Shown here in pieces: positions 1 through 64,000 of a stretch of DNA of 64,000 bases (position 1 is its first letter; every line of letters begins with the position of its first letter). Source of the DNA: Natrinema sp. SYSU A 869 (GTDB lineage: Archaea; Halobacteriota; Halobacteria; Halobacteriales; Natrialbaceae); contig NZ_CP082248.1 of the NCBI RefSeq assembly GCF_019879105.1, forward strand, positions 310,001-374,000. Direction: 5' to 3'. Under the pieces are notes generated by a model, which was not told where the DNA came from, did not search any database, and was given only the letters and a program-made list of their open reading frames with translations. The translations under genes and the position numbers were made by a program.

Positions 1-56
1 CCTATCACAACTGCTAGCACTATGAGAGTGAAAAATACGACGGAGGGGCGCCGCGG

Positions 57-1067
57 ATGAACTACTATGTAAAGCGCGTAATCCGATCGTTCGTGACTCT
101 AGTGCTGGTCATCACGATCACGTTCGGTCTGACGCGTCTGATGCCCGGCGGCCCCGTCGATTACATGCGAGCGAAGCTTCGCAAGCAAAATCCGAACATG
201 CCGTCCGAGCAGATCGACCAGATGGTGCAGGCGTACGTCGGCGTCAAGCCAGACGAACCGATCTACGTGCAGTACCTGAACTACGTCACTAGCGTCCTTC
301 AGGGCGACCTCGGCGAATCGACGTACTACAACGAGCCGGTCGTCCAGATCTACGCGGAGGCGATTCCATGGACGCTGTTCGTTCTCGGAACAGCGATGCT
401 TGTGACGTTCGCGATTTCGATCTCGCTCGGCGCGCTTCTCGCTTACAAGGAGGGAAGTCGGCTTGACTCCGTCGTCAGCACCGTCGCGATCGTGATGAAC
501 TCCGTCCCCTATTACGTAGCGGCGATCATTCTCATTGCGATCTTCGTCACGAACCTGGGAATGTATCCGCTTTCCGGGAGAACGAGCCTCGGCGTCACAC
601 CGGGCTTCAACCTTCCGTTCATAGTAGACGTGCTACGACACGCGACCCTGCCGATGCTCTCGGTCATCATCACGGGCTTTGGCGTCCAGACGCTCGCGAT
701 GCGGAGCAACAGTATCAGAGTACTCGGGGAGGATTACATCCGTGTAGCACGGTTGCGGATGCTCCCCACGAGTCGCATCGCGAACCAGTACGTGGCTCGG
801 AACGCACTCCTCCCGATCTACACCGGCTTCGTCATCCAGATCGGGTTCATCTTCGGGGGTTCAATCATCCTCGAGGACATCTTCCAGTACCCGGGTGTCG
901 GGTACTACTTCTTCAACGCGATCACGGCGCGTGACTATCCGTTGATGATGGGCGGGTTCCTCATCATCTCGGTTGCAGTCGTCATCGCGGTCACGATTGC
1001 TGATCTCACCTACGGACTGATCGATCCGCGTGCGGGTGCCGGGGGTGATTCCAGTGAAGCCTACTGA
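57..1067 (+). CDS. ABC transporter permease, DppB/OppB type
   Basis: Inner-membrane permease of an Opp/Dpp-family ABC importer. The 336-residue protein begins with a membrane helix (about residues 9-30) followed by the usual family pattern around GLTRLMPGGPVD. It has further hydrophobic segments at about 100-130, 135-170, 190-215, 255-280 and 300-325, and the EAA-like loop near RVARLRMLPTSRI that docks the ATPase. A GGAGG ribosome site (42-46) lies ten bases before the ATG. The gene overlaps the second permease, so the two are probably translated together. The solute-binding protein is not in the window and may lie just upstream. Family substrates include peptides and oligosaccharides; the GH32 neighbours favour fructo-oligosaccharides, which is inference. 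Confidence 0.92.
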   Translation: MNYYVKRVIRSFVTLVLVITITFGLTRLMPGGPVDYMRAKLRKQNPNMPSEQIDQMVQAYVGVKPDEPIYVQYLNYVTSVLQGDLGESTYYNEPVVQIYAEAIPWTLFVLGTAMLVTFAISISLGALLAYKEGSRLDSVVSTVAIVMNSVPYYVAAIILIAIFVTNLGMYPLSGRTSLGVTPGFNLPFIVDVLRHATLPMLSVIITGFGVQTLAMRSNSIRVLGEDYIRVARLRMLPTSRIANQYVARNALLPIYTGFVIQIGFIFGGSIILEDIFQYPGVGYYFFNAITARDYPLMMGGFLIISVAVVIAVTIADLTYGLIDPRAGAGGDSSEAY

Positions 1068-2055
1068 CGAGGACAGGAATCCGATGGCCGACGGCGGCGA
1101 TATCAACGCGGCAGAGATCCCGCTTGAGAGCGTCTCCGTCGAGGACGTCACCCGACGCGACCGGATCGCCAAGGACCTTCGCGAGCACTGGGAAACGTTC
1201 CTGCTGGCGTGGTCCGACTGGCGGTTCAAGGCCGGATTCCTGATCCTGCTCGGATTCGTCTTTGCCGGAACGGTCGGCGTCTGGCTCGTCGAACCACCGA
1301 CGTATCAGGACGGAAATAAGTGGGACAGACCGTCCTACTTCGGCGAGAACCCGCTTGGCACTGATCAGTTCGGACAGGACATCGCCGCGCTGTTGATTCA
1401 CGCGACGCCGGACATGCTGTTAATGCTGATGGGCGGGGCGGTGTTCGCTACCGGGATCGGCGCGTTCGTCGGTATCGTCTCGGGCTACAAGGGCGGTCGG
1501 GCCGACGAAATACTGATGACGCTGACTGACACGGCGATGATGATTCCCGGGCTCCCGCTGATCATCATCGTCGGCGCGATCTGGGAGCCAACTAGCCCGA
1601 TCCTCGTCGGTATCCTCGTGTCGATCAACGCGTGGGCCGGGACGGCGCGGTCGCTCAGATCCCAGGTCCTCACGATCCGGGAAGAGGCGTACGTCGAGGC
1701 CTCGCGGATCATGGGCGTCTCGACCGGATCGATCCTGCGCAAGGACATCACGCCGCAGCTCCTCCCGCTCATCCTCGTCAATTTCGTGATGTCGGGGCGG
1801 GGAGTGATCTTCAACTCCGTGGCGCTGTACTTCCTCGGGGTGCTTCCGGTCGAAGGTGTCAACTGGGGCGTGATGCTGGAGAAGGCGTACAACGCTGGCG
1901 CGGTCACGTCGCCACAGTTGTACTACACGGTTCTGTGGCCACTCCTGACGATCGTGCTCCTATCGTGGGGACTCATCATGCTTTCTCAGGGGCTCGACCG
2001 TGTCGTCAATGTCAGGGTTCGCGACCGCCACGAAGGCGAGGGGACCAAACAATGA
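1054..2055 (+). CDS. ABC transporter permease, DppC/OppC type
   Basis: Second permease of the importer. I chose the GTG at 1054 because a near-perfect ribosome site (GGGGGTGAT, 1041-1049) precedes it by four bases; a GTG at 1030 is also in frame. Charged N-terminal region of about 50 residues, a membrane helix (LILLGFVFAGTVGVWLV), then the family motif FGENPLGTDQFGQDIAALL. The EAA loop reads YVEASRIMGVSTGSILRKDI. The last helix is near the C-terminus (LLTIVLLSWGLIMLSQGLDR). The start lies inside the end of the first permease gene. The double-ATPase gene follows 58 bases downstream, so a single transcript is likely. Confidence 0.92.
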   Translation: MKPTDEDRNPMADGGDINAAEIPLESVSVEDVTRRDRIAKDLREHWETFLLAWSDWRFKAGFLILLGFVFAGTVGVWLVEPPTYQDGNKWDRPSYFGENPLGTDQFGQDIAALLIHATPDMLLMLMGGAVFATGIGAFVGIVSGYKGGRADEILMTLTDTAMMIPGLPLIIIVGAIWEPTSPILVGILVSINAWAGTARSLRSQVLTIREEAYVEASRIMGVSTGSILRKDITPQLLPLILVNFVMSGRGVIFNSVALYFLGVLPVEGVNWGVMLEKAYNAGAVTSPQLYYTVLWPLLTIVLLSWGLIMLSQGLDRVVNVRVRDRHEGEGTKQ

Positions 2056-2113
2056 TCGCGCTCGTACGGATGGTTACGGCAGATAGCCACTCACCGCAAA
2101 CGAAGGTGTACTC

Positions 2114-4402
2114 ATGAGTTCCGACTACGAAACACACGAACGCGAAGTAGTACAACAAACGAACGCAGCGTCGGCCGACCGAGACGTGATTCTAGAGGTT
2201 CGAAACGCCTCGGTCGAGTTCGATATGGGCCGCGGGACGTCGCGGGTCCTCGACGACGTCTCGATGGATATCCGCCAGAGCGAAATCCTCGGCGTCGTCG
2301 GCGAGTCTGGCTCTGGGAAGTCGATGTTCGCCTCAGCGCTCCTCGACGCGGTCGTCGAGCCGGGCCAACTCTCCGGGGAAGTGATCTATCACCCCCAGGA
2401 CGGCGACCCGGTCGACATCGCGAATGCCGATCGTGACCTGCTGAAGCGGTACCGCTGGAAGGAGATTTCGATGGTGTTCCAGGGCGCGATGAGTTCGTTC
2501 AATCCGACCCAGCGGATCCGCGATCACTTCACGGAGACGCTGAAGGCGCACGACCACAACCTCAAGTCGGGGATGGACCACACGCGCCGGCTGCTGCGAG
2601 AACTCCACCTTGATCCCGATCGGGTGCTCGACGCGTACCCCCACGAATTGAGCGGCGGAATGCAGCAGCGAGCACTCATCGCGCTCTCGCTAGTGTTGAA
2701 ACCGCGAGTGCTAGTGATGGACGAGCCGACCGCGGCGCTCGACCTGCTGATGCAGCGATCGATCCTCGGCCTTCTGGAGAACCTCCAGGAGCGGTACGAT
2801 CTCACCGTCGTGTTCATCACCCACGACCTCCCGCTGGTGGCTGGCCTGGCGGACCGGATCGGCGTTCTGTACGCCTTCCAGATGGCGGAGGTCGGTCCGA
2901 CCAACGAAATCCTCCGCGATCCCGCTCACCCATACACAAGGGACCTGCTCAACGCCGTTCCGAACCTCGAAACGCCACTGAACTCGATGACGCCGATCGA
3001 GGGACGGGCACCCGATCCGGTCGACACGGCGACCGGCTGCCGGTACGCGTCTAGGTGTCCGCTGGCAACCGACGAGTGTCGGTCCGAAGACCCGCCGTTC
3101 TTCGACGTCGGTGCTGACCACGAGACTGCCTGTCATCACTGGGAGCGAGCGCGCGAGGAGATCCCGTTCAATCCGACCGAAAGCTCCGAACAGGTCGAAA
3201 CAGACGCCGTGACAGGTCGCCAATCAGACGATCCGGTACTCTCGCTCGACGACGTGGACGTCCACTTTGAACGGAACTCGGGGCTTCGGTCGAAACTCAC
3301 TGGCGACAGCGAGACTGTCTACGCCGTCAACGACGTTACCCTCGATATCTACGAGAACGACGTGGTCGCGCTCGTCGGCGAATCGGGCTGTGGCAAGACG
3401 ACGCTCGGGAAGACCGCTATCGGTGTCCAGCGACCGACCAACGGGAGGGTTTCGCATCGGGGAGTCGACGTCTGGAACGCCCGCGACGGCGGCGACGACG
3501 CCTACGACGAGATCCGCTCGGCGCTACAGATCATCCACCAGGACCCGGGGAGTTCGCTGAATCCCAACCGAAGCGTTCAGGAGATCCTCGAGACCCCGCT
3601 CAAGCAGGCTCAGGACAACCTCAGCTTCAAGGATCGACGAGAACGGATCATCGCGATGCTAGAGTACGTCGGCCTCTCCCCGGCTCGTGATTACGCCGAC
3701 CGTTACCCACATCAGCTCTCCGGCGGCGAGAAACAGCGCGTTGCGCTCGTGCGCGCACTGTTCATGAATCCGGACCTCATCCTAGCTGACGAAGCGGTGA
3801 GCGCGCTGGACGTATCGCTCCGCGTCGAGATGATGGATCTGATGCTCGAACTGCAACAGCGGTTCGATACGTCGTATCTGTTCATCTCGCACAACTTCGA
3901 GAACGCGCGGTATCTCGCTGGAAAGGTTGACGGCCGGATCGGCGTGATGTACCTCGGAAACGTCGTCGAGATCGGTCCCGCCGAGGAGATTATCCGGAAC
4001 CCGCGTCATCCCTACACGAAGATCCTTCGCTGGTCGACGGCGGACATCGACCCCGACGACAGCAGCGGGGAACTACCGGTGCGGAGCATCGACATCCCGG
4101 ATCCCGTCGACCCCCCGAGCGGCTGCCCGTTCCAGACGCGGTGCCCGAAAGCCCGCGAGCACTGTACCGAGGAGTGTCCGTCACTTGATCCGTCGAACGG
4201 GGGTTCGGATGATCACGCGATCGCCTGCTTCCGCGAGTGCGATAGTGACCATCCCTACTGGGACAGCGAACCGCTCGACGGTGCTGATGGCGACGAGTCC
4301 ATCTTCGGACCCGACCGTCCGCCCGAAGAACGTGCGGCTCCGGACGGCGGTGAGCGGACCTCGGACGATCACTCCGGGGACGTACGGAGGAAGGACCGAT
4401 GA
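2114..4402 (+). CDS. Fused double ATP-binding protein, DppD-DppF type
   Basis: 762-residue ATPase carrying both ABC domains of an Opp/Dpp importer in one chain. First domain (about residues 28-270): Walker A GESGSGKS, signature LSGGMQQRA, Walker B VLVMDEPTAALD. Second domain (about 375-630): Walker A GESGCGKT, signature LSGGEKQRV, Walker B LILADEAVSALD. Each half ends with the oligopeptide/dipeptide C-terminal extension with paired cysteines (GCRYASRCPLATDEC and GCPFQTRCPKAREHC), which in some relatives carries an iron-sulfur site. The C-terminal 60 residues are acidic and low in complexity. Bacterial systems usually encode DppD and DppF separately; fusions are known in archaea. It energises the two permeases upstream. 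Confidence 0.93.
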   Translation: MSSDYETHEREVVQQTNAASADRDVILEVRNASVEFDMGRGTSRVLDDVSMDIRQSEILGVVGESGSGKSMFASALLDAVVEPGQLSGEVIYHPQDGDPVDIANADRDLLKRYRWKEISMVFQGAMSSFNPTQRIRDHFTETLKAHDHNLKSGMDHTRRLLRELHLDPDRVLDAYPHELSGGMQQRALIALSLVLKPRVLVMDEPTAALDLLMQRSILGLLENLQERYDLTVVFITHDLPLVAGLADRIGVLYAFQMAEVGPTNEILRDPAHPYTRDLLNAVPNLETPLNSMTPIEGRAPDPVDTATGCRYASRCPLATDECRSEDPPFFDVGADHETACHHWERAREEIPFNPTESSEQVETDAVTGRQSDDPVLSLDDVDVHFERNSGLRSKLTGDSETVYAVNDVTLDIYENDVVALVGESGCGKTTLGKTAIGVQRPTNGRVSHRGVDVWNARDGGDDAYDEIRSALQIIHQDPGSSLNPNRSVQEILETPLKQAQDNLSFKDRRERIIAMLEYVGLSPARDYADRYPHQLSGGEKQRVALVRALFMNPDLILADEAVSALDVSLRVEMMDLMLELQQRFDTSYLFISHNFENARYLAGKVDGRIGVMYLGNVVEIGPAEEIIRNPRHPYTKILRWSTADIDPDDSSGELPVRSIDIPDPVDPPSGCPFQTRCPKAREHCTEECPSLDPSNGGSDDHAIACFRECDSDHPYWDSEPLDGADGDESIFGPDRPPEERAAPDGGERTSDDHSGDVRRKDR

Positions 4403-4680
4403 GCGTGAACGATACCGACTGGGGTACCGAAGATAGCCGGGAGCGCAGTCGGCTCCGTATCCTGCTCGATCAGTACCGGGCGCTGTTGTACACGTTCGGG
4501 GTGGCCGTCCTCCTGGCCGTTCTCGGAGCGACGATCGATGCCGCGTCCGGCTCACTGACCGACAGCACGAAGCTCGCCCATCAGACTGCGGGGCTACTTG
4601 GTGCGGCGGCTCTGGCGCTCGGGATCTGTCTCCTGCTCATCATAGCTCTCTGGAGTCTCCTCGTCGTCACGGACCGCTGA
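4399..4680 (+). CDS. Small two-helix membrane protein
   Basis: 93-residue protein whose ATG overlaps the stop of the ATPase gene (ATGA), so it is translationally coupled to the transporter operon. The N-terminal 30 residues are charged. Two hydrophobic segments follow, about residues 30-48 (YTFGVAVLLAVLGATI) and 64-88 (TAGLLGAAALALGICLLLII). I do not recognise the family. Its position suggests an accessory subunit of the importer, but that rests on context only. Confidence 0.7.
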   Translation: MSVNDTDWGTEDSRERSRLRILLDQYRALLYTFGVAVLLAVLGATIDAASGSLTDSTKLAHQTAGLLGAAALALGICLLLIIALWSLLVVTDR

Positions 4681-4738
4681 TCAATGACCGTATTCTCCCG
4701 CGAAACCGCACAGCGCCGAACCGAGTAGTAGTGCCGTC

Positions 4739-6967
4739 TCAGGCTGGGCCCTGCTCCTCGTAGGTATCGAGAAATGTCCGAATATCGGACAGAGACGGCG
4801 TCGCCTGGTACTGCTTGAAGTAACTCGCCACTGTGCTTCCGAGAGTGAGTGTCGATGTGTTCGAGAGACCCTCGGCGCGTCCCAGGGCGATACCTGCGCT
4901 GAAGTGATCCTCAAACGTCCCTTCCTCTGCCGGGTCGGAAATCAGGGCCGATCGGATCCGTTGGCTCCCGTCAGGGCCGGCGAGGACGGACTCTTTCGTA
5001 GAGGTCACCGCGACCCGCGACACGCCGATCTCGCGGCAAAGCGACTCTGCCGTTGCATGGAGCGCTCGCTTCCCGCGGTCGCCGGACGGAAGGGCGTCAC
5101 TCAAGTGCGCGGCCTGTCCGCTGGTTGTCACAACCGTCACCGGGATCGCGTCGTCGAGGATGCTCAACGACTCCAGATCCGACCGAAGCGTCGTCTCCGT
5201 TAGGCGATGCACGTCGCTCGTACAGACGATGATGTCGTCGGGCGGCGACGAGAGCAGCGGATGCACCTGCTCGTAGATTCCCTCCCAAATCGTCGAGATC
5301 TCGGGGATGAGCGCCCAGCCGCCGATGCTCACGAGATCAGTCTCGTCGAGTCGATCGGCGATTTCTTCGAGCGGCACGTATTCTCTGAGCGTTTCCCAGT
5401 TCAACGCTTGATGTCCACCGGAGTCGGTGAACAGGACCTTCCCATCGTCGAACTGTAGATACTCCGTCACGGTCGGCTGTCCCAGGCTGAGAAGCGCGTC
5501 GTCGTCGAACGCGTCGCTGAACTCGTCCCGGATCGGCTGCCCGAAGAACCCAACGAGTTCCGTATCGTATCCGGCTGTGTCGAGTACCTGTCCGACGTGG
5601 GCAGTGTGGCCGCCGGGCAACCGCCTGCTCTCGACCCACTCGAACTGGAGCGTCTTGTCCTGAGCCGACGCCCTCGTGATCATCTCGCGCAGCGTGTCGA
5701 ACTCGTCGATCTCGTCGTACATCCGAGGACTCTTCCGTTCCCCGACCAGCGATCTGATATAGTCGATGTAACCGTCGAAGCCGACGATGACGTCGCCGGC
5801 GATCCCTTCGGGGAGCTCCGTCCGGCACGTCTCGATGTGTGCGAGCGTCTCGTCGTCGAGTTCTTCAGCGGACCAGTCTTCGTGTTTCTCCAGTTCGATG
5901 CTCGTCGCCATGTAGTCTTCCTGCCGCGAGTGCCAGCCGCCGACCGTCACCGTCGGAGACTGCTCATCGTCGCCCTCAACGATGTCAACTTCGAGGTACG
6001 CCTGATCATCGAACTCCGGCGCGTAGTACCCGGTGAGTCGTCCCTCTCGAGAAATCTGCTGGCCGGACACGTTGTCGTAACCCTCGAACCGGACCGTCAG
6101 GGTTCGGAGGGGAACGGAGTCGGTGAGTAACTCAAGGTCGGTGAGGCAATCGCGGATCCGATAGTACCGTTGCGGAAGTGTGGTGGAGCGGCGCTGATCA
6201 GGATTGACCGGATAGCCAAGTGGCCAGACTGTATCCGAGAGGAACCGGTCGAACAGAAATGCGAGTTCCTCATCGGTAACGTAGAATCCCTCCTGAGAGT
6301 GGCGACGTGCGTTGGTGGTACTCGGCCAGAAGAACCCAGCATTTCGATCTACACTGAGTACAAGCGGTTCGCTACGGACGGTCCCCCGAACGTAGTCGGC
6401 GAACTCGCGGATGGGGCTGTTGAGTTCGATACGGTCGTCGACAACATGACCCTCGTCGAGACCAGTGAGGACGACGCGGATCTGGATGTCGGAGTTGTCG
6501 CGCAGCGCATCCTCGAAGATCCGCAGTCGGTCGACGGACGTCATCAGGAAGATCGTCCGTTCGGCGCTGTCGAGGAGTTCGGAGATGTACTTCTCGATCG
6601 TCGACCGGTTCCGGAACTGTGCGACGCCGCTGTCGACGTCGGACACCGACTTGTGAAACTCCTCGAGCGCGTTTTGGACCTGTTCGACGTGTGTTTGGAT
6701 CGGGCCAAGCGTCTTCGTGGGATCGATTGCGTATGCCTTCTTGGGATAGCTGTCGTCAAGTTCGACGAAGCCCTGTTCCCTGAGTTCCTCGACGATGTCG
6801 TATACACGCTGTTTTGGGACGTCGCTCGCCTCGGATAGGTCTCGCATCGATTGCTTTCCGTTTTGAACGAGCGCGAGATATACCTGCGACTCGTACTCCG
6901 ACATATCGACGTGGCGTTGCAGCGAATCGCGTATTTCGGATTCGTCGAGGTCCTCGTAACCACTCAT
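4739..6967 (-). CDS. TrmB-type sugar regulator fused to a PfkB/ribokinase-fold domain
   Basis: 742 residues with three parts. Residues about 18-90 are a TrmB winged helix (SEYESQVYLALVQNGKQSMR... VPKQRVYDIVEELREQGFV). Residues about 115-375 resemble the TrmB C-terminal sugar-sensing region. Residues about 390-735 read as a PfkB/ribokinase fold: an opening strand VIVGFDGYID, a substrate-loop GG motif in LPGGHTAHVGQVLDTAG, VGFFGQP, and a late FEDHFSAGIALG that aligns with the GAGDxFxxG motif. The aspartate and the FxAG part survive but the GAG anion hole does not, so catalysis is doubtful and a sensor role is possible. TrmB proteins are usually about 340-370 residues, so this is double length. 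It is divergent from the GH32 gene and convergent with the transporter operon, the obvious regulatory targets. Confidence 0.82.
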   Translation of the reverse strand: MSGYEDLDESEIRDSLQRHVDMSEYESQVYLALVQNGKQSMRDLSEASDVPKQRVYDIVEELREQGFVELDDSYPKKAYAIDPTKTLGPIQTHVEQVQNALEEFHKSVSDVDSGVAQFRNRSTIEKYISELLDSAERTIFLMTSVDRLRIFEDALRDNSDIQIRVVLTGLDEGHVVDDRIELNSPIREFADYVRGTVRSEPLVLSVDRNAGFFWPSTTNARRHSQEGFYVTDEELAFLFDRFLSDTVWPLGYPVNPDQRRSTTLPQRYYRIRDCLTDLELLTDSVPLRTLTVRFEGYDNVSGQQISREGRLTGYYAPEFDDQAYLEVDIVEGDDEQSPTVTVGGWHSRQEDYMATSIELEKHEDWSAEELDDETLAHIETCRTELPEGIAGDVIVGFDGYIDYIRSLVGERKSPRMYDEIDEFDTLREMITRASAQDKTLQFEWVESRRLPGGHTAHVGQVLDTAGYDTELVGFFGQPIRDEFSDAFDDDALLSLGQPTVTEYLQFDDGKVLFTDSGGHQALNWETLREYVPLEEIADRLDETDLVSIGGWALIPEISTIWEGIYEQVHPLLSSPPDDIIVCTSDVHRLTETTLRSDLESLSILDDAIPVTVVTTSGQAAHLSDALPSGDRGKRALHATAESLCREIGVSRVAVTSTKESVLAGPDGSQRIRSALISDPAEEGTFEDHFSAGIALGRAEGLSNTSTLTLGSTVASYFKQYQATPSLSDIRTFLDTYEEQGPA

Positions 6968-6979
6968 ACTCTTGTCGAA

Positions 6980-7002
6980 GAACTAGAGGAGTATAGTAGT
7001 TC
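6980..7002. promoter_or_regulatory. Inverted repeat GAACTA-N11-TAGTTC upstream of the TrmB-type regulator
   Basis: Perfect six-base arms separated by 11 bases, 13 to 35 bases before the regulator start codon and within its presumed promoter (a TATA-like ACTATACT lies inside on the minus strand). TrmB proteins bind inverted repeats near promoters, so this is a candidate autoregulatory operator. No second copy was noticed before the GH32 gene. Confidence 0.4.
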
Positions 7003-7089
7003 GTGAGCGTCAGCACCGACGTTGGGACCGTCCACGCGCGCTGCTGTCGCCGCTGCGAGTTCACCGTCGACGGTCCGACAGACAGGTGG

Positions 7090-7099
7090 TATTTTTATG
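7090..7099 (+). promoter_or_regulatory. TATA-like box of the LamG-GH32 gene
   Basis: TATTTTTATG ends 23 bases before the ATG at 7122. This is the usual distance for a nearly leaderless haloarchaeal transcript. Confidence 0.5.
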
Positions 7100-7121
7100 A
7101 TTACGGGGTATCCCATCCGAT

Positions 7122-9386
7122 ATGGCCGACCGAGACGATAGCGACAAATACCGTGCCGTAGCGTACTGGCCGTTCGACGAAGGCGAGGGCTCGTCCGCTG
7201 AAGAAGTCGTGTCCGGATACCGTGACGAGGTCAAGCACGCGTTCGCGGACGCACGGTTCAAATCGGATAGTGATCCGCGGTGGATCGATGGCGTCACAGG
7301 AAGCGGACTGTTGTTCGATGGCTACTCCACGCGGATCGAACACGACCGGCGGATTCTCGACGGCGATACGACCGGTCTCACGGTCGAAGCGTGGGTTGCC
7401 CCCCGCGCGTTCGAGGGTCAGTCGTCAGAGCGTCTCTCCCCGATTATCAGCAACCACTCGGTCGACGATAACCGCGGGTTTGAGTTTGGACTCGACGGAC
7501 ACGGCCGGTGCTCGTTCCAGGTCGGACTGGGAGACGCGTGGGAGGCCGTCCAGACGGAGTCACCGCTTCCCAAATACTCCTGGTCGCATGTCGCAGCGGT
7601 CTTCGAGGGCGACAGCGGCGCACTCCGACTCTACGTCGACGCCGCATGCACCGCAGTGGAACGAGTTCCCGAAGGGAGTGCGATCGCCCCGGCCGACGTC
7701 CCGGTTCGAATCGGAAAGAACAACCGAACCGAACGTGTCGACGACACGTTCGCTTTACACAACTTGGCGGGGGCAATCGACGAACTCGGAATCTACGAGC
7801 GTGCGTTCGCCGCCCCCGACGTCCGCGAGCGGTACGAGTCGCCGTGCGACGACGAGCACCCCTCGATGGACTACGAAACGATTGCACTCGATTCGTCGCG
7901 GTATCGCGAGGATCGTCACCGTCCGCAGTACCACCCGATCCCGCCCGGTCACTGGATGAACGAACCGCACGCACCGCTGTATCACGACGGCCAGTATCAC
8001 CTGTTCTACCAGCACAACCCCAGCGGCCCGTACTGGGGTAACATCCACTGGGGGCACTGGGTGAGTGACGATTTAGTACATTGGCGGCACCTTGAACCGG
8101 CGCTAGCGCCCGAACACGACGGACTGGCTCCCGACGGGATCTGGTCCGGCGGATCGACTCGCGACACCGACGGGGACCCCGTTCTCCTCTTTACCGCGGG
8201 AGAGATGGACCGCACTCCCGATCAGCGCGTCGTGGCAGCGTCTCCCGTCGATCCCGACGACCCCGAATTGACGTCCTGGCGTCAGGCCGGCGAGTCCGCG
8301 ATCGAGCGCCCGCATTCGATCGGACTGCGAGATAACGACTTTCGCGACCCGTTCGTCTGGCGGGAGAACGGGACGTGGTACTGTCTCGTCGGGTCCGGCT
8401 TCGCTGATGGTGGCGGCGCGGCCCTCGTATACGAGTCTGAGGGCCTGGCGGAGTGGGAGTTTCGGGGATGTCTCCACCGGGCGAATCACGACGAGTACCC
8501 GGAACTCGGGCTCGTCTGGGAGTTGCCCGTCTTGCTGCCGGTCGGCGAAGACGAGACCGACGCCGAGAAGCACGCGTTCATCGTCAGTCCGATCGAGGGT
8601 GCTGCGGAAGTGGAAGTGTACTACTGGCTCGGCGAGTGGGACCCCGACGCCTGTCGGTTCATTCCGGACCACGAGGGCCCGCGACGTATCGATTACGGGG
8701 ACTTTCACTTCACCGGCCCCCACGGTATGGTCGACCCCGAAACAGGTCGGAGCCTCCTATTCACGATCGCACAGGACGACCGTCGTCCGCGGGATCACTA
8801 CGACGCCGGATGGGCCCATAACGGCGGCCTCCCGGTTCACCTGTTTCTTCGCGACGACGGTCGGCTCGGTATTGAACCGATTGAGGAACTGCGCTCCCTC
8901 CGAGTCGAGCAACTCGCCGAGATCCGGAACGCGCAGGTCCCGGACGCGAACGACGAACTGGATGGCGTTGGCGGAACCGCAGCCGAGATTCGAGCAACGA
9001 TGACGTCCGACGGCGCTGAGAAGTACGGGCTGAAGGTCAGGGCAAACCCCGATGGGTCCGAGGGGACACTGATATACTACGACGAACGGACGGAGCGGAT
9101 CGTCGTCCACCGCGAACGCAGCACGCGAAACGCCGAAACACGGGCGACTGTTTCGGAGCGAAGCTCGCTCGTCCACCGCGGCGAGGTCGACCACGACGGC
9201 GAGGACCTCGAACTGCGAGCGTATCTCGACGGGTCGATGCTTGAGGTGTATGTGAACAGTCTGAAGAGCGTCACTACTCGCCTGTATCCGGAGGATGAGC
9301 GGTCGACCGGAATCAAGGCGTGGGCGGACGGTGATGTAACCGTCCAGCGCTTGGACGTTTGGGAACTGGATAGCGCATACGAGTGA
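7122..9386 (+). CDS. LamG domain plus GH32-like fructan hydrolase, intracellular
   Basis: 754 residues. About 8-240 is a LamG/concanavalin-like domain (AYWPFDEGEGSS, LTVEAWVAPR, WSHVAAVF, LRLYVDAA). About 260-580 is a GH32 five-blade propeller and about 600-750 the GH32 C-terminal sandwich. GH32 landmarks: HWMNEPHAPLY where the family consensus is WMNDPNG, then YHLFYQHNP, FRDPFVW (RDP, Asp409) and VWELPVLLP (acid/base Glu467). The catalytic nucleophile position is thus Glu281 rather than Asp. No signal peptide is visible, so it probably acts in the cytoplasm on imported oligosaccharides. It stands first in a same-strand group with a decayed fructokinase and a secreted paralogue. Substrate (inulin, levan or short fructans) cannot be read from sequence. 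Confidence 0.85.
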   Translation: MADRDDSDKYRAVAYWPFDEGEGSSAEEVVSGYRDEVKHAFADARFKSDSDPRWIDGVTGSGLLFDGYSTRIEHDRRILDGDTTGLTVEAWVAPRAFEGQSSERLSPIISNHSVDDNRGFEFGLDGHGRCSFQVGLGDAWEAVQTESPLPKYSWSHVAAVFEGDSGALRLYVDAACTAVERVPEGSAIAPADVPVRIGKNNRTERVDDTFALHNLAGAIDELGIYERAFAAPDVRERYESPCDDEHPSMDYETIALDSSRYREDRHRPQYHPIPPGHWMNEPHAPLYHDGQYHLFYQHNPSGPYWGNIHWGHWVSDDLVHWRHLEPALAPEHDGLAPDGIWSGGSTRDTDGDPVLLFTAGEMDRTPDQRVVAASPVDPDDPELTSWRQAGESAIERPHSIGLRDNDFRDPFVWRENGTWYCLVGSGFADGGGAALVYESEGLAEWEFRGCLHRANHDEYPELGLVWELPVLLPVGEDETDAEKHAFIVSPIEGAAEVEVYYWLGEWDPDACRFIPDHEGPRRIDYGDFHFTGPHGMVDPETGRSLLFTIAQDDRRPRDHYDAGWAHNGGLPVHLFLRDDGRLGIEPIEELRSLRVEQLAEIRNAQVPDANDELDGVGGTAAEIRATMTSDGAEKYGLKVRANPDGSEGTLIYYDERTERIVVHRERSTRNAETRATVSERSSLVHRGEVDHDGEDLELRAYLDGSMLEVYVNSLKSVTTRLYPEDERSTGIKAWADGDVTVQRLDVWELDSAYE

Positions 9387-9471
9387 ACAACCGAGTCTTC
9401 GCGACATCACGGCTAGCAGGACTCTTATCTCGATTCCGGATGTACACGTTTCCGTGCAAGTTCATCATCAG

Positions 9472-9705
9472 ATGTATGAGCTGTACGACAGCATCGACAC
9501 CGAGACGCTCAGGGCGCGTCAGGACCTCGTCAACGTGTTCCCGCCGCTCGATTCGCAGGTTTCCCTACAGCAGTGGGAGTCCGTTCAAGACGACCTCGTC
9601 CAGCAGAAGACCCCAATCCAGCGGAATTTCCCGAATGGGGACGCCTACGCAGAGATCGTTGCACATGCGACGGAAACCCAGGCGTTCACCGGACTCGATC
9701 TATAG
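9472..9705 (+). CDS. Small hypothetical protein
   Basis: 77 residues from the ATG at 9472 (MYELYDSIDTETLRARQDLV). Mainly polar and helical, no membrane segment, no motif I recognise. It sits between the GH32 gene and the broken fructokinase. It may be a short complete protein or the N-terminal piece of a lost gene. Confidence 0.4.
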   Translation: MYELYDSIDTETLRARQDLVNVFPPLDSQVSLQQWESVQDDLVQQKTPIQRNFPNGDAYAEIVAHATETQAFTGLDL

Positions 9706-9783
9706 AACGGAACGGACCGCGTCAACGGCATCTCGGTCAGGTCGCTGATCACACTGGTCAATCTAACCGTGGAGGAATGACCG

Positions 9784-10437
9784 ATGGATGACCAGAACAT
9801 CCTCGTGATCGGCGAAGCGCTCGTCGATATGCTACCCGCGGAACCGGGGGAGATCCGCAGCGTGGAGTCGTTCCGGCGTCGTGCTCGCGGCCGAGTTGGC
9901 TCGGTCAGCCGTGCTCGATCTACTACGGCGCGCACGAGAGGCGAACTGTTCCGTGTACTTCGATCCGAACTGGCGTCCGGAACTGTGGGATGACGATGAT
10001 ACGGTCGTCCTCGAAGACGCGATCAAGATGGCCGACGTGCTCAAGGCGACGCCCGATGAACTGAAACAACTCGGATACAGACAGAAGTTGCTCGATCGAC
10101 GGTGCGAAGTAGTCTGCCGGGACGGACCACACACTGTCTTTCTCACGCGCGGCGATAAGGGTGCCATGGCGTACGCGACAGCCGACGCGCCGTGGGGCGA
10201 CGGCGTCGTCGAACACGAAGAGTCAATGTCGACGTGGTCGACACGACAGGAGCAGGCGACGCGTTCGTCTCCGCAACGGTCGCCGCGCTTGCACGAAGGA
10301 CTAGCGATCTGGACCGAACCGTCAGATTTGCGAACGCGTCTGCTGTGATCTCGGCGACCACGACGGGAGCGATGGAACGACTACCGGACTGGAAGATGAT
10401 CTCCGAATTCGTAGACTCTCACACTGTGCACAAATAG
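9784..10437 (+). pseudogene. Decayed PfkB-family sugar kinase (probable fructokinase)
   Basis: An intact PfkB N-terminus (MDDQNILVIGEALVDMLPAE) runs for about 33 codons. The sequence then jumps to what should be residue 125 or so (SGVVLAAELARSAVLDLL, then VYFDPNWRPELW), so roughly 90 codons, including the substrate GG motif, are missing. After TVFLTRGDKGAMAY the frame shifts again near 10220. The C-terminal catalytic motif VDTTGAGDAF continues in another frame to 10437. Length is about 215 codons against about 320 for the family. The function would have been fructose or 2-keto-3-deoxy sugar phosphorylation. Unlike other broken genes here, the large deletion argues for true decay. Confidence 0.8.
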
Positions 10438-10587
10438 AATAACACTGATTTGTCCCTCAGTTGCTAATTCTCGGTACAGCGGTCACGACGGATCGCCAGT
10501 CACACCGGTGACGGCTGCACGATTCCAGCGGCCGTCGGTTGTCGGACGTTGTCTCGAGTACGAAGTTACGGACACTCGATTAGTTTT

Positions 10588-13500
10588 ATGTTAATGGTGA
10601 TGGACGCTCGAAGTGTGACAGAGAACAACAAGCAGTCCGATAGTACCGACAGGTGGTCGTGCCCGGCGTTGCAGTCCGATAGTACCGACAGCATCGGCCA
10701 CGTCGCTCGACGCGATTGGTTGCAGATCATCGGTAGAATCGCCGCTTCGGCTAGCGTTGGCGGCGCGCTCACCGGGTCCGTAACGGCGTCGCACGCCGGA
10801 TCCAAGGTCGGTGACTGGCCTCTTGACGAGGGAAGTGGTGATTCCACCGTCGAAAGTGTCGCAGGACACCAAAAGCACGTCGCCTATAAGGGCGACCGAG
10901 ATCCGCTGTGGATTGACGGGAAAGACTGGCACGGCCTGCTGTTCGACGGCTACACCACGTGGGCGGCCTGGGAACCCGACGAACTCGCGCCGGAGTTCGG
11001 TCGGGAACTCTCGGAGCTAACGATCGACACCTGGGTCGCTCCGCGTTCTCACGGCTCCGAGTCGAACTACATCGACCCGATCGTCGAGAAGCGCGACCGG
11101 AGCGTCCAGCAGGGGTTCACATTCGGCGTCGACAACTACGGCCACTGGACGTTCCAGGTGGGTCTCGGCGACAGTTGGGAGGAGATATGGGTCGAGAGCG
11201 GCGACCTGATCGACGTCTACGAGTGGAACCACCTTACAGCCGTCTTCGACGGAAACGCGGGGTCGTTGCGCCTCTACAAGAACGGGACCCTCGTCGCCGA
11301 GAGCTCGATTCCAACTGGGACGATCGACCCCGCCGACGTCGCCCTCAAGCTCGGGAGGAACTCCCGGATGGACTACGTCGGAGAGGGGAGCGACGTCTGG
11401 AAGCAGAACATGCTCAACGGTGCCATCAGCCGGCTGGAAACCTACGACATTGCGCTCTCCGGATCCGAGATCCAGAACAAGCACGACAACGAAGTCGGCG
11501 ACCTCCCCGCGACCGGCTACCAGGAGTTGACGGTTAATCCACGGCAGTACGACGGCGACAACCTCCGACCGGAGTACCACGCGATCGCGCCGACACATTG
11601 GATGAACGAACCCCACGGTCCGCTGTACTTCGACGGAAAGTACCACCTGTTCTACCAGCACAACCCGAAGGGATCCTACTGGCGGCAGATCCACTGGGGC
11701 CACTGGGTCAGCGACGACATGGTCCACTGGAACCCCGTCGAGGAGGCGCTCCGACCGGAGGAAGGAATCGATCCGGCGGGTTGCTGGTCGGGCGACACCG
11801 CCGTCGACACCGACGGCTATCCGAAGCTCCTCTACACTGCGGGCCTCACGGAAGGAACGGACGACCAAGCCATCGCCGAGGCGACGTCGACGTTCCCTAA
11901 GGACGACGACGTAGCGCTCACCGACTGGAACAAACAGGGGTCGTGATACGTCAGCCCGACGATCCCGACCTGATGGAAAACGAGTTTCGCGACCCCCACG
12001 TCTGGCAGGAGAACGGTGAGTGGTACTGTCTCGTCGGCTCGGGTCTCCAGAACGGCGCCGGGGGTACTGTGCTTGCGTTTCACTCCACGGATTGTGTCAA
12101 CTGGAACTACGAGGGACGGGCGCTCCAGCTGGACAGTCCCGACGACTACCCGCACCTCGGCGATAACTGGGAACTGCCGGTTTTGCTGCCGATCGGCACG
12201 GACGGCGACGGCAACGAGAAGCACACCCTCTGCATCAGTCCCCAGGGCGGCGACACGGAGGTGTGGTACTGGGTCGGAACTTGGGACACCGCTACCTTCG
12301 AGTTCGTCCGCGATCACCAAGACCCGCTGCTCATCGATGAGGGCGACTTCCACTTCACCGGGCCCAGTGGCTTCGTCGATCCGCAGACGGGCCGCTCGAT
12401 CCTGTTCACGATTGCGCAGGATCACCGCGAGGAACAGCTCTGGCACGACTCCGGGTGGGCGCACAACGCCGGGACGCCGATGGAGCTGTCACTGCGCGAT
12501 GATGGCCGCCTCGGCGTCGCCCCGATTCAGGAGATGGAGCGCATCCGCTCGGAGAAGCTCCTGGAGATGAACGACGCCGGTCCGGCGCTTGTCAACGACG
12601 CACTGGAGAACCTCACCGCTGACACCGTCGAACTGCAGCTGGAGATCGAGTCGAACGGCGCGACGGAGTACGGGTTCTACTCGCACTACTCGCCCGGCGG
12701 CGAGGAGAAGACGCTCGTCCACTACGACGAATCGACCGGCGAGATCAAGACCGATCGGAACCAGACCAGTCAGGACCCGACGCTAATGGAAGCGGAGCAG
12801 GACAAGAGCAGCCTCACGACGCAGGGGCCGGTCGACATCGGCAGCGACAACCTGCGCCTGCGGGTGTTCGTCGACAAGTCGCTGATCGAGTGTTACGTCA
12901 ACTCGCTCAAGAGCGTTACCACGCGCGCGTACCCCTCGCGCGACGACTCGACGGAGCTACGTCTGTACCGCGACGGCGACATCACGGTCCGATCGATCGA
13001 GATCTGGGAGATGGAGGACATCCAGAACGGACGGCCCAGTTCGGAACAGTACCGACCCGGGTTCCACTTCGAACGCGAGACCGGCTGGATGAACGATCCG
13101 AACGGCCTGGTGTATCACGACGGCACGTATCACCTGTTCTACCAAGCCAGCGAGTCCCGTCGACGGTGGGATCACGCCACTAGCATGGATCTGGTCAACT
13201 GGACCGAGCAGGGAACCAAGATTTCGAACACGGACAGCATTCAGGCCTACTCCGGCGGCGCGGTGGTCGACGCGAACGACACGGCCGGGTTCGGCGAGAA
13301 CGCGATCGTGGCCATGTACACGGGGCACCACGACGGCGGAGAAGAGGACCAGCGCCTCGCTTACAGCACCGACGGCGGCGACACGTTCACCAAGTACAGC
13401 GGAAATCCGGTACTCGACGAGGACGCGATGAACTGGCGCGACCCGAACCCGTTCTGGTACGAGCCGACTGGCAACTGGCGGATGGTCGTTGCGCGCGTCG

Positions 13501-14870
13501 AAGGGAACGGCTCCGACCGGCCGGCGGGGATCGAGATCTACGAGTCCGACGACCTGAAGAACTGGACGTACCTGAGCACCTACGAGTCCGGCGGCGTCGC
13601 CTGGGAGTGTCCCGACCTGTTCGAACTCCCGATCAGTAACACCGACGAAAGCCGGTGGGTGATGACTGTCTCCGTCGACGCCGACCACGTCGAACACCAC
13701 ATCGGCTACTTCGACGGCACGACGTTCGCCGCCGAGAACGAGGTGTACGCGGACTCCGGGTGGGACTTCTACGCCGCCCAGAGCTGGGCCAACGAACCGG
13801 CGACGGACTCTCGTCTGGGACTGGCGTGGACGAGCCACTGGGATTACGCGTCCGATACGCCGGAGGACGGCTGGAAAGGCGCCCAGTCGTTCCCCCGGCG
13901 GATCACTCTCCGGGACACCGGGAGCGAGATCGTGCCAATCCAGCGCCCCGACGGGGCAGTCGAGTCGAACCGCAAAGGCGTGCTCGAGGAGCTGAGCGAC
14001 GAACCCCTTTCGCCTACCCACGACCCGTTGGCGGGCACCAACGTGAAAGGTGAGATGGTTGAGCTGCTCGCGACGATCGATCCGGGCACTGCTGACACTG
14101 TGGCCTTCGAGCTTCGCGAGGGCACCAGTCAGAAGACGCGCGTCACCTACGACGTCGGCGCGGAGGAACTGTTCGTCGATCGAGGCGACGCAGGCGCCTT
14201 CTTCGGCGACACCGACAAGGACGTCGCGAGTCAACCGGTGGCGTTGCGCGATGACGGGACTCTCAGGGTGCGCGTGTTCGTCGACCGGAGTATCATCTCC
14301 ACGTTCGCCAACGACGGCAAGAAGACGATGACGAATCGGATCTATCCGGACGAGACAAGCGTCCACGCGACGATGACCGCAACCGGCGGTACGGCGACCG
14401 TCGAAAGCCTCACCGCTTGGGACTACTCCGAAGGACTTGTCGACGGCGCGACCTACCGCATCGAGAACCGCAACAGCGGGAAAGTCCTCGAGGTGCGGGA
14501 CGGGGGGACCGGGGACGGCAACGCTGTCCAGCAGTGGGAGTGGTGGGGCGGCGACAATCAGAAATGGATCGCTCACGAAGTCAATGACGGCGTCTTCCGG
14601 TTCGAAAGCCACAACAGCGGGAAAGTCCTCGAGGTACGGGACGGAGGCACTGGAGACGGCGACGACATCCAGCAGTGGGAGTGGTGGAACGGCGATAACC
14701 AGCGGTGGACCGTCGACAGAACTCCTGACGGCCACTACCGCATTCGGAACGCCAACAGCGGCAGAGTGCTAGACATTGAGGACGCTTCATCCAGCGACGG
14801 CGCCCGCTGCGTGCAGTGGGAGTGGTGGGACGGCGACAACCAGAAGTGGAACTTCGAGCGACTCGAGTGA
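10588..14870 (+). pseudogene. Tat-exported protein with LamG, two GH32 modules and a ricin-type lectin; frame broken at 11940
   Basis: Read through one lost base this is about 1,427 residues. The N-terminus has an RRDWLQIIG Tat motif and hydrophobic stretch ending near TASHAG. Then come a LamG domain, a GH32-like module with WMNEPHGPLY (Glu341 at the nucleophile position), a complete second GH32 module with canonical WMNDPNGLVY, NWRDPNPFW and AWECPDLFELP, and a C-terminal beta-trefoil with three QWEWW-type repeats. The first frame ends at 11946 inside GH32 module 1 and the second opens at 11943. Adding one G to the GGGG at 11937-11940 gives NKQGVVIRQPDD and restores the domain exactly. Alternatively, a GTGA overlap could split translation, but a mid-domain split is unlikely. 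The start is one of three ATGs at 10588-10600. It probably degrades fructan polymer outside the cell. Confidence 0.85.
10632..10691 (+). repeat. Two identical 21-base direct repeats, 39-base period, inside the exported GH32 gene
   Basis: The copies at 10632-10652 and 10671-10691 are identical and encode QSDSTD twice in the same frame, before the Tat motif. The 39-base period keeps the frame. Likely a slippage product in the N-terminal region of the precursor. Confidence 0.85.
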
Positions 14871-15075
14871 CGGGAATAGCGGCGAGAGCGGGAAACCAGT
14901 AGACACTGGTTATTTGATCGGGTCCGGCGTACTGATCACTATCGAGCGGTCAACGAATTGCTCGCCATGATATCGCTAACGGTGCTCGTAGTGACGTTTT
15001 TACCAGTGGTGGTCACGGCTATGGGTAATTAGGAAATCGCCCTATCTCGCCGGCGTTTCTCTTGCGGAATGGCTC

Positions 15076-15300
15076 GGCTAAGCGACGGCCACCATCGCTG
15101 GACAGAACCTCGGAGTCGGGGACCCACAGCGGGCCGAACGCGCCGTCTGGATCGCGACCGGTCTCATCGGGCTGTCACGTTTGCGACGGCCAGCATCACC
15201 GACGTATTTCCGATAGATCGACCAGAGACAATCGTTCAGTTCACACGTGTAGTGACCGCATCAAGGGTCCAATTGGCTGTACTACTGATATACTATGTCT
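15076..15300 (+). pseudogene. MATE-family efflux relic
   Basis: A reading with frame changes gives TATIAGQNLGVGDPQRAER followed by AVWIATGLIG, which matches the conserved AGQNLGAGxPxRA segment of MATE transporters. A later stretch reads ITDVFPIDRPETIVQFTRVV in a neighbouring frame, resembling the next MATE segment. No start codon and no remaining membrane core. It is a short remnant. Confidence 0.5.
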
Positions 15301-15598
15301 CGAGTATCGAGTTCTAGTACTCGAAATTCGTTCTGTTCTGTGATCCAATCGATAATTACTTGCCGTTTCCAATGCGGAGCGAATACTCATCTCGTCTCTT
15401 AAGCGGTTTGAGATGACGGTCTAGATTCTCCCCGGCCTCAGTCAACTTCGATCGAATTCAATCCTCTATATCGTTTGGAAGAGATTGCAGTTCTTTCTCC
15501 ATATCAGGATGCAACAACACCGTCGCCATATATCGCTACAATTCCTCCCACTCGTTAGACTTCTTCCAGAAATAAGTTTATACCGTCATCTGAAAAGG

Positions 15599-15779
15599 AG
15601 GGTGTGAACAACCCACCGACAGGAAAAACAGTAACTGTCCTTCGTGTGGTGAAGTAGCTACTGCAACAGTTCCACAGGGCTGTAAGATTGTTAAACAGGA
15701 TACGGTGGCTGATGGGAAGGTATAGATCAATTGCCGAAACTGCGGTAATCAGTTTCTTGCCTGGTATCAACTTGGTTGA
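15599..15779 (+). pseudogene. Small zinc-ribbon protein relic
   Basis: One frame encodes NSNCPSCGEVATATVPQGCK and, after an in-frame TAG at 15723, INCRNCGNQFLAWYQL. The two CxxC knuckles are spaced as in small haloarchaeal zinc-ribbon proteins. The internal stop and the lack of a start codon mark it as a relic. Confidence 0.4.
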
Positions 15780-16493
15780 CAGAGTAAGACTGATTTGATA
15801 AGTTACATACGTAGTTACCGAACCGTCCGATCCAGTTTCAAGAATAGGTCTGAATAAAAATTGTGTTACTATCTACTGTTAAAGACAGTTCAAGATTCCA
15901 ATAAGAAGCTACGAGACAGGCAGCATCGTCAAGAAATTTCTCCGAGTAGAGATAACCCTTCTCGAGTCCACCACCAATTGATCCAGAACCGCCAAGACTC
16001 GATGTTTATGGAGATATGACCAAGGATAGCAGAAGTACCGGACACCTATGCTGATCTGAACACAGGGTTCGATTGTGGATGATATCGGGACGAGGACCAC
16101 CACATTGTACATTCGACCTAGGCCTCTACCCCGAAATCCCATAAGACGGTTTGTTCCTTCGAATAACCATGTGTGATCTAGTGTTTGTAGGAATGTACCT
16201 CCCGAACTTGTAAATGAGTGCCCCGATATTTGATATAGCATCATTTGGTTTATTCTATGCGAGGCCGACAGCACCACTATACCGCTTATTTTGTTTGTCT
16301 ACATGAGACAAGTTGGTAAGCGATAGTATTATATGACTGTCAAAAGAAGTGAGGCATACGAAAATGCGGATCTTAGAATGCACCCATACCGGAGGAAACG
16401 GGCTTCCCGAGCGGGTGGGACGATGAATCTCAAGTATAGGAAAGTGGCTATCCATCAAATCGCACACTGGACGCAGAAGCGTTGTTCACGATC
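15780..16493. other. Gene-poor, AT-rich stretch
   Basis: No convincing reading frame on either strand. Base composition is clearly more AT-rich than the flanking genes, as expected of imported or non-coding DNA beside an integrase. A segment at 16053-16100 is partly similar to 21780-21825. Confidence 0.5.
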
Positions 16494-17848
16494 ATGAATC
16501 CCGTGGAGGAACAAGGTGGACCAGCCGAGAGTAGCAAGGAACAGATCAACTGGTCGCGGAAATCGTTCGAGGACCTCCAGTCGTTCTGGAACGCCCACAT
16601 CGAACCCGATCTCGCTCGAGACGGCCCCAATCTCGACACCCGACCGACCTACGAGGAGATCACTGAGGCAGGCTACTCCGGGATCGCACGCACGCTACGC
16701 GAACACCACGATCTCACACTGTCGCAGTTCCTCGCGACGGTCGGCTATCCGAATCCCGATTCCGACGCTGACGAGGACTACGACTGGGGGATCGACGCCG
16801 ATACCACGATCCGCGAGCTCGAGTTATACCTGAACACCTATCTCGATCGGTCGGGGCACTCGGACAGCACGATCACCTCGAAGCGCTCCCGGCTCGCCCG
16901 GTATGTGCGAACCTACGCGGATCTGTACGGCTCGGCCCCGATCGTCGAGCGTGTTCGTGAGGACGATGTCCCCCCACGTGACGAAAAGCAGCGTGTTCGG
17001 ACCGTCTATGATACCTTCAACGACGAACTCTCGAGTCCCGAATCGAAGATGAAACACGCGACAGACGTACGTGTCTTCTACAAGTGGCTCGAAATCGACC
17101 GTGACGCACCGTACAACCCGGCTCTTGGCGCACCCCAGGAAGAGAAGTGGGCGAAGGAAACGCCGGATGACGACGACCGTGATCCGCCTGCGCTCGATGA
17201 CACACATGTCCATGCGATGGTCGACGTCTGTGAGTCGATCGACGAGCGCTTGCTCATTATCGCGACGTGTGCATGGGGCTCCGGCGCGGTGAGGTCGCCG
17301 CACTCTCGATCGACCAGTTCGAACCGACGAACGACGAGGGACGCTTCGATTTCGACGCAGAGGATCCGCGGATCGTCTTCGGCGATGAGCGAAAGAACGG
17401 ACCAGGGCGCGTCTCGGTCCAGTACGGCCTCGAGACACTTGCCGACCGCTGGGAACAACTCGCCGATCGCGACCAATGGAACGGGTATCTGTTTCCGAGT
17501 GCGACCGCTGCAAGCGGCCACCGCACTCCGAATACGATCACAGCTCGGTTCAAGCGGTTGGCCGAGCGTGCAGGCGTCTCTATGCGCGAAGAGACGCCCT
17601 CTCCGCAGTATGGCCGTCGGTTCTGGTATCGGACGTACGACGACGCCGTGAAACGGCTTGCAGATCGTGTCGAAGTCTTTGCCGAAGATCAGGGCAGCGA
17701 CGATCCTCACGTCGTCGTCACAAACTATTTCGGCGAGGAAGAGGCCCGGAAACGGCGGCGTGAATTCATGGGGAAACAGTTAGCAGCGGCGTTCGAAGAG
17801 GATTTCGAGCCAGCCAACGACTTCGAACAGGTGCATGCCGATGGATAG
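16494..17848 (+). pseudogene. Tyrosine integrase, frame broken at 17275
   Basis: XerC/D-like recombinase of about 450 residues if read through one lost base. The N-terminal part has a SAM-like core-binding region (LELYLNTYLDRSGHSDSTI). The catalytic Arg lies in GLRRGEVAAL, YGRRFWYRTYDDAV may supply the later basic residues, and VVVTNYFGEEEARKRRREFM carries the candidate Tyr near the C-terminus. The first frame runs into CAWGSGAV and the second resumes at GLRRGEVAAL. One added G in the GGGG at 17275-17278 gives CAWGLRRGE. Such integrases belong to proviruses, plasmids or integrative elements; no tRNA target was found beside it. Confidence 0.8.
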
Positions 17849-17879
17849 CGACGAGCAATCGATTTCGTCCCAAAATCGG

Positions 17880-18110
17880 AAGGCGGCGAGGGAAGCGGGG
17901 ACTACCGATGGAACCTTGAGCATTTTCTCGAGTGGCTCGAGGTGAACTACGTACAGCGTAACGTCGCGACGGAACCGCTTCCCGAAAACGATGGCCGCCG
18001 ATCGGGTGATCAATAGGCCTAGACCGACGACCATCGATTGCTGATTACGCACTACGTCGGCGAACGGGCACACGATGCTGCCGAGGAGAAGGGGTTCAAC
18101 GCTATCTAGG
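17880..18110 (+). pseudogene. Relic of a second integrase C-terminus
   Basis: Around 18035-18110 a frame reads LITHYVGERAHDAAEEKGFN, closely resembling the NYFGEEEARKRRREFM tail of the integrase just upstream. Multiple stops interrupt it. Up to 18430 there are only fragments; one reads VRSIADEIGYKLYVEIQKGP and is unidentified. Confidence 0.35.
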
Positions 18111-18429
18111 AATTCTGCGACCGCGCGCTCGTCACATCCCTGTTACTACCGGTGTCGTGACGGCGAAATCTTTGCAGACCCGAAGGACGATCGATGGAAC
18201 GGCCTCAGTGGGCGATATCTCGCTCGAGGACCGGCGGATGACTGTCCTTACGAAAAAGCAGATTGGTCCGATCGATCGCTGATGAAATAGGTTATAAACT
18301 CTATGTCGAGATACAGAAGGGACCACCCCGCTGGGAATGACTGGCTGGTGTTCCGACGTTTCACCTCCTGACGCTTTACGAGACGCTTCGAACGGGACTA
18401 CGGGAGGAGCACGGCTGGTCATCCAGTGA

Positions 18430-18437
18430 GATCAAAG
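18430..18437. repeat. Target-site duplication of the IS5 element (left copy)
   Basis: GATCAAAG, repeated perfectly at 19378-19385 just outside the right inverted repeat. Confidence 0.9.
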
Positions 18438-19377
18438 GGCTCTGTTGAATCGCTGTAAGGCGGTAGATTTCACTGTTTGACGGCACGTTTGATGTTGTAG
18501 ACGACACACATCAGAGAAATTTCACGGAACTCTCGATACCAGCTACGCGCTCGCACGGCGTAGCCGAGCGAGCGCTTGACGGCTGAGTTGACGGTTTCGG
18601 CCATTGACCGCTGAGCGTACCGATCTTCATCAATGCGGGCGTTGTGTGCGTGATCGTACGGAGCGAAGATCCGGTGTTTGATCAGCGGGCGAATGTCGAG
18701 TTCACGGAGTCGTTCGCGGAGTTGTTGCTTGTCATAGCCCTTATCAGCGGCTAGAGACCGCAGATCGCCCGCGTTCCGGCGGGCGATCTGCTCACAGAGA
18801 TCTGCGTCGCTGCCTTCTAACGTCGTCGAGCAGTGAAGATCAAGCACAGCTTGCGTTGCTGTATCGACGAGTTTGGTTACTTTGAGCGTCTGAACGCGAT
18901 AATTCGTTCGTTGACAGTAGTGACGGCTTGCACGATCTCGTTCATAGAACGTAGCGTCGATCGCAGCGTGCTCAGAGAGGTCGTGTAGCTGCGCCGACTG
19001 GCACAGCAACACTCGACAAACGCTCATCTCGATCCGATCAAACGCCTTACACAGCGTAGATGGTGCGGGGAGATCGGCCGTATCAAGGCCGATCTCCCCT
19101 GTTATTTGCGGCATTTCCTTCAGCAGATCGATCGTCATTCGATAGGACGTATCGAGGTAAATCCGCAGACAATGCAGGGAAACGAGGGCATAGTCGGTGA
19201 ATCCGCCGCCACCTTTCGGGGCGGCGGATTCGTCTCCATCGCCAGTAACGTTTTGAGCAATCGGCACAACTGCCCCAATGAAGCGGGAGATTTGGGTCAT
19301 GAACAACTGAAGTCTCCCGCTTCAAGACCTTCGATTTAGCGAACCATTCCGCCGCTGTCTAGTGATTCAACACAGCC
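18438..19377. mobile_element. Complete IS5-family insertion sequence, 940 bp
   Basis: Imperfect terminal inverted repeats begin GGCTCTGTTGAATC on the left and, reverse-complemented, GGCTGTGTTGAATC on the right (about 17 bases). A perfect 8-bp target duplication GATCAAAG flanks the element (18430-18437 and 19378-19385). One intact transposase gene fills it. The clean duplication means a recent insertion without rearrangement. Confidence 0.92.
18470..19306 (-). CDS. IS5-family transposase
   Basis: 278-residue DDE transposase. Landmarks: an N-terminal helical region (GFTDYALVSLHCLRIYLD), HAAIDATFYERDRASRHY with the first catalytic Asp, LAADKGYDKQQLRERL with the second, and a C-terminal AQRSMAETVNSAVKR carrying the Glu, followed by WYREFREISLMCVVYNIKRA. 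This is the normal layout for halobacterial IS5 members. The gene looks intact and occupies the whole element. Confidence 0.93.
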   Translation of the reverse strand: MFMTQISRFIGAVVPIAQNVTGDGDESAAPKGGGGFTDYALVSLHCLRIYLDTSYRMTIDLLKEMPQITGEIGLDTADLPAPSTLCKAFDRIEMSVCRVLLCQSAQLHDLSEHAAIDATFYERDRASRHYCQRTNYRVQTLKVTKLVDTATQAVLDLHCSTTLEGSDADLCEQIARRNAGDLRSLAADKGYDKQQLRERLRELDIRPLIKHRIFAPYDHAHNARIDEDRYAQRSMAETVNSAVKRSLGYAVRARSWYREFREISLMCVVYNIKRAVKQ

Positions 19378-19385
19378 GATCAAAG

Positions 19386-19702
19386 AGTTCGTTGAATGCG
19401 TCGCCGTATCGATTCTCGATGAGTTGCAGGTAGCTCGACACCATCCGCAGCGGCTCCTGCAAGTCATGAGAGGCTACGTAGGTGAACTGTTCAAGGCGTT
19501 CGTTAGACACTTCTAATCGCTCGACTAACTCTTTCAGTTGCTGCTCGCGTTCTCTGCGATCGGTGATGTTTTGGACTACCCCGACTGCGCGAACTAGTTT
19601 CCCCTCGTTGTCGGAATAGATCTTCTTGTGCTGAGATCACGCATTCCTCGCCGTCAACTCTGATGATTCGGCACTCGAAGTCCCACTTATCTGTTTCTGT
19701 GA
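19386..19702 (-). pseudogene. Histidine kinase relic (PAS end plus H-box)
   Basis: Minus-strand reading gives a PAS end ([20 protein letters not shown], then a frame change, [15 protein letters not shown]) and the dimerisation/phosphoacceptor segment [20 protein letters not shown] followed by [10 protein letters not shown]. It stops at FNELFD at the IS5 insertion site. The other side of the IS does not continue with an ATPase domain, so the gene was truncated before the IS landed. It is very similar to the kinase at 47704-49733. Confidence 0.7.
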
Positions 19703-19735
19703 CATCCTCCTCGGCGTAAACGCCGGGAGCCTCTC
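19701..19735 (-). repeat. Right-end-like hairpin of an IS200/IS605-type element
   Basis: On the minus strand the sequence ends with GGCGTTTACGCC, a short spacer and GAGGAGGATGTCA, the pattern of the transposon ends seen at 33406-33432 and 44018-44045. It sits exactly where the kinase relic loses PAS similarity, so it probably marks an old insertion or deletion junction. Chance similarity within coding sequence is the alternative. Confidence 0.35.
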
Positions 19736-19812
19736 CTCGAAGAAAGATAGGCTTTTTCAGTCGCATTGAGGCATGCGAGTTGAGATGATCGTCTCGTTGA
19801 GCAATGTTGGTA

Positions 19813-20454
19813 TCAAACGAGTTCCATGATGACCTTCGTTTCGATTTTTCGCAGGTGCTCACCAACCGTTCCCGCAGAGATATTCACTTGATCCGCAAGG
19901 TCGCGGAGGGTCGCACGCCGCGGCATCTCGTAATAGCCCTCATCGACCGCTAGTTCCAACAGCTCTTGCTGGCGATCCGTCAGCAGTGACGCGAGTTGGT
20001 GCATATCTGGGTGATACTCGCCGATCCCTTCGAGCGTAATCTGAATTCCGTCGGGGATTTCTGCGATTGCCTCTCGGATCTTCTTGTCCTCTCCAAGCAT
20101 GGTTACCCGAAGCCCACCCTCATCGGTGTATTCCATCGGCCAGTCCACAACGATCTCATACCGTCGGAATATACTGAGGAGGTCGGTCATGAGGGCATTT
20201 GCTCGAAAATGGAGGTAAACAAGCCCTTCCGATGCCTCAGACTTTTCGCAAGCCAGCACATCTGGGTCCGCCTCCAGTACTTCCGTGCCCTGTTCGAAGT
20301 CACCACGGAGTTGGTACAGTCCGACACCAGTTCCGTCATCCAAGAGGTTGATGTAGTGAATTGCCTCACCATTCACTGCTTGATCGGTAGCACACTCACC
20401 GTTAGAGCAGCGTCCATCGTCGATCTGAGGAATGATGAACGTAATATATCTCAT
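19813..20454 (-). CDS. HTH-10 (bacterioopsin-activator-like) transcription regulator
   Basis: 213 residues. The C-terminal HTH-10 domain is clear: LLTDRQQELLELAVDEGYYE, then MPRRATLRDLADQVNISAGTV. The N-terminal 150 residues form the usual variable sensor region of this haloarchaeal family, with four cysteines among which DGRCSNGEC may bind metal. It is divergent from the methyltransferase gene 175 bases away. These proteins regulate stress, redox or membrane functions; the target here is unknown. Confidence 0.85.
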   Translation of the reverse strand: MRYITFIIPQIDDGRCSNGECATDQAVNGEAIHYINLLDDGTGVGLYQLRGDFEQGTEVLEADPDVLACEKSEASEGLVYLHFRANALMTDLLSIFRRYEIVVDWPMEYTDEGGLRVTMLGEDKKIREAIAEIPDGIQITLEGIGEYHPDMHQLASLLTDRQQELLELAVDEGYYEMPRRATLRDLADQVNISAGTVGEHLRKIETKVIMELV

Positions 20455-20586
20455 ACTATCGATCTGTTCTTTGTGTCCATAGTGCCCAGGACAACTGTAT
20501 TCAGCTGCTCTGTCTAGTAACGAGTTGATTGGGCTGCGTCTGTCGCGGGCGGTGCCGCATTGAATGAAAAGTATGCAGTATACATA

Positions 20587-20592
20587 TTTAAA
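20587..20592 (+). promoter_or_regulatory. TATA-like box upstream of the methyltransferase gene
   Basis: TTTAAA lies about 37 bases before the GTG start at 20629. The surrounding sequence is AT-rich compared with the coding regions. Confidence 0.35.
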
Positions 20593-20628
20593 CCTGCCTC
20601 AGATGTATGGCGCTATTGATATGCAGAG

Positions 20629-21411
20629 GTGGATCGTCTATATCACCAACTCATGCCGAGCAGAAAAGCTGAAAAAGCCAACACGAACCGGACGGAATCG
20701 AAACCGCCAACTCCCGGTCATCCGGTCGTCGACGCGTTCTCTGAGCGCTTTGACCTTACTGAGCATCGGCGGTATCTCGCACGCGATCTCAAGGGGGTGA
20801 TACTGGAGCTCGGCGCGGGGAGAGGTGCAATGGTTCCATACCTGCAAACAGCAGTCAAGCGTGAACCAGCACTCCATCTGCATGCAATTGAACCGGATCC
20901 CAACAGACGGAGGCAGGCAAAGCGAACAGCCACCACCCATGATCTGGACATACATCTGCGATCAGGACGGGCTGAATGTCTTCCCTATGCGGACGATATG
21001 TTTGACGTGGTCATCGCCTCCGCGGTGTTCTGTACGGTACAGGACCCTTCTCAGGCCCTCAAGGAAGTCCACCGCGTCGTGAAGCCGGATGGCGAATTCC
21101 GGTTTCTCGAACACGTTCGGTCGGACGGTCTGCGTGGCTACGTTCAGGACGCGGTGACACCACTCTGGAAACGGGTCGACAACGGCTGCCATCTCAACCG
21201 TCGAACGGACGACTGGATTGCAGCAGGTCCCTTCGCTCTTGACGAGATCGAAACACTGAGTATCGGTGTTAGCCCGTCCAGACCCTTCGTGCGCGGAACT
21301 GCCACGCCAGTGAGTCATACCGAGACTGACAGCCGAATCGATAGGAGGGAGTGTGTCTCTTCGGCCATGTTGACATCCTCGAGTGATGATAGAGCTCAGG
21401 AGTCGTGCTGA
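20629..21411 (+). CDS. Class I SAM-dependent methyltransferase
   Basis: 260 residues in the UbiE/COQ5-like group. SAM-binding motif I reads VILELGAGRGAMVPYL, motif II LHAIEPDPNRRRQA, motif III-like AECLPYADDMFDVVIASAVF, followed by ALKEVHRVVKPDGEFRFLEH. The GTG at 20629 gives a longer N-terminus (MDRLYHQLMPSRKAEK); an ATG at 20653 is an in-frame alternative. The last 45 residues are low in complexity and atypical, so the C-terminus may be altered. A small membrane protein follows four bases later. Substrate unknown. Confidence 0.85.
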   Translation: MDRLYHQLMPSRKAEKANTNRTESKPPTPGHPVVDAFSERFDLTEHRRYLARDLKGVILELGAGRGAMVPYLQTAVKREPALHLHAIEPDPNRRRQAKRTATTHDLDIHLRSGRAECLPYADDMFDVVIASAVFCTVQDPSQALKEVHRVVKPDGEFRFLEHVRSDGLRGYVQDAVTPLWKRVDNGCHLNRRTDDWIAAGPFALDEIETLSIGVSPSRPFVRGTATPVSHTETDSRIDRRECVSSAMLTSSSDDRAQESC

Positions 21412-21414
21412 AAC

Positions 21415-21642
21415 ATGAACACGAAAGTGACTATCTTGACAATCCTCGGCGCCATCGTGGCGCTTCTCGGGACGTTATGGTTAGTTCAAGGCCTCGGAAT
21501 CATCCAGTTAGGTCCTATTTTGTGCGTTGCAGACTGCGAACCGATCGCTGGAAGATCAGCGCAGTGGACGGTCATCGGCATGATAACCCTGTTTGTGGGA
21601 ACCGCCATTGTCTGGGCGGGACTGAGACGCGTAAATCAATGA
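21415..21642 (+). CDS. Small two-helix membrane protein
   Basis: 75 residues starting three bases after the methyltransferase stop, so probably co-transcribed. Two hydrophobic segments: about 5-32 (VTILTILGAIVALLGTLWLV) and 50-68 (VIGMITLFVGTAIVWAGL). A Cys pair sits in the loop (CVADCEP). Such small membrane proteins are common and mostly uncharacterised in haloarchaea. Confidence 0.65.
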   Translation: MNTKVTILTILGAIVALLGTLWLVQGLGIIQLGPILCVADCEPIAGRSAQWTVIGMITLFVGTAIVWAGLRRVNQ

Positions 21643-21710
21643 TGAATCCTATCCGTGTTTTCACCACGATCACTACCAGTTTTGAAAATATATCCTCTGC
21701 CAAACCAGTC

Positions 21711-21737
21711 TGCTGAATGTATCCTCTATATTCAGCA
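21711..21737. repeat. Perfect inverted repeat TGCTGAAT-N11-ATTCAGCA
   Basis: Eight-base arms with an 11-base centre, 69 bases after the small membrane gene and 340 before the next regulator. TGCTGAAT recurs at 21777. It could be a regulator site or part of an old mobile-element end; it lacks a T-run typical of terminators. Confidence 0.4.
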
Positions 21738-22076
21738 CAGGACTTTTGACAGAATTCATATGGGTATGTTTGGGCCGTGCTGAATACAGGGCGCGAATGT
21801 GGTACAGACCGAGACGGGATCTGCGAGGGTTAGTGATCGGTAAGTACAGGTGAAGGCGTGAACGGAACAACTATAGACTTGTCCAATATCCGCTCGAATT
21901 GAGGCCACACAAAATCGACTTTGAGTGTCATTTCCGTATATGAAAGCGACAGAATATGAAGAATTCTTTGCTGTCTATAAGGATCCTTAGAATCTACCGT
22001 AAAGCGTTCTAAGTGGGAAATTCACAATATATGTCCGCTCCTAGTCTTTTTCTGCTTTTATCTATTACCATTTTCT
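21738..22076. other. Intergenic region without a recognisable gene
   Basis: AT-rich. Part of it (21780-21825) is about two-thirds identical to 16053-16100. A promoter for the HTH-10 gene at 22077 must lie near its end, where TTTTATCTATTACC precedes the ATG. Confidence 0.4.
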
Positions 22077-22715
22077 ATGCTTATCGTGGAGTATCGGACA
22101 GATGTCCCTCTTCTGAAAACTGCTTTCGAACACGCCCCAGAGATGAATGTATATCCTGAAGAAGGGTATATTGACGAGAGGACTCACTATATCTTCTGGG
22201 CTGAGGGCGGAGATTTCAACGCTTTCGAGAAGGGCCTCGATGCTGACCCGACGGTCACAAATTCGAAAATCTTGACCGAGCTGGAAACGCGTCAGCTGTA
22301 CCGGGTCACATCTGCTGAACAGGGAGGAAGATCAGAGACACTCCAAGTTTGGCGTGACCTTAACCTTGTGCTGCTTGATGGAGAAGGAACTCATGACGGT
22401 TGGATGCATCGGATGCGGTTTCCTGACCGGGAGGCACTTACCCAATATCGCAGGTTTTTTCAAGAGCAGGGATGGCCTTTCCGCCTTCAAACGATTTATC
22501 GTGAGTCTGAAGCCCAGAATGATGTTGATGCATTGTTAACGGACAAACAGAAAGAGGCCCTTGTCGCTGCTTATGAGTTCGGGCATTTCGATATCCCGCA
22601 GACTGCATCGCAAACTGATGTTGCAGCAGAGGTAGGTATCTCTTCTCAGGCACTCTCTGAACGGCTCCAGCGAGGGATACGAACCTTGATTGAGGTGACA
22701 GATATCGCCCCATAG
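22077..22715 (+). CDS. HTH-10 (bacterioopsin-activator-like) transcription regulator
   Basis: 212 residues. The N-terminal sensor region of about 150 residues has no metal motif. The C-terminal HTH-10 domain reads LLTDKQKEALVAAYEFGHFD, then IPQTASQTDVAAEVGISSQAL. Codon use is more AT-rich than in the sugar-locus genes, matching its accessory surroundings. A DUF7344-like winged-helix gene follows on the same strand. Confidence 0.83.
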   Translation: MLIVEYRTDVPLLKTAFEHAPEMNVYPEEGYIDERTHYIFWAEGGDFNAFEKGLDADPTVTNSKILTELETRQLYRVTSAEQGGRSETLQVWRDLNLVLLDGEGTHDGWMHRMRFPDREALTQYRRFFQEQGWPFRLQTIYRESEAQNDVDALLTDKQKEALVAAYEFGHFDIPQTASQTDVAAEVGISSQALSERLQRGIRTLIEVTDIAP

Positions 22716-22776
22716 AACTTATACCCCAGAATATTCCCCCACCGAGGCGATGAGTCTGAGAGCATTCTTTCTCTGT

Positions 22777-23037
22777 ATGACAACTCAAACAACGATCTAC
22801 GAAGCAGTTGGGGCACCACGGCGTCGTGAAGTTTGTCAGTACTTGGTAACTACTGAGGATACCATGGTGTCGCTTGAGGAGGTAGCGACACATGTCGCCA
22901 CGGACGGACAGACTGAACGCGATAGCCCCGTAAAAGATAGGGAATCCTATCGGCGGATTCTTATTGAACTCCACCACCAACATCTTCCGAAACTGGCCGA
23001 TGCAGCCGTTTACAGTATAAGCCCGACCGGAAGTTAA
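22777..23037 (+). CDS. Small winged-helix protein, DUF7344-like
   Basis: 86 residues from the ATG at 22777. The pattern IYEAVGAPRRREVCQYL, a central VSLEEVATHVA and YRRILIELHHQHLPKLADAA matches haloarchaeal small winged-helix proteins, which typically end shortly after a YDPETG-like segment. Here the end is cut to VYSISPTGS, so the C-terminus may be truncated. A presumed DNA-binding regulator; target unknown. Confidence 0.65.
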   Translation: MTTQTTIYEAVGAPRRREVCQYLVTTEDTMVSLEEVATHVATDGQTERDSPVKDRESYRRILIELHHQHLPKLADAAVYSISPTGS

Positions 23038-23697
23038 TGGATGCTGGGTCTAAACTACCGGCAGCTATCGAACTCATTGAGAGTATGCAGGAAGCTGCTG
23101 ACAAGGCTTCCCCGAACCCATAGACGCCCTATCCGCTACATCTTTAATGGCCAGTACGCGTTGAGAGAACAGTTAGCTACGCACATATAGTGAGCGGGTG
23201 GTTCACCCGTCTCGACGTGAAACGAACGGCAACCCGTGCTGCATTCACCCTCTGTATGCAGCGCGGTGTTTTTGACAGATATCGGTAAAATCGAGTGTTG
23301 CTCCGTTAACTACTCGACCTGTACTTACCGCGATTTTCACGAGTGTTTTGAGGCCGAACGTGCTGTGATAACCAACAATCTCGAACAACGAATCTGGACG
23401 GTGGTCTCCAGACAGCGCGTATTTCAATGCACTTCGTGCTACTCTTGCTGGTGACGGGATTTCTCGAGAACTGAAAAGGACAGGGCCGACGATAGGAGGG
23501 GGCCTATCGCCGGCGACCACAGTGGGTTTGGTAGGTGGCTGATTGGATCTCGGTCTGTCGCATAGCGGGTTGTGCGACAGCTATCATGTTCGGGAGGACT
23601 ATTATCAATTTCTACCCGATTCCCAGTTACTCAAAATCGTACTGTCTGTTCGAGCAGTGTCTCCCACTTGCCGCCACCAATAATGATCTGTTAGCCA
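23038..23697. other. Gene-poor stretch with unidentified fragments
   Basis: No intact gene. A short frame near 23580-23660 reads SYHVREDYYQFLPDSQLLK, which looks protein-like but is unassigned; it may belong to the Fic relic downstream. Confidence 0.4.
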
Positions 23698-24048
23698 AAC
23701 GCCGCGAAGTGGCGTGACTGGATCACGTTCTTTATCGAAGGGATCGAGGTACAGGCACGGGGACTCCTACGAACGGACATTGAGGCTGATGGAGTTTCGG
23801 CGTGACTACGAACAACGGTATCCACACCAGAAAACGAGTCATCACCTCACACGAGAAGTATTCGACATGCCATACTTCACGGCTAATGACGTCCAAAACC
23901 GGTTCGATGTCAGTCGGCAAACCGCGTACAACGCATTGAGGTGTTAGTGTCTGTGGGAGTCATCGTTGAGACAACTGGAAACCATCGAAACCAAGAGTTC
24001 AAAGCAATCGATGTCTCCGACAGCCTCGAGGGAACACCCGATCGCTAG
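23698..24048 (+). pseudogene. Fic-family protein, C-terminal relic
   Basis: Three frames join into a recognisable Fic C-terminal tail: NAAKWRDWITFFIEGIEVQA, then DSYERTLRLMEFRRDYEQRY, then the winged-helix part YFTANDVQNRFDVSRQTAYN and VGVIVETTGNHRNQEFKAID. The catalytic HPFxxGNG region is absent. Frame breaks lie near 23761 and 23942. It is a remnant of an AMP-transferring toxin or regulator gene. Confidence 0.65.
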
Positions 24049-24094
24049 CCGCCATAGGTCCAGTGTGTCAGAGTCGTGGCGCTCACACAACCTA

Positions 24095-24709
24095 CTACTC
24101 TGACCGTGGCTCGTACGTCGATTTAACAAAAGGAATACTCACATCGTGGCCTGCGACGTGGGCGTTCAGTTTCGCCGCTGCTGGGGACTCTCTGATCGCT
24201 CCGTCATCGTAGTCTGCCTCGGCGAACACATCGGTGATCCACCGCTTTCCTCGAAGGTTGAACTTCTGATGGTAGTCTTCAGCTACGTGAAATTGGTCGA
24301 GTTCTTCGAGACGCGTGTTGATCGTCTCTCGACTGAACTCATTCTCGTCTAGATACGATAGCAACTGTTCATATTGTTCAGCCGTCTCAGTGAAGAGTAT
24401 ATTCTGGTACTGGCGTTTCCCGGACTGCTGGTAGGGGTTGTGTTCGGTGAACGCTCGCTCGAGCAACTCATCGAACGAGAGTTGCTCAGGGTCGTACTCG
24501 AACTGTATGACTTCTGTGTGATCCCCGAGGACCTCATATGACGGGTCAGGTTTCGTCCCACCAGCGTACCCGACCCGCGTTCGCACGACGCCGTCCAACG
24601 CGCCGAAAATTGCATCAGGGCCCCAGAAACAGCCGAGCCCGAACGTCGCCGTCTCTGTATCTTCTGGTACCTGCTTATCGAACTCTGTGATGACTGTCGG
24701 TGTGAGCAT
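24095..24709 (-). CDS. msrA: Peptide-methionine (S)-S-oxide reductase
   Basis: About 204 residues from the ATG at 24709; an in-frame start 54 bases upstream is less likely. The catalytic motif is FGLGCFWGPDAIF, with the reactive Cys in GCFW. VRTRVGYAGGTKPDPSYEVL and HTEVIQFEYDPEQLSFDELL follow, then the EDYHQKF segment near the end. It reduces methionine-S-sulfoxide in proteins and repairs oxidative damage. It stands alone between a Fic relic and the exonuclease gene. Confidence 0.95.
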   Translation of the reverse strand: MLTPTVITEFDKQVPEDTETATFGLGCFWGPDAIFGALDGVVRTRVGYAGGTKPDPSYEVLGDHTEVIQFEYDPEQLSFDELLERAFTEHNPYQQSGKRQYQNILFTETAEQYEQLLSYLDENEFSRETINTRLEELDQFHVAEDYHQKFNLRGKRWITDVFAEADYDDGAIRESPAAAKLNAHVAGHDVSIPFVKSTYEPRSE

Positions 24710-24899
24710 TATTGGGGCCGCCGAGATGTGGTCAGCGTACGTTGGGATTCGTGCTGCACTCAATTAACCTTGTCTCAGCTCCTCGGTTCTCGCTTCACAC
24801 ATTCCACGTCGATCTGGCCAATCTTATTCCGACGGCCCGACTATGTGGGACATCCACACCCGATTGGAGGGACTGGCCGATTGTAGCTATCCAAGGGAA

Positions 24900-25612
24900 C
24901 TATCCCCCGAACGGTCGCGCGTCCGCGAGATCAAACAGCGGTACCACGTCAGTCGTCGCGTAGTGAGCAAGCATTCGCTCGAGCTCACGAAATGTCTTCG
25001 TTTCAGTTGCGCCAGCCTCGAGCAGATCAAGATATCGTTCACCAACGATCGGAACGTCACCACCGACGAAATGCGGCTTCAATGCGTCTGTCGTATCCCG
25101 ATGTGCGTGGTAGTGTTCTGTGTCGATATCGAACTCGGACAGCATCGTTCGTGGAACAGCTACATTGCAGTGCTCGCAGGTTTCTTCGAACTTGGTGTAC
25201 TCGCCGAAACAGTCCCATGAATCCTCTTTCAGGTCGTCACTTTCAAGATCGTCTAGCAGCGTGTCCACGCGGTCGACAACACCCTCGCGCGCCCCCAGTG
25301 TCTCGCTAGCAACTCGAGCCCGACCCGAAAACTGCACGAAATCAAAATATTCGCCGTTGTAGGTGATAATCGACTCACCAGTACGTGATTCGAACCAGTC
25401 GATCGTTTGTTCGATTAGGTTAATCTCCGACGCCGGTCCACGGCCCTCACGGAAGAATACTTCATAGTCAATCTTCGCCTCAGGTTCGGGTTGATGTGCA
25501 CAGCACAATGAAAACAACTCAAAGTGGTTTGGGTTCTGGAAGTCTGGACTTGCTTGTCCTCAAGTTGTGGGTTGATTGTCTCGATATCAAACGCAAATCG
25601 TCCACTAGACAT
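24900..25612 (-). pseudogene. PolB-type 3'-5' exonuclease-like protein, frame broken at 25531
   Basis: A DnaQ-fold exonuclease of about 237 residues if one base is restored. Exo I is FAFDIET near the start, Exo II is ITYNGEYFDF, and Exo III is HYATTDVVPL. All catalytic acids are present. The first frame runs into TSRTQTTLSC and the second resumes at FELFSLCCAHQ. One added C in the run complementary to 25531-25533 (GGG) gives TSRTPNHFELF. Members act as stand-alone proofreading-like or repair nucleases; the role here is not known. Confidence 0.72.
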
Positions 25613-25782
25613 AATGGTCTATTGCATCTATTATAACGTGATAAAACATTCCGTTGATAGGCAATCATCCCTTGTCACGTTCGAGAACGTTCACTCGGAT
25701 CATTCGACGATCCGAATTCTACAGGCGGAGCAGGCCGAGTGCCTCGGGGCTTGACCCCGAGGGTGAAGGCCGTGCGCTCCGT

Positions 25783-26234
25783 TAAACGTGTTCCGTGCGC
25801 TCGATATACTGTTCAATCGTGTCGGTTGAAACATCACCCGCCGTCCCCACGTAGTACGATTCCTCCCAAAACCCACCACCCCACAGGTACTCCTCTAAGA
25901 ATGGTTCGTGTTGCTCCCACATCTCCCGTGCCGTGATACTCTTGACCGTTCGTACAATCTCGCTCGGCGCGTGCTTCGGATGGGCTGAAAGGAACAGGTG
26001 TACGTGGTCGGGCGAGATGTGGAGTCGTTCGAGAGACTTCGTCTCTCGTGATCACGAAAATCTCCGATCTTCGGACGACGACAGTATCTCGTAGCTGTAC
26101 TCGTCGCACACGTCGCGGAAACTCACTTCCACCGTGTCCTCGATTGGTTCGAGAATAGCGTGGCGGTATTTCGGACACCACACGAAGTGGTAGTTGACGT
26201 TGTACACCGTGTGATTCGACCGTTCCTCGCCCAT
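25783..26234 (-). pseudogene. tnpA: IS200-type Y1 transposase TnpA, split by a hairpin insertion
   Basis: The N-terminal part (NHTVYNVNYHFVWCPKYRHA) is normal up to YSYEILSSS. The C-terminal part is intact in another frame: LHISPDHVHLFLSAHPKHAP with the HUH histidines, EYLWGGGFWEESYYVGTAGD and TIEQYIERTEHV with the catalytic Tyr. Between them lies about 43 bases of hairpin-rich DNA that shifts the frame. Without it the protein would be about 135 residues, the normal TnpA length. Confidence 0.82.
26030..26073. repeat. Tandem hairpins inserted in tnpA
   Basis: Three adjoining palindromes: CGAGAGA-CTTCG-TCTCTCG (26030-26048), the 12-base palindrome TCGTGATCACGA (26046-26057), and CGAAAATC-TCC-GATCTTCG (26055-26073, one mismatch). 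They are foreign to the TnpA reading frame. The words TCTCTCGTGA and CGAAAATC recur at 45086-45194. Confidence 0.85.
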
Positions 26235-26287
26235 ATTGAGAACATACTTCCGATACAGTTAAGTATATCCAAAGGATATACATAGGT

Positions 26288-26443
26288 ATGGCGAACCGCT
26301 TTGAAATCGACGGCGAGGAAGTTCTCGACGGCGAGGTCAAGCCGTTCGGGAATAGCGCCCACGTCACTGTCCCAAAACGCTGGCGTGGCGCGGATGTGAA
26401 AGTCGTCCGCACCTCAGAACCCACCGAACAGGACGAAGAATGA
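26288..26443 (+). CDS. DUF2080-family transposon-encoded protein
   Basis: 51 residues, starting MANRFEIDGEEVLDGEVKPF, then the strand-like core GNSAHVTVPKRWRGADVKVV and an acidic tail. This is the AbrB-like small protein often found directly before tnpB in halobacterial IS200/IS605 elements. Its stop overlaps the tnpB ATG (ATGA), so the two are translationally coupled. Probably a DNA-binding regulator of the element; function not established. Confidence 0.75.
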   Translation: MANRFEIDGEEVLDGEVKPFGNSAHVTVPKRWRGADVKVVRTSEPTEQDEE

Positions 26444-27714
26444 CCGACGCACAGGCTCTCGTCAAGACGCTGGACTTCCAACTTAACATCCAGAGTGACA
26501 ACGAGAGTCTGCTGTACGACGCCACCCTTGAAGCACGCTCGGTGTACAACGAAACCATCCGCCTCGCCAAGCAAGGCGTGGACTGGGACACCATTCCCGA
26601 CCGCGTGGCTGACGACGCCGACCTCGTGAAGAATACGACTCAGCGCGTCGTCGCCAAGGCTCTCGGCGCAATGGAAAACTACTACGAGTACGACGACTTC
26701 GGACTCCCGGGTCACACCAAGGACGGCGCGTACCCGCTTCGAGCGAACTACGAGGAGGGGTACAACCTGTCGCTCACCGATGACGGTAACGTGGCGTTCC
26801 GCATCAGCGCGAAGCCGTACAAGCACGTCAAAGGTGTTCTCGAAGGGAGTGACGCTCACCTCGACATTCTCAAGACTGCGCTCACGAGTGATGAGTGGAA
26901 GATTGGGACTGCTGAAGCCCTGTTCCACGACGACACCGCTGAGTTGCACGTCAACGTCACCAACTCCGAGCAGACTGTTCGGAACAAGCAGGACTCACAA
27001 ACGGTCGTTGGTGTGGACGTGAACGAGGACAACGTGGCCCTCACCGCGCTCTCAGAGGATGGCGTCGAAGACACGCTCGTTATAGACTTCCCCGAAATCA
27101 AGTTCGAGCGCCACCGCTACTTCACGATGCGAAAGCGCGTCCAGAACGCGGGGAAGGACAGCATACACGACACGCTGGAAGGGCGTGAGGAACGGTTTGT
27201 CCGTGACCGTCTCCACAAGGTGTCTCGACACATCGTGGAGTGGAGTCAGCAGTTCGAGAAGCCGTGCATAGTCTTTGAAGACCTCAAAGAGATGCGCGAC
27301 AGTATCGACTACGGTACGCGGATGAACCGACGCTTGCACCACCTCCCGTTCCGTGCCCTCCAGTTCTATACGTCGTACAAGGCATCGTTCGAGGGAATCC
27401 CGACCGCTTGGATTAACCCCGAGTACACCAGCCAGCGGTGTCCGATGTGCGGACATACGGAACGAGCGAACCGGAACAAGAAGCGGTTCAAGTGTCGGTC
27501 GTGTTCTCATCAAGACCACAGCGACCGTGGTGCAAGCGTCAACATCGCCGTGAAAGGTGTGAAGAAACTCAATTGGAATGTACCTGCTCTCAACAGTCTT
27601 CCCGTTGTTCGGAAGGTGCGACGGCAGGCATCGGGGGCCGTGGACGCCCCGACCGTGACCCACCCGACCGCCCGAGGCTATCAGGCCGATGGTCGGATGG
27701 GAGTGTCCGACTAA
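26440..27714 (+). CDS. tnpB: IS605 OrfB / TnpB, RNA-guided nuclease family
   Basis: 424 residues. The RuvC-like catalytic residues are visible: Asp in VVGVDVNEDNVALTAL, Glu in IVFEDLKEMRD and Asp in HSDRGASVNIAVKG. A zinc ribbon CPMCG...CRSCS lies between the last two. The DUF2080 gene precedes it with a four-base overlap. TnpB proteins cut DNA guided by an RNA from the element's right end. All key residues are present, so it may be functional even though its TnpA partner is broken. Confidence 0.92.
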   Translation: MTDAQALVKTLDFQLNIQSDNESLLYDATLEARSVYNETIRLAKQGVDWDTIPDRVADDADLVKNTTQRVVAKALGAMENYYEYDDFGLPGHTKDGAYPLRANYEEGYNLSLTDDGNVAFRISAKPYKHVKGVLEGSDAHLDILKTALTSDEWKIGTAEALFHDDTAELHVNVTNSEQTVRNKQDSQTVVGVDVNEDNVALTALSEDGVEDTLVIDFPEIKFERHRYFTMRKRVQNAGKDSIHDTLEGREERFVRDRLHKVSRHIVEWSQQFEKPCIVFEDLKEMRDSIDYGTRMNRRLHHLPFRALQFYTSYKASFEGIPTAWINPEYTSQRCPMCGHTERANRNKKRFKCRSCSHQDHSDRGASVNIAVKGVKKLNWNVPALNSLPVVRKVRRQASGAVDAPTVTHPTARGYQADGRMGVSD

Positions 27715-27760
27715 CCCACGGGAAGCCTCGGGGCTTGACCCCGAGGCGGTTCACCAGTAG

Positions 27761-28155
27761 GTAGTAGTATGACTTCGCAATTCAAAATCTCAAGTAAAAG
27801 ACGTAGAAGGCGATTCGGAGGAAGCTTGGTTCGATACCATCGTCTTCGGTCTCTTTGAGTGCGATGGAGAGGCGTTCAGAATCGAATTCGTGGTAGTAAT
27901 CGACGTCACCCAAAATCACCAGAGAATCCGGGACTACATGTCAGAGAGTTTCCGACGGTAGGACGTCTCTGGATACGACGTTGTCGGATTCCACACGACT
28001 TCTTGATCCGTGTTTACAGCGTTGTTTTTCGCGCCTGACTGGTGAGACGCGACGATATGTGCCTCGAGAGGGATTCGCGTCAACGCGATAGCGCCTTGCC
28101 CGATAAACACGGATATCCAAGCTAATTCACCGGGGATGGGAATGACCCAACATTG
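27761..28155. other. Intergenic stretch with relic coding fragment
   Basis: A plus-strand frame at about 27800-27960 reads WFDTIVFGLFECDGEAFRIE and then stops. I cannot assign it. No other feature seen. Confidence 0.35.
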
Positions 28156-28309
28156 ATGCCGTTCGATACGTCGGCAATGACTGACGTTCCGATAGGGCGC
28201 GTTGCAGAGCCGGAGGAGATGGCTGGTACAGTTGCGTTTCTCTGTTCCGCCGATCTCATATATTACCGGTCATACCCTCCCCGTCGACGGTGGTCAGGCG
28301 GCCGACTGA
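28156..28309 (+). pseudogene. Short-chain dehydrogenase C-terminal relic
   Basis: MTDVPIGRVAEPEEMAGTVA followed by FLCSAD and, after a one-base frame change near 28258, YITGHTLPVDGGQAAD. This is the highly conserved tail of FabG-like SDR enzymes. The cofactor and catalytic parts are missing. Confidence 0.75.
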
Positions 28310-28391
28310 CTGACCTCCCTACTAGTTTAGATTAGACGGTCCAGTGCGACGTTAGCCCGAAAATTCAGCAGTATCGGCGCTATTCTTTGGG

Positions 28392-29609
28392 TTACGTGCT
28401 CCTACTCGCTTCACAGGGGAGCGACTCGAGACCATAGAGGCCGCTCAACGGCTGGAGATTCGATAAATCTGCATCCAGCTGTTCGAAGCGCTCAAGTAGT
28501 TGCTTCAGGGCGACATCTGCTTCCATCCGTGCGAGATGTGCACCTAAGCAGAAGTGAACTCCTGTTCCGAACGCAGTGTGGCGGTTTGGATGCCGCTCGG
28601 GCCGGAATTCCTCGGGTGCATCGAAGGTTTCCGGATCGCGGTTTGCAGCACCTAACCAGAGCGTTACGACGTCTCCGGCTTGGATTTGCTGGCCGTTTAG
28701 CTCAACGTCCTCTATGGCGATACGTTTCAACGATTGGATCGGGGATCGATATCGAAGTACCTCTTCGATGGCCTGTTTATGGTCGATGTCTCCCGTGCGA
28801 ATCGCATCCGTCAACCCTCGTTCCTCGAAGGACCAGATCGCGTTTGTGAGGAGATTTGTCGTCGTGATGTTGCCTGCGAGGAGGAGAAGAATACAGAACC
28901 CGATCTGTTCTCCTCGGGACAATTCCTCCGTGTTTGCTGCGAGCGTAATGAGGTCGTCGCCGTCGCCTCTTTCGCGCTCTTCCAGTAACTTCGCGAAGTA
29001 CCTGCCCATCTCTCGTTGGGCCTGTTGCTGTTCCTGTTGCACCCGTTGCATCTCCTCTTGGGTGTCGTCTTCAGGTCGCGCAACGAGTGCATCCGACCAC
29101 TCTTTGAACTGATTACGACGTTCAGCAGGGATTCCCAATAACTCAGCGATGACGATGATGGGAAACGGAATCGCGACTTCGTCGACGAAGTCGAACTGCT
29201 CCTCGCATTCGAGGTCGTCCAACAAGCCCTCCATCGTCTCCTCCACTTGCGGTTGATAGTCCCGTATCGCTCCTGGTTGGAATCTTTCGTCGACGAACCC
29301 CCGAAGTCGATTGTGTTCCGGTGAGTCTGTAGTGATCATCGTCTTCAGCATCGGCATATCGTCTTCAGTGGTGCTCGAGGACTCGTCGTTTTCCAAGGAG
29401 CGGTTAGCCGTAAACGCGTCGTGATCTTTGAGTACGAGATTGACATCTTCGTGCCGAAATACGTCCCATGTCTCTCGCTGCTCGTCGAAGTGAACCGGGA
29501 CCTCTCGACGCATCTCAGCGTACCACTCGAATGGCGAGAGTTGCCCTTCGCGGCTTCGGATAGCTTCTGGTGGCTGGCTCACTCCGACAGCTGAATCGGG
29601 GGACTGCAT
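28392..29609 (-). CDS. Cytochrome P450
   Basis: 405 residues, typical length for a soluble prokaryotic P450. The I-helix reads LLLAGNITTTNLLTNAIW, the K-helix ExxR lies in EEVLRYRSPIQ, a PERF-like EFRPERHPNRH follows, and the heme-binding loop is FGTGVHFCLGAHLARME with the Cys ligand. It is a monooxygenase needing a ferredoxin partner, none of which is nearby. A perfect 16-base palindrome sits 8 bases before its start codon and resembles a site upstream of the TetR gene, so TetR control is likely. Substrate unknown. Confidence 0.95.
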   Translation of the reverse strand: MQSPDSAVGVSQPPEAIRSREGQLSPFEWYAEMRREVPVHFDEQRETWDVFRHEDVNLVLKDHDAFTANRSLENDESSSTTEDDMPMLKTMITTDSPEHNRLRGFVDERFQPGAIRDYQPQVEETMEGLLDDLECEEQFDFVDEVAIPFPIIVIAELLGIPAERRNQFKEWSDALVARPEDDTQEEMQRVQQEQQQAQREMGRYFAKLLEERERGDGDDLITLAANTEELSRGEQIGFCILLLLAGNITTTNLLTNAIWSFEERGLTDAIRTGDIDHKQAIEEVLRYRSPIQSLKRIAIEDVELNGQQIQAGDVVTLWLGAANRDPETFDAPEEFRPERHPNRHTAFGTGVHFCLGAHLARMEADVALKQLLERFEQLDADLSNLQPLSGLYGLESLPCEASRST

Positions 29610-29616
29610 GAGCTAA

Positions 29617-29632
29617 TTGACTATTTAGTCAA
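29617..29632. promoter_or_regulatory. Perfect palindrome TTGACTATTTAGTCAA, candidate TetR operator
   Basis: Seven-base arms with a two-base centre, 8 to 23 bases upstream of the P450 ATG. A related site with the same spacing (TGACC-N4-AATCA) lies at 30439-30452 upstream of the TetR gene. Confidence 0.6.
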
Positions 29633-30360
29633 TCATAGTTCTTTTGGTGTCATATATAATGAATGTGCCTACGCTACTATATGGTGGAGGTGTCGTGATG
29701 TTTATGTTTATAGAGGGAGGTAGAAGTTAGTTCGACGAAGGGGCCGAAGACAAAGCGAATCCGACGCCCATCCGGCCAACTCTCTCACTAGCTTTCGTGG
29801 GAGATATCGTCTATAATTCCATTGATGATCACTTGAACTCGATCAACGGCAGTATCCCGGTTCGTCGTCGTAGTACGAAAGACGAAAAGTGAAGCAGCTG
29901 CCACGGCGGCGTGAAACGCTCGCCGTTCACGTCGAATCGACGGCGGTTCTCGATGAGGGACCATCGTTGACCGACCCATCGGTCTCAGTACACCGTCGAG
30001 CAACCGATCGACGACTCGAATCCATGGCTACCCTCAGAGCCGAACGAGTGAATCGACGATCGAACGGTGACCCTGTCGGACGGGTTCTTGAGGGCTTCCG
30101 TAGACACTGCTGTCTAGTCACTCATCGTTGCTTCGGTTCGACTGGTCCGCTGGCTGCCCGTCGTCGCTGGCCGTAGGCGCGGGCGAACTACTCCGTGATC
30201 GTCTCGGCGATCCGGTCGAGCTAACTCATGTGCCAGACCGACCTCCGCATACCTGTTACCGTTCGTGGCCCCGATGCTATACTGGGCGAGGAGTACCTCC
30301 AGATTCGACCGTTGGAGGTTGTTGTCTCAGTCGCCCGTATCAGTTCTCTCGTCCATGTAT
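29633..30360. other. Long intergenic region between P450 and TetR, no recognisable gene
   Basis: Short frames exist on both strands but none resembles a known family or has convincing composition. Probably decayed coding DNA plus the two divergent promoters. Confidence 0.45.
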
Positions 30361-30378
30361 TGACTGGATATTCAGTCA
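30361..30378. promoter_or_regulatory. Inverted repeat TGACTG-N6-CAGTCA, possible TetR operator
   Basis: Perfect six-base arms with the same TGACT/AGTCA half-sites as 29617-29632 but wider spacing (8 rather than 4 between half-sites). It lies about 210 bases upstream of the TetR start. Confidence 0.4.
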
Positions 30379-30438
30379 GTTCCCATAGGATTTTCTCCTC
30401 TAAATGCGTATGAGGACCGTATCATCATCACCCTATAC

Positions 30439-30452
30439 TGACCATTCAATCA
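30439..30452. promoter_or_regulatory. Imperfect operator TGACCATTCAATCA before the TetR gene, with TATA box
   Basis: Matches the palindrome before the P450 gene with a few changes and the same spacing. It is followed directly by TTTTTATA (30454-30461), a good TATA box, so binding here would block TetR transcription: the autoregulation usual for this family. Confidence 0.5.
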
Positions 30453-30487
30453 ATTTTTATAGCTAGCAGCAGTATGCGGTATTCAGC

Positions 30488-30577
30488 ATGGCGGGTATCA
30501 CGGAATCGAATCAGAATCGGAATCGATATCGAGCCACCGTCGAAATACCGGGAAAAGATCGGAAGCGATCACGATGA
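30488..30577 (+). CDS. Possible 29-codon leader reading frame before tetR
   Basis: An ATG lies about 27 bases below the TATA box, where a leaderless transcript would start. It opens 29 codons (MAGITESNQNRNRYRATVEI...) and ends with a stop that overlaps the tetR ATG (ATGA). It could be a coupled leader, or the true N-terminus of the TetR protein displaced by a lost base. Confidence 0.25.
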   Translation: MAGITESNQNRNRYRATVEIPGKDRKRSR

Positions 30578-31182
30578 CGCAACTCCCACCGTTCCTCGAG
30601 GATCCGGGCGGGACTCGTGGCGCCATCATGAGCGCGACGTACACCGCGCTCTGTAAACACGGGTACAGCGATCTCACGACCCAGCGGATCGGAGACGAGT
30701 TCTCGAAAAGCAAGTCGCTGCTGTATCACCACTACGACAGCAAAGACGACCTCCTCCTCGATTTCCTCGAGTTCATGTTGGACCAGACCGAGGAACAGAT
30801 TCCTGCATATGGAGAAGGGGGCGCAGACGATCACATCGAGGAAATCGTTGACCAAACGTTCGGATTCGGAAACACCGCAACGACTACCGAGTTTACGCAA
30901 GCGGTCGTCGAACTTCGCTCACAGGCAGCACACGACGATGACTACCGAGAGTATTTTACCCGGAGTGATCAGTTCGTCCGAAAACACGTCGCACATACAA
31001 TCCGGTCGGGGATCGAACAGGGCGTATTCCAGGAGGTCGACCCCCAGCAAACGGCGGCGCTCTTCCAGACCGTACTCGTCGGAACGATGCAGCTTCGGGT
31101 CACCAATGACGACAAGGACGTACTCGAAGACAGCCGTGCTGCATTCGAGCGTTACATTGAGGAATATCTCATCAAAGAGTAA
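30574..31182 (+). CDS. TetR/AcrR-family repressor
   Basis: 202 residues. The N-terminal HTH is clear: MSATYTALCKHGYSDLTTQR, IGDEFSKSKSLLYHHYDSKD and DLLLDFLEFML. The C-terminal ligand domain is all-helical and acidic. It is transcribed away from the P450 gene, with three related operator-like palindromes between them. A decayed drug-exporter-type ABC gene pair lies downstream on the other strand. This suggests the regulator once controlled a detoxification set and may now control the P450; that is inference. Confidence 0.9.
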   Translation: MTQLPPFLEDPGGTRGAIMSATYTALCKHGYSDLTTQRIGDEFSKSKSLLYHHYDSKDDLLLDFLEFMLDQTEEQIPAYGEGGADDHIEEIVDQTFGFGNTATTTEFTQAVVELRSQAAHDDDYREYFTRSDQFVRKHVAHTIRSGIEQGVFQEVDPQQTAALFQTVLVGTMQLRVTNDDKDVLEDSRAAFERYIEEYLIKE

Positions 31183-31212
31183 ACGGTGGCCGCTGACCGG
31201 CTGCACCACAGA

Positions 31213-31556
31213 TCAGGTTGCTTCCACGCGTTCGAAGAGTGACGCGCCGATTACGACCATCACAATCGACGATACGAGGACGGCACAGAAATCGACCAGG
31301 ACGGGAAACGACGACGTCCCGACCACGCCGGTCGTAAGCCGTCGACTCCGGAGGTAAGCGGATTGGCGTCCGCCAGATACTTACTCGATCTCCTCGGGAG
31401 CCCCGGAATCGCTGCGCTCTGGAATCCAAACCCCACGAAGACGAGGAACAGCAGTGGCATCGCCAGCGAGTCGGTGATTCGCGCCGGCGTCCGGAGAAAC
31501 CGCTTGACGTCGCGCAGCCAGAGGCCGTAGATCGCCTGCCCGTCGACGAGTTTCAT
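31213..31556 (-). pseudogene. ABC-2 type exporter permease relic
   Basis: The N-terminus reads VDGQAIYGLWLRDVKRFLRT and MPLLFLVFVGFGFQSAAIPG, then the sequence jumps to the C-terminal part KYLADANPLTSGVDGLR, followed in a shifted frame by FPVLVDFCAVLVSSIVMVVI and FERVEAT. About 90-100 codons are missing compared with the DrrB-like family (about 250 residues). It is therefore truly inactive. Confidence 0.75.
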
Positions 31557-31720
31557 TCGTCACCCTCCGTGGTCACGACTCCCGATTGGTCGCGGGCCGA
31601 CGCCCTACCAGACTCGAGCATGTCGCCGGTTCCGGTATCTCCCGCCAGTAAGACCGACCCCCTGGTCGTTGCTCTCCTGTGCGGTCAGCGAGAGGAAGGC
31701 ACTCTCAACTCTACGACTTC
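31553..31720 (-). pseudogene. ABC exporter ATPase, C-terminal relic
   Basis: The reading AFLSLTAQE, then after a frame change SVLLAGDTGTGDMLESGRAS and VVTTEGDE, resembles the extreme C-terminus of DrrA-like ATPases (vFLxLTG). Its stop overlaps the permease ATG, the normal gene order of such pairs. The catalytic domain is gone. Confidence 0.55.
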
Positions 31721-32013
31721 GTGGCCGTTGATTGTGAACTGGTCCATGTACAATGTAGAGCGTATAACGGTATTGGTGGGCCTGTGAACCGGTCGTTACG
31801 GAGTGACTGGTACTAACTGGCTCAAAGAGACTGACAGCTACTCCGAACTCACCTATACTTACTGCTGAGGTTCCAAAACGGTCACCAAGAGGGCCCCAAC
31901 AGAGCCACATCTCGGTCGGGAACATTCAAAATCAGACGGGCTTAATAGGTATAATAGGCAAAATAGCTACCTATTCTACGTTCTTTGAGCTACACTCGAG
32001 GAAATGGAACTGT

Positions 32014-32382
32014 CTAATCTGAAAGCACGCCATATTGATGGCGAGTTGAGGGATAACAAAGGTACGTTAGAACCGGTGTGTCTTCGAGACTAATTACGAT
32101 ATTCGACAACTGATCTTCGAGTTCTTCTGTCGTCCACGAAAAGCACTGGTTCAGTGATTCAAGATGAACGAGGGAATCGGTTATCACGCCGCTGTATGAC
32201 GGTATGCGACCGCCGAGTTCGGCCTCTAGGTACGATTCGAGGTCCCGTGTCGAGACATCTAATCCATGGTCACGAGCGCGTTCAGCGAGCGCAGCAAGTT
32301 CCTTCTCGAGGTCATCAGCAATATGCCAGCTCGATGGCCCGAGCAAGTACCGTGTCTTCTGTTGTGAGCAGAGGCTCGTCAC
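32014..32382 (-). CDS. Hypothetical protein, possibly truncated
   Basis: 122 residues. The coherent part is HIADDLEKELAALAERARDH and TRDLESYLEAELGGRIPSYS, helical and acidic, with YSGVITDSLVHLESL after it. The start is uncertain: a neighbouring frame upstream reads EEHYGDEPLLTTEDTVLARA, so the true N-terminus may be displaced by a frameshift. Family not recognised. Confidence 0.4.
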   Translation of the reverse strand: MTSLCSQQKTRYLLGPSSWHIADDLEKELAALAERARDHGLDVSTRDLESYLEAELGGRIPSYSGVITDSLVHLESLNQCFSWTTEELEDQLSNIVISLEDTPVLTYLCYPSTRHQYGVLSD

Positions 32383-32465
32383 CGTAGTGTTCCTCCTGCA
32401 CCCGCGGGAAGAGATACGTGCGGTCGAGTGTGCTTATGTGGCCCGGCACCGTACGTCCAGCCAAC

Positions 32466-32937
32466 ATGGCCGACATCTCCGCACACTCCAAAGCCGACCG
32501 CGAGGAAAACCCCTTAGAGAGGCAGCGAGAGTAATGGAGTTGCTATCACAGGAAACCCGACACAGCATCATTCAGGCACTCCTGGGACACCCGGAAACCC
32601 TCGCGTCAGCGGCTGAAATCAACCATTTCATCCCGAGTAAATCGAAAAATCCGTCGAAGAGCAGCTGGATGTGCTTGTGGAAGCGGATATCCTTGGGGTC
32701 TACGAGTATCCCCCAAACAAGGAAAAGCGTGGCTTGCCGTGGGAATTCTACGGCTTTACCGAGTATGGTGTCGATATCCTCGGGGATTTCAACTATCTCA
32801 AGGGCGTTCCAATGGCGCGAGCCGTTCACCAAAAAACACGAAAGCCCGAGAAAATTGAGCGGCACGAAACGGCCCCACGACCGCCCCTCCCAGAATCAGT
32901 CCGTGCAACGTTCCGACTCGACAGAGAAGCGGAATAA
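32466..32937 (+). pseudogene. Winged-helix regulator, two one-base frame breaks
   Basis: About 158 residues if two homopolymer bases are restored: one C in the CCCC at 32510-32513 (ENPLREAARVMELLSQETRH) and one A in the AAAAA at 32645-32649 (SKSKKSVEEQLDVLVEADI). The remainder, VYEYPPNKEKRGLPWEFYGF and a conserved RKPEKIERHETAPRPPLP tail, resembles a haloarchaeal winged-helix family often found on plasmids. The gene is probably intact in the cell. Confidence 0.7.
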
Positions 32938-33049
32938 CGGAGATTGTCTGCCACTCGTAGAAATCGCAGTGGTCAGTTCGGGTACGCAGTTCCCGAAATC
33001 GCTGACTCAGTTTCAATCTGTCCACGTGTACTTCGTCCAGTTTCGCTGA

Positions 33050-33404
33050 TAGACTTGAGTCCGTCTTGTTCTTGCTGACGTACTCAGTACAGTCCCGGAT
33101 CACTTGAGATCGGTCTCAGGTTACCGTCCTCCCGGTCGAGTGAGAGCTACGGGTTTCACTCGAGTTTTTCGGCGACTACGACTATCTCACACTCCACGGC
33201 GTACGTCAGTAGTGGAGCCGTCTTCTACACGCTTACCGCACTCGTGATGATGAAACTATATTTCTGGTATCGGTTGTAGTGGCTGCTGATAGGTACAGGC
33301 GAAAGAGATAGCATGCCATCAAATGAGCTATTCAAATTTTACTGAAATCTTATTCTTCAGATGGTCGTTCCTCTACAGCTGTAATCGCAGCTTCCAGCCC
33401 CGTA
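33050..33404. other. Intergenic region, nothing recognised
   Basis: No gene, repeat or RNA recognised. It borders the right end of an IS1341-type element at about 33405. Confidence 0.4.
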
Positions 33405-34875
33405 ATTGACATCCTCCCCGCCCTGAAGGGCGAGGATTCCCGACCGCGTTGGGATATTACGGTTCACGGTTAGAAACCTGTTCTCGTGGGGCGAAACAGC
33501 CCTCACTACGGTCGAACAGGTGAACCGCTGGCTGTGCCAACCAGCCGTTATCCCTATCACCGCCATCCGTGGCGAGACTCGGGAGTACCTTTTGCCGAAT
33601 GTTCTCCGCGCCGTTCACGTCCGCGTTCGCAACTGTATCGCATTTCTCACATACGTACAACCCGCGTTCAACGCGCTGATTGTCGTCTGTGTGGCCGCAC
33701 GCCGAACACGACTTTGACGTACCGCGTTCCGACACCAACTCCATGTTGATGCCTTCCGCTTCCGTCTTGTAGTCGAGAAGCGTCGTGAAGCGGTCGAACG
33801 CCCAGCCGTGTAAGTCGAGGTTGCCGTGGTCGCCCCAATTCCGAGGTTCGCCGTTCTCGTCATCTTCTCGGATACCGCCGAGGTCGCCAACGACAAGCGT
33901 CCCGACACCTCGTTCGACACACTCCTCGACAATCGCTTTCGAGAGTGCGTGCAAGAAGTGCGTCCGACGACCCGTCCGCTTCCGGTCAAGGCGGGTAGCC
34001 TCACGGGACGAAGAATCGTCGCACTTGGCTTTCATCTTAGTGAAGTAGTATTCGTCCTCTTTGAGTGCGCCACCGGGGTACAACAGGGAGTCACCGCCGA
34101 ACGAGACGGCGGCGAAGTTGCAAATCCCGAGGTCAACACCAGCCACTTTGTTGCCCGGCGGTTCCGGGTCGATAGTGGTGCGACAGACGAATTGAAGCCG
34201 CCATTCGTCGCGCTTATAGACGGTGCGAACCTGTTGAATGTCCCACTCGGTCAGGTCAACATCGGGACGAGTCTGGTACTCACAGAGGATGAAGTCTGAA
34301 CGGTGTTCTTTGAGGTTGCGTCCTTTCGATAGACGAACACGGGTAAACTGTGCGTCGTGCTTGAAGCCAGCCGCTTTGAACGACACGGTAGAACGTGGGT
34401 GGGAGTCTCCGTTTTTGCGGTAGCCGGGCGGTCGGGCACGGTCGTCGCCGTTCCGACGCTTGCCGAACCATCCGTTGAACGCTTCAGCGAGTTCTTCGAG
34501 AACGCGCTGACTGGATTGAGAATGTAAGTCCGTGTAGCGTTCGTGGCCTTTGAGTTCGCCTTTGAGTTCCCCGTCATCGGGAATCTCGCCCGTTTCGTCC
34601 CACTGTTCTTGTGCGTAGTAGCGACCGACGTTCCAGAGTTTTGAGGCGGCCCACCCGAGTTGGTCGAGGTCGTCACGAACCTGTCGCTGGTTCGTGATGG
34701 TGGCCTCGAAGGTTCGGATGGTTCGACTCATTTCTGGCTCCATAACTGGTTATGAACAGTGTTTTCTTAATAGTGTCGGTTGGCGTGGAATATCCGGCCG
34801 TGTAGTCAGCGGTGGTTGGCGTCATACAGTGACGGCGCGTATCCCCGCCCTAAAGGGCGCGGTTTTGCGCCTGTT
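33405..34875. mobile_element. IS1341-type (tnpB-only) IS200/IS605-family element
   Basis: The right end at 33406-33432 has TTGACATCCTCCCC followed by the hairpin CGCCCTGAAGGGCG. The left end near 34844-34858 has CCGCCCTAAAGGGCG. Only a tnpB gene lies between. No tnpA. Confidence 0.8.
33457..34743 (-). CDS. tnpB: IS1341-type TnpB
   Basis: 428 residues. Catalytic residues: Asp in VAGVDLGICNFAAVSF, Glu/Asp region GTLVVGDLGGIRED and Asp in ANADVNGAENIRQ. The zinc ribbon is CSACGHTDDN...CEKCDTVA. The N-terminal part (IRTFEATITNQRQVRDDLDQ) is the expected helical region. Intact and different in subtype from the other two tnpB genes here. Lacking a tnpA, it depends on a transposase elsewhere. Confidence 0.92.
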   Translation of the reverse strand: MEPEMSRTIRTFEATITNQRQVRDDLDQLGWAASKLWNVGRYYAQEQWDETGEIPDDGELKGELKGHERYTDLHSQSSQRVLEELAEAFNGWFGKRRNGDDRARPPGYRKNGDSHPRSTVSFKAAGFKHDAQFTRVRLSKGRNLKEHRSDFILCEYQTRPDVDLTEWDIQQVRTVYKRDEWRLQFVCRTTIDPEPPGNKVAGVDLGICNFAAVSFGGDSLLYPGGALKEDEYYFTKMKAKCDDSSSREATRLDRKRTGRRTHFLHALSKAIVEECVERGVGTLVVGDLGGIREDDENGEPRNWGDHGNLDLHGWAFDRFTTLLDYKTEAEGINMELVSERGTSKSCSACGHTDDNQRVERGLYVCEKCDTVANADVNGAENIRQKVLPSLATDGGDRDNGWLAQPAVHLFDRSEGCFAPREQVSNREP

Positions 34876-34980
34876 CATCCCATAACCCGTGAACAGCAAG
34901 AAATAGACCACCAAGGAACAACACGCTTAGGTATCCATCACCGCATTCACCCGAAAGAAGGTGTTTAAGAAGGGAGCAGC

Positions 34981-35367
34981 CTACTGCCACAGCGCGGTAT
35001 CCGTGTAGTTCACGAACCGGGTAATCTGGCTGTCGCGGAGCTCGTAGACATGCGCGAACGGGCTTTCAATCTGTTCGTCTGCCTCGGTCGTAACTCGGAA
35101 CATGCCCAAAGCGACGACCGTATCATCACCGTCAATGAACTGATTCGGTTCGACCCTGAAGGTTTTGAACTCACCCATCGCTGGCTGGAAAACGTTCTCT
35201 AGCACCGCAGTAGGGCTTTGGTAGGTCCCGGGAAACGGAGAGCCGTCTGGTTCGGTCCATTCAATGTCATTAGCCATTATCGCCAAGACCGAGTCGATAT
35301 CACCCTCGTTGAAACCGTCGTACACACCTTGTACTATTTCGACGTTACTTTGTGGAGTTACTGCCAT
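34981..35367 (-). CDS. SnoaL-like / NTF2-fold protein
   Basis: 128 residues with the fold pattern NVEIVQGVYDGFNEGDIDSV, MANDIEWTEPDGSPFPGTYQ, VVALGMFRVTTEADEQIESP and FAHVYELRDSQITRFVNYTD. This is the ketosteroid-isomerase-like (SnoaL) family, which includes cyclases and dehydratases, but most members have unknown activity. Single gene, no operon partners. Confidence 0.85.
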   Translation of the reverse strand: MAVTPQSNVEIVQGVYDGFNEGDIDSVLAIMANDIEWTEPDGSPFPGTYQSPTAVLENVFQPAMGEFKTFRVEPNQFIDGDDTVVALGMFRVTTEADEQIESPFAHVYELRDSQITRFVNYTDTALWQ

Positions 35368-35607
35368 TATCCATCACTATCTATAATGAAGGTCTCGTGG
35401 GGGCATAAAGCTACCCTGTGCCAGACACTGTTTCGCTCAAATAAACCAACAGCACTTCGGGGAATTTCACTTTACCAGACTATAACCAGAGAGAACTCAA
35501 ATCACTGACAAAAAAGACAAACTGGCGGAATAGGTTGTCCGAACTGATTTGGATTAAAAATGGTTCTCTGGTTAGTGGTTGATGGACCGATCCTCTGAGC
35601 TCTTAAC
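35368..35607. other. Intergenic region, nothing recognised
   Basis: AT-rich gap between two minus-strand genes. It should contain the promoter of the SnoaL-like gene at its left end. Confidence 0.4.
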
Positions 35608-35814
35608 TTATTTCCATTCGACAGACGATGAATTATGGATTTTTATCTCTTCCTCATCTTGAACTAGAACGGTATATCCCTCATACGTGAATTCAACAGA
35701 TACATCAGAACTGTGCCTTCTTGAGTGGTCTATCAATTCCTCTATAATGATTGCTGATGATCGGCTTCGTCCTGATGGCGGGATTGACGCGTTAGATCCA
35801 CCAACAGACATCAT
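35608..35814 (-). CDS. HalOD1-like output domain protein
   Basis: 68 residues from one of two adjacent ATGs at 35811-35814. After a serine-rich start comes IIIEELIDHSRRHSSDVSVE and FTYEGYTVLVQDEEEIKIHN. The VxFxYEGYxVxV strand pair is the hallmark of the small haloarchaeal HalOD1 domain, found alone or at the ends of signalling proteins. The overlapping plus-strand frame is less convincing. Confidence 0.6.
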   Translation of the reverse strand: MMSVGGSNASIPPSGRSRSSAIIIEELIDHSRRHSSDVSVEFTYEGYTVLVQDEEEIKIHNSSSVEWK

Positions 35815-35922
35815 GGATGAGGAAACGCTTGAGTCAGAGCTGCTTACCAAAACATACCGAAATTCGAGACAATCAAATATTTCAACTCAGTCCATTACAA
35901 AATAGCCTCTCGAGAGAACTAA

Positions 35923-36438
35923 TCATCTGAAGATCCAACTGATTCCCCCAGCACAGGAGATCGAACTTCCGGCCCCAGACTCCTGAAGTGTGAACGAGTG
36001 TGATTGGCCACGGCTCCCACAGGTGACGGTGCGGGAGGTGGTGTGTTCTCGTTTAGGCCCACGCTCGTCAATGTACACCGTCACATCCCCCTGTGACCAC
36101 CCATTAACGACTCCGTGTTTCGTCTCGTCGGATTCAACGACGAACGTCTGTGCGTTGACTCCCTCATCAACAAGCGTCACGTTCTCGTAGTACCCGGGCC
36201 AAACGAGGTCCTCGTACGTGACAAGTCTGCGATCTCCTTCGTCAGTTGTCACCTCAAAGTTGAGATAGCCGGCTGTGTCCTTGTCGGAGACGGTATACAC
36301 CGTTACATAGTGGGTCTCGTTGTCTTGGTTCTCGAACGTGACCGTCGGTTCGGGCGTGCCAACCGCGAACGTGGTTGCGGCGAGGAGGATGCAGAACACG
36401 AGAACTCCTCCGAGGAGGAGAGAGCGACGGGGTGCCAT
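35923..36438 (-). CDS. Exported protein of unknown function
   Basis: 171 residues. MAPRRSLLLGGVLVFCILLA followed by ATTFAVG is a Sec-type signal or N-terminal anchor. The remainder is a beta-rich acidic domain (VTFENQDNETHYVTVYTVSD, YEDLVWPGYYENVTLVDEGV) with two cysteines near the end (RTVTCGSR, SISCAG) that could form a disulfide outside the cell. Family not recognised. Confidence 0.7.
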   Translation of the reverse strand: MAPRRSLLLGGVLVFCILLAATTFAVGTPEPTVTFENQDNETHYVTVYTVSDKDTAGYLNFEVTTDEGDRRLVTYEDLVWPGYYENVTLVDEGVNAQTFVVESDETKHGVVNGWSQGDVTVYIDERGPKREHTTSRTVTCGSRGQSHSFTLQESGAGSSISCAGGISWIFR

Positions 36439-36565
36439 AATTCACGATATCTTCTCTCAAATAAAATCCAACCTTTCCAACCGAAACTGGACGCCGGATC
36501 GTTGAGTTCTCTCACAAGATCGATAGAACCAATTAGGCGGAGTGACTGGTAGAAATCGGACTCGA

Positions 36566-37780
36566 ATGCCCTCCAGAAGACGTGTCCTTACCGGAGCCGC
36601 CGCTATCACGGTCGGCGGGTGTGTCGCTGCCGTCGCTGGAACGCCGGCAGAGACGACCACATCGGAACGCGACTGGCTAATGTCCCAATACGACCCGGCG
36701 GGGACCGGACACAACCCGAACGTGACGGGACCGACATCCGATGTTGAACCTGCGTGGGTCTACAACGCCCCCTCGTGGTTCCATGGCGCGAGCGCTCCAA
36801 TCCGGATCGGAGGCACCCTCTACGCAGTCGGAACAGGCGTGGCCGCGGTGAACGTTGAGGACGGGTCCGAACGATTCGTTCGACGAGGTCCGTACACGTC
36901 CAGTTTCGCCGTCGCCGACGCGGAGCCGTATCGAACACCGACACTCGCCGTCACGTCGACGGGCGGGGTATACGGCGTAAACGCCGGCGGTGGGATAGAC
37001 GTCCCAGGAACCGATCGTGGGATCGGAAGCGAACGCTGGGAGGGACCACCGTATGGGGAGTACCGGCCGACGATTGAGCACTCCCCGACCGTCGATCCGA
37101 TCGCCCACGAAGGGACTGTGTACGCGCCTATCGTCGGGACCAACGACATCGCTTCGATGAATGCTAGCGATGGATCAGTCCGCTGGCGCGTAACCGTTGA
37201 GGAGGACGATGTCATCTCGGCCTCGTTCGGCCGGCCGACGATCAAAAACGAGATGCTATTCGTTGCTAATTGGCCAAACCAAGTCTCAGCGTACGATATC
37301 GATGACGGCTCGCTGCTCTGGGAACAGGAGCGTGCCGACCAGATGCAGCTGTGTACGCCGGCATCGGACGCTGGAATAATCGTCACGTCACGGACTGGTG
37401 TTGCGTTGCTTGACACCGACGACGGTGATTCCATCTGGGAACGTGACCTCGACGGGAATGCGACCGAGGGTACGGCGGCCATAACGGACGACACAGTGCT
37501 GTTGAGCGACGGCAACACTGAATTCCATGCACTCGACCTCGAAACGGGCGAATTGCACTGGTCGAAGGAGTTCCACGGCGAGACGCAACCGGTCGTCGCC
37601 GACGGCATCGTCTATGCAGTCGAGCAGAAGTCCTCACTTCACGCGTTCGACGTGGATACTGGAACAGAACAGTTCAGCTACGAACCGTCGGAGGTCCCGC
37701 TATCACCACCGATCATCGGGGATGAACGATTGTATCTGACGAACCGACGCCGCGTTCTCGCTCTGGAGGAGACGGCATGA
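36566..37780 (+). CDS. PQQ-binding-like beta-propeller lipoprotein
   Basis: 404 residues from the ATG at 36566. The N-terminus SRRRVLTGAAAITVGGC combines a twin-arginine motif with a lipobox Cys, so it is probably a Tat-exported lipoprotein. The body contains repeated propeller strands: SQYDPAGTGHNPNVTGPTSD, LYAVGTGVAAVNVEDGSERF, ASMNASDGSVRWRVTV, SAYDIDDGSLLWEQE, HALDLETGELHWSKEF and HAFDVDTGTEQFSYE. Related proteins are dehydrogenases or scaffold (BamB-like) propellers. The stop overlaps the next ATG, so it forms an operon with the membrane protein. Confidence 0.85.
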   Translation: MPSRRRVLTGAAAITVGGCVAAVAGTPAETTTSERDWLMSQYDPAGTGHNPNVTGPTSDVEPAWVYNAPSWFHGASAPIRIGGTLYAVGTGVAAVNVEDGSERFVRRGPYTSSFAVADAEPYRTPTLAVTSTGGVYGVNAGGGIDVPGTDRGIGSERWEGPPYGEYRPTIEHSPTVDPIAHEGTVYAPIVGTNDIASMNASDGSVRWRVTVEEDDVISASFGRPTIKNEMLFVANWPNQVSAYDIDDGSLLWEQERADQMQLCTPASDAGIIVTSRTGVALLDTDDGDSIWERDLDGNATEGTAAITDDTVLLSDGNTEFHALDLETGELHWSKEFHGETQPVVADGIVYAVEQKSSLHAFDVDTGTEQFSYEPSEVPLSPPIIGDERLYLTNRRRVLALEETA

Positions 37781-38586
37781 ACGAGATGCGAGGCACCGGA
37801 CCGGGCGACGACAACCACTCGAATTCGACTCCAGAACGCTCTCCCGACGAGCAGTCACCACAAGGCGATAACGACCCGTCCGCGTTCGCGACGATCCTCT
37901 TCGATCTTCGGTCGAGCCCCTCTCTCTGGACACCATTCCTCGTCGCTGGGTGTCTGCTAACGTTGGTTGACGTGTTTCGAGAGCAAGACCCACTCCCAGT
38001 GCAGCCGCCTGTTTCGGAATCGACACTACAGATTACGTACTCGCTGTATCCAACGGGAGAAACAAGGATGAGCCGGTCGCTGGACGCGCTCATCGACCTG
38101 CCACTCGGCGAGTTCGCGTACGCCACTGGCCTTGAGTTCCTTGCAATCGGGGTCGTCGCCGCTGCCGGGTGGCTAACAATGACGCGTGCGAGCGAGACGG
38201 TGTTTCGTACACGGCGGTTCATTGCCTACGTTGGCTGGGTTTCGCTTCTGTCTCTCCTCGAGTACTCGGGTTCAGCAATAGATCTAGATTTCTCACCGAA
38301 CTCATTGCTTGTCGCAGTCGCCGCATTCGCTGTATTAGCATTCGTCGCAGTTCGGCTGTTCTTCCTCCCCATCGCCGTTCTACACGCGGAACCGCTACGA
38401 GCCGCTCCGAAAGAGAGCTGGCAGCGGTCGCGCGGTCACAGTGTTGTGTTGTTCGCGCTGATCGTGGTATTCGGACTCGTATCAGGATGGCTCGCTGATC
38501 TCCCACATCTCGGCGTCATACTCAGCATGACGGTCGTCGGGACAGTTCACGCAGTTTCCCTCGTCATCCTGTACGACCAAGCGTAG
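37777..38586 (+). CDS. Integral membrane protein of unknown function
   Basis: 269 residues, ATG overlapping the stop of the propeller gene. The N-terminal 50 residues are hydrophilic. Hydrophobic segments follow at about 50-66, 112-134, 149-166, 178-205, 225-245 and 248-266. There is an amphipathic ESWQRSRGHSVVLF segment before the fifth. No family recognised. Coupled expression suggests that it works with the propeller protein at the membrane. Confidence 0.75.
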   Translation: MNEMRGTGPGDDNHSNSTPERSPDEQSPQGDNDPSAFATILFDLRSSPSLWTPFLVAGCLLTLVDVFREQDPLPVQPPVSESTLQITYSLYPTGETRMSRSLDALIDLPLGEFAYATGLEFLAIGVVAAAGWLTMTRASETVFRTRRFIAYVGWVSLLSLLEYSGSAIDLDFSPNSLLVAVAAFAVLAFVAVRLFFLPIAVLHAEPLRAAPKESWQRSRGHSVVLFALIVVFGLVSGWLADLPHLGVILSMTVVGTVHAVSLVILYDQA

Positions 38587-38660
38587 ACAGGGGACAAATC
38601 CAGTCATCGTTAACCCGCACTATTTGATGGGAGAGGGGAACGGATGATCGACGTCCGCCA

Positions 38661-39335
38661 TCATCCGCGGGGATCTTCTTGTTCGTCCTCCCAGTCCCGC
38701 TGTTTCCGGTCTAAATCGCCGACAAATTCCTTGACGATCGTTTCTTCGGCGCGGTGGAGTACCCCGCTCACAGCCGATGGGTTGACGTCGAACCCCGTTG
38801 CCAGTTCCGTGAGGGTACAGCCGCGTGGGCTATCGTAGTACCCACGCTCGACCGCTTCGGTGATGAGTTCCTGTTGGCGATCCGTGAGCAGTTCGCCTGG
38901 ATCGAGAGATTGCGTTACTGACTGTATTCGATACGGGATGCTAGCAGCCTCCATCTCTTCTGGAAATTGAGATGCCCGCTCGTGTGAGGCGGTGTGCTCG
39001 GCGGACAACCACCCGTCCTGCAGGTAGGCAGGAAATACTGGCAGGATTCCCGACGCCTGAAGCGCGCGATTCGACTCCGTTTCCGGAATCACGTACTGGA
39101 GCATGGCAGTCTGTGCATCGGGATGCAATACTTCATAGGTCATCTCCGGAGCGTCGTCGAAGTGTTGGATAACAGTTGCTGGCTCCGGCGTCTCGATTTT
39201 GACAAGCCCGAGGATCCCATCGTCCGTGGGGTGACTCGACAGTATTGTGAACTCCTCGTCGGGCAACTCGGTGGAAATCGCCGCTAGCGGATCTTCGCAC
39301 GCCGTAGCGTCGAATGTGAGTTGTACGCGGGGCAT
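38661..39335 (-). CDS. HTH-10 (bacterioopsin-activator-like) transcription regulator
   Basis: 224 residues from the ATG at 39335 (MPRVQLTFDATACEDPLAAI). The C-terminal HTH-10 domain reads LLTDRQQELITEAVERGYYD, SPRGCTLTELATGFDVNPSA and VSGVLHRAEETIVKEFVGDL. The N-terminal region is the family's variable sensor part. A TATA-like TTTATTTAAG lies about 30 bases upstream of the start on the minus strand. Divergent from an FAD-protein relic. Confidence 0.88.
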   Translation of the reverse strand: MPRVQLTFDATACEDPLAAISTELPDEEFTILSSHPTDDGILGLVKIETPEPATVIQHFDDAPEMTYEVLHPDAQTAMLQYVIPETESNRALQASGILPVFPAYLQDGWLSAEHTASHERASQFPEEMEAASIPYRIQSVTQSLDPGELLTDRQQELITEAVERGYYDSPRGCTLTELATGFDVNPSAVSGVLHRAEETIVKEFVGDLDRKQRDWEDEQEDPRG

Positions 39336-39420
39336 AGTACCCACTAGTTGTGTAGCGATCCACTTAAATAAACAAAGATGATTACTATAAATATGACGAA
39401 ACTCTTCTACTAGTCGGCTA

Positions 39421-39528
39421 TGTCAGAAACGACTGACGCCGCCATCGTCGGTGCCGGTCCGGTGGGACTGAGCGCCGCAGTGTTCACCGCGAAAAACGGC
39501 TTTGACACCCCGGTGGACGCCGAGTGAA
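39421..39528 (+). pseudogene. FAD/NAD(P)-dependent oxidoreductase N-terminal relic
   Basis: MSETTDAAIVGAGPVGLSAA then VFTAKNGFDTPVDAE and a stop. GAGPVGLSA is the dinucleotide-binding motif of thioredoxin-reductase-like enzymes. Only 35 codons remain. Confidence 0.7.
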
Positions 39529-39949
39529 CCATGCTCACGCTTGTCGACACCCGACTCTCAGTCGCCTCGGAGTGATCCAAGCACGTTCATTCGATATTTG
39601 GTCTCGATAAACTAGATGTTAGTGAACAGAAGGGACGAGCCGTCCAGTGCTACCTCCATCTGAGCGAGAACCGCTTGGCTTCCTCATGCCAACCGATAAA
39701 GGACCGTCTCGTGGAGGAGAAGGTGAAATCGGAACGGGATCTATTATCGTGCCTCTCTGAATTCGAGGTAAATTGAACGCTGACGAACCACCCTCACAAA
39801 GACGTACGGCTATGGACGTCCCGACATAGTTGTGAATGTATTCACCCGAATCTCCACAGTTCGTTCGCCCATCTTCTCCCACATGGCACCACTAATGCCC
39901 AACGAAACGGAACCGTGGACGAACAGGCCACGAGCACTCGTGCTCATCC
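39529..39949. other. Gap without a recognisable gene
   Basis: Fragments only. The region probably holds the remainder of the oxidoreductase relic and the promoter of the FMN-reductase operon. Confidence 0.4.
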
Positions 39950-40567
39950 GTGTGGCGATACCGGAGGAGACTGAAAGCCGATGACCGCTCTCTCACTGAA
40001 ATTCTCGTCGTACAGGGAACTGTCCGGGATGGTCGAAAGTCGATCCATCCTGCCCGGTATGTCACTGACCGATTCCACGAGAAGGGCCACGACGTCGAAT
40101 TGTTCGACATGAAGGACTACGAAATTCCCTTGTTCAGGAACCGGCGTGACGCAGTCAGCGACCCGCACCCTGACGTGGACGAGTTCGGCCAGAAAGTCGA
40201 GGCGGCGGATGCACTCGTCATCGTCGCGCCGGAGTACAACCACTCGATTCCCGGCACGCTGAAGAACCTGCTCGACCACCTGTTTCCCGAGTACGAAGAC
40301 AAGCCATTCTCCTATGTCACCGTATCAGCGGGTGGATTCGGCGGCGTCCGTGCGCTGAGCCATCTCCATGATATCACACTGGAGTTCAACGCTCACCCTG
40401 GGCCTGATCTACCCGTCTCGAATGTGCGTGATGCCTTCGACGAGGACGGGACCCTCATCGACGAGACATACGAAGATCGGTTCGAGGAGTTCATTGAAGC
40501 GGTCGTTGACCATGCCGAACAGTTCGTCCCATCTGCTATCGACACCAACCCGGAGACGAGTGCATGA
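39950..40567 (+). CDS. NADPH-dependent FMN reductase-like flavoprotein
   Basis: Up to 205 residues with a flavodoxin-like fold: EILVVQGTVRDGRKSIHPAR (FMN phosphate loop), HDVELFDMKDYEIPLF, ADALVIVAPEYNHSIPGTLK (isoalloxazine loop), NLLDHLFPEYEDKPFSYVTV and SAGGFGGVRALSHL. The start is uncertain: GTG at 39950 adds an unusual basic stretch (MWRYRRRLKAD), so the native start may have been altered. Overlaps the next gene by four bases (ATGA), forming an operon with DUF5519 and MFS genes. Likely reduces flavin or quinone-like substrates. Confidence 0.88.
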   Translation: MWRYRRRLKADDRSLTEILVVQGTVRDGRKSIHPARYVTDRFHEKGHDVELFDMKDYEIPLFRNRRDAVSDPHPDVDEFGQKVEAADALVIVAPEYNHSIPGTLKNLLDHLFPEYEDKPFSYVTVSAGGFGGVRALSHLHDITLEFNAHPGPDLPVSNVRDAFDEDGTLIDETYEDRFEEFIEAVVDHAEQFVPSAIDTNPETSA

Positions 40568-40982
40568 ATCCAATTGAATCCACCGTCAGTGAATGGCCCG
40601 GTGTGGAAGTTGATTCCCACGACCGTGGCGGTGGGCGCGAGTTTACCCTCGCTGGACGGGAGATTGGCCACGTTCACCGTGGCAAGCTCGTCGACATTCC
40701 ATTCGCCAAGCAAATCCGTGATATCCTCCTCGCGGAGGAACGAGCCGAAAAACACCACGTCATACCTGATTCCGGATGGGTGTCCTATCGCGTCCAATCA
40801 GACGAAGACGTCGAGGGGCAGTCTGGCTCCTTCGCGTAGCCTATCTCTATCACGTGATTACGATACGGAAGCGTGAGGAGGGAACCTCCGTGGGAGACGC
40901 GGTCGATATCGACGCGGTACTCACTGAGTTAGATATGAGCGACGCGTTAGAAGACGTGTTCAACGAGGCCAGATCCGCATGA
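40564..40982 (+). pseudogene. Luciferase-domain (DUF5519) protein, frame broken at 40815
   Basis: About 139 residues if one base is restored. The family core is clear: GGREFTLAGREIGHVHRGKL, DIPFAKQIRDILLAEERAEK and HHVIPDSGWVSYRV. The first frame ends at 40839. Adding one G to the GGGG at 40815-40818 gives DVEGAVWLLRVAYLYHVITI and continues to the stop at 40982, which overlaps the MFS start. The preserved four-base overlap at both ends shows that the operon architecture is intact and the break is probably not biological. Confidence 0.78.
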
Positions 40983-42246
40983 GCGGCGAGACGGAACTTC
41001 CACACCCGCATCTCGCCCAGGGAACGCTGTTGCTCGCCAGCATGCTCACGATCATGGCGGGAGCGACGATTTCCCCGGCATTACCCGCCATTCAGCGAGA
41101 GTTTGCGAATGCGCCGAACGCGGCGGTGCTCGTTGCGCTCGTTCTCACCATGCATGGCCTGTTCATCGCGGTCGGGGCGCCCGTCATCGGTGCGCTTGCT
41201 GACCGGTACGGCCGCCGGTGGTTGTTGCTGGTCTCGATAGTCGTCTACGCGCTCGCGGGTGGCTCGGGGTTCGTGCTCGATTCACTGGTGACGATTCTTG
41301 CCGGCCGGGCTGTACTGGGACTGGCCGTCGCAGGCGTGATGGTGACGGTGACCGCACTGATCACCGACTACTACGAGGAGAACCGCCGGGATACGATCCT
41401 CGGGCGACAGGGTGCCTTCATGTCCATCGGTGGCGTCGTTCTGTTGCCGCTCGCAGGCGTGCTCGCCGATATCGGCTGGCGGGTTCCCTTCCTCGTCTAC
41501 ACGGTGGCGTTGGTACTCCTCCCGGCAATGGCGTTCGCGTTGCCAGAGCCGAACCGCCGCGAACCCACGGGAGAGCGCTTGACGAGTATCGATGACCTTC
41601 GCCGGACGCTCGCTCAGTTCCCTCTCGGAACGCTTGCGCTTATCACCGCGCTCGGGTTGGTCGGCCAGATAATCTTCTACGTAATCCCTGTTCAGATTCC
41701 GTTCTACCTCGAAACACGGACGGGAGCAAATAGCACGATGATCGGCGCTGCGTTGGCGGTGTCGACGGGAGCCGGTGGGGTCGCCTCGCTGCTATATGGT
41801 TGCATCCGTCGGTCCCTGAGTGTGCTCGGTATCGTTGCGCTCACATTTGGATTCATGAGTATAGGGTATGCCGTAATCGGGGTGAGTGGGACGGTTCCCG
41901 GTGTTGTCGTTGGTCTGGCGGTCGCAGGTGCTGGGAGTGGGTTCCTCCTGACGAATCTCAATGCATGGATCGCGGCGGTCTCCCCGGAATCGGTTCGCGG
42001 GCGGGCGCTTAGTGCCTTGACGAGCGCGTTCTTCCTCGGACAGTTTCTCTCACCACTCGTGGTCCAGCCAGTAAGCGATACTCTGGGCCTTGGAACGACG
42101 TTTGTCGGGTCGGGGTATTGCTGGCGGGCGGAGCGATCGTGTTCGCGCTCGCAAGCGTGTCTGTCACGCCACCTTCCAAGTCGGATCCCGAACCCGCCAC
42201 GCAGCAACAGTCGATGACTGAACAGCCAATTGACCAACTCGACTGA
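40979..42246 (+). CDS. MFS transporter, last 45 codons displaced by a one-base loss
   Basis: A 12-helix major facilitator (about 421 residues when corrected). The N-terminal half has the family loop GALADRYGRRWLLL between helices 2 and 3, and GRAVLGLAVAGVMVTV in helix 4. The second half includes AGAGSGFLLTNLNAWIAAVS and VRGRALSALTSAFFLGQFLS. The uncorrected frame ends at 42217 with an arginine-rich tail out of place for helix 12. One G added to the GGGG at 42112-42115 gives VGSGVLLAGGAIVFALASVS and a normal soluble tail to 42246. Probably a drug or metabolite exporter, co-transcribed with the flavoprotein genes. Confidence 0.88.
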
Positions 42247-42260
42247 TGGATATGAACATC

Positions 42261-42490
42261 GGCTCTATCTAGTTACGCGATTCTGGCATAGAACGGCGTT
42301 TAGCGGCTGTTATGTCTTCAGAGCTGATTCCAGAGATAGCTTCCCCTCGTGAGAGGTGTGCTGAGACAGCGGAATTTCTGCCGCTTGTAGAAAGAGCCTC
42401 GTTATGTAAGATTCATCATAGTTGTTTCACAGTCAATATCGCAACGTCACTGTCTTCGAACCTTGCGGCTTTTCGTATATAGACCGTGCC
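42261..42490. mobile_element. MITE-like element, copy 1 (230 bp)
   Basis: About 85 per cent identical by eye to 47382-47607 over its whole length, same orientation. The right tip, reverse-complemented, begins GGCACGGTCTATATACG and the left tip GGCTCTATCTAGTTACG, imperfect inverted repeats close to those of the IS6-like element at 51387-52181. No intact reading frame. No clear target duplication. Confidence 0.65.
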
Positions 42491-42571
42491 GTTGGATATA
42501 CAATAGCGCACCTTTTCGCATATATATGAGGAATACGAAGATATATTGAGCGCGATCACGTGCAATCAGAT
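42491..42571 (+). promoter_or_regulatory. AT-rich promoter region of the winged-helix/partner gene pair
   Basis: ATATATAT at about 42519-42526 and GATATATT at 42540-42547 are TATA-like boxes upstream of the ATG at 42572, directly beside the MITE-like element. Confidence 0.4.
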
Positions 42572-43099
42572 ATGACCGAGTTCGATCCGGTTCCAGAATC
42601 CGACACTGCTCGGCGACGGTGGCAAGAGGGCACGGATACGTTTGGTCGTGTCTACGACGCTGTCCTTGGGGTTACGTCGCCCACTTCGTACACTGAAATC
42701 GCAGAGCTTGCGGACTGCTCTCCGAACGCCGCAAAAAAGCATCTCGAGCGTCTGGCCGAGATGGGTATCGTTCGAGCAGACCGAGAAAATTCCCCCGCCC
42801 AGTACCAACGGAATGATGGCTATCTCGAGTGGCAGGATGCCAGCCGAATTGCAAATGAACTCTCTATCGACGAGATTATCGACCGTGTAGCGGCGCTTGA
42901 AGAGCGTCGCACGGAGTACGAGGACCAGTTCGGAACTACCGACCCAACAGAGGTCTCCGTGTTCGATCACGATGATCACGAGGCAGTCCACAAACGAATG
43001 ACTGCGATCAATGAGTGGCAAGGCACTATTCGAGATATTCGGCTGTACGAACTTGCTCGACAACTCTCCCAGAACGATGGGCATCTAATTCCAGCCTGA
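42572..43099 (+). CDS. Winged-helix DNA-binding protein, first gene of a two-gene module
   Basis: 175 residues from the ATG at 42572. The ArsR/TrmB-like winged helix reads FGRVYDAVLGVTSPTSYTEI, AELADCSPNAAKKHLERLAE and MGIVRADRENSPAQYQRND. A helical C-terminal half follows (IIDRVAALEERRTEYEDQFG). The partner starts directly after the stop (TGAATG), so they are coupled. Haloarchaea often pair such a regulator with a small acidic-basic protein of unknown function, like an antitoxin with its toxin. That analogy is inference. Confidence 0.8.
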   Translation: MTEFDPVPESDTARRRWQEGTDTFGRVYDAVLGVTSPTSYTEIAELADCSPNAAKKHLERLAEMGIVRADRENSPAQYQRNDGYLEWQDASRIANELSIDEIIDRVAALEERRTEYEDQFGTTDPTEVSVFDHDDHEAVHKRMTAINEWQGTIRDIRLYELARQLSQNDGHLIPA

Positions 43100-43546
43100 A
43101 TGAGCCTGCCACCAGAAGATTCAGCGCCTGACTCGACAGGGCCCCCAGATCGACAGACATTGCGATTGCTTGAGCGACATCTCGCATCGGATTCGCTCGT
43201 CGCCGAGACAGCATTCGACCCAGATTCCTACGAGCCGCGACTCCTCAACGTACTCCTTGATGCGGAGCGATATCCGGAATCGATAACAGCGGCCCGACTC
43301 GACATCCGGTGGTTCCCGACTGGTGATTTCTCAATCCATTATGTCGAAGAACACGACGAAACGGAACAGTGGGAATGCCGCTGGGACCGGCATCCAAACA
43401 CGCACAACACCCGGTTGCATTTCCATCAGCCACCGACTGCAAACGAAATCACCAATCTCGAATTTCCATCGCTCCATCCGCTCAAAGTGTACTCGATGGT
43501 ACTCACTGCGATAGAGCAGCGTCTTGAGACGCTCTGGACCCAATGA
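43100..43546 (+). CDS. Partner protein of the winged-helix gene, TumE/DUF6516-like in character
   Basis: 148 residues beginning directly at the upstream stop codon. The conserved-looking core is ARLDIRWFPTGDFSIHYVEE, ECRWDRHPNTHNTRLHFHQP and SLHPLKVYSMVLTAIEQRLE. The cluster of His/Asp/Arg residues (RWDRHPN, RLHFH) in a short beta-rich protein resembles the TumE toxin group, which also has a fixed small-regulator partner. I could not confirm homology. No membrane segment or signal. Confidence 0.65.
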   Translation: MSLPPEDSAPDSTGPPDRQTLRLLERHLASDSLVAETAFDPDSYEPRLLNVLLDAERYPESITAARLDIRWFPTGDFSIHYVEEHDETEQWECRWDRHPNTHNTRLHFHQPPTANEITNLEFPSLHPLKVYSMVLTAIEQRLETLWTQ

Positions 43547-43689
43547 ACTTTGAACTTGATCAAAATATAACCCATTTCGTTTATGAAATTACCATTCTCT
43601 CTTATCGGCGGCATTGAACTCTGACCGTCGTTTGGAGGCACCGGGGAAGCCAACGCCACCTTTGAGCGTGATACAGAACGATAGCGCAT

Positions 43690-44045
43690 ACCCGCGTCTT
43701 CAGGCGCGGGTCGAGCGGTAGGCCTATCCGACCAACTGTCGTAGATGGCCGGAACGGATTTCCCTCAAAACTGTTTAGTGTGGTGCGTCGTAGCATAGAG
43801 TGTGACGAATACCGTGAGATGCCGTTCCTGAACCACAAAGGATGGCGAACCAGCGGTGGTTCGCACGGCGATGACATGGTATTCGACGGGGCCTGTTTGA
43901 CCGGGCCACAGCCCTATACAGGGGAGGAAACGAGAGTTCCCCCGGTATGCTGCCGGTTCCCCTTGAGTGCGGGCTGGAACCTCGAACGCCACACCCGGCG
44001 GAAATCAGATGGGCGGATTCCACGCCCTGAAGGGCGTGGAGGAGG
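43690..44045 (+). mobile_element. IS200/IS605-type element lacking transposase genes
   Basis: A hairpin CCCGCGTCTTCAGGCGCGGG is at about 43690-43709. The right end CCACGCCCTGAAGGGCGTGG with GAGGTCAATG is at 44020-44050. The 300 bases between contain no tnpB. The end sequences match the pattern at 33406-33432 in reverse orientation. This looks like an internally deleted, non-autonomous derivative, still carrying the right-end RNA region. Confidence 0.6.
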
Positions 44046-44049
44046 TCAA

Positions 44050-44590
44050 TGACGGATTGTTTCGAGAGTTAGTAGAAGCCAGATACGAGCAGACATATCT
44101 CACTGTATTAGAATCCAGGGACGTCAAACTGGGCAGTACTCGTCATAAGCGGCGTGCTCACATGGGGTTTTCCGGTACCGATCGTCCACATCACATCCTC
44201 CTGTTAGGAGCAGCAGCACTGGCTGCCTTCTTAGTGATGGAGGCACAGCGGTATCGCGGCTACGATCTCTGGCGTGGCCGTGTCCGCACGCTCCAGAAAA
44301 ACGCCTTTGAGTACGGATTAGACCCCTCTGAAGACATTGATGAGCTGGCATGGCGGCAGAAGCTGAGCCAAGACTACCGCACACCAGTGATCAAAATTAC
44401 CTGAGAAGAAGCCATTGCGCACCGGCTCCATCGCATCTACCTCCTCCTTTTCGCAGTGATGTTGGGGGCATGGCTGATTCACGTCACTGCCTCCGCATCA
44501 ATGTCGTGGCCGGCAAGCGCCGCTATTGGAGCAGTCCCCGGTCTCTTCATAGTGCGTGCATCCGTAGCTCGCGGAGGTAGGTATTTATGA
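44050..44590 (+). pseudogene. DUF2270 membrane protein, broken
   Basis: The family core is clear: HHILLLGAAALAAFLVMEAQ, RYRGYDLWRGRVRTLQKNAF, EYGLDPSEDIDELAWRQKLS and QDYRTPVIKI. After an in-frame TGA at 44402 the frame continues EEAIAHRLHRIYLLLFAVML to 44590. Upstream, SNWAVLVISGVLTWGF lies one base out of phase and is rejoined by one added T in the TTTT at 44168-44171. The N-terminus has been replaced by the IS-type element. DUF2270 proteins are two-helix membrane proteins of unknown function. Confidence 0.75.
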
Positions 44591-44619
44591 TATGGTAACA
44601 TGGTTCGATGTGCATCGCC

Positions 44620-44889
44620 ATGAAACCGTGCCACAGCTGTCAGGCGGTCATCGACGAGTACCTCTTGGATAAACAACTCGAACCCCTGCGCGACCTCACA
44701 GTTGACGACTTCAACGTCTGTGCGGACTGTGCGACCATCGTTGCGGATGCATGCGTGGAATGCGGCAGCGCGGTGTATGTCCCTCGAAGCGAATCCGTCA
44801 CCCCCGATTATTGCCCAGCGTGTCGTTCTGACCTCATAGACCGCACTGGTCACGATCCCGGCTGGAATTGTGATCTGACGTCTACCTGA
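44620..44889 (+). CDS. Small zinc-finger protein with four CxxC motifs
   Basis: 89 residues from the ATG at 44620 (44608 possible). Four CxxC knuckles: KPCHSCQAV, NVCADCATI, DACVECGSA and DYCPACRSD. They should form two zinc sites. The remainder is acidic (VIDEYLLDKQLEPLRDLTVD). Small multi-knuckle zinc proteins are numerous in haloarchaea, and some are regulators of motility or biofilm. No partner gene evident. Confidence 0.75.
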   Translation: MKPCHSCQAVIDEYLLDKQLEPLRDLTVDDFNVCADCATIVADACVECGSAVYVPRSESVTPDYCPACRSDLIDRTGHDPGWNCDLTST

Positions 44890-45069
44890 ACGGCAACCCC
44901 ACCTCTCGAGCAATATTTCGTGGCACAGCCATTCAACAAGCAACTGTAGTGTACGGATGGTTCACTGAAACGTTGTCTGACGGAGTGAATCTCATTCAGA
45001 GGCTTACTGTCGTCGCATTTGGGATTCAAGAGAAGGCCCTGGTATGCTTGAGTCTGCGCCTCGCTGTCA
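44890..45069. other. Intergenic, nothing recognised
   Basis: No gene. Leads into the hairpin cluster. Confidence 0.4.
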
Positions 45070-45071
45070 TT

Positions 45072-45255
45072 CGAGAGAACAAAAGTCTCTCGTGACTGAG
45101 CGAATTGGAGCGAAGCGGAAACGGAGCTTCCGCGAGGTCAGCGGGACGTCCGTCCCGTCAGAATTCGCGAGGTCGTCGGCGTGGCCCGAAAATCTTCGAT
45201 TTCGGCATCACGAACGATCTTCGCACCGGCTGCTCGAGGGATCTATGATCCCTCG
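45072..45255. repeat. Cluster of five short hairpins
   Basis: CGAGAGA...TCTCTCG (45072-45092), GCGGAA...TTCCGC (45115-45133), CGGGACG-TC-CGTCCCG (45142-45157), CCGAAAATC-TTC-GATTTCGG (45187-45206) and GAGGGATC-TAT-GATCCCTC (45237-45255). It also contains GCGAAGC (45110-45116), known in vitro as an exceptionally stable DNA mini-hairpin. Several words are shared with the hairpin insert in tnpA at 26030-26073. No reading frame crosses it. Confidence 0.8.
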
Positions 45256-45284
45256 CCGTCCGCGAAACCGAAGAGTTCGCTTGA

Positions 45285-45494
45285 TCGAGTGCCACCCAGT
45301 GTCCCGAGTGTGACGGGTGGGTCACTACCAACCCAATCGAAACCGTCTGTGAGGACTGTGGGCTCATCGAGGCGGAGCAAATTGACCATGAACAGGTGTG
45401 GCAGACGTACGACGATGGCGATCAAAAGTGGACGGTCAAGCCGTTATACCGGCTATGTGGGAAACAACGGCTGCCCATCTTTTTAATGAAATAA
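45285..45494 (+). pseudogene. TFIIB-like zinc-ribbon relic
   Basis: One frame reads SSATQCPECDGWVTTNPIET, VCEDCGLIEAEQIDHEQVWQ and TYDDGDQKWTVK. This matches the N-terminal zinc ribbon of archaeal transcription factor B (CPEC...CEDCGLV). The cyclin-repeat core is absent and no good start remains. The hairpin cluster abuts it on the left. Confidence 0.6.
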
Positions 45495-45655
45495 ATATGG
45501 AGGAGTGGAGTCGTGAATCAACACCGGGTCACCAGCTCGGAACGCGGCGATCGCATTGTCAACGTCGGTTGGCGACTGGCGACTACTCACGGAGAGAAAT
45601 AGTTCTCTTCCCGCTCTTTCCAAGGGCGACAGTTCCGTTTCCCGCTCGAAACGAC

Positions 45656-47041
45656 TCATGTTGCCGGCTCGATGTTCTGGTTCACGTGGAAGAAGTTCTC
45701 GGGATCGTACCTCGCCTTGATTTCCTCCAACCGCTCGTAGTTGTCGCCGTAGGTGGCTCGAATTCGATCCGATCCCTCTTCCATCATGAAGTTGACGTAC
45801 GATGCACCGGCCGAATGCGGGTGGACCGCTTCCCAGTAGTCTCGGGTCCACTCGGTGATCAGGTCGCTCTTATCCGGATCCGGATCGACGCCGAAGATGA
45901 CCATCGACCAGGTAACATCACGATGGGCCCATGCGGTTTCGTTCCCGTCTATGTGATGGACAGCCTCGTCGATTGGATAGAGGTGCGTCCCCGACTGTGG
46001 CGTCGGCACTTCGGCGAAGCGCCGATGTTCGGCGATGACATCGTCGGTCAGTTCGTGCATGAAGTCGCCCTTCCAGTACCACTGGTCACCCGGCGGGAGA
46101 AGATCGTCGAACATGCTCTGTAGCGCCGGGTACGGCATCTTCTCGACATGTTCGAACAGCGGTTCGGCGATATCTCGAGCCGGTTGAATCACGTCTTCGG
46201 CCTGATCCTCCGGCCCCAGATAGCACCATACAAGACCACAGACCTTCTCGCCGTGGATCTCTTCCGGGAAGGGGTCACCCGGCACCTCGGCAGTAAGGTA
46301 GACGGCGTAGACGTCCTCCGGTGCGTCCGGCAACCATTCCCGGTACCAGCGCATAGTGTTCTCAAGCTCCTCGATCGGCCAGAACGTCGGCCCAGCGACG
46401 ACCGTCTCGACCGGATGCAGCTGGAACTCGAACGAGGTGACGACGCCGAAGTTACCGCCACCTCCGCGCAGCGCCCAGAAGAGGTCCGGGTGTTCGTCCT
46501 CGCTCGCATGAACCAGTCGTCCGTCGGCCAGCACAACGTCTGCACTCAGCAAATTATCGATGGCCAAGCCATACTTGCGGCTCAGATAGCCATGACCGCC
46601 GCCGAGGGTCAGTCCACCGACACCGGTTGTAGAGACGACCCCGCTGACCGTCGCTAGTCCGAAGGCGTGGGTGGCGTGATCCACATCACCCCAGGTGCAT
46701 CCGGGTTCGACGAGGACGGTCTTCGCCTCGGGATCGACGCGAATACCGGTCATGTTCGAAAGGTCGATGACGAGTCCGTCATCAACCGTGCCGAGACCGG
46801 CACCGTTGTGACCACCGCTGCGGATCGCAGTATCGAGATCGTGTTGACGCCCAAATTTCACGGCTGCGAGGACGTCTGCAACGTTGGCGCACCGAGTGAT
46901 CAGTCGCGGATGCTTGTCTATCATCGCGTTGTAGATGGCGCGCGCGTCGTCGAACTCTGGATCGTCGGGTTGGATCAACTCCCCTCGGAGCGTCTCCTCT
47001 AATCGCTTAATTTCCGCGTCGTCTTTCGTTGCTGTTGCCAT
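45656..47041 (-). CDS. FAD-linked oxidoreductase, berberine-bridge-enzyme type
   Basis: 461 residues. The PCMH-type FAD domain shows IRSGGHNGAGLGTVDDGLVI, in which the SGGH His is the usual covalent FAD attachment site. TVLVEPGCTWGDVDHATHAF, GVGGLTLGGGHGYLSRKYGL and RGGGGNFGVVTSFEFQLHPV follow. The C-terminal BBE signature is YDPENFFHVNQNIEP. The second attachment Cys of bicovalent members (GGGxG-C) appears to be missing, so attachment is probably through His only. Likely oxidises an alcohol, sugar or reticuline-like substrate using oxygen. Stands alone. Confidence 0.9.
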   Translation of the reverse strand: MATATKDDAEIKRLEETLRGELIQPDDPEFDDARAIYNAMIDKHPRLITRCANVADVLAAVKFGRQHDLDTAIRSGGHNGAGLGTVDDGLVIDLSNMTGIRVDPEAKTVLVEPGCTWGDVDHATHAFGLATVSGVVSTTGVGGLTLGGGHGYLSRKYGLAIDNLLSADVVLADGRLVHASEDEHPDLFWALRGGGGNFGVVTSFEFQLHPVETVVAGPTFWPIEELENTMRWYREWLPDAPEDVYAVYLTAEVPGDPFPEEIHGEKVCGLVWCYLGPEDQAEDVIQPARDIAEPLFEHVEKMPYPALQSMFDDLLPPGDQWYWKGDFMHELTDDVIAEHRRFAEVPTPQSGTHLYPIDEAVHHIDGNETAWAHRDVTWSMVIFGVDPDPDKSDLITEWTRDYWEAVHPHSAGASYVNFMMEEGSDRIRATYGDNYERLEEIKARYDPENFFHVNQNIEPAT

Positions 47042-47381
47042 GGTTTCTTCCCTCTCATTCTCCCTTTTGGAGATCAGTTATCGAGCCCCAGCCACGTGTG
47101 TAACGTTAATTGAGGATCACACTAGCTACCACTGCGAGGACGAGATAGCTATCTAGTGGCATGACGGCAACCACTGACTTCTGTGCACACAATGCAGTAC
47201 GGTCACTCACTGCACATGGGGAGTTCCCCGCTCTTCCGATTGCCTCTTCACTTGCACTCGTCTAACATGGAGTTTCGATACACCCTGCAGTCATTCGGCT
47301 GTGACATCCTCCCCGCTGTAAATTAGTACAGAGAGTATGATCCACTACATGTAGCACAATCTCTGAGTAAAAGGTTCTAAC
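47042..47381. other. Intergenic region with an IS-end relic
   Basis: No gene. TGACATCCTCCCCGC at about 47303-47317 matches the right-end tip of the IS1341-type element at 33407, without the rest of an element. Confidence 0.45.
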
Positions 47382-47607
47382 AGTTACTATAGTGACGCGA
47401 TTCTGGCATAGACCGGCGTTTTAGCGGCTGTTATGTCTTCAGTGCTGATCCCAGTGATTGTTTCCCTCGTGAGAGTGCTAAGACAGTCAAATTTCTGCCG
47501 CTTATAGAAAGAGTCTCGTTATGACATACCCTCTATGGTTGTTTCACAGTCGACATTGCAACCTCACTATCTTCGAGCCTTGCGGCTTTTCGTATCTAGA
47601 CAGTGCC
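47382..47607. mobile_element. MITE-like element, copy 2 (about 226 bp)
   Basis: Second copy of the 42261-42490 element, same orientation, with small indels. Its right tip reverse-complemented is GGCACTGTCTAGATACG, nearly identical to the IS6-like tip GGCACTGTCTAGTTGAG at 51387. The left tip is degraded. Confidence 0.65.
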
Positions 47608-47703
47608 CAGCGACTCGAGATATCCGTCGACTGGCGTTTGCAGAGTAGAACTACTTAGTAGACCGCGTGCTTTTATGACCAACGTCGTTACAGAGATAAT
47701 AGA

Positions 47704-49733
47704 ATGGAATCGTCCTCGCCGACTAACTCTGAGATCCAGACTCGAATCCATCAACAGGAAGTTATTGCAGAACTTGGCCAACAAGCGTTAGAGACGGACG
47801 ATCTTGATCAGTTGATGCATGATGTGACAGTAACTGTCGCTGATACGCTTGACAACGAATTCTGTAAGATACTTGAACTCCTTCCCGATGGCGATGAGGT
47901 TTTTCTGCGAGAGGGTGTTGGATGGCGAGAAGGACTTGTTGGGAACGCGACAGTTCCGACTGATCTCGACTCTCAGGCGGGCTATACGCTTATTAAGGAG
48001 GATCCGGTCATCGTCGACGAACTACATAGTGAGGAGCGCTTCTCTGGACCAGAACTGCTCACGAGCCACGATGTCGTCAGTGGTATCAGTGTTATCATCG
48101 GTTCTGTTGAGGATCCATGGGGAATTCTCGGAACACACACAACTGACCACCAGGAGTTTACCGAACACGATGCTAACTTCGTTCAAAGTGTCGCAAATAT
48201 CCTTGCATCAGCGATTGAACGTGCGGAAAAAGAACAACAATTGCATGAGCGTGAAGCGCATCTGAACGTTGCAACTGACGCTGCATCGATCGGTCTCTGG
48301 GTATGGAACATTCAAGAGAACGTCTTCACCGCGGACGAATTCCTTGCGGAAGCATATGGGATGGATTCAGAGGTAGTTACAGCAGGTGCATCAATAGAGA
48401 CGTTCTTTGAAACCGTCCCCAAAGAAGACGAGGACAGAATCTGGAAACAGCTTGATCGAGCATTGGAAACGGGCGATTTCAGCGTTGAATATCGCGTTCG
48501 AAACACAGGCGGTGATCTCATGTGGGTTGTGTCTCGAGGAGCAGTCGAATTCGGTGATGAGGGTACGCCAATCCGGATGCATGGTGCCATCACCGATATC
48601 ACTAAGCGCAAACGACGCGAGCAGATGATCAAGAAGAGAGAAGAGCGATATCGAGATCTCTTCACTTCGATGTCTGAAGGATATTGCGTTATCGAAAAAT
48701 CAATTCACCGCCAGAGAAACCGCTTGACTTCCACTACGTCGAAGCGAACCCGACCTTCGAAGAACATACTGGTATCCAAGACGTCGTCGGAAAGACGCTC
48801 CGGGAGGTGATACCAGGAGAAGCCACAGAATGGGCCGAACTCTACGAGGATGTTGTACAGACCGGCGAACCAGTCCGGTTCGAACGCGAACTCGTGACAC
48901 AAAAGCGTGTTCTCGAGTGCTATGCATTTCCAGTCGGAGATGAGACAGAAGACTTGGTTGGTGTGCTTTTCACGGATGTTACTGAACGGGTCAACCGCGA
49001 ACGACAACTGGAGGAGTTAGTCGAACGGTTAGAAGCCTCTAACGAGCGCTTAGAACAATTTGCCTATGCCGCATCACATGACCTACAGGAGCCGCTTCGA
49101 ATGGTATCAAGCTATCTGCAGCTCATTGAGCGCCGGTACGGCGACCAGTTCGACGAGGATGGGGAGGAGTTCCTTCAATTTGCAGTAGATGGGGCTAATC
49201 GAATGCGCGAGATGATCGATGGCCTACTTGCGTATTCTCGTATCGAAACGGAGGGTAATCCCCTCGAGCCAGTTAATCTGAATCTGACACTTGAGGACGT
49301 TCTTGATGACCTCCAGCTCCGCCTCGTGGAGAGCAACGCTGAGATAACTGTCGACGAAATGCCTACTGTTGAAGGTGACAGTGGACAGTTACGCCAAGTA
49401 TTTCAGAACCTGCTAGACAATGCGATCGAATATAGTGGGGATGACCCGCCGCGCGTTCACGTCTCCGCTGAGAAGCAATCTGTAGACCGAGATGAACACA
49501 TGATATCGGTCAGTGACGAGGGAATTGGGATTGATCCGAGATATAGTGATCAGGTCTTTGAAGTATTTGAGAGCATTCACGGACAGAATGAATATGGTGG
49601 GACTGGGATCGGACTTGCAATCTGTGAGCGGATCGTTGAGCGACACGGTGGCGAAATTTGGGTAGAGTCTGAATCAGGCAAAGGTTCAACATTCTCATTC
49701 ACGTTGCCGGCAGCAAGCACCAGTCGCGAGTGA
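47704..49733 (+). CDS. Sensor histidine kinase (GAF-PAS-PAS-HisKA-HATPase), one-base frame break at 48695
   Basis: About 677 residues when corrected. Residues about 15-180 are a GAF domain, 185-310 a first PAS ([20 protein letters not shown]) and 310-435 a second PAS ([20 protein letters not shown]). The H-box is [20 protein letters not shown]. The ATPase follows: N-box [15 protein letters not shown]1 [12 protein letters not shown] and G2 [19 protein letters not shown]. No membrane helix, so a soluble sensor. Frame 1 ends at 48810; one added A in the AAAAA at 48695-48699 gives [20 protein letters not shown]. No response regulator is adjacent. Confidence 0.88.
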
Positions 49734-49954
49734 GCCAGAGATCCAAAACTAGAACCGAGCAAGATGCCTTCTCTGTTTTTATCGTCAAAATCCCTGGTAA
49801 GCAGCACCAATCCGAACTGGGAGTCTAATTCGTCGTGATAACCACATTCAAAGTGACATTCTCCCCGGCGTAAACAGTAGTTCCGAATATCAAAATCTGT
49901 GCATTATTTATTTTCACCCCGTTCCGATTGAATTGGCTGCTCAGTACAGGTGAG
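49734..49954. other. Intergenic region, nothing recognised beyond an IS margin
   Basis: Contains ATTCTCCCCGGCGTAAACAG near 49859, similar to IS200/IS605-type ends. No gene. Confidence 0.35.
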
Positions 49955-51190
49955 TGAATTACCCAAATTGAGTGGAAGTCTGGTTGCCAAATCGCCACGG
50001 ACATGGCGTGGGGCAAGTGCGACGCCAAAAGCGACGTACAACCCCTCGCCTACGACGACGTACGCGAACACACCGCCCTCGGGAGTCAGCACTCGATTCT
50101 CGCCACCCACCAAGCCGCCCAAGCCATTACCGGCTGTATCGAACGCCGGGCCAAAGGCAAGAAAGTCAGCAAGCCGATGTTCACCAGCCCGACGGTGAAG
50201 TACGACACCCGGACCATGACGTTGTTCGATGACGACACCGTGTCTCTCTCCACGACAGAGAGTCGCGTCCGGTGTCCGCTTGCCCTCCCCGACGCCGATG
50301 ATGGCTACCAGCGACAGTATCTTCACTCGGACGAGTGGGGTGTTACGAAAAGTACACTCACCGCCCGCGACGGCGAGTACTTCTTGCACATCGGGTTCCG
50401 CCGACACAAGAACGACACCGAACGGAACACTGCCGAGGACGGAACGGTCCTCGGGGTTGACCTCGGTATCGAAAACCTCGCTGTCACCAGTACCGCCTAC
50501 TTCTTCAGCGGGCGAGAGTTGACCCATAACCTCCGAGAGTTTGAGAAGGTACGCGCCGGGTTGCAACAGACCGGAACGCGAAGCGCACACCGGACGCTCG
50601 TACAGTCGAGCGGTCGGGAACTTCGCTACGTCCGTGACGTGCTACACCGCGCGTCGAACGCGCTGATAGACGAAGCACTCCGCTACGACTGCGACGTAAT
50701 CGCGTTTGAGAACCTCACCGACATCCGCGACCGAACCGGCGCGTCGTGGGGCCACAAGTGGGCGTTCCGAACGCTCTACGAGCAGGTGGAGTACAAGGCC
50801 GAAACGGTCGACGTCTCTGTGAAGCAAGTCGGTTCGGCATACACATCGAACGATGCGCCGAGTGTGGCTTTACGGCAGACGAGAATCGTCCGACTCGTAA
50901 CGACTTCCGGTGTCAGAAGTGCGAGTCGGAGTCGAACGCGGACTACAATGCGGTCGCTGGACTACGTCCGTCGGGCAGCAAAGTCGCATAGCGACTTTGC
51001 GACGGCGAAGAACATCGGTATGCGGTATGTCCGCCGGGGCCAACAGTCGTCTCGGCGGACGGACAACAGTCAGCTTGTCCTGAAGTCTGGAACGGTGACG
51101 CCGAGTGGCGGATTTACCGCCCACCCAGACGGGTTCGAGGCCGAGTTTATGGACAAGCCCCACCCTCCACGAGCGAAGTCGTCAGACTGA
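49955..51190 (+). pseudogene. tnpB: TnpB with several breaks, including a hairpin insertion
   Basis: The N-terminus enters from a stop codon at 49955 (ITQIEWKSGCQIATDMAWGK). Catalytic Asp lies in VLGVDLGIENLAVTSTAYFF and Glu in VIAFENLTDIRDRTGASW. The zinc ribbon CAECG...CQKCES is one base out of frame after TSND. The third Asp region NADYNA is followed by about 52 inserted bases containing a 10-bp-stem hairpin, after which AKNIGMRYVRRGQQ resumes. It is inactive as written. Confidence 0.8.
50978..51000. repeat. Perfect hairpin inserted in tnpB
   Basis: GCAAAGTCGC-ATA-GCGACTTTGC: ten-base arms, three-base loop. It lies within about 52 extra bases separating the codons for NADYNA from AKNIGMRY, which are contiguous in related TnpB proteins. 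Confidence 0.85.
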
Positions 51191-51206
51191 GCGAAGTAGG
51201 GTGGGG
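51158..51206 (+). repeat. Right-end hairpin with an enlarged 31-base loop
   Basis: The nine-base stem CCCCACCCT/AGGGTGGGG is what an IS200/IS605 right end needs, but the loop is 31 bases. It contains CGA-GCGAAG-TCG and TCA-GAC-TGA mini-hairpins and a second GAGCGAAG. Removing the insert would leave the usual tight hairpin. Confidence 0.7.
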
Positions 51207-51376
51207 TAGTTGACAGCCTCCACCCGAATGACGACTATGCGGGGACGGGGATCGGGCTTGCACTGTGCGAGCGCATCGTCGAGCGCCACGGCGGTGATAT
51301 CTGGGTGGAGTCCGAATCTGGTGACGGAGCAACGTTCTCGTTCACGCTGCCAAGAACGACCAATGACGATTCATGA
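51207..51376 (+). pseudogene. Histidine kinase C-terminal relic
   Basis: Reads [20 protein letters not shown], then [20 protein letters not shown] and SFTLP to a stop at 51376. This is the G2 box and end of a HATPase domain, about 80 per cent identical to the kinase ending at 49733. The rest is missing and the TnpB element sits where it should be. Confidence 0.75.
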
Positions 51377-51431
51377 CTGAGCTACGGGCACTGTCTAGTT
51401 GAGTCAGTTTGAGAAGTGAACAGGTCGTTGA

Positions 51432-52160
51432 ATGAATTGGAATAGAATGCTCTCAGACCCACTCAGAGAGAGTTATGCGGCGTATTTAGAAAAACCATGG
51501 GAGAATGAGCGGACGGCGACGTCCATCAGGGCGTTCGCCGTCCGTCTTCATCAGACCGGTTATTCGCTTCGGGAGACAATAATGATTCTCGCTGAATTAG
51601 TAGTGAAACGCCTCTCATGGGGTGGTTTGGAATTGGGTACATCGGCTGGCTGACAGCGGACGTGACTCGCCGATGTCCACGAGAGCGAAGTTCTCGTGCG
51701 ACTCATCAGAACGCAAAGCGTTCTGAGGACGGCGACGCCGTCGCGGGTCGCTGTTGACAAGACTACTGTCAAGATTACGGCGATCGGTTTTGGTTGTATG
51801 ATGCAATAGACATCGAGACAAAATTGATTCTCAACGTCGCATTGTTGGTCGGTACGGTCCCGATCCGGCGGCTGCATTTCTGTATAAACTCCGCGAGAAA
51901 TATAATCTCTCGAATACTACGTTTCTCGTCAATGGCCACGGCTATCTGACTTCTCTTTCTCGATTAGAAGTAAGAAGTCAACTTGACTACGTTAAGTGAA
52001 ACCTGATCAAAAGTGGTTTCACTCCCTCAGAATGTGGAGTGACCGCTTCTATAACTCATGAGTTGGCAGTCGGTCAAGCGTCAGAGAGACATGTCCAGTT
52101 TGTACACTACTATAACGCACAACGACCGCACTAGTCATTCAACGAACAAACTTCAGTGGA
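51432..52160 (+). pseudogene. IS6-family transposase, broken and carrying hairpin inserts
   Basis: The N-terminus WNRMLSDPLRESYAAYLEKP and AVRLHQTGYSLRETIMILAE is normal. A frame change leads to SHGVVWNWVHRLADSGRDSP. Then about 60 hairpin-rich bases intervene before SRVAVDKTTVKI, where the family has an uninterrupted PSRVAVDETxVKI. Later segments FWLYDAIDIETKLILNVALF, DPAAAFLYKLREKYNLSNTT, GHGYLTSLSRLEVRSQLDYV and VQFVHYYNAQRPH remain in several frames. It is inactive. Confidence 0.8.
51678..51742. repeat. Three tandem hairpins inside the IS6 transposase
   Basis: CACGAGA-GCGAAGT-TCTCGTG (51678-51698), TCAGAACGC-AAA-GCGTTCTGA (51706-51726) and GACGGC-GAC-GCCGTC (51728-51742). All stems are perfect. 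They separate codons that are adjacent in related transposases. Confidence 0.88.
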
Positions 52161-52320
52161 GGTGCTAAACTAGATACTGCCTCTATGAGGAATGTACGTC
52201 CATCATATCGGACCGGGAATCGTTCTGTTATGATATCTATCGCAAAGACGACATTAGCGCGTAAACGCTGCTGGAAGACGTGCTTTTTACCCGCGGGAAA
52301 CCGTCCCTTCAGTCAGTGCT

Positions 52321-53610
52321 ATGGATACGAACGACCGATCTATTATACGGTTTGTCATGTTGTCTCATGCAATGGTGCATACCTACGAACTCTCTATCCC
52401 GATTCTCATGCTCTTGTGGGTTAGCGAATTTTCAATTTCGATCGGATCCCTTGCCGTCGTCGTTTCCGCGGGCTACGCCATGTTCGGGTTGGGAGCGCTC
52501 CCGAGCGGTGTTCTCTCTGACATCTATGGATCGCGAACGCTGATCGTCTGCTGTCTCGTCGGAATGGGCGCGTCATTTCTACTCCTGAGTGTCGCACCGA
52601 GTCTCCCCGTCCTCGTCCTCGCACTGGTTTGCTGGGGTGTCGCAGCGAGTGTCTATCACCCGGCGGGGCTTGCACTCATCAGCACAGGTACCGTCGATCG
52701 CGGCTCCGCGTTCGCCTATCACGGGATGGCAGGGAATGCTGGAATCGCACTCGGTCCACTGGCGACTGCCCTACTCTTGCTCGTCGTCGACTGGCGGTTC
52801 GTCACTATGCTGCTGTCGATTCCCGCCCTGTTCGTCGCGTTATACGCACTGACGGTTCGATTCAACGAAACTGCAGGAACGAACGAGCGACAGGCCGATA
52901 CCGACTCGAGCGACACGACCTCGGCCACGTCGCTGTCTGAGCTGTGGATCGGCTCGAAAGCACTGTTTGCCACCGGTTTCAGCATCGTCTTCGTCATCGT
53001 GATGCTCAACGGACTGTTTTATCGCGGGGCACTAACCTTGTTACCCGAGATACTCACCACGCTGCTCGAGCCAGCCGTCGGGGACATCCAGGTATTCAAC
53101 CCGGACTCCCCGATGGCGGCGGAGTTCGAACCGTCCCGGTACTTCTATACGGGACTCCTGATGGTTGGCATCGGCGGGCAGTACGTCGGCGGGAAACTCA
53201 CCGAACGAATCCCGACCGAACGGGGTCTGATGGCCGTATTCGGCTCACTCGCGGTCACCGCGCTCGCTTTCGTTCCCGCTGCACGGGCGAATATCGTCTT
53301 GCTTGCCCTGGTCAGTGCGGTGCTCGGATTCCTGCTCTTTATGATCCAGCCGCTCTATCAGGCGACGATTGCACAGTACTCCCCGGCGAACGCTCGCGGC
53401 CTCTCCTACGGATTCACGTACGTGGGCACGTTCGGAATCGGCGCACTCGGAGCCGCCATCACCGGGATCATCTATGATGGCTTCGGTACGTTCGCGATGT
53501 TTATGACGCTCGCCGGGTTCGCGCTCCTCGCGTCCCTTCTCAGCTATTCGCTGCTCGCCAGTGGCTATACTGGGGCGAGCCCAGACGCAGTGAAAACGGG
53601 TGATGATTAG
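52321..53610 (+). CDS. MFS transporter
   Basis: 429 residues, about 12 membrane helices. Landmarks: MLSHAMVHTYELSIPILMLL, the helix 2-3 loop LPSGVLSDIYGSRTLI, YHPAGLALISTGTVDRGSAF in helix 4-5, a long central acidic loop (ERQADTDSSDTTSATSLSEL), and GLSYGFTYVGTFGIGALGAA near the end. The YHPAG motif recalls the fosmidomycin-resistance-like branch of MFS carriers. Intact, monocistronic, between mobile-element remains and a frameshifted peroxidase-like gene. Confidence 0.9.
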   Translation: MDTNDRSIIRFVMLSHAMVHTYELSIPILMLLWVSEFSISIGSLAVVVSAGYAMFGLGALPSGVLSDIYGSRTLIVCCLVGMGASFLLLSVAPSLPVLVLALVCWGVAASVYHPAGLALISTGTVDRGSAFAYHGMAGNAGIALGPLATALLLLVVDWRFVTMLLSIPALFVALYALTVRFNETAGTNERQADTDSSDTTSATSLSELWIGSKALFATGFSIVFVIVMLNGLFYRGALTLLPEILTTLLEPAVGDIQVFNPDSPMAAEFEPSRYFYTGLLMVGIGGQYVGGKLTERIPTERGLMAVFGSLAVTALAFVPAARANIVLLALVSAVLGFLLFMIQPLYQATIAQYSPANARGLSYGFTYVGTFGIGALGAAITGIIYDGFGTFAMFMTLAGFALLASLLSYSLLASGYTGASPDAVKTGDD

Positions 53611-53696
53611 TGTATTTATTCCGATGGAACGACGATATCAAGTCTCACCAAACCGTTTCTCGACACCTCACTTACTACCCTTGAGGCTATCGAAAC

Positions 53697-54255
53697 CGAG
53701 TGCGATGAGCGATCGATCACTGAGGATACTGACAGTCTCGCGGAGAGAACAGACGCTGGAAACCAGTGCAACCAGCACGATTGCATTGCGGACAGTTGTG
53801 GGACCGCCAGCGGACCGTTCCCCGTGCTCCTGAACAGCCCGGTGCTGGCGGACGAGTGGGTCATCTCGGAGCGTACATCCGCTTCGAAGCACGCTCAGCA
53901 GACGGGAACAGGAACTGGCGGTTCTCACGGCGGCACACGAGTTCGACTGTGCCTACGAGAGCTGCGCATGCGCCGATAGCCCGACAGGAGAGGGTTCCGG
54001 AGGATACTATCAACGCCGTCGCCAGCCAAGACTCCCCGATGGGCTAGCAGCGACCGATACTCTCATCGTCCGGTACCCCCGTGAGATCCTCTGCGAGCAC
54101 GCCGTTTCCGAGACGACGTTCCAGCACGCCGAAGATTACGTCGGCTCGGTGAATGACGGAACTGATCACGATGATCGGGCATTACAGCATGCTGGCGTGC
54201 GTATTAAGCGCATTCGAGGTTCGTCCGGAAGAAGCGCCACCCTCCCTATCGTACA
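53697..54255 (+). pseudogene. Carboxymuconolactone decarboxylase-family protein, several one-base breaks
   Basis: Joined frames give GPFPVLLNSPVLADEW, HLGAYIRFEARSADG, ELAVLTAAHEFDCAYESCAH, RVPEDTINAVASQDS, DGLAATDTLIVRYPREILCE and ELITMIGHYSMLACVLSAFE, which is the CMD/AhpD-like fold in order. Three of the breaks are explained by one missing base in G or C runs (53858-53860, 53911-53912, 54034-54037). The fourth, near 54150, is not. Members decarboxylate or act as peroxidases. The N-terminus is uncertain. Confidence 0.65.
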
Positions 54256-54633
54256 TTACACACGAGACGAACGGAACGGGACCACGAGAACCGTCGGATC
54301 GACCGTCGCGGATCAGTCGAGAACGCATCGACACCGATTGGAGTGACCGAGTCATGTATCGACGACCGACGCCAGTTCTCGTTCGATATCATCGAATTCG
54401 ATCGTTCGGCTTCGGACGTCGGCGTCGTAGCATTCCTTATATCCCGACCGGTCAGAATCGTGACGACATCGTCACTCGCTTCGAGGGCCTCCGTTTGTGA
54501 CAGGTAGCGAACCCCGGCGACTGCGACGACGCTCGAGGTGAACTAGTACGCTAACCTCCGACGTATGATATCTACTCATTCTACATCAAATCCCGATGTA
54601 CGCACGAATTACAGCTGTACACCTGCGTTCTCA
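54256..54633. other. Intergenic, nothing recognised
   Basis: No gene with convincing composition. The convergent ends of the CMD-like and mannonate-dehydratase-like genes lie here. Confidence 0.4.
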
Positions 54634-55677
54634 TCAGATCGACTTAAGCATTCCCTTGAGGTAGCCGACAGTGTAGGATCGACCGAGCGTACTTCCGAAC
54701 TCCCAGTCAGTCTCTCCCTCCATCAGTGGAACGTGATCGGGCGTCATCACACCCGAGAATCCAACTTCACCGAGCGCCTGTATAACCTCGTACTCGTCAA
54801 AGTTTCCGTCCGCGTCGTCAACGAACGTTTCGTAGAACTTGGGAACAGTTCCGACGACATCTCGGAAGTGGACATAGATTATATCGTGTTCATCTCCGAA
54901 GTGTCGAATCACCTCCGGAATATCTTCGCCCATCTCCGACCAGCAGCCGAGACATAGCTTTAAGCCGTGATTTTCGCTCGAATGTATACTGAGCGCGCGC
55001 TCAAAGTTCTCAAAGTTTCGGAAGAGCAATGGAATTCCGAACAGTTCCTCGACTGGTGGGTCACTCGGATGGACGCCGAGCTTCACGCCGGCGTCCTCTG
55101 CGACGGGAATCACTTCCGCGAGAAACTCTTCGTAACGGTCCCACATCTCCGCCTCTGTGACGTCGCGTTGGAGCTCACTTCGGGATACTGTCTCGAGATC
55201 GTCAATATCAAATGCAGACGCCTTCGAACCGCCTCGAACGGCGTATTCGCGAGTGGTTCGAACTGCACCATCGGGTGGATGTCCGCTGTACCCGAGCACG
55301 TGGATTCCCGCGGCACCCATGTTCCTGATAGTCTCCGTGATGACATCAAGTTGTGCTTGGCGATCTCCATCGTTCAGAAGAATCTCGTACAGGGGAATCG
55401 GCATCTTCTCCACGGCATACAGCCGGAGGCCTGCGTCGTTCGCTCGGTTCCGAAGTCCGCTAAGCTCGTCTACCGACCACGCCGTCCCAAGCGGGAGTGC
55501 CGATTCGAATCCCTCATGTCGATGAGGAGTTACTAGCACGTCCTTCACGCCGAGTTGTGAGGCAAATCGGAGGAAGTCGTCTGTCGCTGGTTTGTACGTG
55601 CCGATAGCGACACGCATCTCTTCAGGATCCGTTTGGATATTCTCGGTTTGGTCGTTGAGACTGGTCGTTGTCGGCAT
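54634..55677 (-). CDS. Mannonate dehydratase-like TIM-barrel protein (UxuA family)
   Basis: 347 residues from the ATG at 55677. Sequence features of the UxuA/xylose-isomerase-like fold: GVKDVLVTPHRHEGFE, PVAEDAGVKLGVHPSDPPVE, HGLKLCLGCWSEMGEDIPEV, IIYVHFRDVVGTVPKFYETF and GVMTPDHVPLMEGE. The His and Cys positions fit the metal site of mannonate dehydratase. The family converts D-mannonate to 2-keto-3-deoxygluconate in hexuronate breakdown. It has its own promoter, 250 bases from the FAH gene, in a cluster for sugar-acid catabolism. The exact sugar acid is not certain. Confidence 0.82.
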   Translation of the reverse strand: MPTTTSLNDQTENIQTDPEEMRVAIGTYKPATDDFLRFASQLGVKDVLVTPHRHEGFESALPLGTAWSVDELSGLRNRANDAGLRLYAVEKMPIPLYEILLNDGDRQAQLDVITETIRNMGAAGIHVLGYSGHPPDGAVRTTREYAVRGGSKASAFDIDDLETVSRSELQRDVTEAEMWDRYEEFLAEVIPVAEDAGVKLGVHPSDPPVEELFGIPLLFRNFENFERALSIHSSENHGLKLCLGCWSEMGEDIPEVIRHFGDEHDIIYVHFRDVVGTVPKFYETFVDDADGNFDEYEVIQALGEVGFSGVMTPDHVPLMEGETDWEFGSTLGRSYTVGYLKGMLKSI

Positions 55678-55702
55678 TGTCCCTTCCAAACCGATAATCC
55701 TA

Positions 55703-55709
55703 CTTAAAG
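55703..55709 (-). promoter_or_regulatory. TATA-like box of the mannonate-dehydratase-like gene
   Basis: CTTTAAG on the minus strand, about 26-32 bases before the ATG at 55677, consistent with a nearly leaderless transcript. Confidence 0.45.
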
Positions 55710-55986
55710 GTTTTGTCAGGGAGTTCAAGAACGCCATCTGATCGCCTCTCTCGGCAAGTGATTGTACAGCGCATTTGCGTTGCGCAAGATGACTTGCCGA
55801 CTGAACGAAAGCAGCGAATCCATCAGATTACTCATCCAGTTTCGCTTCCTCTATGGTACTACTATACTAGCATTGATTCGATCCAACGTCGTTGGCGATT
55901 CCGGAGCCAATCCGAGCAACGATCCACTTTCGTTCGTGGGTATCGATCACCTCCAAGCCGAGTAAGAGTCCGGCGTCGATCGCCGG

Positions 55987-56808
55987 TCAGCGGACGACCG
56001 GTGCATCGACGGAGCCGATAGTCTCGACGGACGCACGAACGTGATCGCCTGGATCGATCCCTTCCGCACCGGGTGTCCCCGTGCTGAAGAGATCGCCCGG
56101 TTCGAGCGTCATCACGTCCGAGTGGAAGGAGACGATCTCTCGCGGCGGGAACAGCATATTATTGACCTCGTTCTCGGCCGCGACCGTCTCATTGACGATT
56201 GTCTGGACCGTCACGTCCTCGAGGGTTGGCGATTCATCCGGAACGGCGATCATCGGGCCGACGACGAGGAACGAGTCGAAACTCTTGGCCCGCGTGAGAA
56301 ATCGCGGATTCCGCTGGAGGATGTCCTCAGCGGTCATGTCGATAACGGGAAGATAGCCCGCGATCACGTCGTCGACCGCCTCATCGTTGACGTTGCGACA
56401 CTCCCGACCGATCAGCACGGCGAGTTCGGCTTCCGCCGTCACGTCGTCGCTCTGGTCGGTCGGTGGGAGCCGGATCGGCCCACCGGGACCGGTAACCGCG
56501 TTCGCCGGTTTCAGGAAACTCGCGGGTTCGTCGGGCCGTTGCTCATCCAGATCGCCGGCGTGTTCGGCATAGTTCAGGCCAATTCCCCAGAGTTTGCCGA
56601 ACCGCGAGAGCGGCGGCCCGAACCGGACGTGCTGGCGGTCGATCCGATCAGCGGGAGCGTTGTCGATGTCGGGTAGCGTTCCGCTTGCAGCGTACGGAAG
56701 CGCATCCTGGATGCTCGCTATGTCCGGAGCGGCCGATGAAAGGGGGACGAACCCCTCATCGTCACCGAGTAGCGGTTGCCCGTCGGCCGTTCGTGCAAGG
56801 TACTTCAT
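55987..56808 (-). CDS. Fumarylacetoacetate hydrolase-family protein
   Basis: 273 residues. Family motifs: GKLWGIGLNYAEHAGDLDEQ, PASFLKPANAVTGPGGPIRL, VTAEAELAVLIGRECRNVND (metal-binding acids) and IVSFHSDVMTLEPGDLFSTG with TPGAEGIDPGD. Members hydrolyse or hydrate 2-oxo and 2,4-dioxo acids. It overlaps the cupin gene by four bases, as the third gene of the SDR-cupin-FAH operon. In archaeal L-rhamnose and L-fucose pathways this family cleaves 2,4-diketo-3-deoxy sugar acids to pyruvate plus lactate, a plausible role here. Confidence 0.9.
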   Translation of the reverse strand: MKYLARTADGQPLLGDDEGFVPLSSAAPDIASIQDALPYAASGTLPDIDNAPADRIDRQHVRFGPPLSRFGKLWGIGLNYAEHAGDLDEQRPDEPASFLKPANAVTGPGGPIRLPPTDQSDDVTAEAELAVLIGRECRNVNDEAVDDVIAGYLPVIDMTAEDILQRNPRFLTRAKSFDSFLVVGPMIAVPDESPTLEDVTVQTIVNETVAAENEVNNMLFPPREIVSFHSDVMTLEPGDLFSTGTPGAEGIDPGDHVRASVETIGSVDAPVVR

Positions 56809-57152
56809 TCGTCTCTCTCGGTCCAGAAGTCGAACGATCGACCGGGTGCGAACACGTCCAGTCCGACCGCCAGTTCGTCACCCGTGTTCTCGACGCGGTG
56901 GGGTTCCCCGGACTCGAAGAGGACGGAATCGAACTTTTCCAGCGTCGCTTTATCGTCCTCGGTCGCGACCGTGAGTTCGCCCTCGAGACAGAGACAGACC
57001 TGCTCGTTCTCGTGGTCGTGCATCGGCGAACTGTGTCCAGGTGGTTTCTCGAACCACTCGAAGGAGAACTGGTCGCTCCCGGCCATCGAGACGCGTCGCC
57101 AGCCGTCCTCGGGTTCGTACGTCTCTGCATCGTCGAAGTCGACTGGTCTCAT
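56805..57152 (-). CDS. Cupin-domain protein
   Basis: 115 residues. A single small cupin barrel: GHSSPMHDHENEQVCLCLEG supplies the metal His/His/Glu set and PHRVENTGDELAVGLDVFAP the later motif with its His. It overlaps both neighbours by four bases, so expression is tightly coupled to the SDR and FAH genes. Small cupins in sugar-acid operons may be epimerases or lyases such as KdgF. The assignment to a reaction is open. Confidence 0.85.
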   Translation of the reverse strand: MRPVDFDDAETYEPEDGWRRVSMAGSDQFSFEWFEKPPGHSSPMHDHENEQVCLCLEGELTVATEDDKATLEKFDSVLFESGEPHRVENTGDELAVGLDVFAPGRSFDFWTERDE

Positions 57153-57940
57153 AGATTCGCCCCCGTGGAACCGCCGTCGATCAGCACGCTTTCACCGTTG
57201 ATATAGCCCGACAGTGGCGACGAGAGGAAAGCAACGGTGTTCCCGAGTTCCATCGGATTGCCGATCCGATCGAGCGGATTGCTCGCCCAGTCGTCGAGTC
57301 CCTCCTCGTAGGAGTCGTAGTCGCCGCGCTCAACCGCTTGGTCGACGAGGTTCTCGATCCGTTCGGTTTCGTGCGGACCGGGAAGCACGGCGTTTGTCCG
57401 CACTTTGGGAGCGAACTCCTTCGAGAGCGTCTTCTCGAGACCGATGACGCTCATCCGAACCGAGTTCGACAGCACGAGGCTGTCGATGGCTTCCTTGACG
57501 CTTCTGGAGGTGATGTTCACGATCGTTCCCGTTCCCTCGCCGTCCTTGAGGTGGGGTTCGGCCTCGCGTGCCAGGCGGACGACGCTCATCACGAGCAGAT
57601 CGTACGCCTCGTACCAGTCGTTGTCATCCGTGTCGAGGAACGGGCCGGACGGCGGGCCGCCCGCGCTCGTCACGAGATGGTCGATCCCGCCGAACTCCTC
57701 AACGGTCGTTTCGACCAGCGTCTCGATGTCGTCCTCGTTCGTAAGGTCGCCCGGTTGGGCGACGACCCGTCCCGTCGCGACCTTCTCGATCTCGGCTTTC
57801 GCTGCCTCAAGGCGTTCCTCGTTGCGTCCGTTGATAACGACGTTCGCACCTTCGCGGGCGAGCGCCTTCGCGGACGCTTTTCCGAGGCCACTCGAGGAGG
57901 CCGTTACGAGCGCTGCATTGTCTGTGAGCTGGAGATCCAT
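57149..57940 (-). CDS. Short-chain dehydrogenase-like protein without the usual YxxxK
   Basis: 263 residues from the ATG at 57940. The cofactor region is normal: ALVTASSSGLGKASAKALAR (glycine motif), NVVINGRNEERLEAAKAEIE and IDHLVTSAGGPPSGPF. The active-site region reads ITSRSVKEAIDSLVLSNSVR, so the Tyr and Lys of YxxxK are replaced (Leu and Asn by position). This matches a known noncanonical SDR subgroup. The tail NTVAFLSSPLSGYINGESVL IDGG is standard. First gene of the SDR-cupin-FAH operon, facing the IclR regulator. A sugar-acid dehydrogenase role is inferred. Confidence 0.85.
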   Translation of the reverse strand: MDLQLTDNAALVTASSSGLGKASAKALAREGANVVINGRNEERLEAAKAEIEKVATGRVVAQPGDLTNEDDIETLVETTVEEFGGIDHLVTSAGGPPSGPFLDTDDNDWYEAYDLLVMSVVRLAREAEPHLKDGEGTGTIVNITSRSVKEAIDSLVLSNSVRMSVIGLEKTLSKEFAPKVRTNAVLPGPHETERIENLVDQAVERGDYDSYEEGLDDWASNPLDRIGNPMELGNTVAFLSSPLSGYINGESVLIDGGSTGANL

Positions 57941-58062
57941 TCGTCCGTATTCCCCGACGAGAAGGGTAAAAAGATTGGTGTAGCGGTAAGTCACACTTCT
58001 CCTACTCGTGATATTCCACGCACCGTCTCACGCTACTTTTCCACTCCAGAGTGGTGATTCCT

Positions 58063-58077
58063 TTCCGTATTGTGGAA
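58063..58077. promoter_or_regulatory. Operator candidate TTCCGTATTGTGGAA
   Basis: Four-base palindromic arms with a seven-base centre, followed by TT. It shares TTCC-R-TAT-N-G-Y-GGAATT with the site at 58355-58369. Located about 120 bases upstream of the SDR start. Confidence 0.5.
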
Positions 58078-58354
58078 TTGATACGCTCCTCGTTGCAAAC
58101 AAGCCTTTAATCGGGATAGAAGCCGTGAGACAGGATTGAGACCGCTGTTCTGCCACTCTCGGAGATCGTCCCATCGTGTTTCCGACGGCTCGATTTACAA
58201 TCCTACAATTGTAATCCACTGTTGATCGTACCAGTTCCAGTGGAAATTGGATCCCGGAATGCGGAATATCGTTTAGACAGCGAGTTCGGTGCGCGTCATC
58301 GGCGGATGGAGTAGCGATCCGATTTCCCTGTTCGCGGTGGTCTGATCGGACGAG

Positions 58355-58369
58355 TTCCATATAGCGGAA
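58355..58369. promoter_or_regulatory. Operator candidate TTCCATATAGCGGAA abutting the IclR TATA box
   Basis: Second copy of the same palindrome. It directly precedes TTTTTAAACC, so a protein bound here would control iclR itself. IclR proteins typically bind such short palindromes and autoregulate. Confidence 0.55.
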
Positions 58370-58379
58370 TTTTTAAACC
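58370..58379 (+). promoter_or_regulatory. TATA-like box of the IclR gene
   Basis: TTTTTAAACC, 21 bases before the ATG at 58400. Confidence 0.5.
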
Positions 58380-58399
58380 ATAGACAATGATGATATAGT

Positions 58400-59202
58400 A
58401 TGACAAAACGAGACGCCGGCGGTGGGATCGGATCGGGAGTACGAAGACGAGCTTCGAGATCGTTCACGTACTTCAGGAGAACGGTCCCTCCCGTCTCTCT
58501 GAAATCGCCGACGAACTCGATCTCACGGAGAGTACCACACATCGTCATCTCAACACGCTCTGTGACCTCCGGTACGTCTCGCGGCAGGGCGAACGATACC
58601 AGATCGGGCTCCGGTTCGCACGGCTGGGACAAGGGGCACGGACGCGAGACCCGGCGTACGAGACGGCACGGCCGTACGTCCAGAACCTCGCCGAGGAGAC
58701 CCGCGAGCGATCGCAGTTCGTCGTCGAAGGCTACGGACTCGGCATTTACATTCACGTGGAAACCGGCAGCGAAGCCGTGCGAGTCGGGTTCGACGTCGGT
58801 CGACAGATCCATCTCCATTGTTCGTCGGCGGGCAAGTCGATCCTCGCGCAGTACCCGCGGGACCGGGTCGACGAAATCTTCGATCGATGGAACCTGCCGG
58901 CGCTCACCGAGAACACCATCACCGATCGCGAGGAACTGTACGACGAACTTGAGCGGGTCCGAGAGCGCGGCGTCGCCTTCAATCGGGAGGAACACGTCGA
59001 CGGAATCAACGGAACCGCAGTCCCCGTTACGCAGGACGGATCGGTGCTCGGTGCGCTCGCCGTCGCGGGGCCGTCCCATCGGCTGAACGGCGAGCGACTC
59101 GAGGAGGAGGTTCCGAACATGCTGCTCGCAGCTGCGAATGAACTCGAACTAAATATCACCTACTCGTCGTCCGATAGCCCGGCCGACCACATCGTCGAGT
59201 GA
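58400..59202 (+). CDS. IclR-family regulator, one-base frame break at 58424
   Basis: About 267 residues when corrected. Winged helix: TKTSFEIVHVLQENGPSRLS, EIADELDLTESTTHRHLNTL and CDLRYVSRQGERYQIGLRFA. The IclR effector domain follows: PYVQNLAEETRERSQFVVEG, CSSAGKSILAQYPRDRVDEI and EEHVDGINGTAVPVTQDGSV. The only start (58400) is one base out of phase with the helix-turn-helix; one added G in the GGG at 58424-58426 joins MTKRDAGG to DRIGSTKTSFEIV. It is the likely controller of the SDR operon and neighbouring dehydratase genes, sensing a sugar-acid intermediate. Confidence 0.87.
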
Positions 59203-59205
59203 CCA

Positions 59206-60498
59206 TCACTCGAACGACGCCGTCCCATCGTCGAACGTGAGCTGTACTCGCTCGCGATTGATGACATCATCTGCGATATCCTCGAGCAGGGCGTCCGAGA
59301 CGTAGAACTCGTCGAGGTCAGTTGTGTTCTCGATCCAGACGATTCTAACCGTTTTCGGGTCGTAGCCGCCGAGGGCGTTCAGCGCGACCCTGAGTGCCAG
59401 TTCATCGTTCGGCGCGACTGGGGGTAGCTTCGCTTTGGCGAGTGATCCACTCGTCAACGCGTTCGCGTACGTTTTCTGCAAATCAAGTTGCTCAACGGCG
59501 GCTCGACGGGTGATATCTGCTAGCCCGATTCCGTTTCCGTTGCCGCTCGTCTCGTTCGTGAGACCGCGGGTGTAGATGAGATCGATCGCAGGCGTTTCGG
59601 GATCGGGCGCGTTGAGGACGCGGTATCTGCCGATTACGTTCGTGTCCATTCCCGCACCGGAAATCTCCTTCCCGAGTTCGTCGACGACGAGCAGATCGAT
59701 GTCGTTGACCGGAAGCGTCGCCATTTCCGCTCGTGCACGTTCCAGCAGGTCCGGTTCACGCTCTTCGAACGAGGCCGCCGGAATCGCCTCGATGACGCCC
59801 GTTTCTTCATAGAAATTTTCGACGAGCGCGAGTCCACCGAGCAACGGAACTTCGTCCCTGATAGCCGCGGTGAGTGACTCGATCGTCGGCACGTACCCCA
59901 ACGCGAGCGCCGTCGAGTGGAACGCTTGCGCACCCTGTTGCTTGCCGAGTCCGACCGTGAGCATCTTACAGAGACCGCTCTCGATCCGTCCAGTGAAGTT
60001 CGTGTGCGGCTTGACTCGGTTGATCACCATCACTGCGTCGGCCTCGAGGGCGGCGTCGGCGAAGTAGACTGGCGTCGTGGTCCCGTTGACGTCCACGTTG
60101 TCGAGTTTTGTTGCATCCATGCGCGCATCGATCGGGGCACCGATGCGTTCCTCGGTAATACCTAGTGCCGCGAGAATTTCGCGTTGGCCCTCGGGAGTCG
60201 CACCGCCATGACTCCCCATCGCCGGAACGACGACCGGTTTGAATCCCCGATTCTCGAGAGCTGCGACTGTCTCGGCAACGACATCGGCGATCAGGTGGAT
60301 TCCTCTGCTGCCGACGCCGACGGCCACCGTCGAGCCCGGCTCGAGTTCCTCGAACGCGAGCTGATCCAGTTCCGAACGGACCGTCTCCAGCGGATCGGCG
60401 AGGGTCTCGGTTGGCGGTTCGTAGCTGACCCGGGCGAACGACGGGGCGGGTTGTGGATCGATGAGGTTCGCTACGTCGGCCTGATCGGGAAACTCCAT
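59206..60498 (-). CDS. LarA-like (DUF2088) protein, putative hydroxyacid racemase/epimerase
   Basis: 430 residues, the usual length of LarA homologues. The N-terminal domain contains TVAVGVGSRGIHLIADVVAE and VVPAMGSHGGATPEGQREIL, which corresponds to the His-rich LarA motif. MVINRVKPHTNFTGRIESGL, CKMLTVGLGKQQGAQAFHST and a DIDLLVVDELGKEISGAGMD segment follow. LarA is the nickel-pincer lactate racemase; relatives racemise or epimerise other 2-hydroxyacids. No larB/larC cofactor genes are in the window. It lies between iclR and a dehydratase, suggesting action on lactate or a sugar acid from this cluster. Confidence 0.82.
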   Translation of the reverse strand: MEFPDQADVANLIDPQPAPSFARVSYEPPTETLADPLETVRSELDQLAFEELEPGSTVAVGVGSRGIHLIADVVAETVAALENRGFKPVVVPAMGSHGGATPEGQREILAALGITEERIGAPIDARMDATKLDNVDVNGTTTPVYFADAALEADAVMVINRVKPHTNFTGRIESGLCKMLTVGLGKQQGAQAFHSTALALGYVPTIESLTAAIRDEVPLLGGLALVENFYEETGVIEAIPAASFEEREPDLLERARAEMATLPVNDIDLLVVDELGKEISGAGMDTNVIGRYRVLNAPDPETPAIDLIYTRGLTNETSGNGNGIGLADITRRAAVEQLDLQKTYANALTSGSLAKAKLPPVAPNDELALRVALNALGGYDPKTVRIVWIENTTDLDEFYVSDALLEDIADDVINRERVQLTFDDGTASFE

Positions 60499-60589
60499 AC
60501 CCAGTGTCTAGGCGCCCAACGTATAGTTCCTATTGGAGATACTTGCCGGTATGTGAATTGCTTTCACTACGTTCGCTCGTTCTCCCAGT

Positions 60590-61701
60590 ATGGAGATCGA
60601 CCGCATTGAGTCCTTTCCAGTAGAGATACCGCTGGAAGAACCGGTATCATTCTCGAACAGGACGCTCACGTATCGGGATCACGCGATCACGTACGTCCGT
60701 ACCAAGAGCGGACACGAGGGTGTCGGCTACTCACTCGGATACGAAGGTGCGGGACTCATCGCCGATGCGGTCGAGTCGCTTCTCGAACCGATCGTCGTCG
60801 GCGAAGATCCGCGAGATACCGAGCGATTGTGGCGCGAGATGTTCGACGGAACGGTCCAGATCGGCCGGTCGGGAATTCTCCTTCGCGCGATCTCGACGGT
60901 CGACATCGCTCTCTGGGACATCAAGGCGAAAGCCGCCGACCAACCACTGTACAAGCTCCTCGGCGGTCACGCTGATTCGGTCCCCGCCTACGCGAGCGGC
61001 GGATACTACCGCGACGAGAAGGGCCATGACGCGCTCCGCGATGAGATGCGGCGCTACCTCGACGAAGGCCACGACGTCGTCAAGATGAAGTTGGCCGCCG
61101 TTCGATCTCCGAGGAAGCCGACCGTGTTGCGGCCGTTCGCAACGAGATCGGCCCCGATCGAACGTTGCTACTCGATGCCAACGGTGCCTGGTCGGGCGCG
61201 ACGGACGCGATCCGGGCGTGTCGCGCGTTCGAACCGTACGACCCGTACTTCATCGAGGAACCCGTCATGGTCGATAGCGTCGGTGCGATGACGGCAGTCA
61301 ACGACGCCATTCCATATCCGGTCGCGACGGGCGAACTCGAGGGGCCGCGCTACGCCTTCGAACGACTCGTCGCCGACGAAGCTGCGAGCATCTTACAACC
61401 CGATGCGACCGTCTGTGGCGGGATCACCGAGTGGCTCAAGATTGCTCACTACGCGGCGGCCAACGACATCCAGATCGCGCCACACTACAACTGGAACCTT
61501 CACGCGTCCCTCCTCGGTGCGATCGAGAACGGGTGCTGGGTCGAGTACTTCTACCGCGATATGGACGTGAAGGTGTTCGACGATATCGTCGAAACGCCGC
61601 TCCGTCCTGACGATACCGGAACGATTCCGCTGTCGGACGATCCGGGCCACGGCGTCGCGCTGGACGACGATGCGCTCGAGCGATTCAAGCAGACTGAGTA
61701 G
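60590..61701 (+). CDS. Enolase-superfamily sugar-acid dehydratase/racemase, frame break near 61101
   Basis: About 370 residues when corrected. N-terminal capping domain MEIDRIESFPVEIPLEEPVS. Barrel motifs: ISTVDIALWDIKAKAADQPL, YKLLGGHADSVPAYASGGYY, the KxK bases in DVVKMKLA, metal ligands in LLLDANGAWSG, YFIEEPVMVDS and VATGELEGPR, and the His in IAPHYNWNLHASL. The frame is lost after KMKLAAV and resumes at SISEEADRVAAVRNEIG; one added base near 61101 (TT to TTT) fits. A mandelate-racemase-type enzyme acting on a hexonate or deoxyhexonate. Confidence 0.86.
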
Positions 61702-61756
61702 CACCGGACGACCGACTACCAGCAGCCGACCAGACAATCAACATCAGCAGACACCA

Positions 61757-62977
61757 ATGAAAGACTTCTCGAACCAGATTTTGAACCGGAACGCGGATCG
61801 CGACGTCGAAATTACCGACATCCAGACCTGTGTCGTCGACGGCAACTTCGAATGGAACCTGATCAAGATCGAAACCGACGCCGGCGTGACCGGGATTGGC
61901 GAATCCTATCGGGGCGGCGGCGTTACCGAACTCGTCGAATACACGAAGCGGTTCCTCATCGGCGAAAACCCGCTTGACGTGGAACGACTCTACAGGCGGA
62001 TCATTCAGGAGATGTCCGGCCACGGCGGGACGACCGGCAAAGTCATCACCGCCGCATCCGGCATTGAGATCGCACTCTGGGACGTTGCCGGAAAGATCCT
62101 CGACGTGCCCGTCTACCAGCTGCTCGGCGGAAAGTTCCGCGACGAGGTCCGGATCTACTGCGACTGTCACGCAGGCGAGGCCTATGCCGTCGAGGATGGC
62201 TACACCGAGTACGCGGACGCCGACGCCTACTCCCCCAAGGCGTACGCGAACGAAGCGCGGCGCGTCCTCGACATGGGCTTTACCGCGCTCAAGTTCGATC
62301 TCGACCTCGAGATGGACAACGATCCGGACCCGTTCAACGGTCGACTCAGCAACGGCGCTATCGAACACAAACGCGAGATTGTCGAGGCCGTTCGCGAGGA
62401 GATCGGTTACAACATTGACCTCGCGTTCGACTGTCACTGGGACTACTCGGTCGAGAGCGCCAAGCGCCTCGCCCACAAACTCGAGGAGTACGACCTTATG
62501 TGGCTCGAGGATCTGATCCCGCCGGAGAACATGGATGCACAGACCGAGGTCACGAAGGCGACGAAGACACCGGTCGCGACTGGCGAGAACCGGTTCCGGG
62601 TCCACGAACTCTCCAATCTGATCTACGACCACGGCGTCGACATCGTGACGCCGGACCCAACGACCGTCGGCGGCCTTGGTGAGACGATGCGGATCGCGGA
62701 CCGCGCCGAGGAGAACTACATGCCGATCTCTCCGCACAACGTCTGCAGCCCAATCGGGACGATGGCCTGTGTGCATCTCGGTGCTGCCATCCCGAACTTC
62801 GACCTCCTCGAGTATCACGCGCTCGAGGTCGACTGGTGGGACGACTTGTACACCCGCGACGAGCCGCTCATCGAGGACGGCTACATCGAGGTGCCGGAGG
62901 AACCCGGTCTCGGGATTGAACTGGACGAAGCGGTCGCCAAGGACCATCGGCTCGAGGGGACGGACGGCTTCGACTAA
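61757..62977 (+). CDS. Enolase-superfamily sugar-acid dehydratase (galactonate/xylonate/gluconate type)
   Basis: 406 residues from the ATG at 61757. Motifs: VTGIGESYRGGGVTELVEY, IALWDVAGKILDVPVYQLLG, TALKFDLDLE with the catalytic Lys, LAFDCHWDYSVE (first metal Asp), YDLMWLEDLIPPENM (second ligand), PVATGENRFRVHEL (third) and YMPISPHNVCSPIGTMACVH with the His of the His-Asp pair. This is the haloarchaeal type used for xylonate and gluconate dehydration to 2-keto-3-deoxy acids. It follows the first dehydratase by 55 bases on the same strand, probably one transcript. Intact. Confidence 0.9.
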   Translation: MKDFSNQILNRNADRDVEITDIQTCVVDGNFEWNLIKIETDAGVTGIGESYRGGGVTELVEYTKRFLIGENPLDVERLYRRIIQEMSGHGGTTGKVITAASGIEIALWDVAGKILDVPVYQLLGGKFRDEVRIYCDCHAGEAYAVEDGYTEYADADAYSPKAYANEARRVLDMGFTALKFDLDLEMDNDPDPFNGRLSNGAIEHKREIVEAVREEIGYNIDLAFDCHWDYSVESAKRLAHKLEEYDLMWLEDLIPPENMDAQTEVTKATKTPVATGENRFRVHELSNLIYDHGVDIVTPDPTTVGGLGETMRIADRAEENYMPISPHNVCSPIGTMACVHLGAAIPNFDLLEYHALEVDWWDDLYTRDEPLIEDGYIEVPEEPGLGIELDEAVAKDHRLEGTDGFD

Positions 62978-63110
62978 CGATCGGAGAGAACGTCCCCGAC
63001 TAATCGCTGGTGGACGCTATGGCCACGTCGAATACGTGATATGAGATTTATACGAGTAGTATGCTAACATGTAGCAAAAACTTATTACTGGTGGAACGGT
63101 AGCAGTGAGT

Positions 63111-63539
63111 ATGTATCGGATACTTGCTCCGATTGGCGAAGACGAGCGACGAGCTCAAGCAGTTGCGGATGTCATCATCGACCTTCCGGGGTCGACTGAC
63201 GAACTTGCCGTCACTCTGCTGAACGTTTTCGAAGGGTTCGAAGTTTCCGGCGAAGGAGAATCGATCAATTCCGAAGATATTTACGATAAAAGTGAGTTTC
63301 CGTCGAGCGTTACGTTAATCGAGGATGAACTCGAGGCGAATGGAATCCGGGTCGCAAAACGCCGAGAACACGGGGACCCGGCAGAAGAGATTTTGGCGGT
63401 TGCGACGGAGATCGATACAGATACGATCGTCATGAGCAGCCGAAAACGGAGTCCGACCGGAAAAGTGTTGTTTGGGAGCACCACACAGTCGGTACTGCTC
63501 GATGCCGATCGACCAGTAACGGTAACGATGCGCAAGTAG
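63111..63539 (+). CDS. Universal stress protein UspA family
   Basis: 142 residues from the ATG at 63111. Typical fold: MYRILAPIGEDERRAQAVAD, LAVTLLNVFEGFEV, REHGDPAEEILAVATEIDTD, TIVMSSRKRSPTGKVLFGST and TQSVLLDADRPVTVTM. The last part carries the GxxGxxxxGST-like nucleotide loop, so it probably binds ATP. Common beside transporter genes in haloarchaea; a binding protein follows. Confidence 0.92.
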   Translation: MYRILAPIGEDERRAQAVADVIIDLPGSTDELAVTLLNVFEGFEVSGEGESINSEDIYDKSEFPSSVTLIEDELEANGIRVAKRREHGDPAEEILAVATEIDTDTIVMSSRKRSPTGKVLFGSTTQSVLLDADRPVTVTMRK

Positions 63540-63823
63540 TGCTGACTACTGCGGAGAACCGTGAGAATACTCAAGTTCGGGATTCCTTCAGGTAAGCATA
63601 CCGGGAACGGTGCCATTAGTGACTAGTCATTCACTTCGATACATCGCGTTCCGTTCGCGGCAACAGTCTCGGAACGGTACTCGCCTCTCATCTCGTGAGG
63701 CGCTCGAATGGGTAAACCATCTTCGATATATAATGATTTTATAAATATACCTATTAGATTATTCTCATACCATCTCTTGGAACCAAGAGATAGATTGTTA
63801 ACCATGCCACATAATACCACAAA
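63540..63823. other. Intergenic region with promoter for the binding-protein gene
   Basis: No gene. An AT-rich segment (TATATAATGATTTTATAAATATA at about 63727-63749) may contain promoters. Confidence 0.4.
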
Positions 63824-64000
63824 ATGGATATGCCAGAAGATCGTGTTAATCGACGACGATTCCTGCGAGGGGCAGCAGCTGCAAGTGCAATCGGACTCGC
63901 TGGCTGCATGGGTGGCGACGATGACGGAATGCAACTTCGCGTTGGAACATCTGCAGGTGGGACACAAGACGTCGGGTTGGCCGTCGAACGTGCCGTAAGT
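63824..64000 (+). CDS. TAXI-family TRAP transporter binding lipoprotein (partial, runs off the window)
   Basis: 59 codons to the window edge. The signal RVNRRRFLRGAAAASAIGLA followed by GC is a Tat motif with a lipobox. The start of the mature part, MQLRVGTSAGGTQDVGLAVE, matches the N-terminus of TAXI solute receptors (LxVGTxxxGGTxxxxG). Two ATGs (63824, 63830) are possible starts. The membrane component would lie downstream, outside the window. Confidence 0.82.
   Translation, partial: MDMPEDRVNRRRFLRGAAAASAIGLAGCMGGDDDGMQLRVGTSAGGTQDVGLAVERAVS

Follow-up and report, generated by a model that had tools for sequence, protein, structure and literature searches.

The window analysed here (the whole 64,000-nt stretch) carries a long gene fusing a TrmB regulator to a sugar-kinase-like domain, flanked by transport genes on one side and by a divergent glycoside hydrolase gene on the other. 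The genes and the intergenic region concerned are as follows.

57..1067 (+): Opp-type ABC permease (PF00528)
1030..2055 (+): Opp-type ABC permease (PF00528)
2114..4402 (+): double ABC ATPase of OppD/OppF type (PF00005 twice, PF08352 twice)
4739..6967 (-): fusion gene, TrmB with a probable pseudoketohexokinase, 742 aa (single ORF; Pfam; 95%-identical orthologue)
6968..7121: divergent intergenic region between the fusion gene and the GH32 gene, holding a conserved 21-bp element at 6981-7001
7122..9386 (+): GH32 fructan/sucrose hydrolase with an N-terminal lectin-like domain (PF00251, PF08244, PF13385), divergent from the fusion gene

One reading frame with two halves

The fusion gene is an uninterrupted frame of 742 codons, and its orthologue in Haloterrigena turkmenica, HTUR_RS20080, is 95% identical. 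A search for the same fusion in haloarchaea was positive, with 35-95% identity, in at least 17 of the 391 genomes of the class, with 19 such genes in all, one truncated and another split. Among the named carriers are Haloterrigena turkmenica, Halomontanus rarus, Halomarina sp. BND7, Haloarcula halophila, Haloferax gibbonsii (two copies), Halogeometricum limi and Halogranum amylolyticum. With a single protein as query, the search for related loci found none; with an alignment as query it returned eight named fused loci. The intact copies in many other haloarchaeal genomes, across that range of identity, rule out a frame error joining two genes and put the fused architecture far beyond chance. 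Where fused proteins are annotated they carry one label, TrmB family regulator.

6719..6922 (-): TrmB winged helix-turn-helix, residues 16-83 (PF01978, E 2e-18; hmmsearch to P. furiosus TrmB 3qph)
5888..6616 (-): TrmB sugar-binding (effector) domain, residues 118-360 (PF11495, E 2e-23; Foldseek 2f5t, 3qph)
4760..5860 (-): ketohexokinase (Khk, ribokinase-fold) domain, residues 370-736 (PF25270, E 9.7e-99; fold Z)

The original prediction, a complete TrmB regulator joined to a PfkB-fold sugar-kinase-like domain, stands in its outline, since both Pfam and the predicted structure bear out a TrmB fused to a ribokinase fold. The N-terminal half is indeed complete, matching both PF01978 (66 bits against a cut-off of 25.6) and Regulator_TrmB PF11495 (83 bits against 22.2). 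For the C-terminal half the ribokinase fold holds, but the assignment to PfkB kinases in general does not: the Pfam search gave no match to PF00294, and the family is ketohexokinase, with a PF25270 match that covers positions 1-365 of the 365-position profile (331 bits against a cut-off of 35).

In AlphaFold2 models built from nine sequences (mean pLDDT 68, residues ~444-520 poor), the Khk domain alone gave Z scores of 20.2 against the ADP-dependent glucokinase 5o5x, 18.5 against 3in1, a ribokinase, and 16.7 against 3nbv, the human ketohexokinase with fructose. The objection that this half might not be a ribokinase fold fails because the predicted domain matches chains of the ribokinase superfamily at Z 16-20. 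With the full-length model, Foldseek found 3qph (P. furiosus TrmB, E 9e-20) and then ribokinase-family chains from E 9e-9. Matches of the Khk profile to PDB sequences were weak, with GD and NxxE aligned to the corresponding motifs of ribokinase-family enzymes.

In P. furiosus TrmB, Gly320 and Glu326 contact the sugar, within a residue set that includes Asn305 (PMC4158304). Profile alignment to 3qph places Gly344 and Glu350 of the window protein at the first two positions and Ala323 at that of Asn305. Other haloarchaeal TrmBs likewise keep the equivalents of Gly320 and Glu326, and Asn305 is not conserved there (PMC10817205).

Motifs and selection in the ketohexokinase half

We compared two sets, an active reference set of 23 (22 free-standing Khk and one fused protein, L097) and a set of 16 fused proteins of pseudo-type, to which the window protein belongs. 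All 23 active members keep TTS(A/S)GDHF and NxxE, which in profile alignments coincide with the catalytic motif and the NxxE of ribokinase-family enzymes.

4907..4921 (-): broken anion hole/catalytic motif GTFED, residues 683-687 (TS(A/S)GD in active Khk; motif comparison)
5114..5125 (-): broken NxxE motif TSGQ, residues 615-618 (motif comparison)
5597..5614 (-): retained sugar-side motif GGHTAH (Gly452 and Gly453 each in 16/16 pseudo-type proteins, His457 in 15/16)
5762..5776 (-): retained sugar-side motif DGYID (Asp398 in 15/16 pseudo-type proteins, Asp402 in 16/16)

The late motif of the window protein is EEGTFEDHFSAG, which reads EGTFED where active enzymes read TTS(A/S)GD; Asp687 is retained, and Glu686 stands in place of the Gly that precedes it. 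This confirms the earlier reading of a degenerate motif with the Asp kept and the anion hole lost, and the loss is general: the anion-hole Gly is gone (replaced by D, E or I) in all 16 pseudo-type proteins, whose catalytic position holds D in eight, E in five, A in two and N in one. Because Asp687 persists in the window protein, residual kinase activity is possible there. The second catalytic motif has fared no better, its N and E being present in 23/23 of the active set and its Glu lost in 16/16 of the pseudo-type, mostly to Q. Both the Asp and the Arg of DPxDxR are likewise lost in 16/16, as is the invariant Tyr at 550. The equivalents of E505, Y550 and R587, invariant in active Khk, are changed in the fused pseudo-type, so the ligand may differ from fructose.

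The sugar side is better preserved. The ribokinase-type substrate motif GGHTAHVG, named in the original prediction, is present at residues 452-459. The TrmB domain keeps its Gly320 and Glu326 equivalents and the Khk domain keeps part only of its sugar-side motif, a combination compatible with two sugar sites in one protein, as had been supposed.

Against an 85%-identical relative (dS 0.9), dN/dS is 0.08-0.09 for the Khk domain, similar to that of the TrmB sensor, and 0.06 for the TrmB region. Such low values (~0.09) indicate that the Khk domain is maintained, and rule out a decaying kinase. In a rough, saturated comparison with a 56%-identical relative, dN was 0.24 for the N-terminal half of the Khk domain, 0.47 for its C-terminal half and 0.42 for the TrmB sensor. 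Taken together, the lost motifs, the kept sugar-side part and dN/dS near 0.09 make a maintained pseudokinase sensor the most likely identity of the Khk half.

Fructan loci and candidate operators

The fructan context proposed earlier is supported: a GH32 gene lies within ~7 kb at 16 of 17 pseudo-type loci versus 2 of 22 free-standing Khk loci, the latter with slightly shorter flanks (Fisher p 6e-8, the loci not being independent), and is directly divergent from the fusion gene in 12 of the 17. The clade of the window protein has an Opp-type importer with its substrate-binding protein, a second GH32 gene and, just beyond the window, a GH68 gene; the other pseudo-type loci mostly have a CUT1 importer. 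The window importer had been taken for a sugar-type transporter, but it is of the Opp/Dpp (oligopeptide-type) family, which is not sugar-specific, so a role in sugar uptake rests on its context. A free-standing Khk is also present in several fusion-carrying genomes, and H. turkmenica has a PfkB kinase within its fructan cluster; these make it improbable that the fused protein is the cell's kinase.

The neighbouring fructokinase has decayed, as originally described; compared with the Haloterrigena turkmenica copy it is broken into three pieces, and residues 43-134 are missing. The window fructan cluster as a whole (~9454-14855) is decaying relative to H. turkmenica pHTUR01: only residues 1-89 of a HAD hydrolase survive, a gene of orotate-phosphoribosyltransferase-like (possibly GfcR-like) type has been lost, and a 1404-aa GH32 protein is split at ~11931-11997.

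The 21-bp element at 6981-7001 is common to three relatives, being near-identical in one whose intergenic region has mostly diverged, and occurs once in the window; it may simply contain the promoter of the fusion gene. A different element, the 16-bp TCACGATAGTTGTGAA, is invariant in six intergenic regions of the CUT1-associated clade that are 50-65% alike (one pair 85%) and whose next longest invariant run is 7 bp. None of 20,000 column shuffles, which ignore autocorrelation, reached an invariant run of 16 bp. The element is an imperfect inverted repeat (10 of 15 positions) and sits between a TATA-like CATAA/TATAA and the GH32 ATG (in-frame in most); a degenerate form occupies the same position in four more distant loci, and the window lacks the element. 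In archaea, regulators of TrmB type act as repressors when their sites lie downstream of TATA (PMC10817205), so a candidate operator between TATA and the GH32 start favours repression in the CUT1-associated clade.

A proposed sensor derived from an enzyme, and its relatives

We propose, with a probability of about 0.6, that the gene encodes a maintained TrmB-pseudoketohexokinase regulator of fructan loci, a local switch for the use of fructan and sucrose. Catalytic residues lost from a domain that selection maintains, next to fructan genes, suggest a dead enzyme turned into the built-in sugar sensor of a gene switch. A TrmB-type dimer would bind near the divergent GH32 promoter. The ketohexokinase-derived domain, with both catalytic motifs lost, very probably no longer transfers phosphate and could act as a second effector, binding fructose or a related ketose in its partly retained sugar cleft; the haloarchaeal Khk that has been characterised is specific for fructose and forms a dimer (PMC11519228). 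A different sugar may be sensed by the TrmB domain, and importer and hydrolase genes would then answer to hydrolysis products present inside the cell. In the CUT1-associated clade, relief of repression by ligand would be the likeliest sign.

A possible objection is that the Khk domain serves only for structure or dimerisation, with all sensing done by the TrmB domain. The homodimeric state of free haloarchaeal Khk (PMC11519228) and the loss of several Khk pocket residues would fit such a role, but the sugar-side GG, His and two Asp are almost invariant, the N-terminal half of the domain has a lower dN than the TrmB sensor in the 56%-identity pair, and linkage to GH32 fits fructose sensing; we regard a purely structural role as unlikely. 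More doubtful is a trigger enzyme, in which the domain phosphorylates fructose and the catalytic cycle feeds back on DNA binding. It could draw on the Asp687 kept in the window protein and on a second fused type (L097, G087) with intact TTSAGDHFNAG and NxxE, whose operon includes dehydrogenase and aldolase genes. The window clade, however, has two broken catalytic motifs, 8 of its 16 proteins carry A, N or E in place of the Asp, and many of these genomes have separate sugar kinases.

There is also little to be expected of a domain that senses fructose-1-phosphate, another phosphorylated ketose or a nucleotide instead of free sugar. Haloarchaeal fructose catabolism does pass through fructose-1-phosphate (PMC11519228), yet the losses include motifs on the phosphate and nucleotide sides, and conservation is lower in the C-terminal half of the Khk domain than in its N-terminal half; we consider this very improbable.

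Hexokinase-like and galactokinase-like folds provide known cases of a sugar kinase converted to a transcriptional sensor. The bacterial ROK repressors NagC and Mlc, and yeast Gal3, are sugar kinases turned regulators in which, as proposed here, a kinase-derived fold senses sugar in gene control; they belong to other superfamilies (hexokinase/actin-like, GHMP), whereas here it is the ribokinase fold that would take this path, placed after a regulator already equipped with a sugar domain. The plant fructokinase-like proteins FLN1 and FLN2 are PfkB-fold pseudokinases linked to transcription through the plastid RNA polymerase complex; unlike the fusion protein they are not known to carry an HTH fusion or to act as sugar-inducible regulators.

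Among archaeal regulators, P. furiosus TrmB, TrmBL1, T. kodakarensis Tgr and the TrmBs of Halobacterium and Haloarcula have the same order of HTH and Regulator_TrmB domains, to which the fusion protein adds a C-terminal Khk domain of 370 aa and an adjoining position to GH32 genes. The TrmBs of the fusion proteins form a subfamily of their own, clearly distant from the other TrmBs in the sample, and the fusion protein falls far below the NCBIfam equivalog cut-offs. The KHK of Haloferax volcanii and Haloarcula (PF25270) shares with the fusion the whole-length match and the ribokinase fold; the window-clade domain differs in being fused to a regulator and in having lost the anion hole, NxxE and DPxDxR.

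A 2024 TrmB survey filtered for identical domain architecture (PMC10817205) and so would have omitted TrmB-Khk fusions. Our literature search, which covered subscription papers thinly, found no paper with TrmB and ketohexokinase together, an absence that is suggestive only. The protein offers a concrete hypothesis for how haloarchaea control their use of fructan.

The pseudo-Khk domains cluster in a single clade (support 100/99). The second fused type, found in two genomes, joins a TrmB to a Khk of active kind (L097:7809-10028 (-) and L108:8491-10287 (-)), and these Khk domains group with active-type free-standing Khk. L097 carries all catalytic motifs and by sequence could be a true bifunctional regulator-kinase; L108 ends before the catalytic motif. 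The operon of the L097 type, a polyol-type one, has genes for permeases, an ATPase, an alcohol dehydrogenase and an aldolase, and is comparable to the fructose and polyol genes of Haloarcula hispanica (PMC11519228).

A single clade of all fused Khk domains was rejected by the AU test (p 4e-6, on a sequence set without row L221), and a single origin was also rejected, more weakly (p 0.006), when a Halomarina free Khk with a TrmB-like tail was counted as fused. The fused TrmB domains nevertheless all fall in one subfamily (99/97), together with one free TrmB (Haloarcula marina). TrmB may have been recruited twice, or a domain swap may have occurred. We give roughly equal chances for and against a hitherto undescribed family of archaeal regulators with two sugar-sensing modules, a TrmB effector and a Khk-derived pseudokinase, in which Khk domains were gained at least twice, as a dead sensor at fructan loci and as an active kind in polyol operons that could be a regulator-kinase. 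With active and dead fused versions in related genomes, the path from enzyme to sensor is directly testable.

The free TrmB of the same subfamily (Haloarcula marina; L220:9992-12103) is followed 40 bp later by a separate PfkB sugar kinase gene. The Halomarina free Khk (L219:9929-11212), in a polyol-type operon, has an N-terminal stretch that resembles the TrmB C-terminus (36 residues, 50% identity, E 0.009), and is therefore probably a fission product or remnant. On the Haloarcula halophila plasmid NZ_CP119561.1 (L217, L218) the fructan locus and a BREX locus each occur twice, and the fused gene and GH32 are broken in one of the two copies of the fructan locus.
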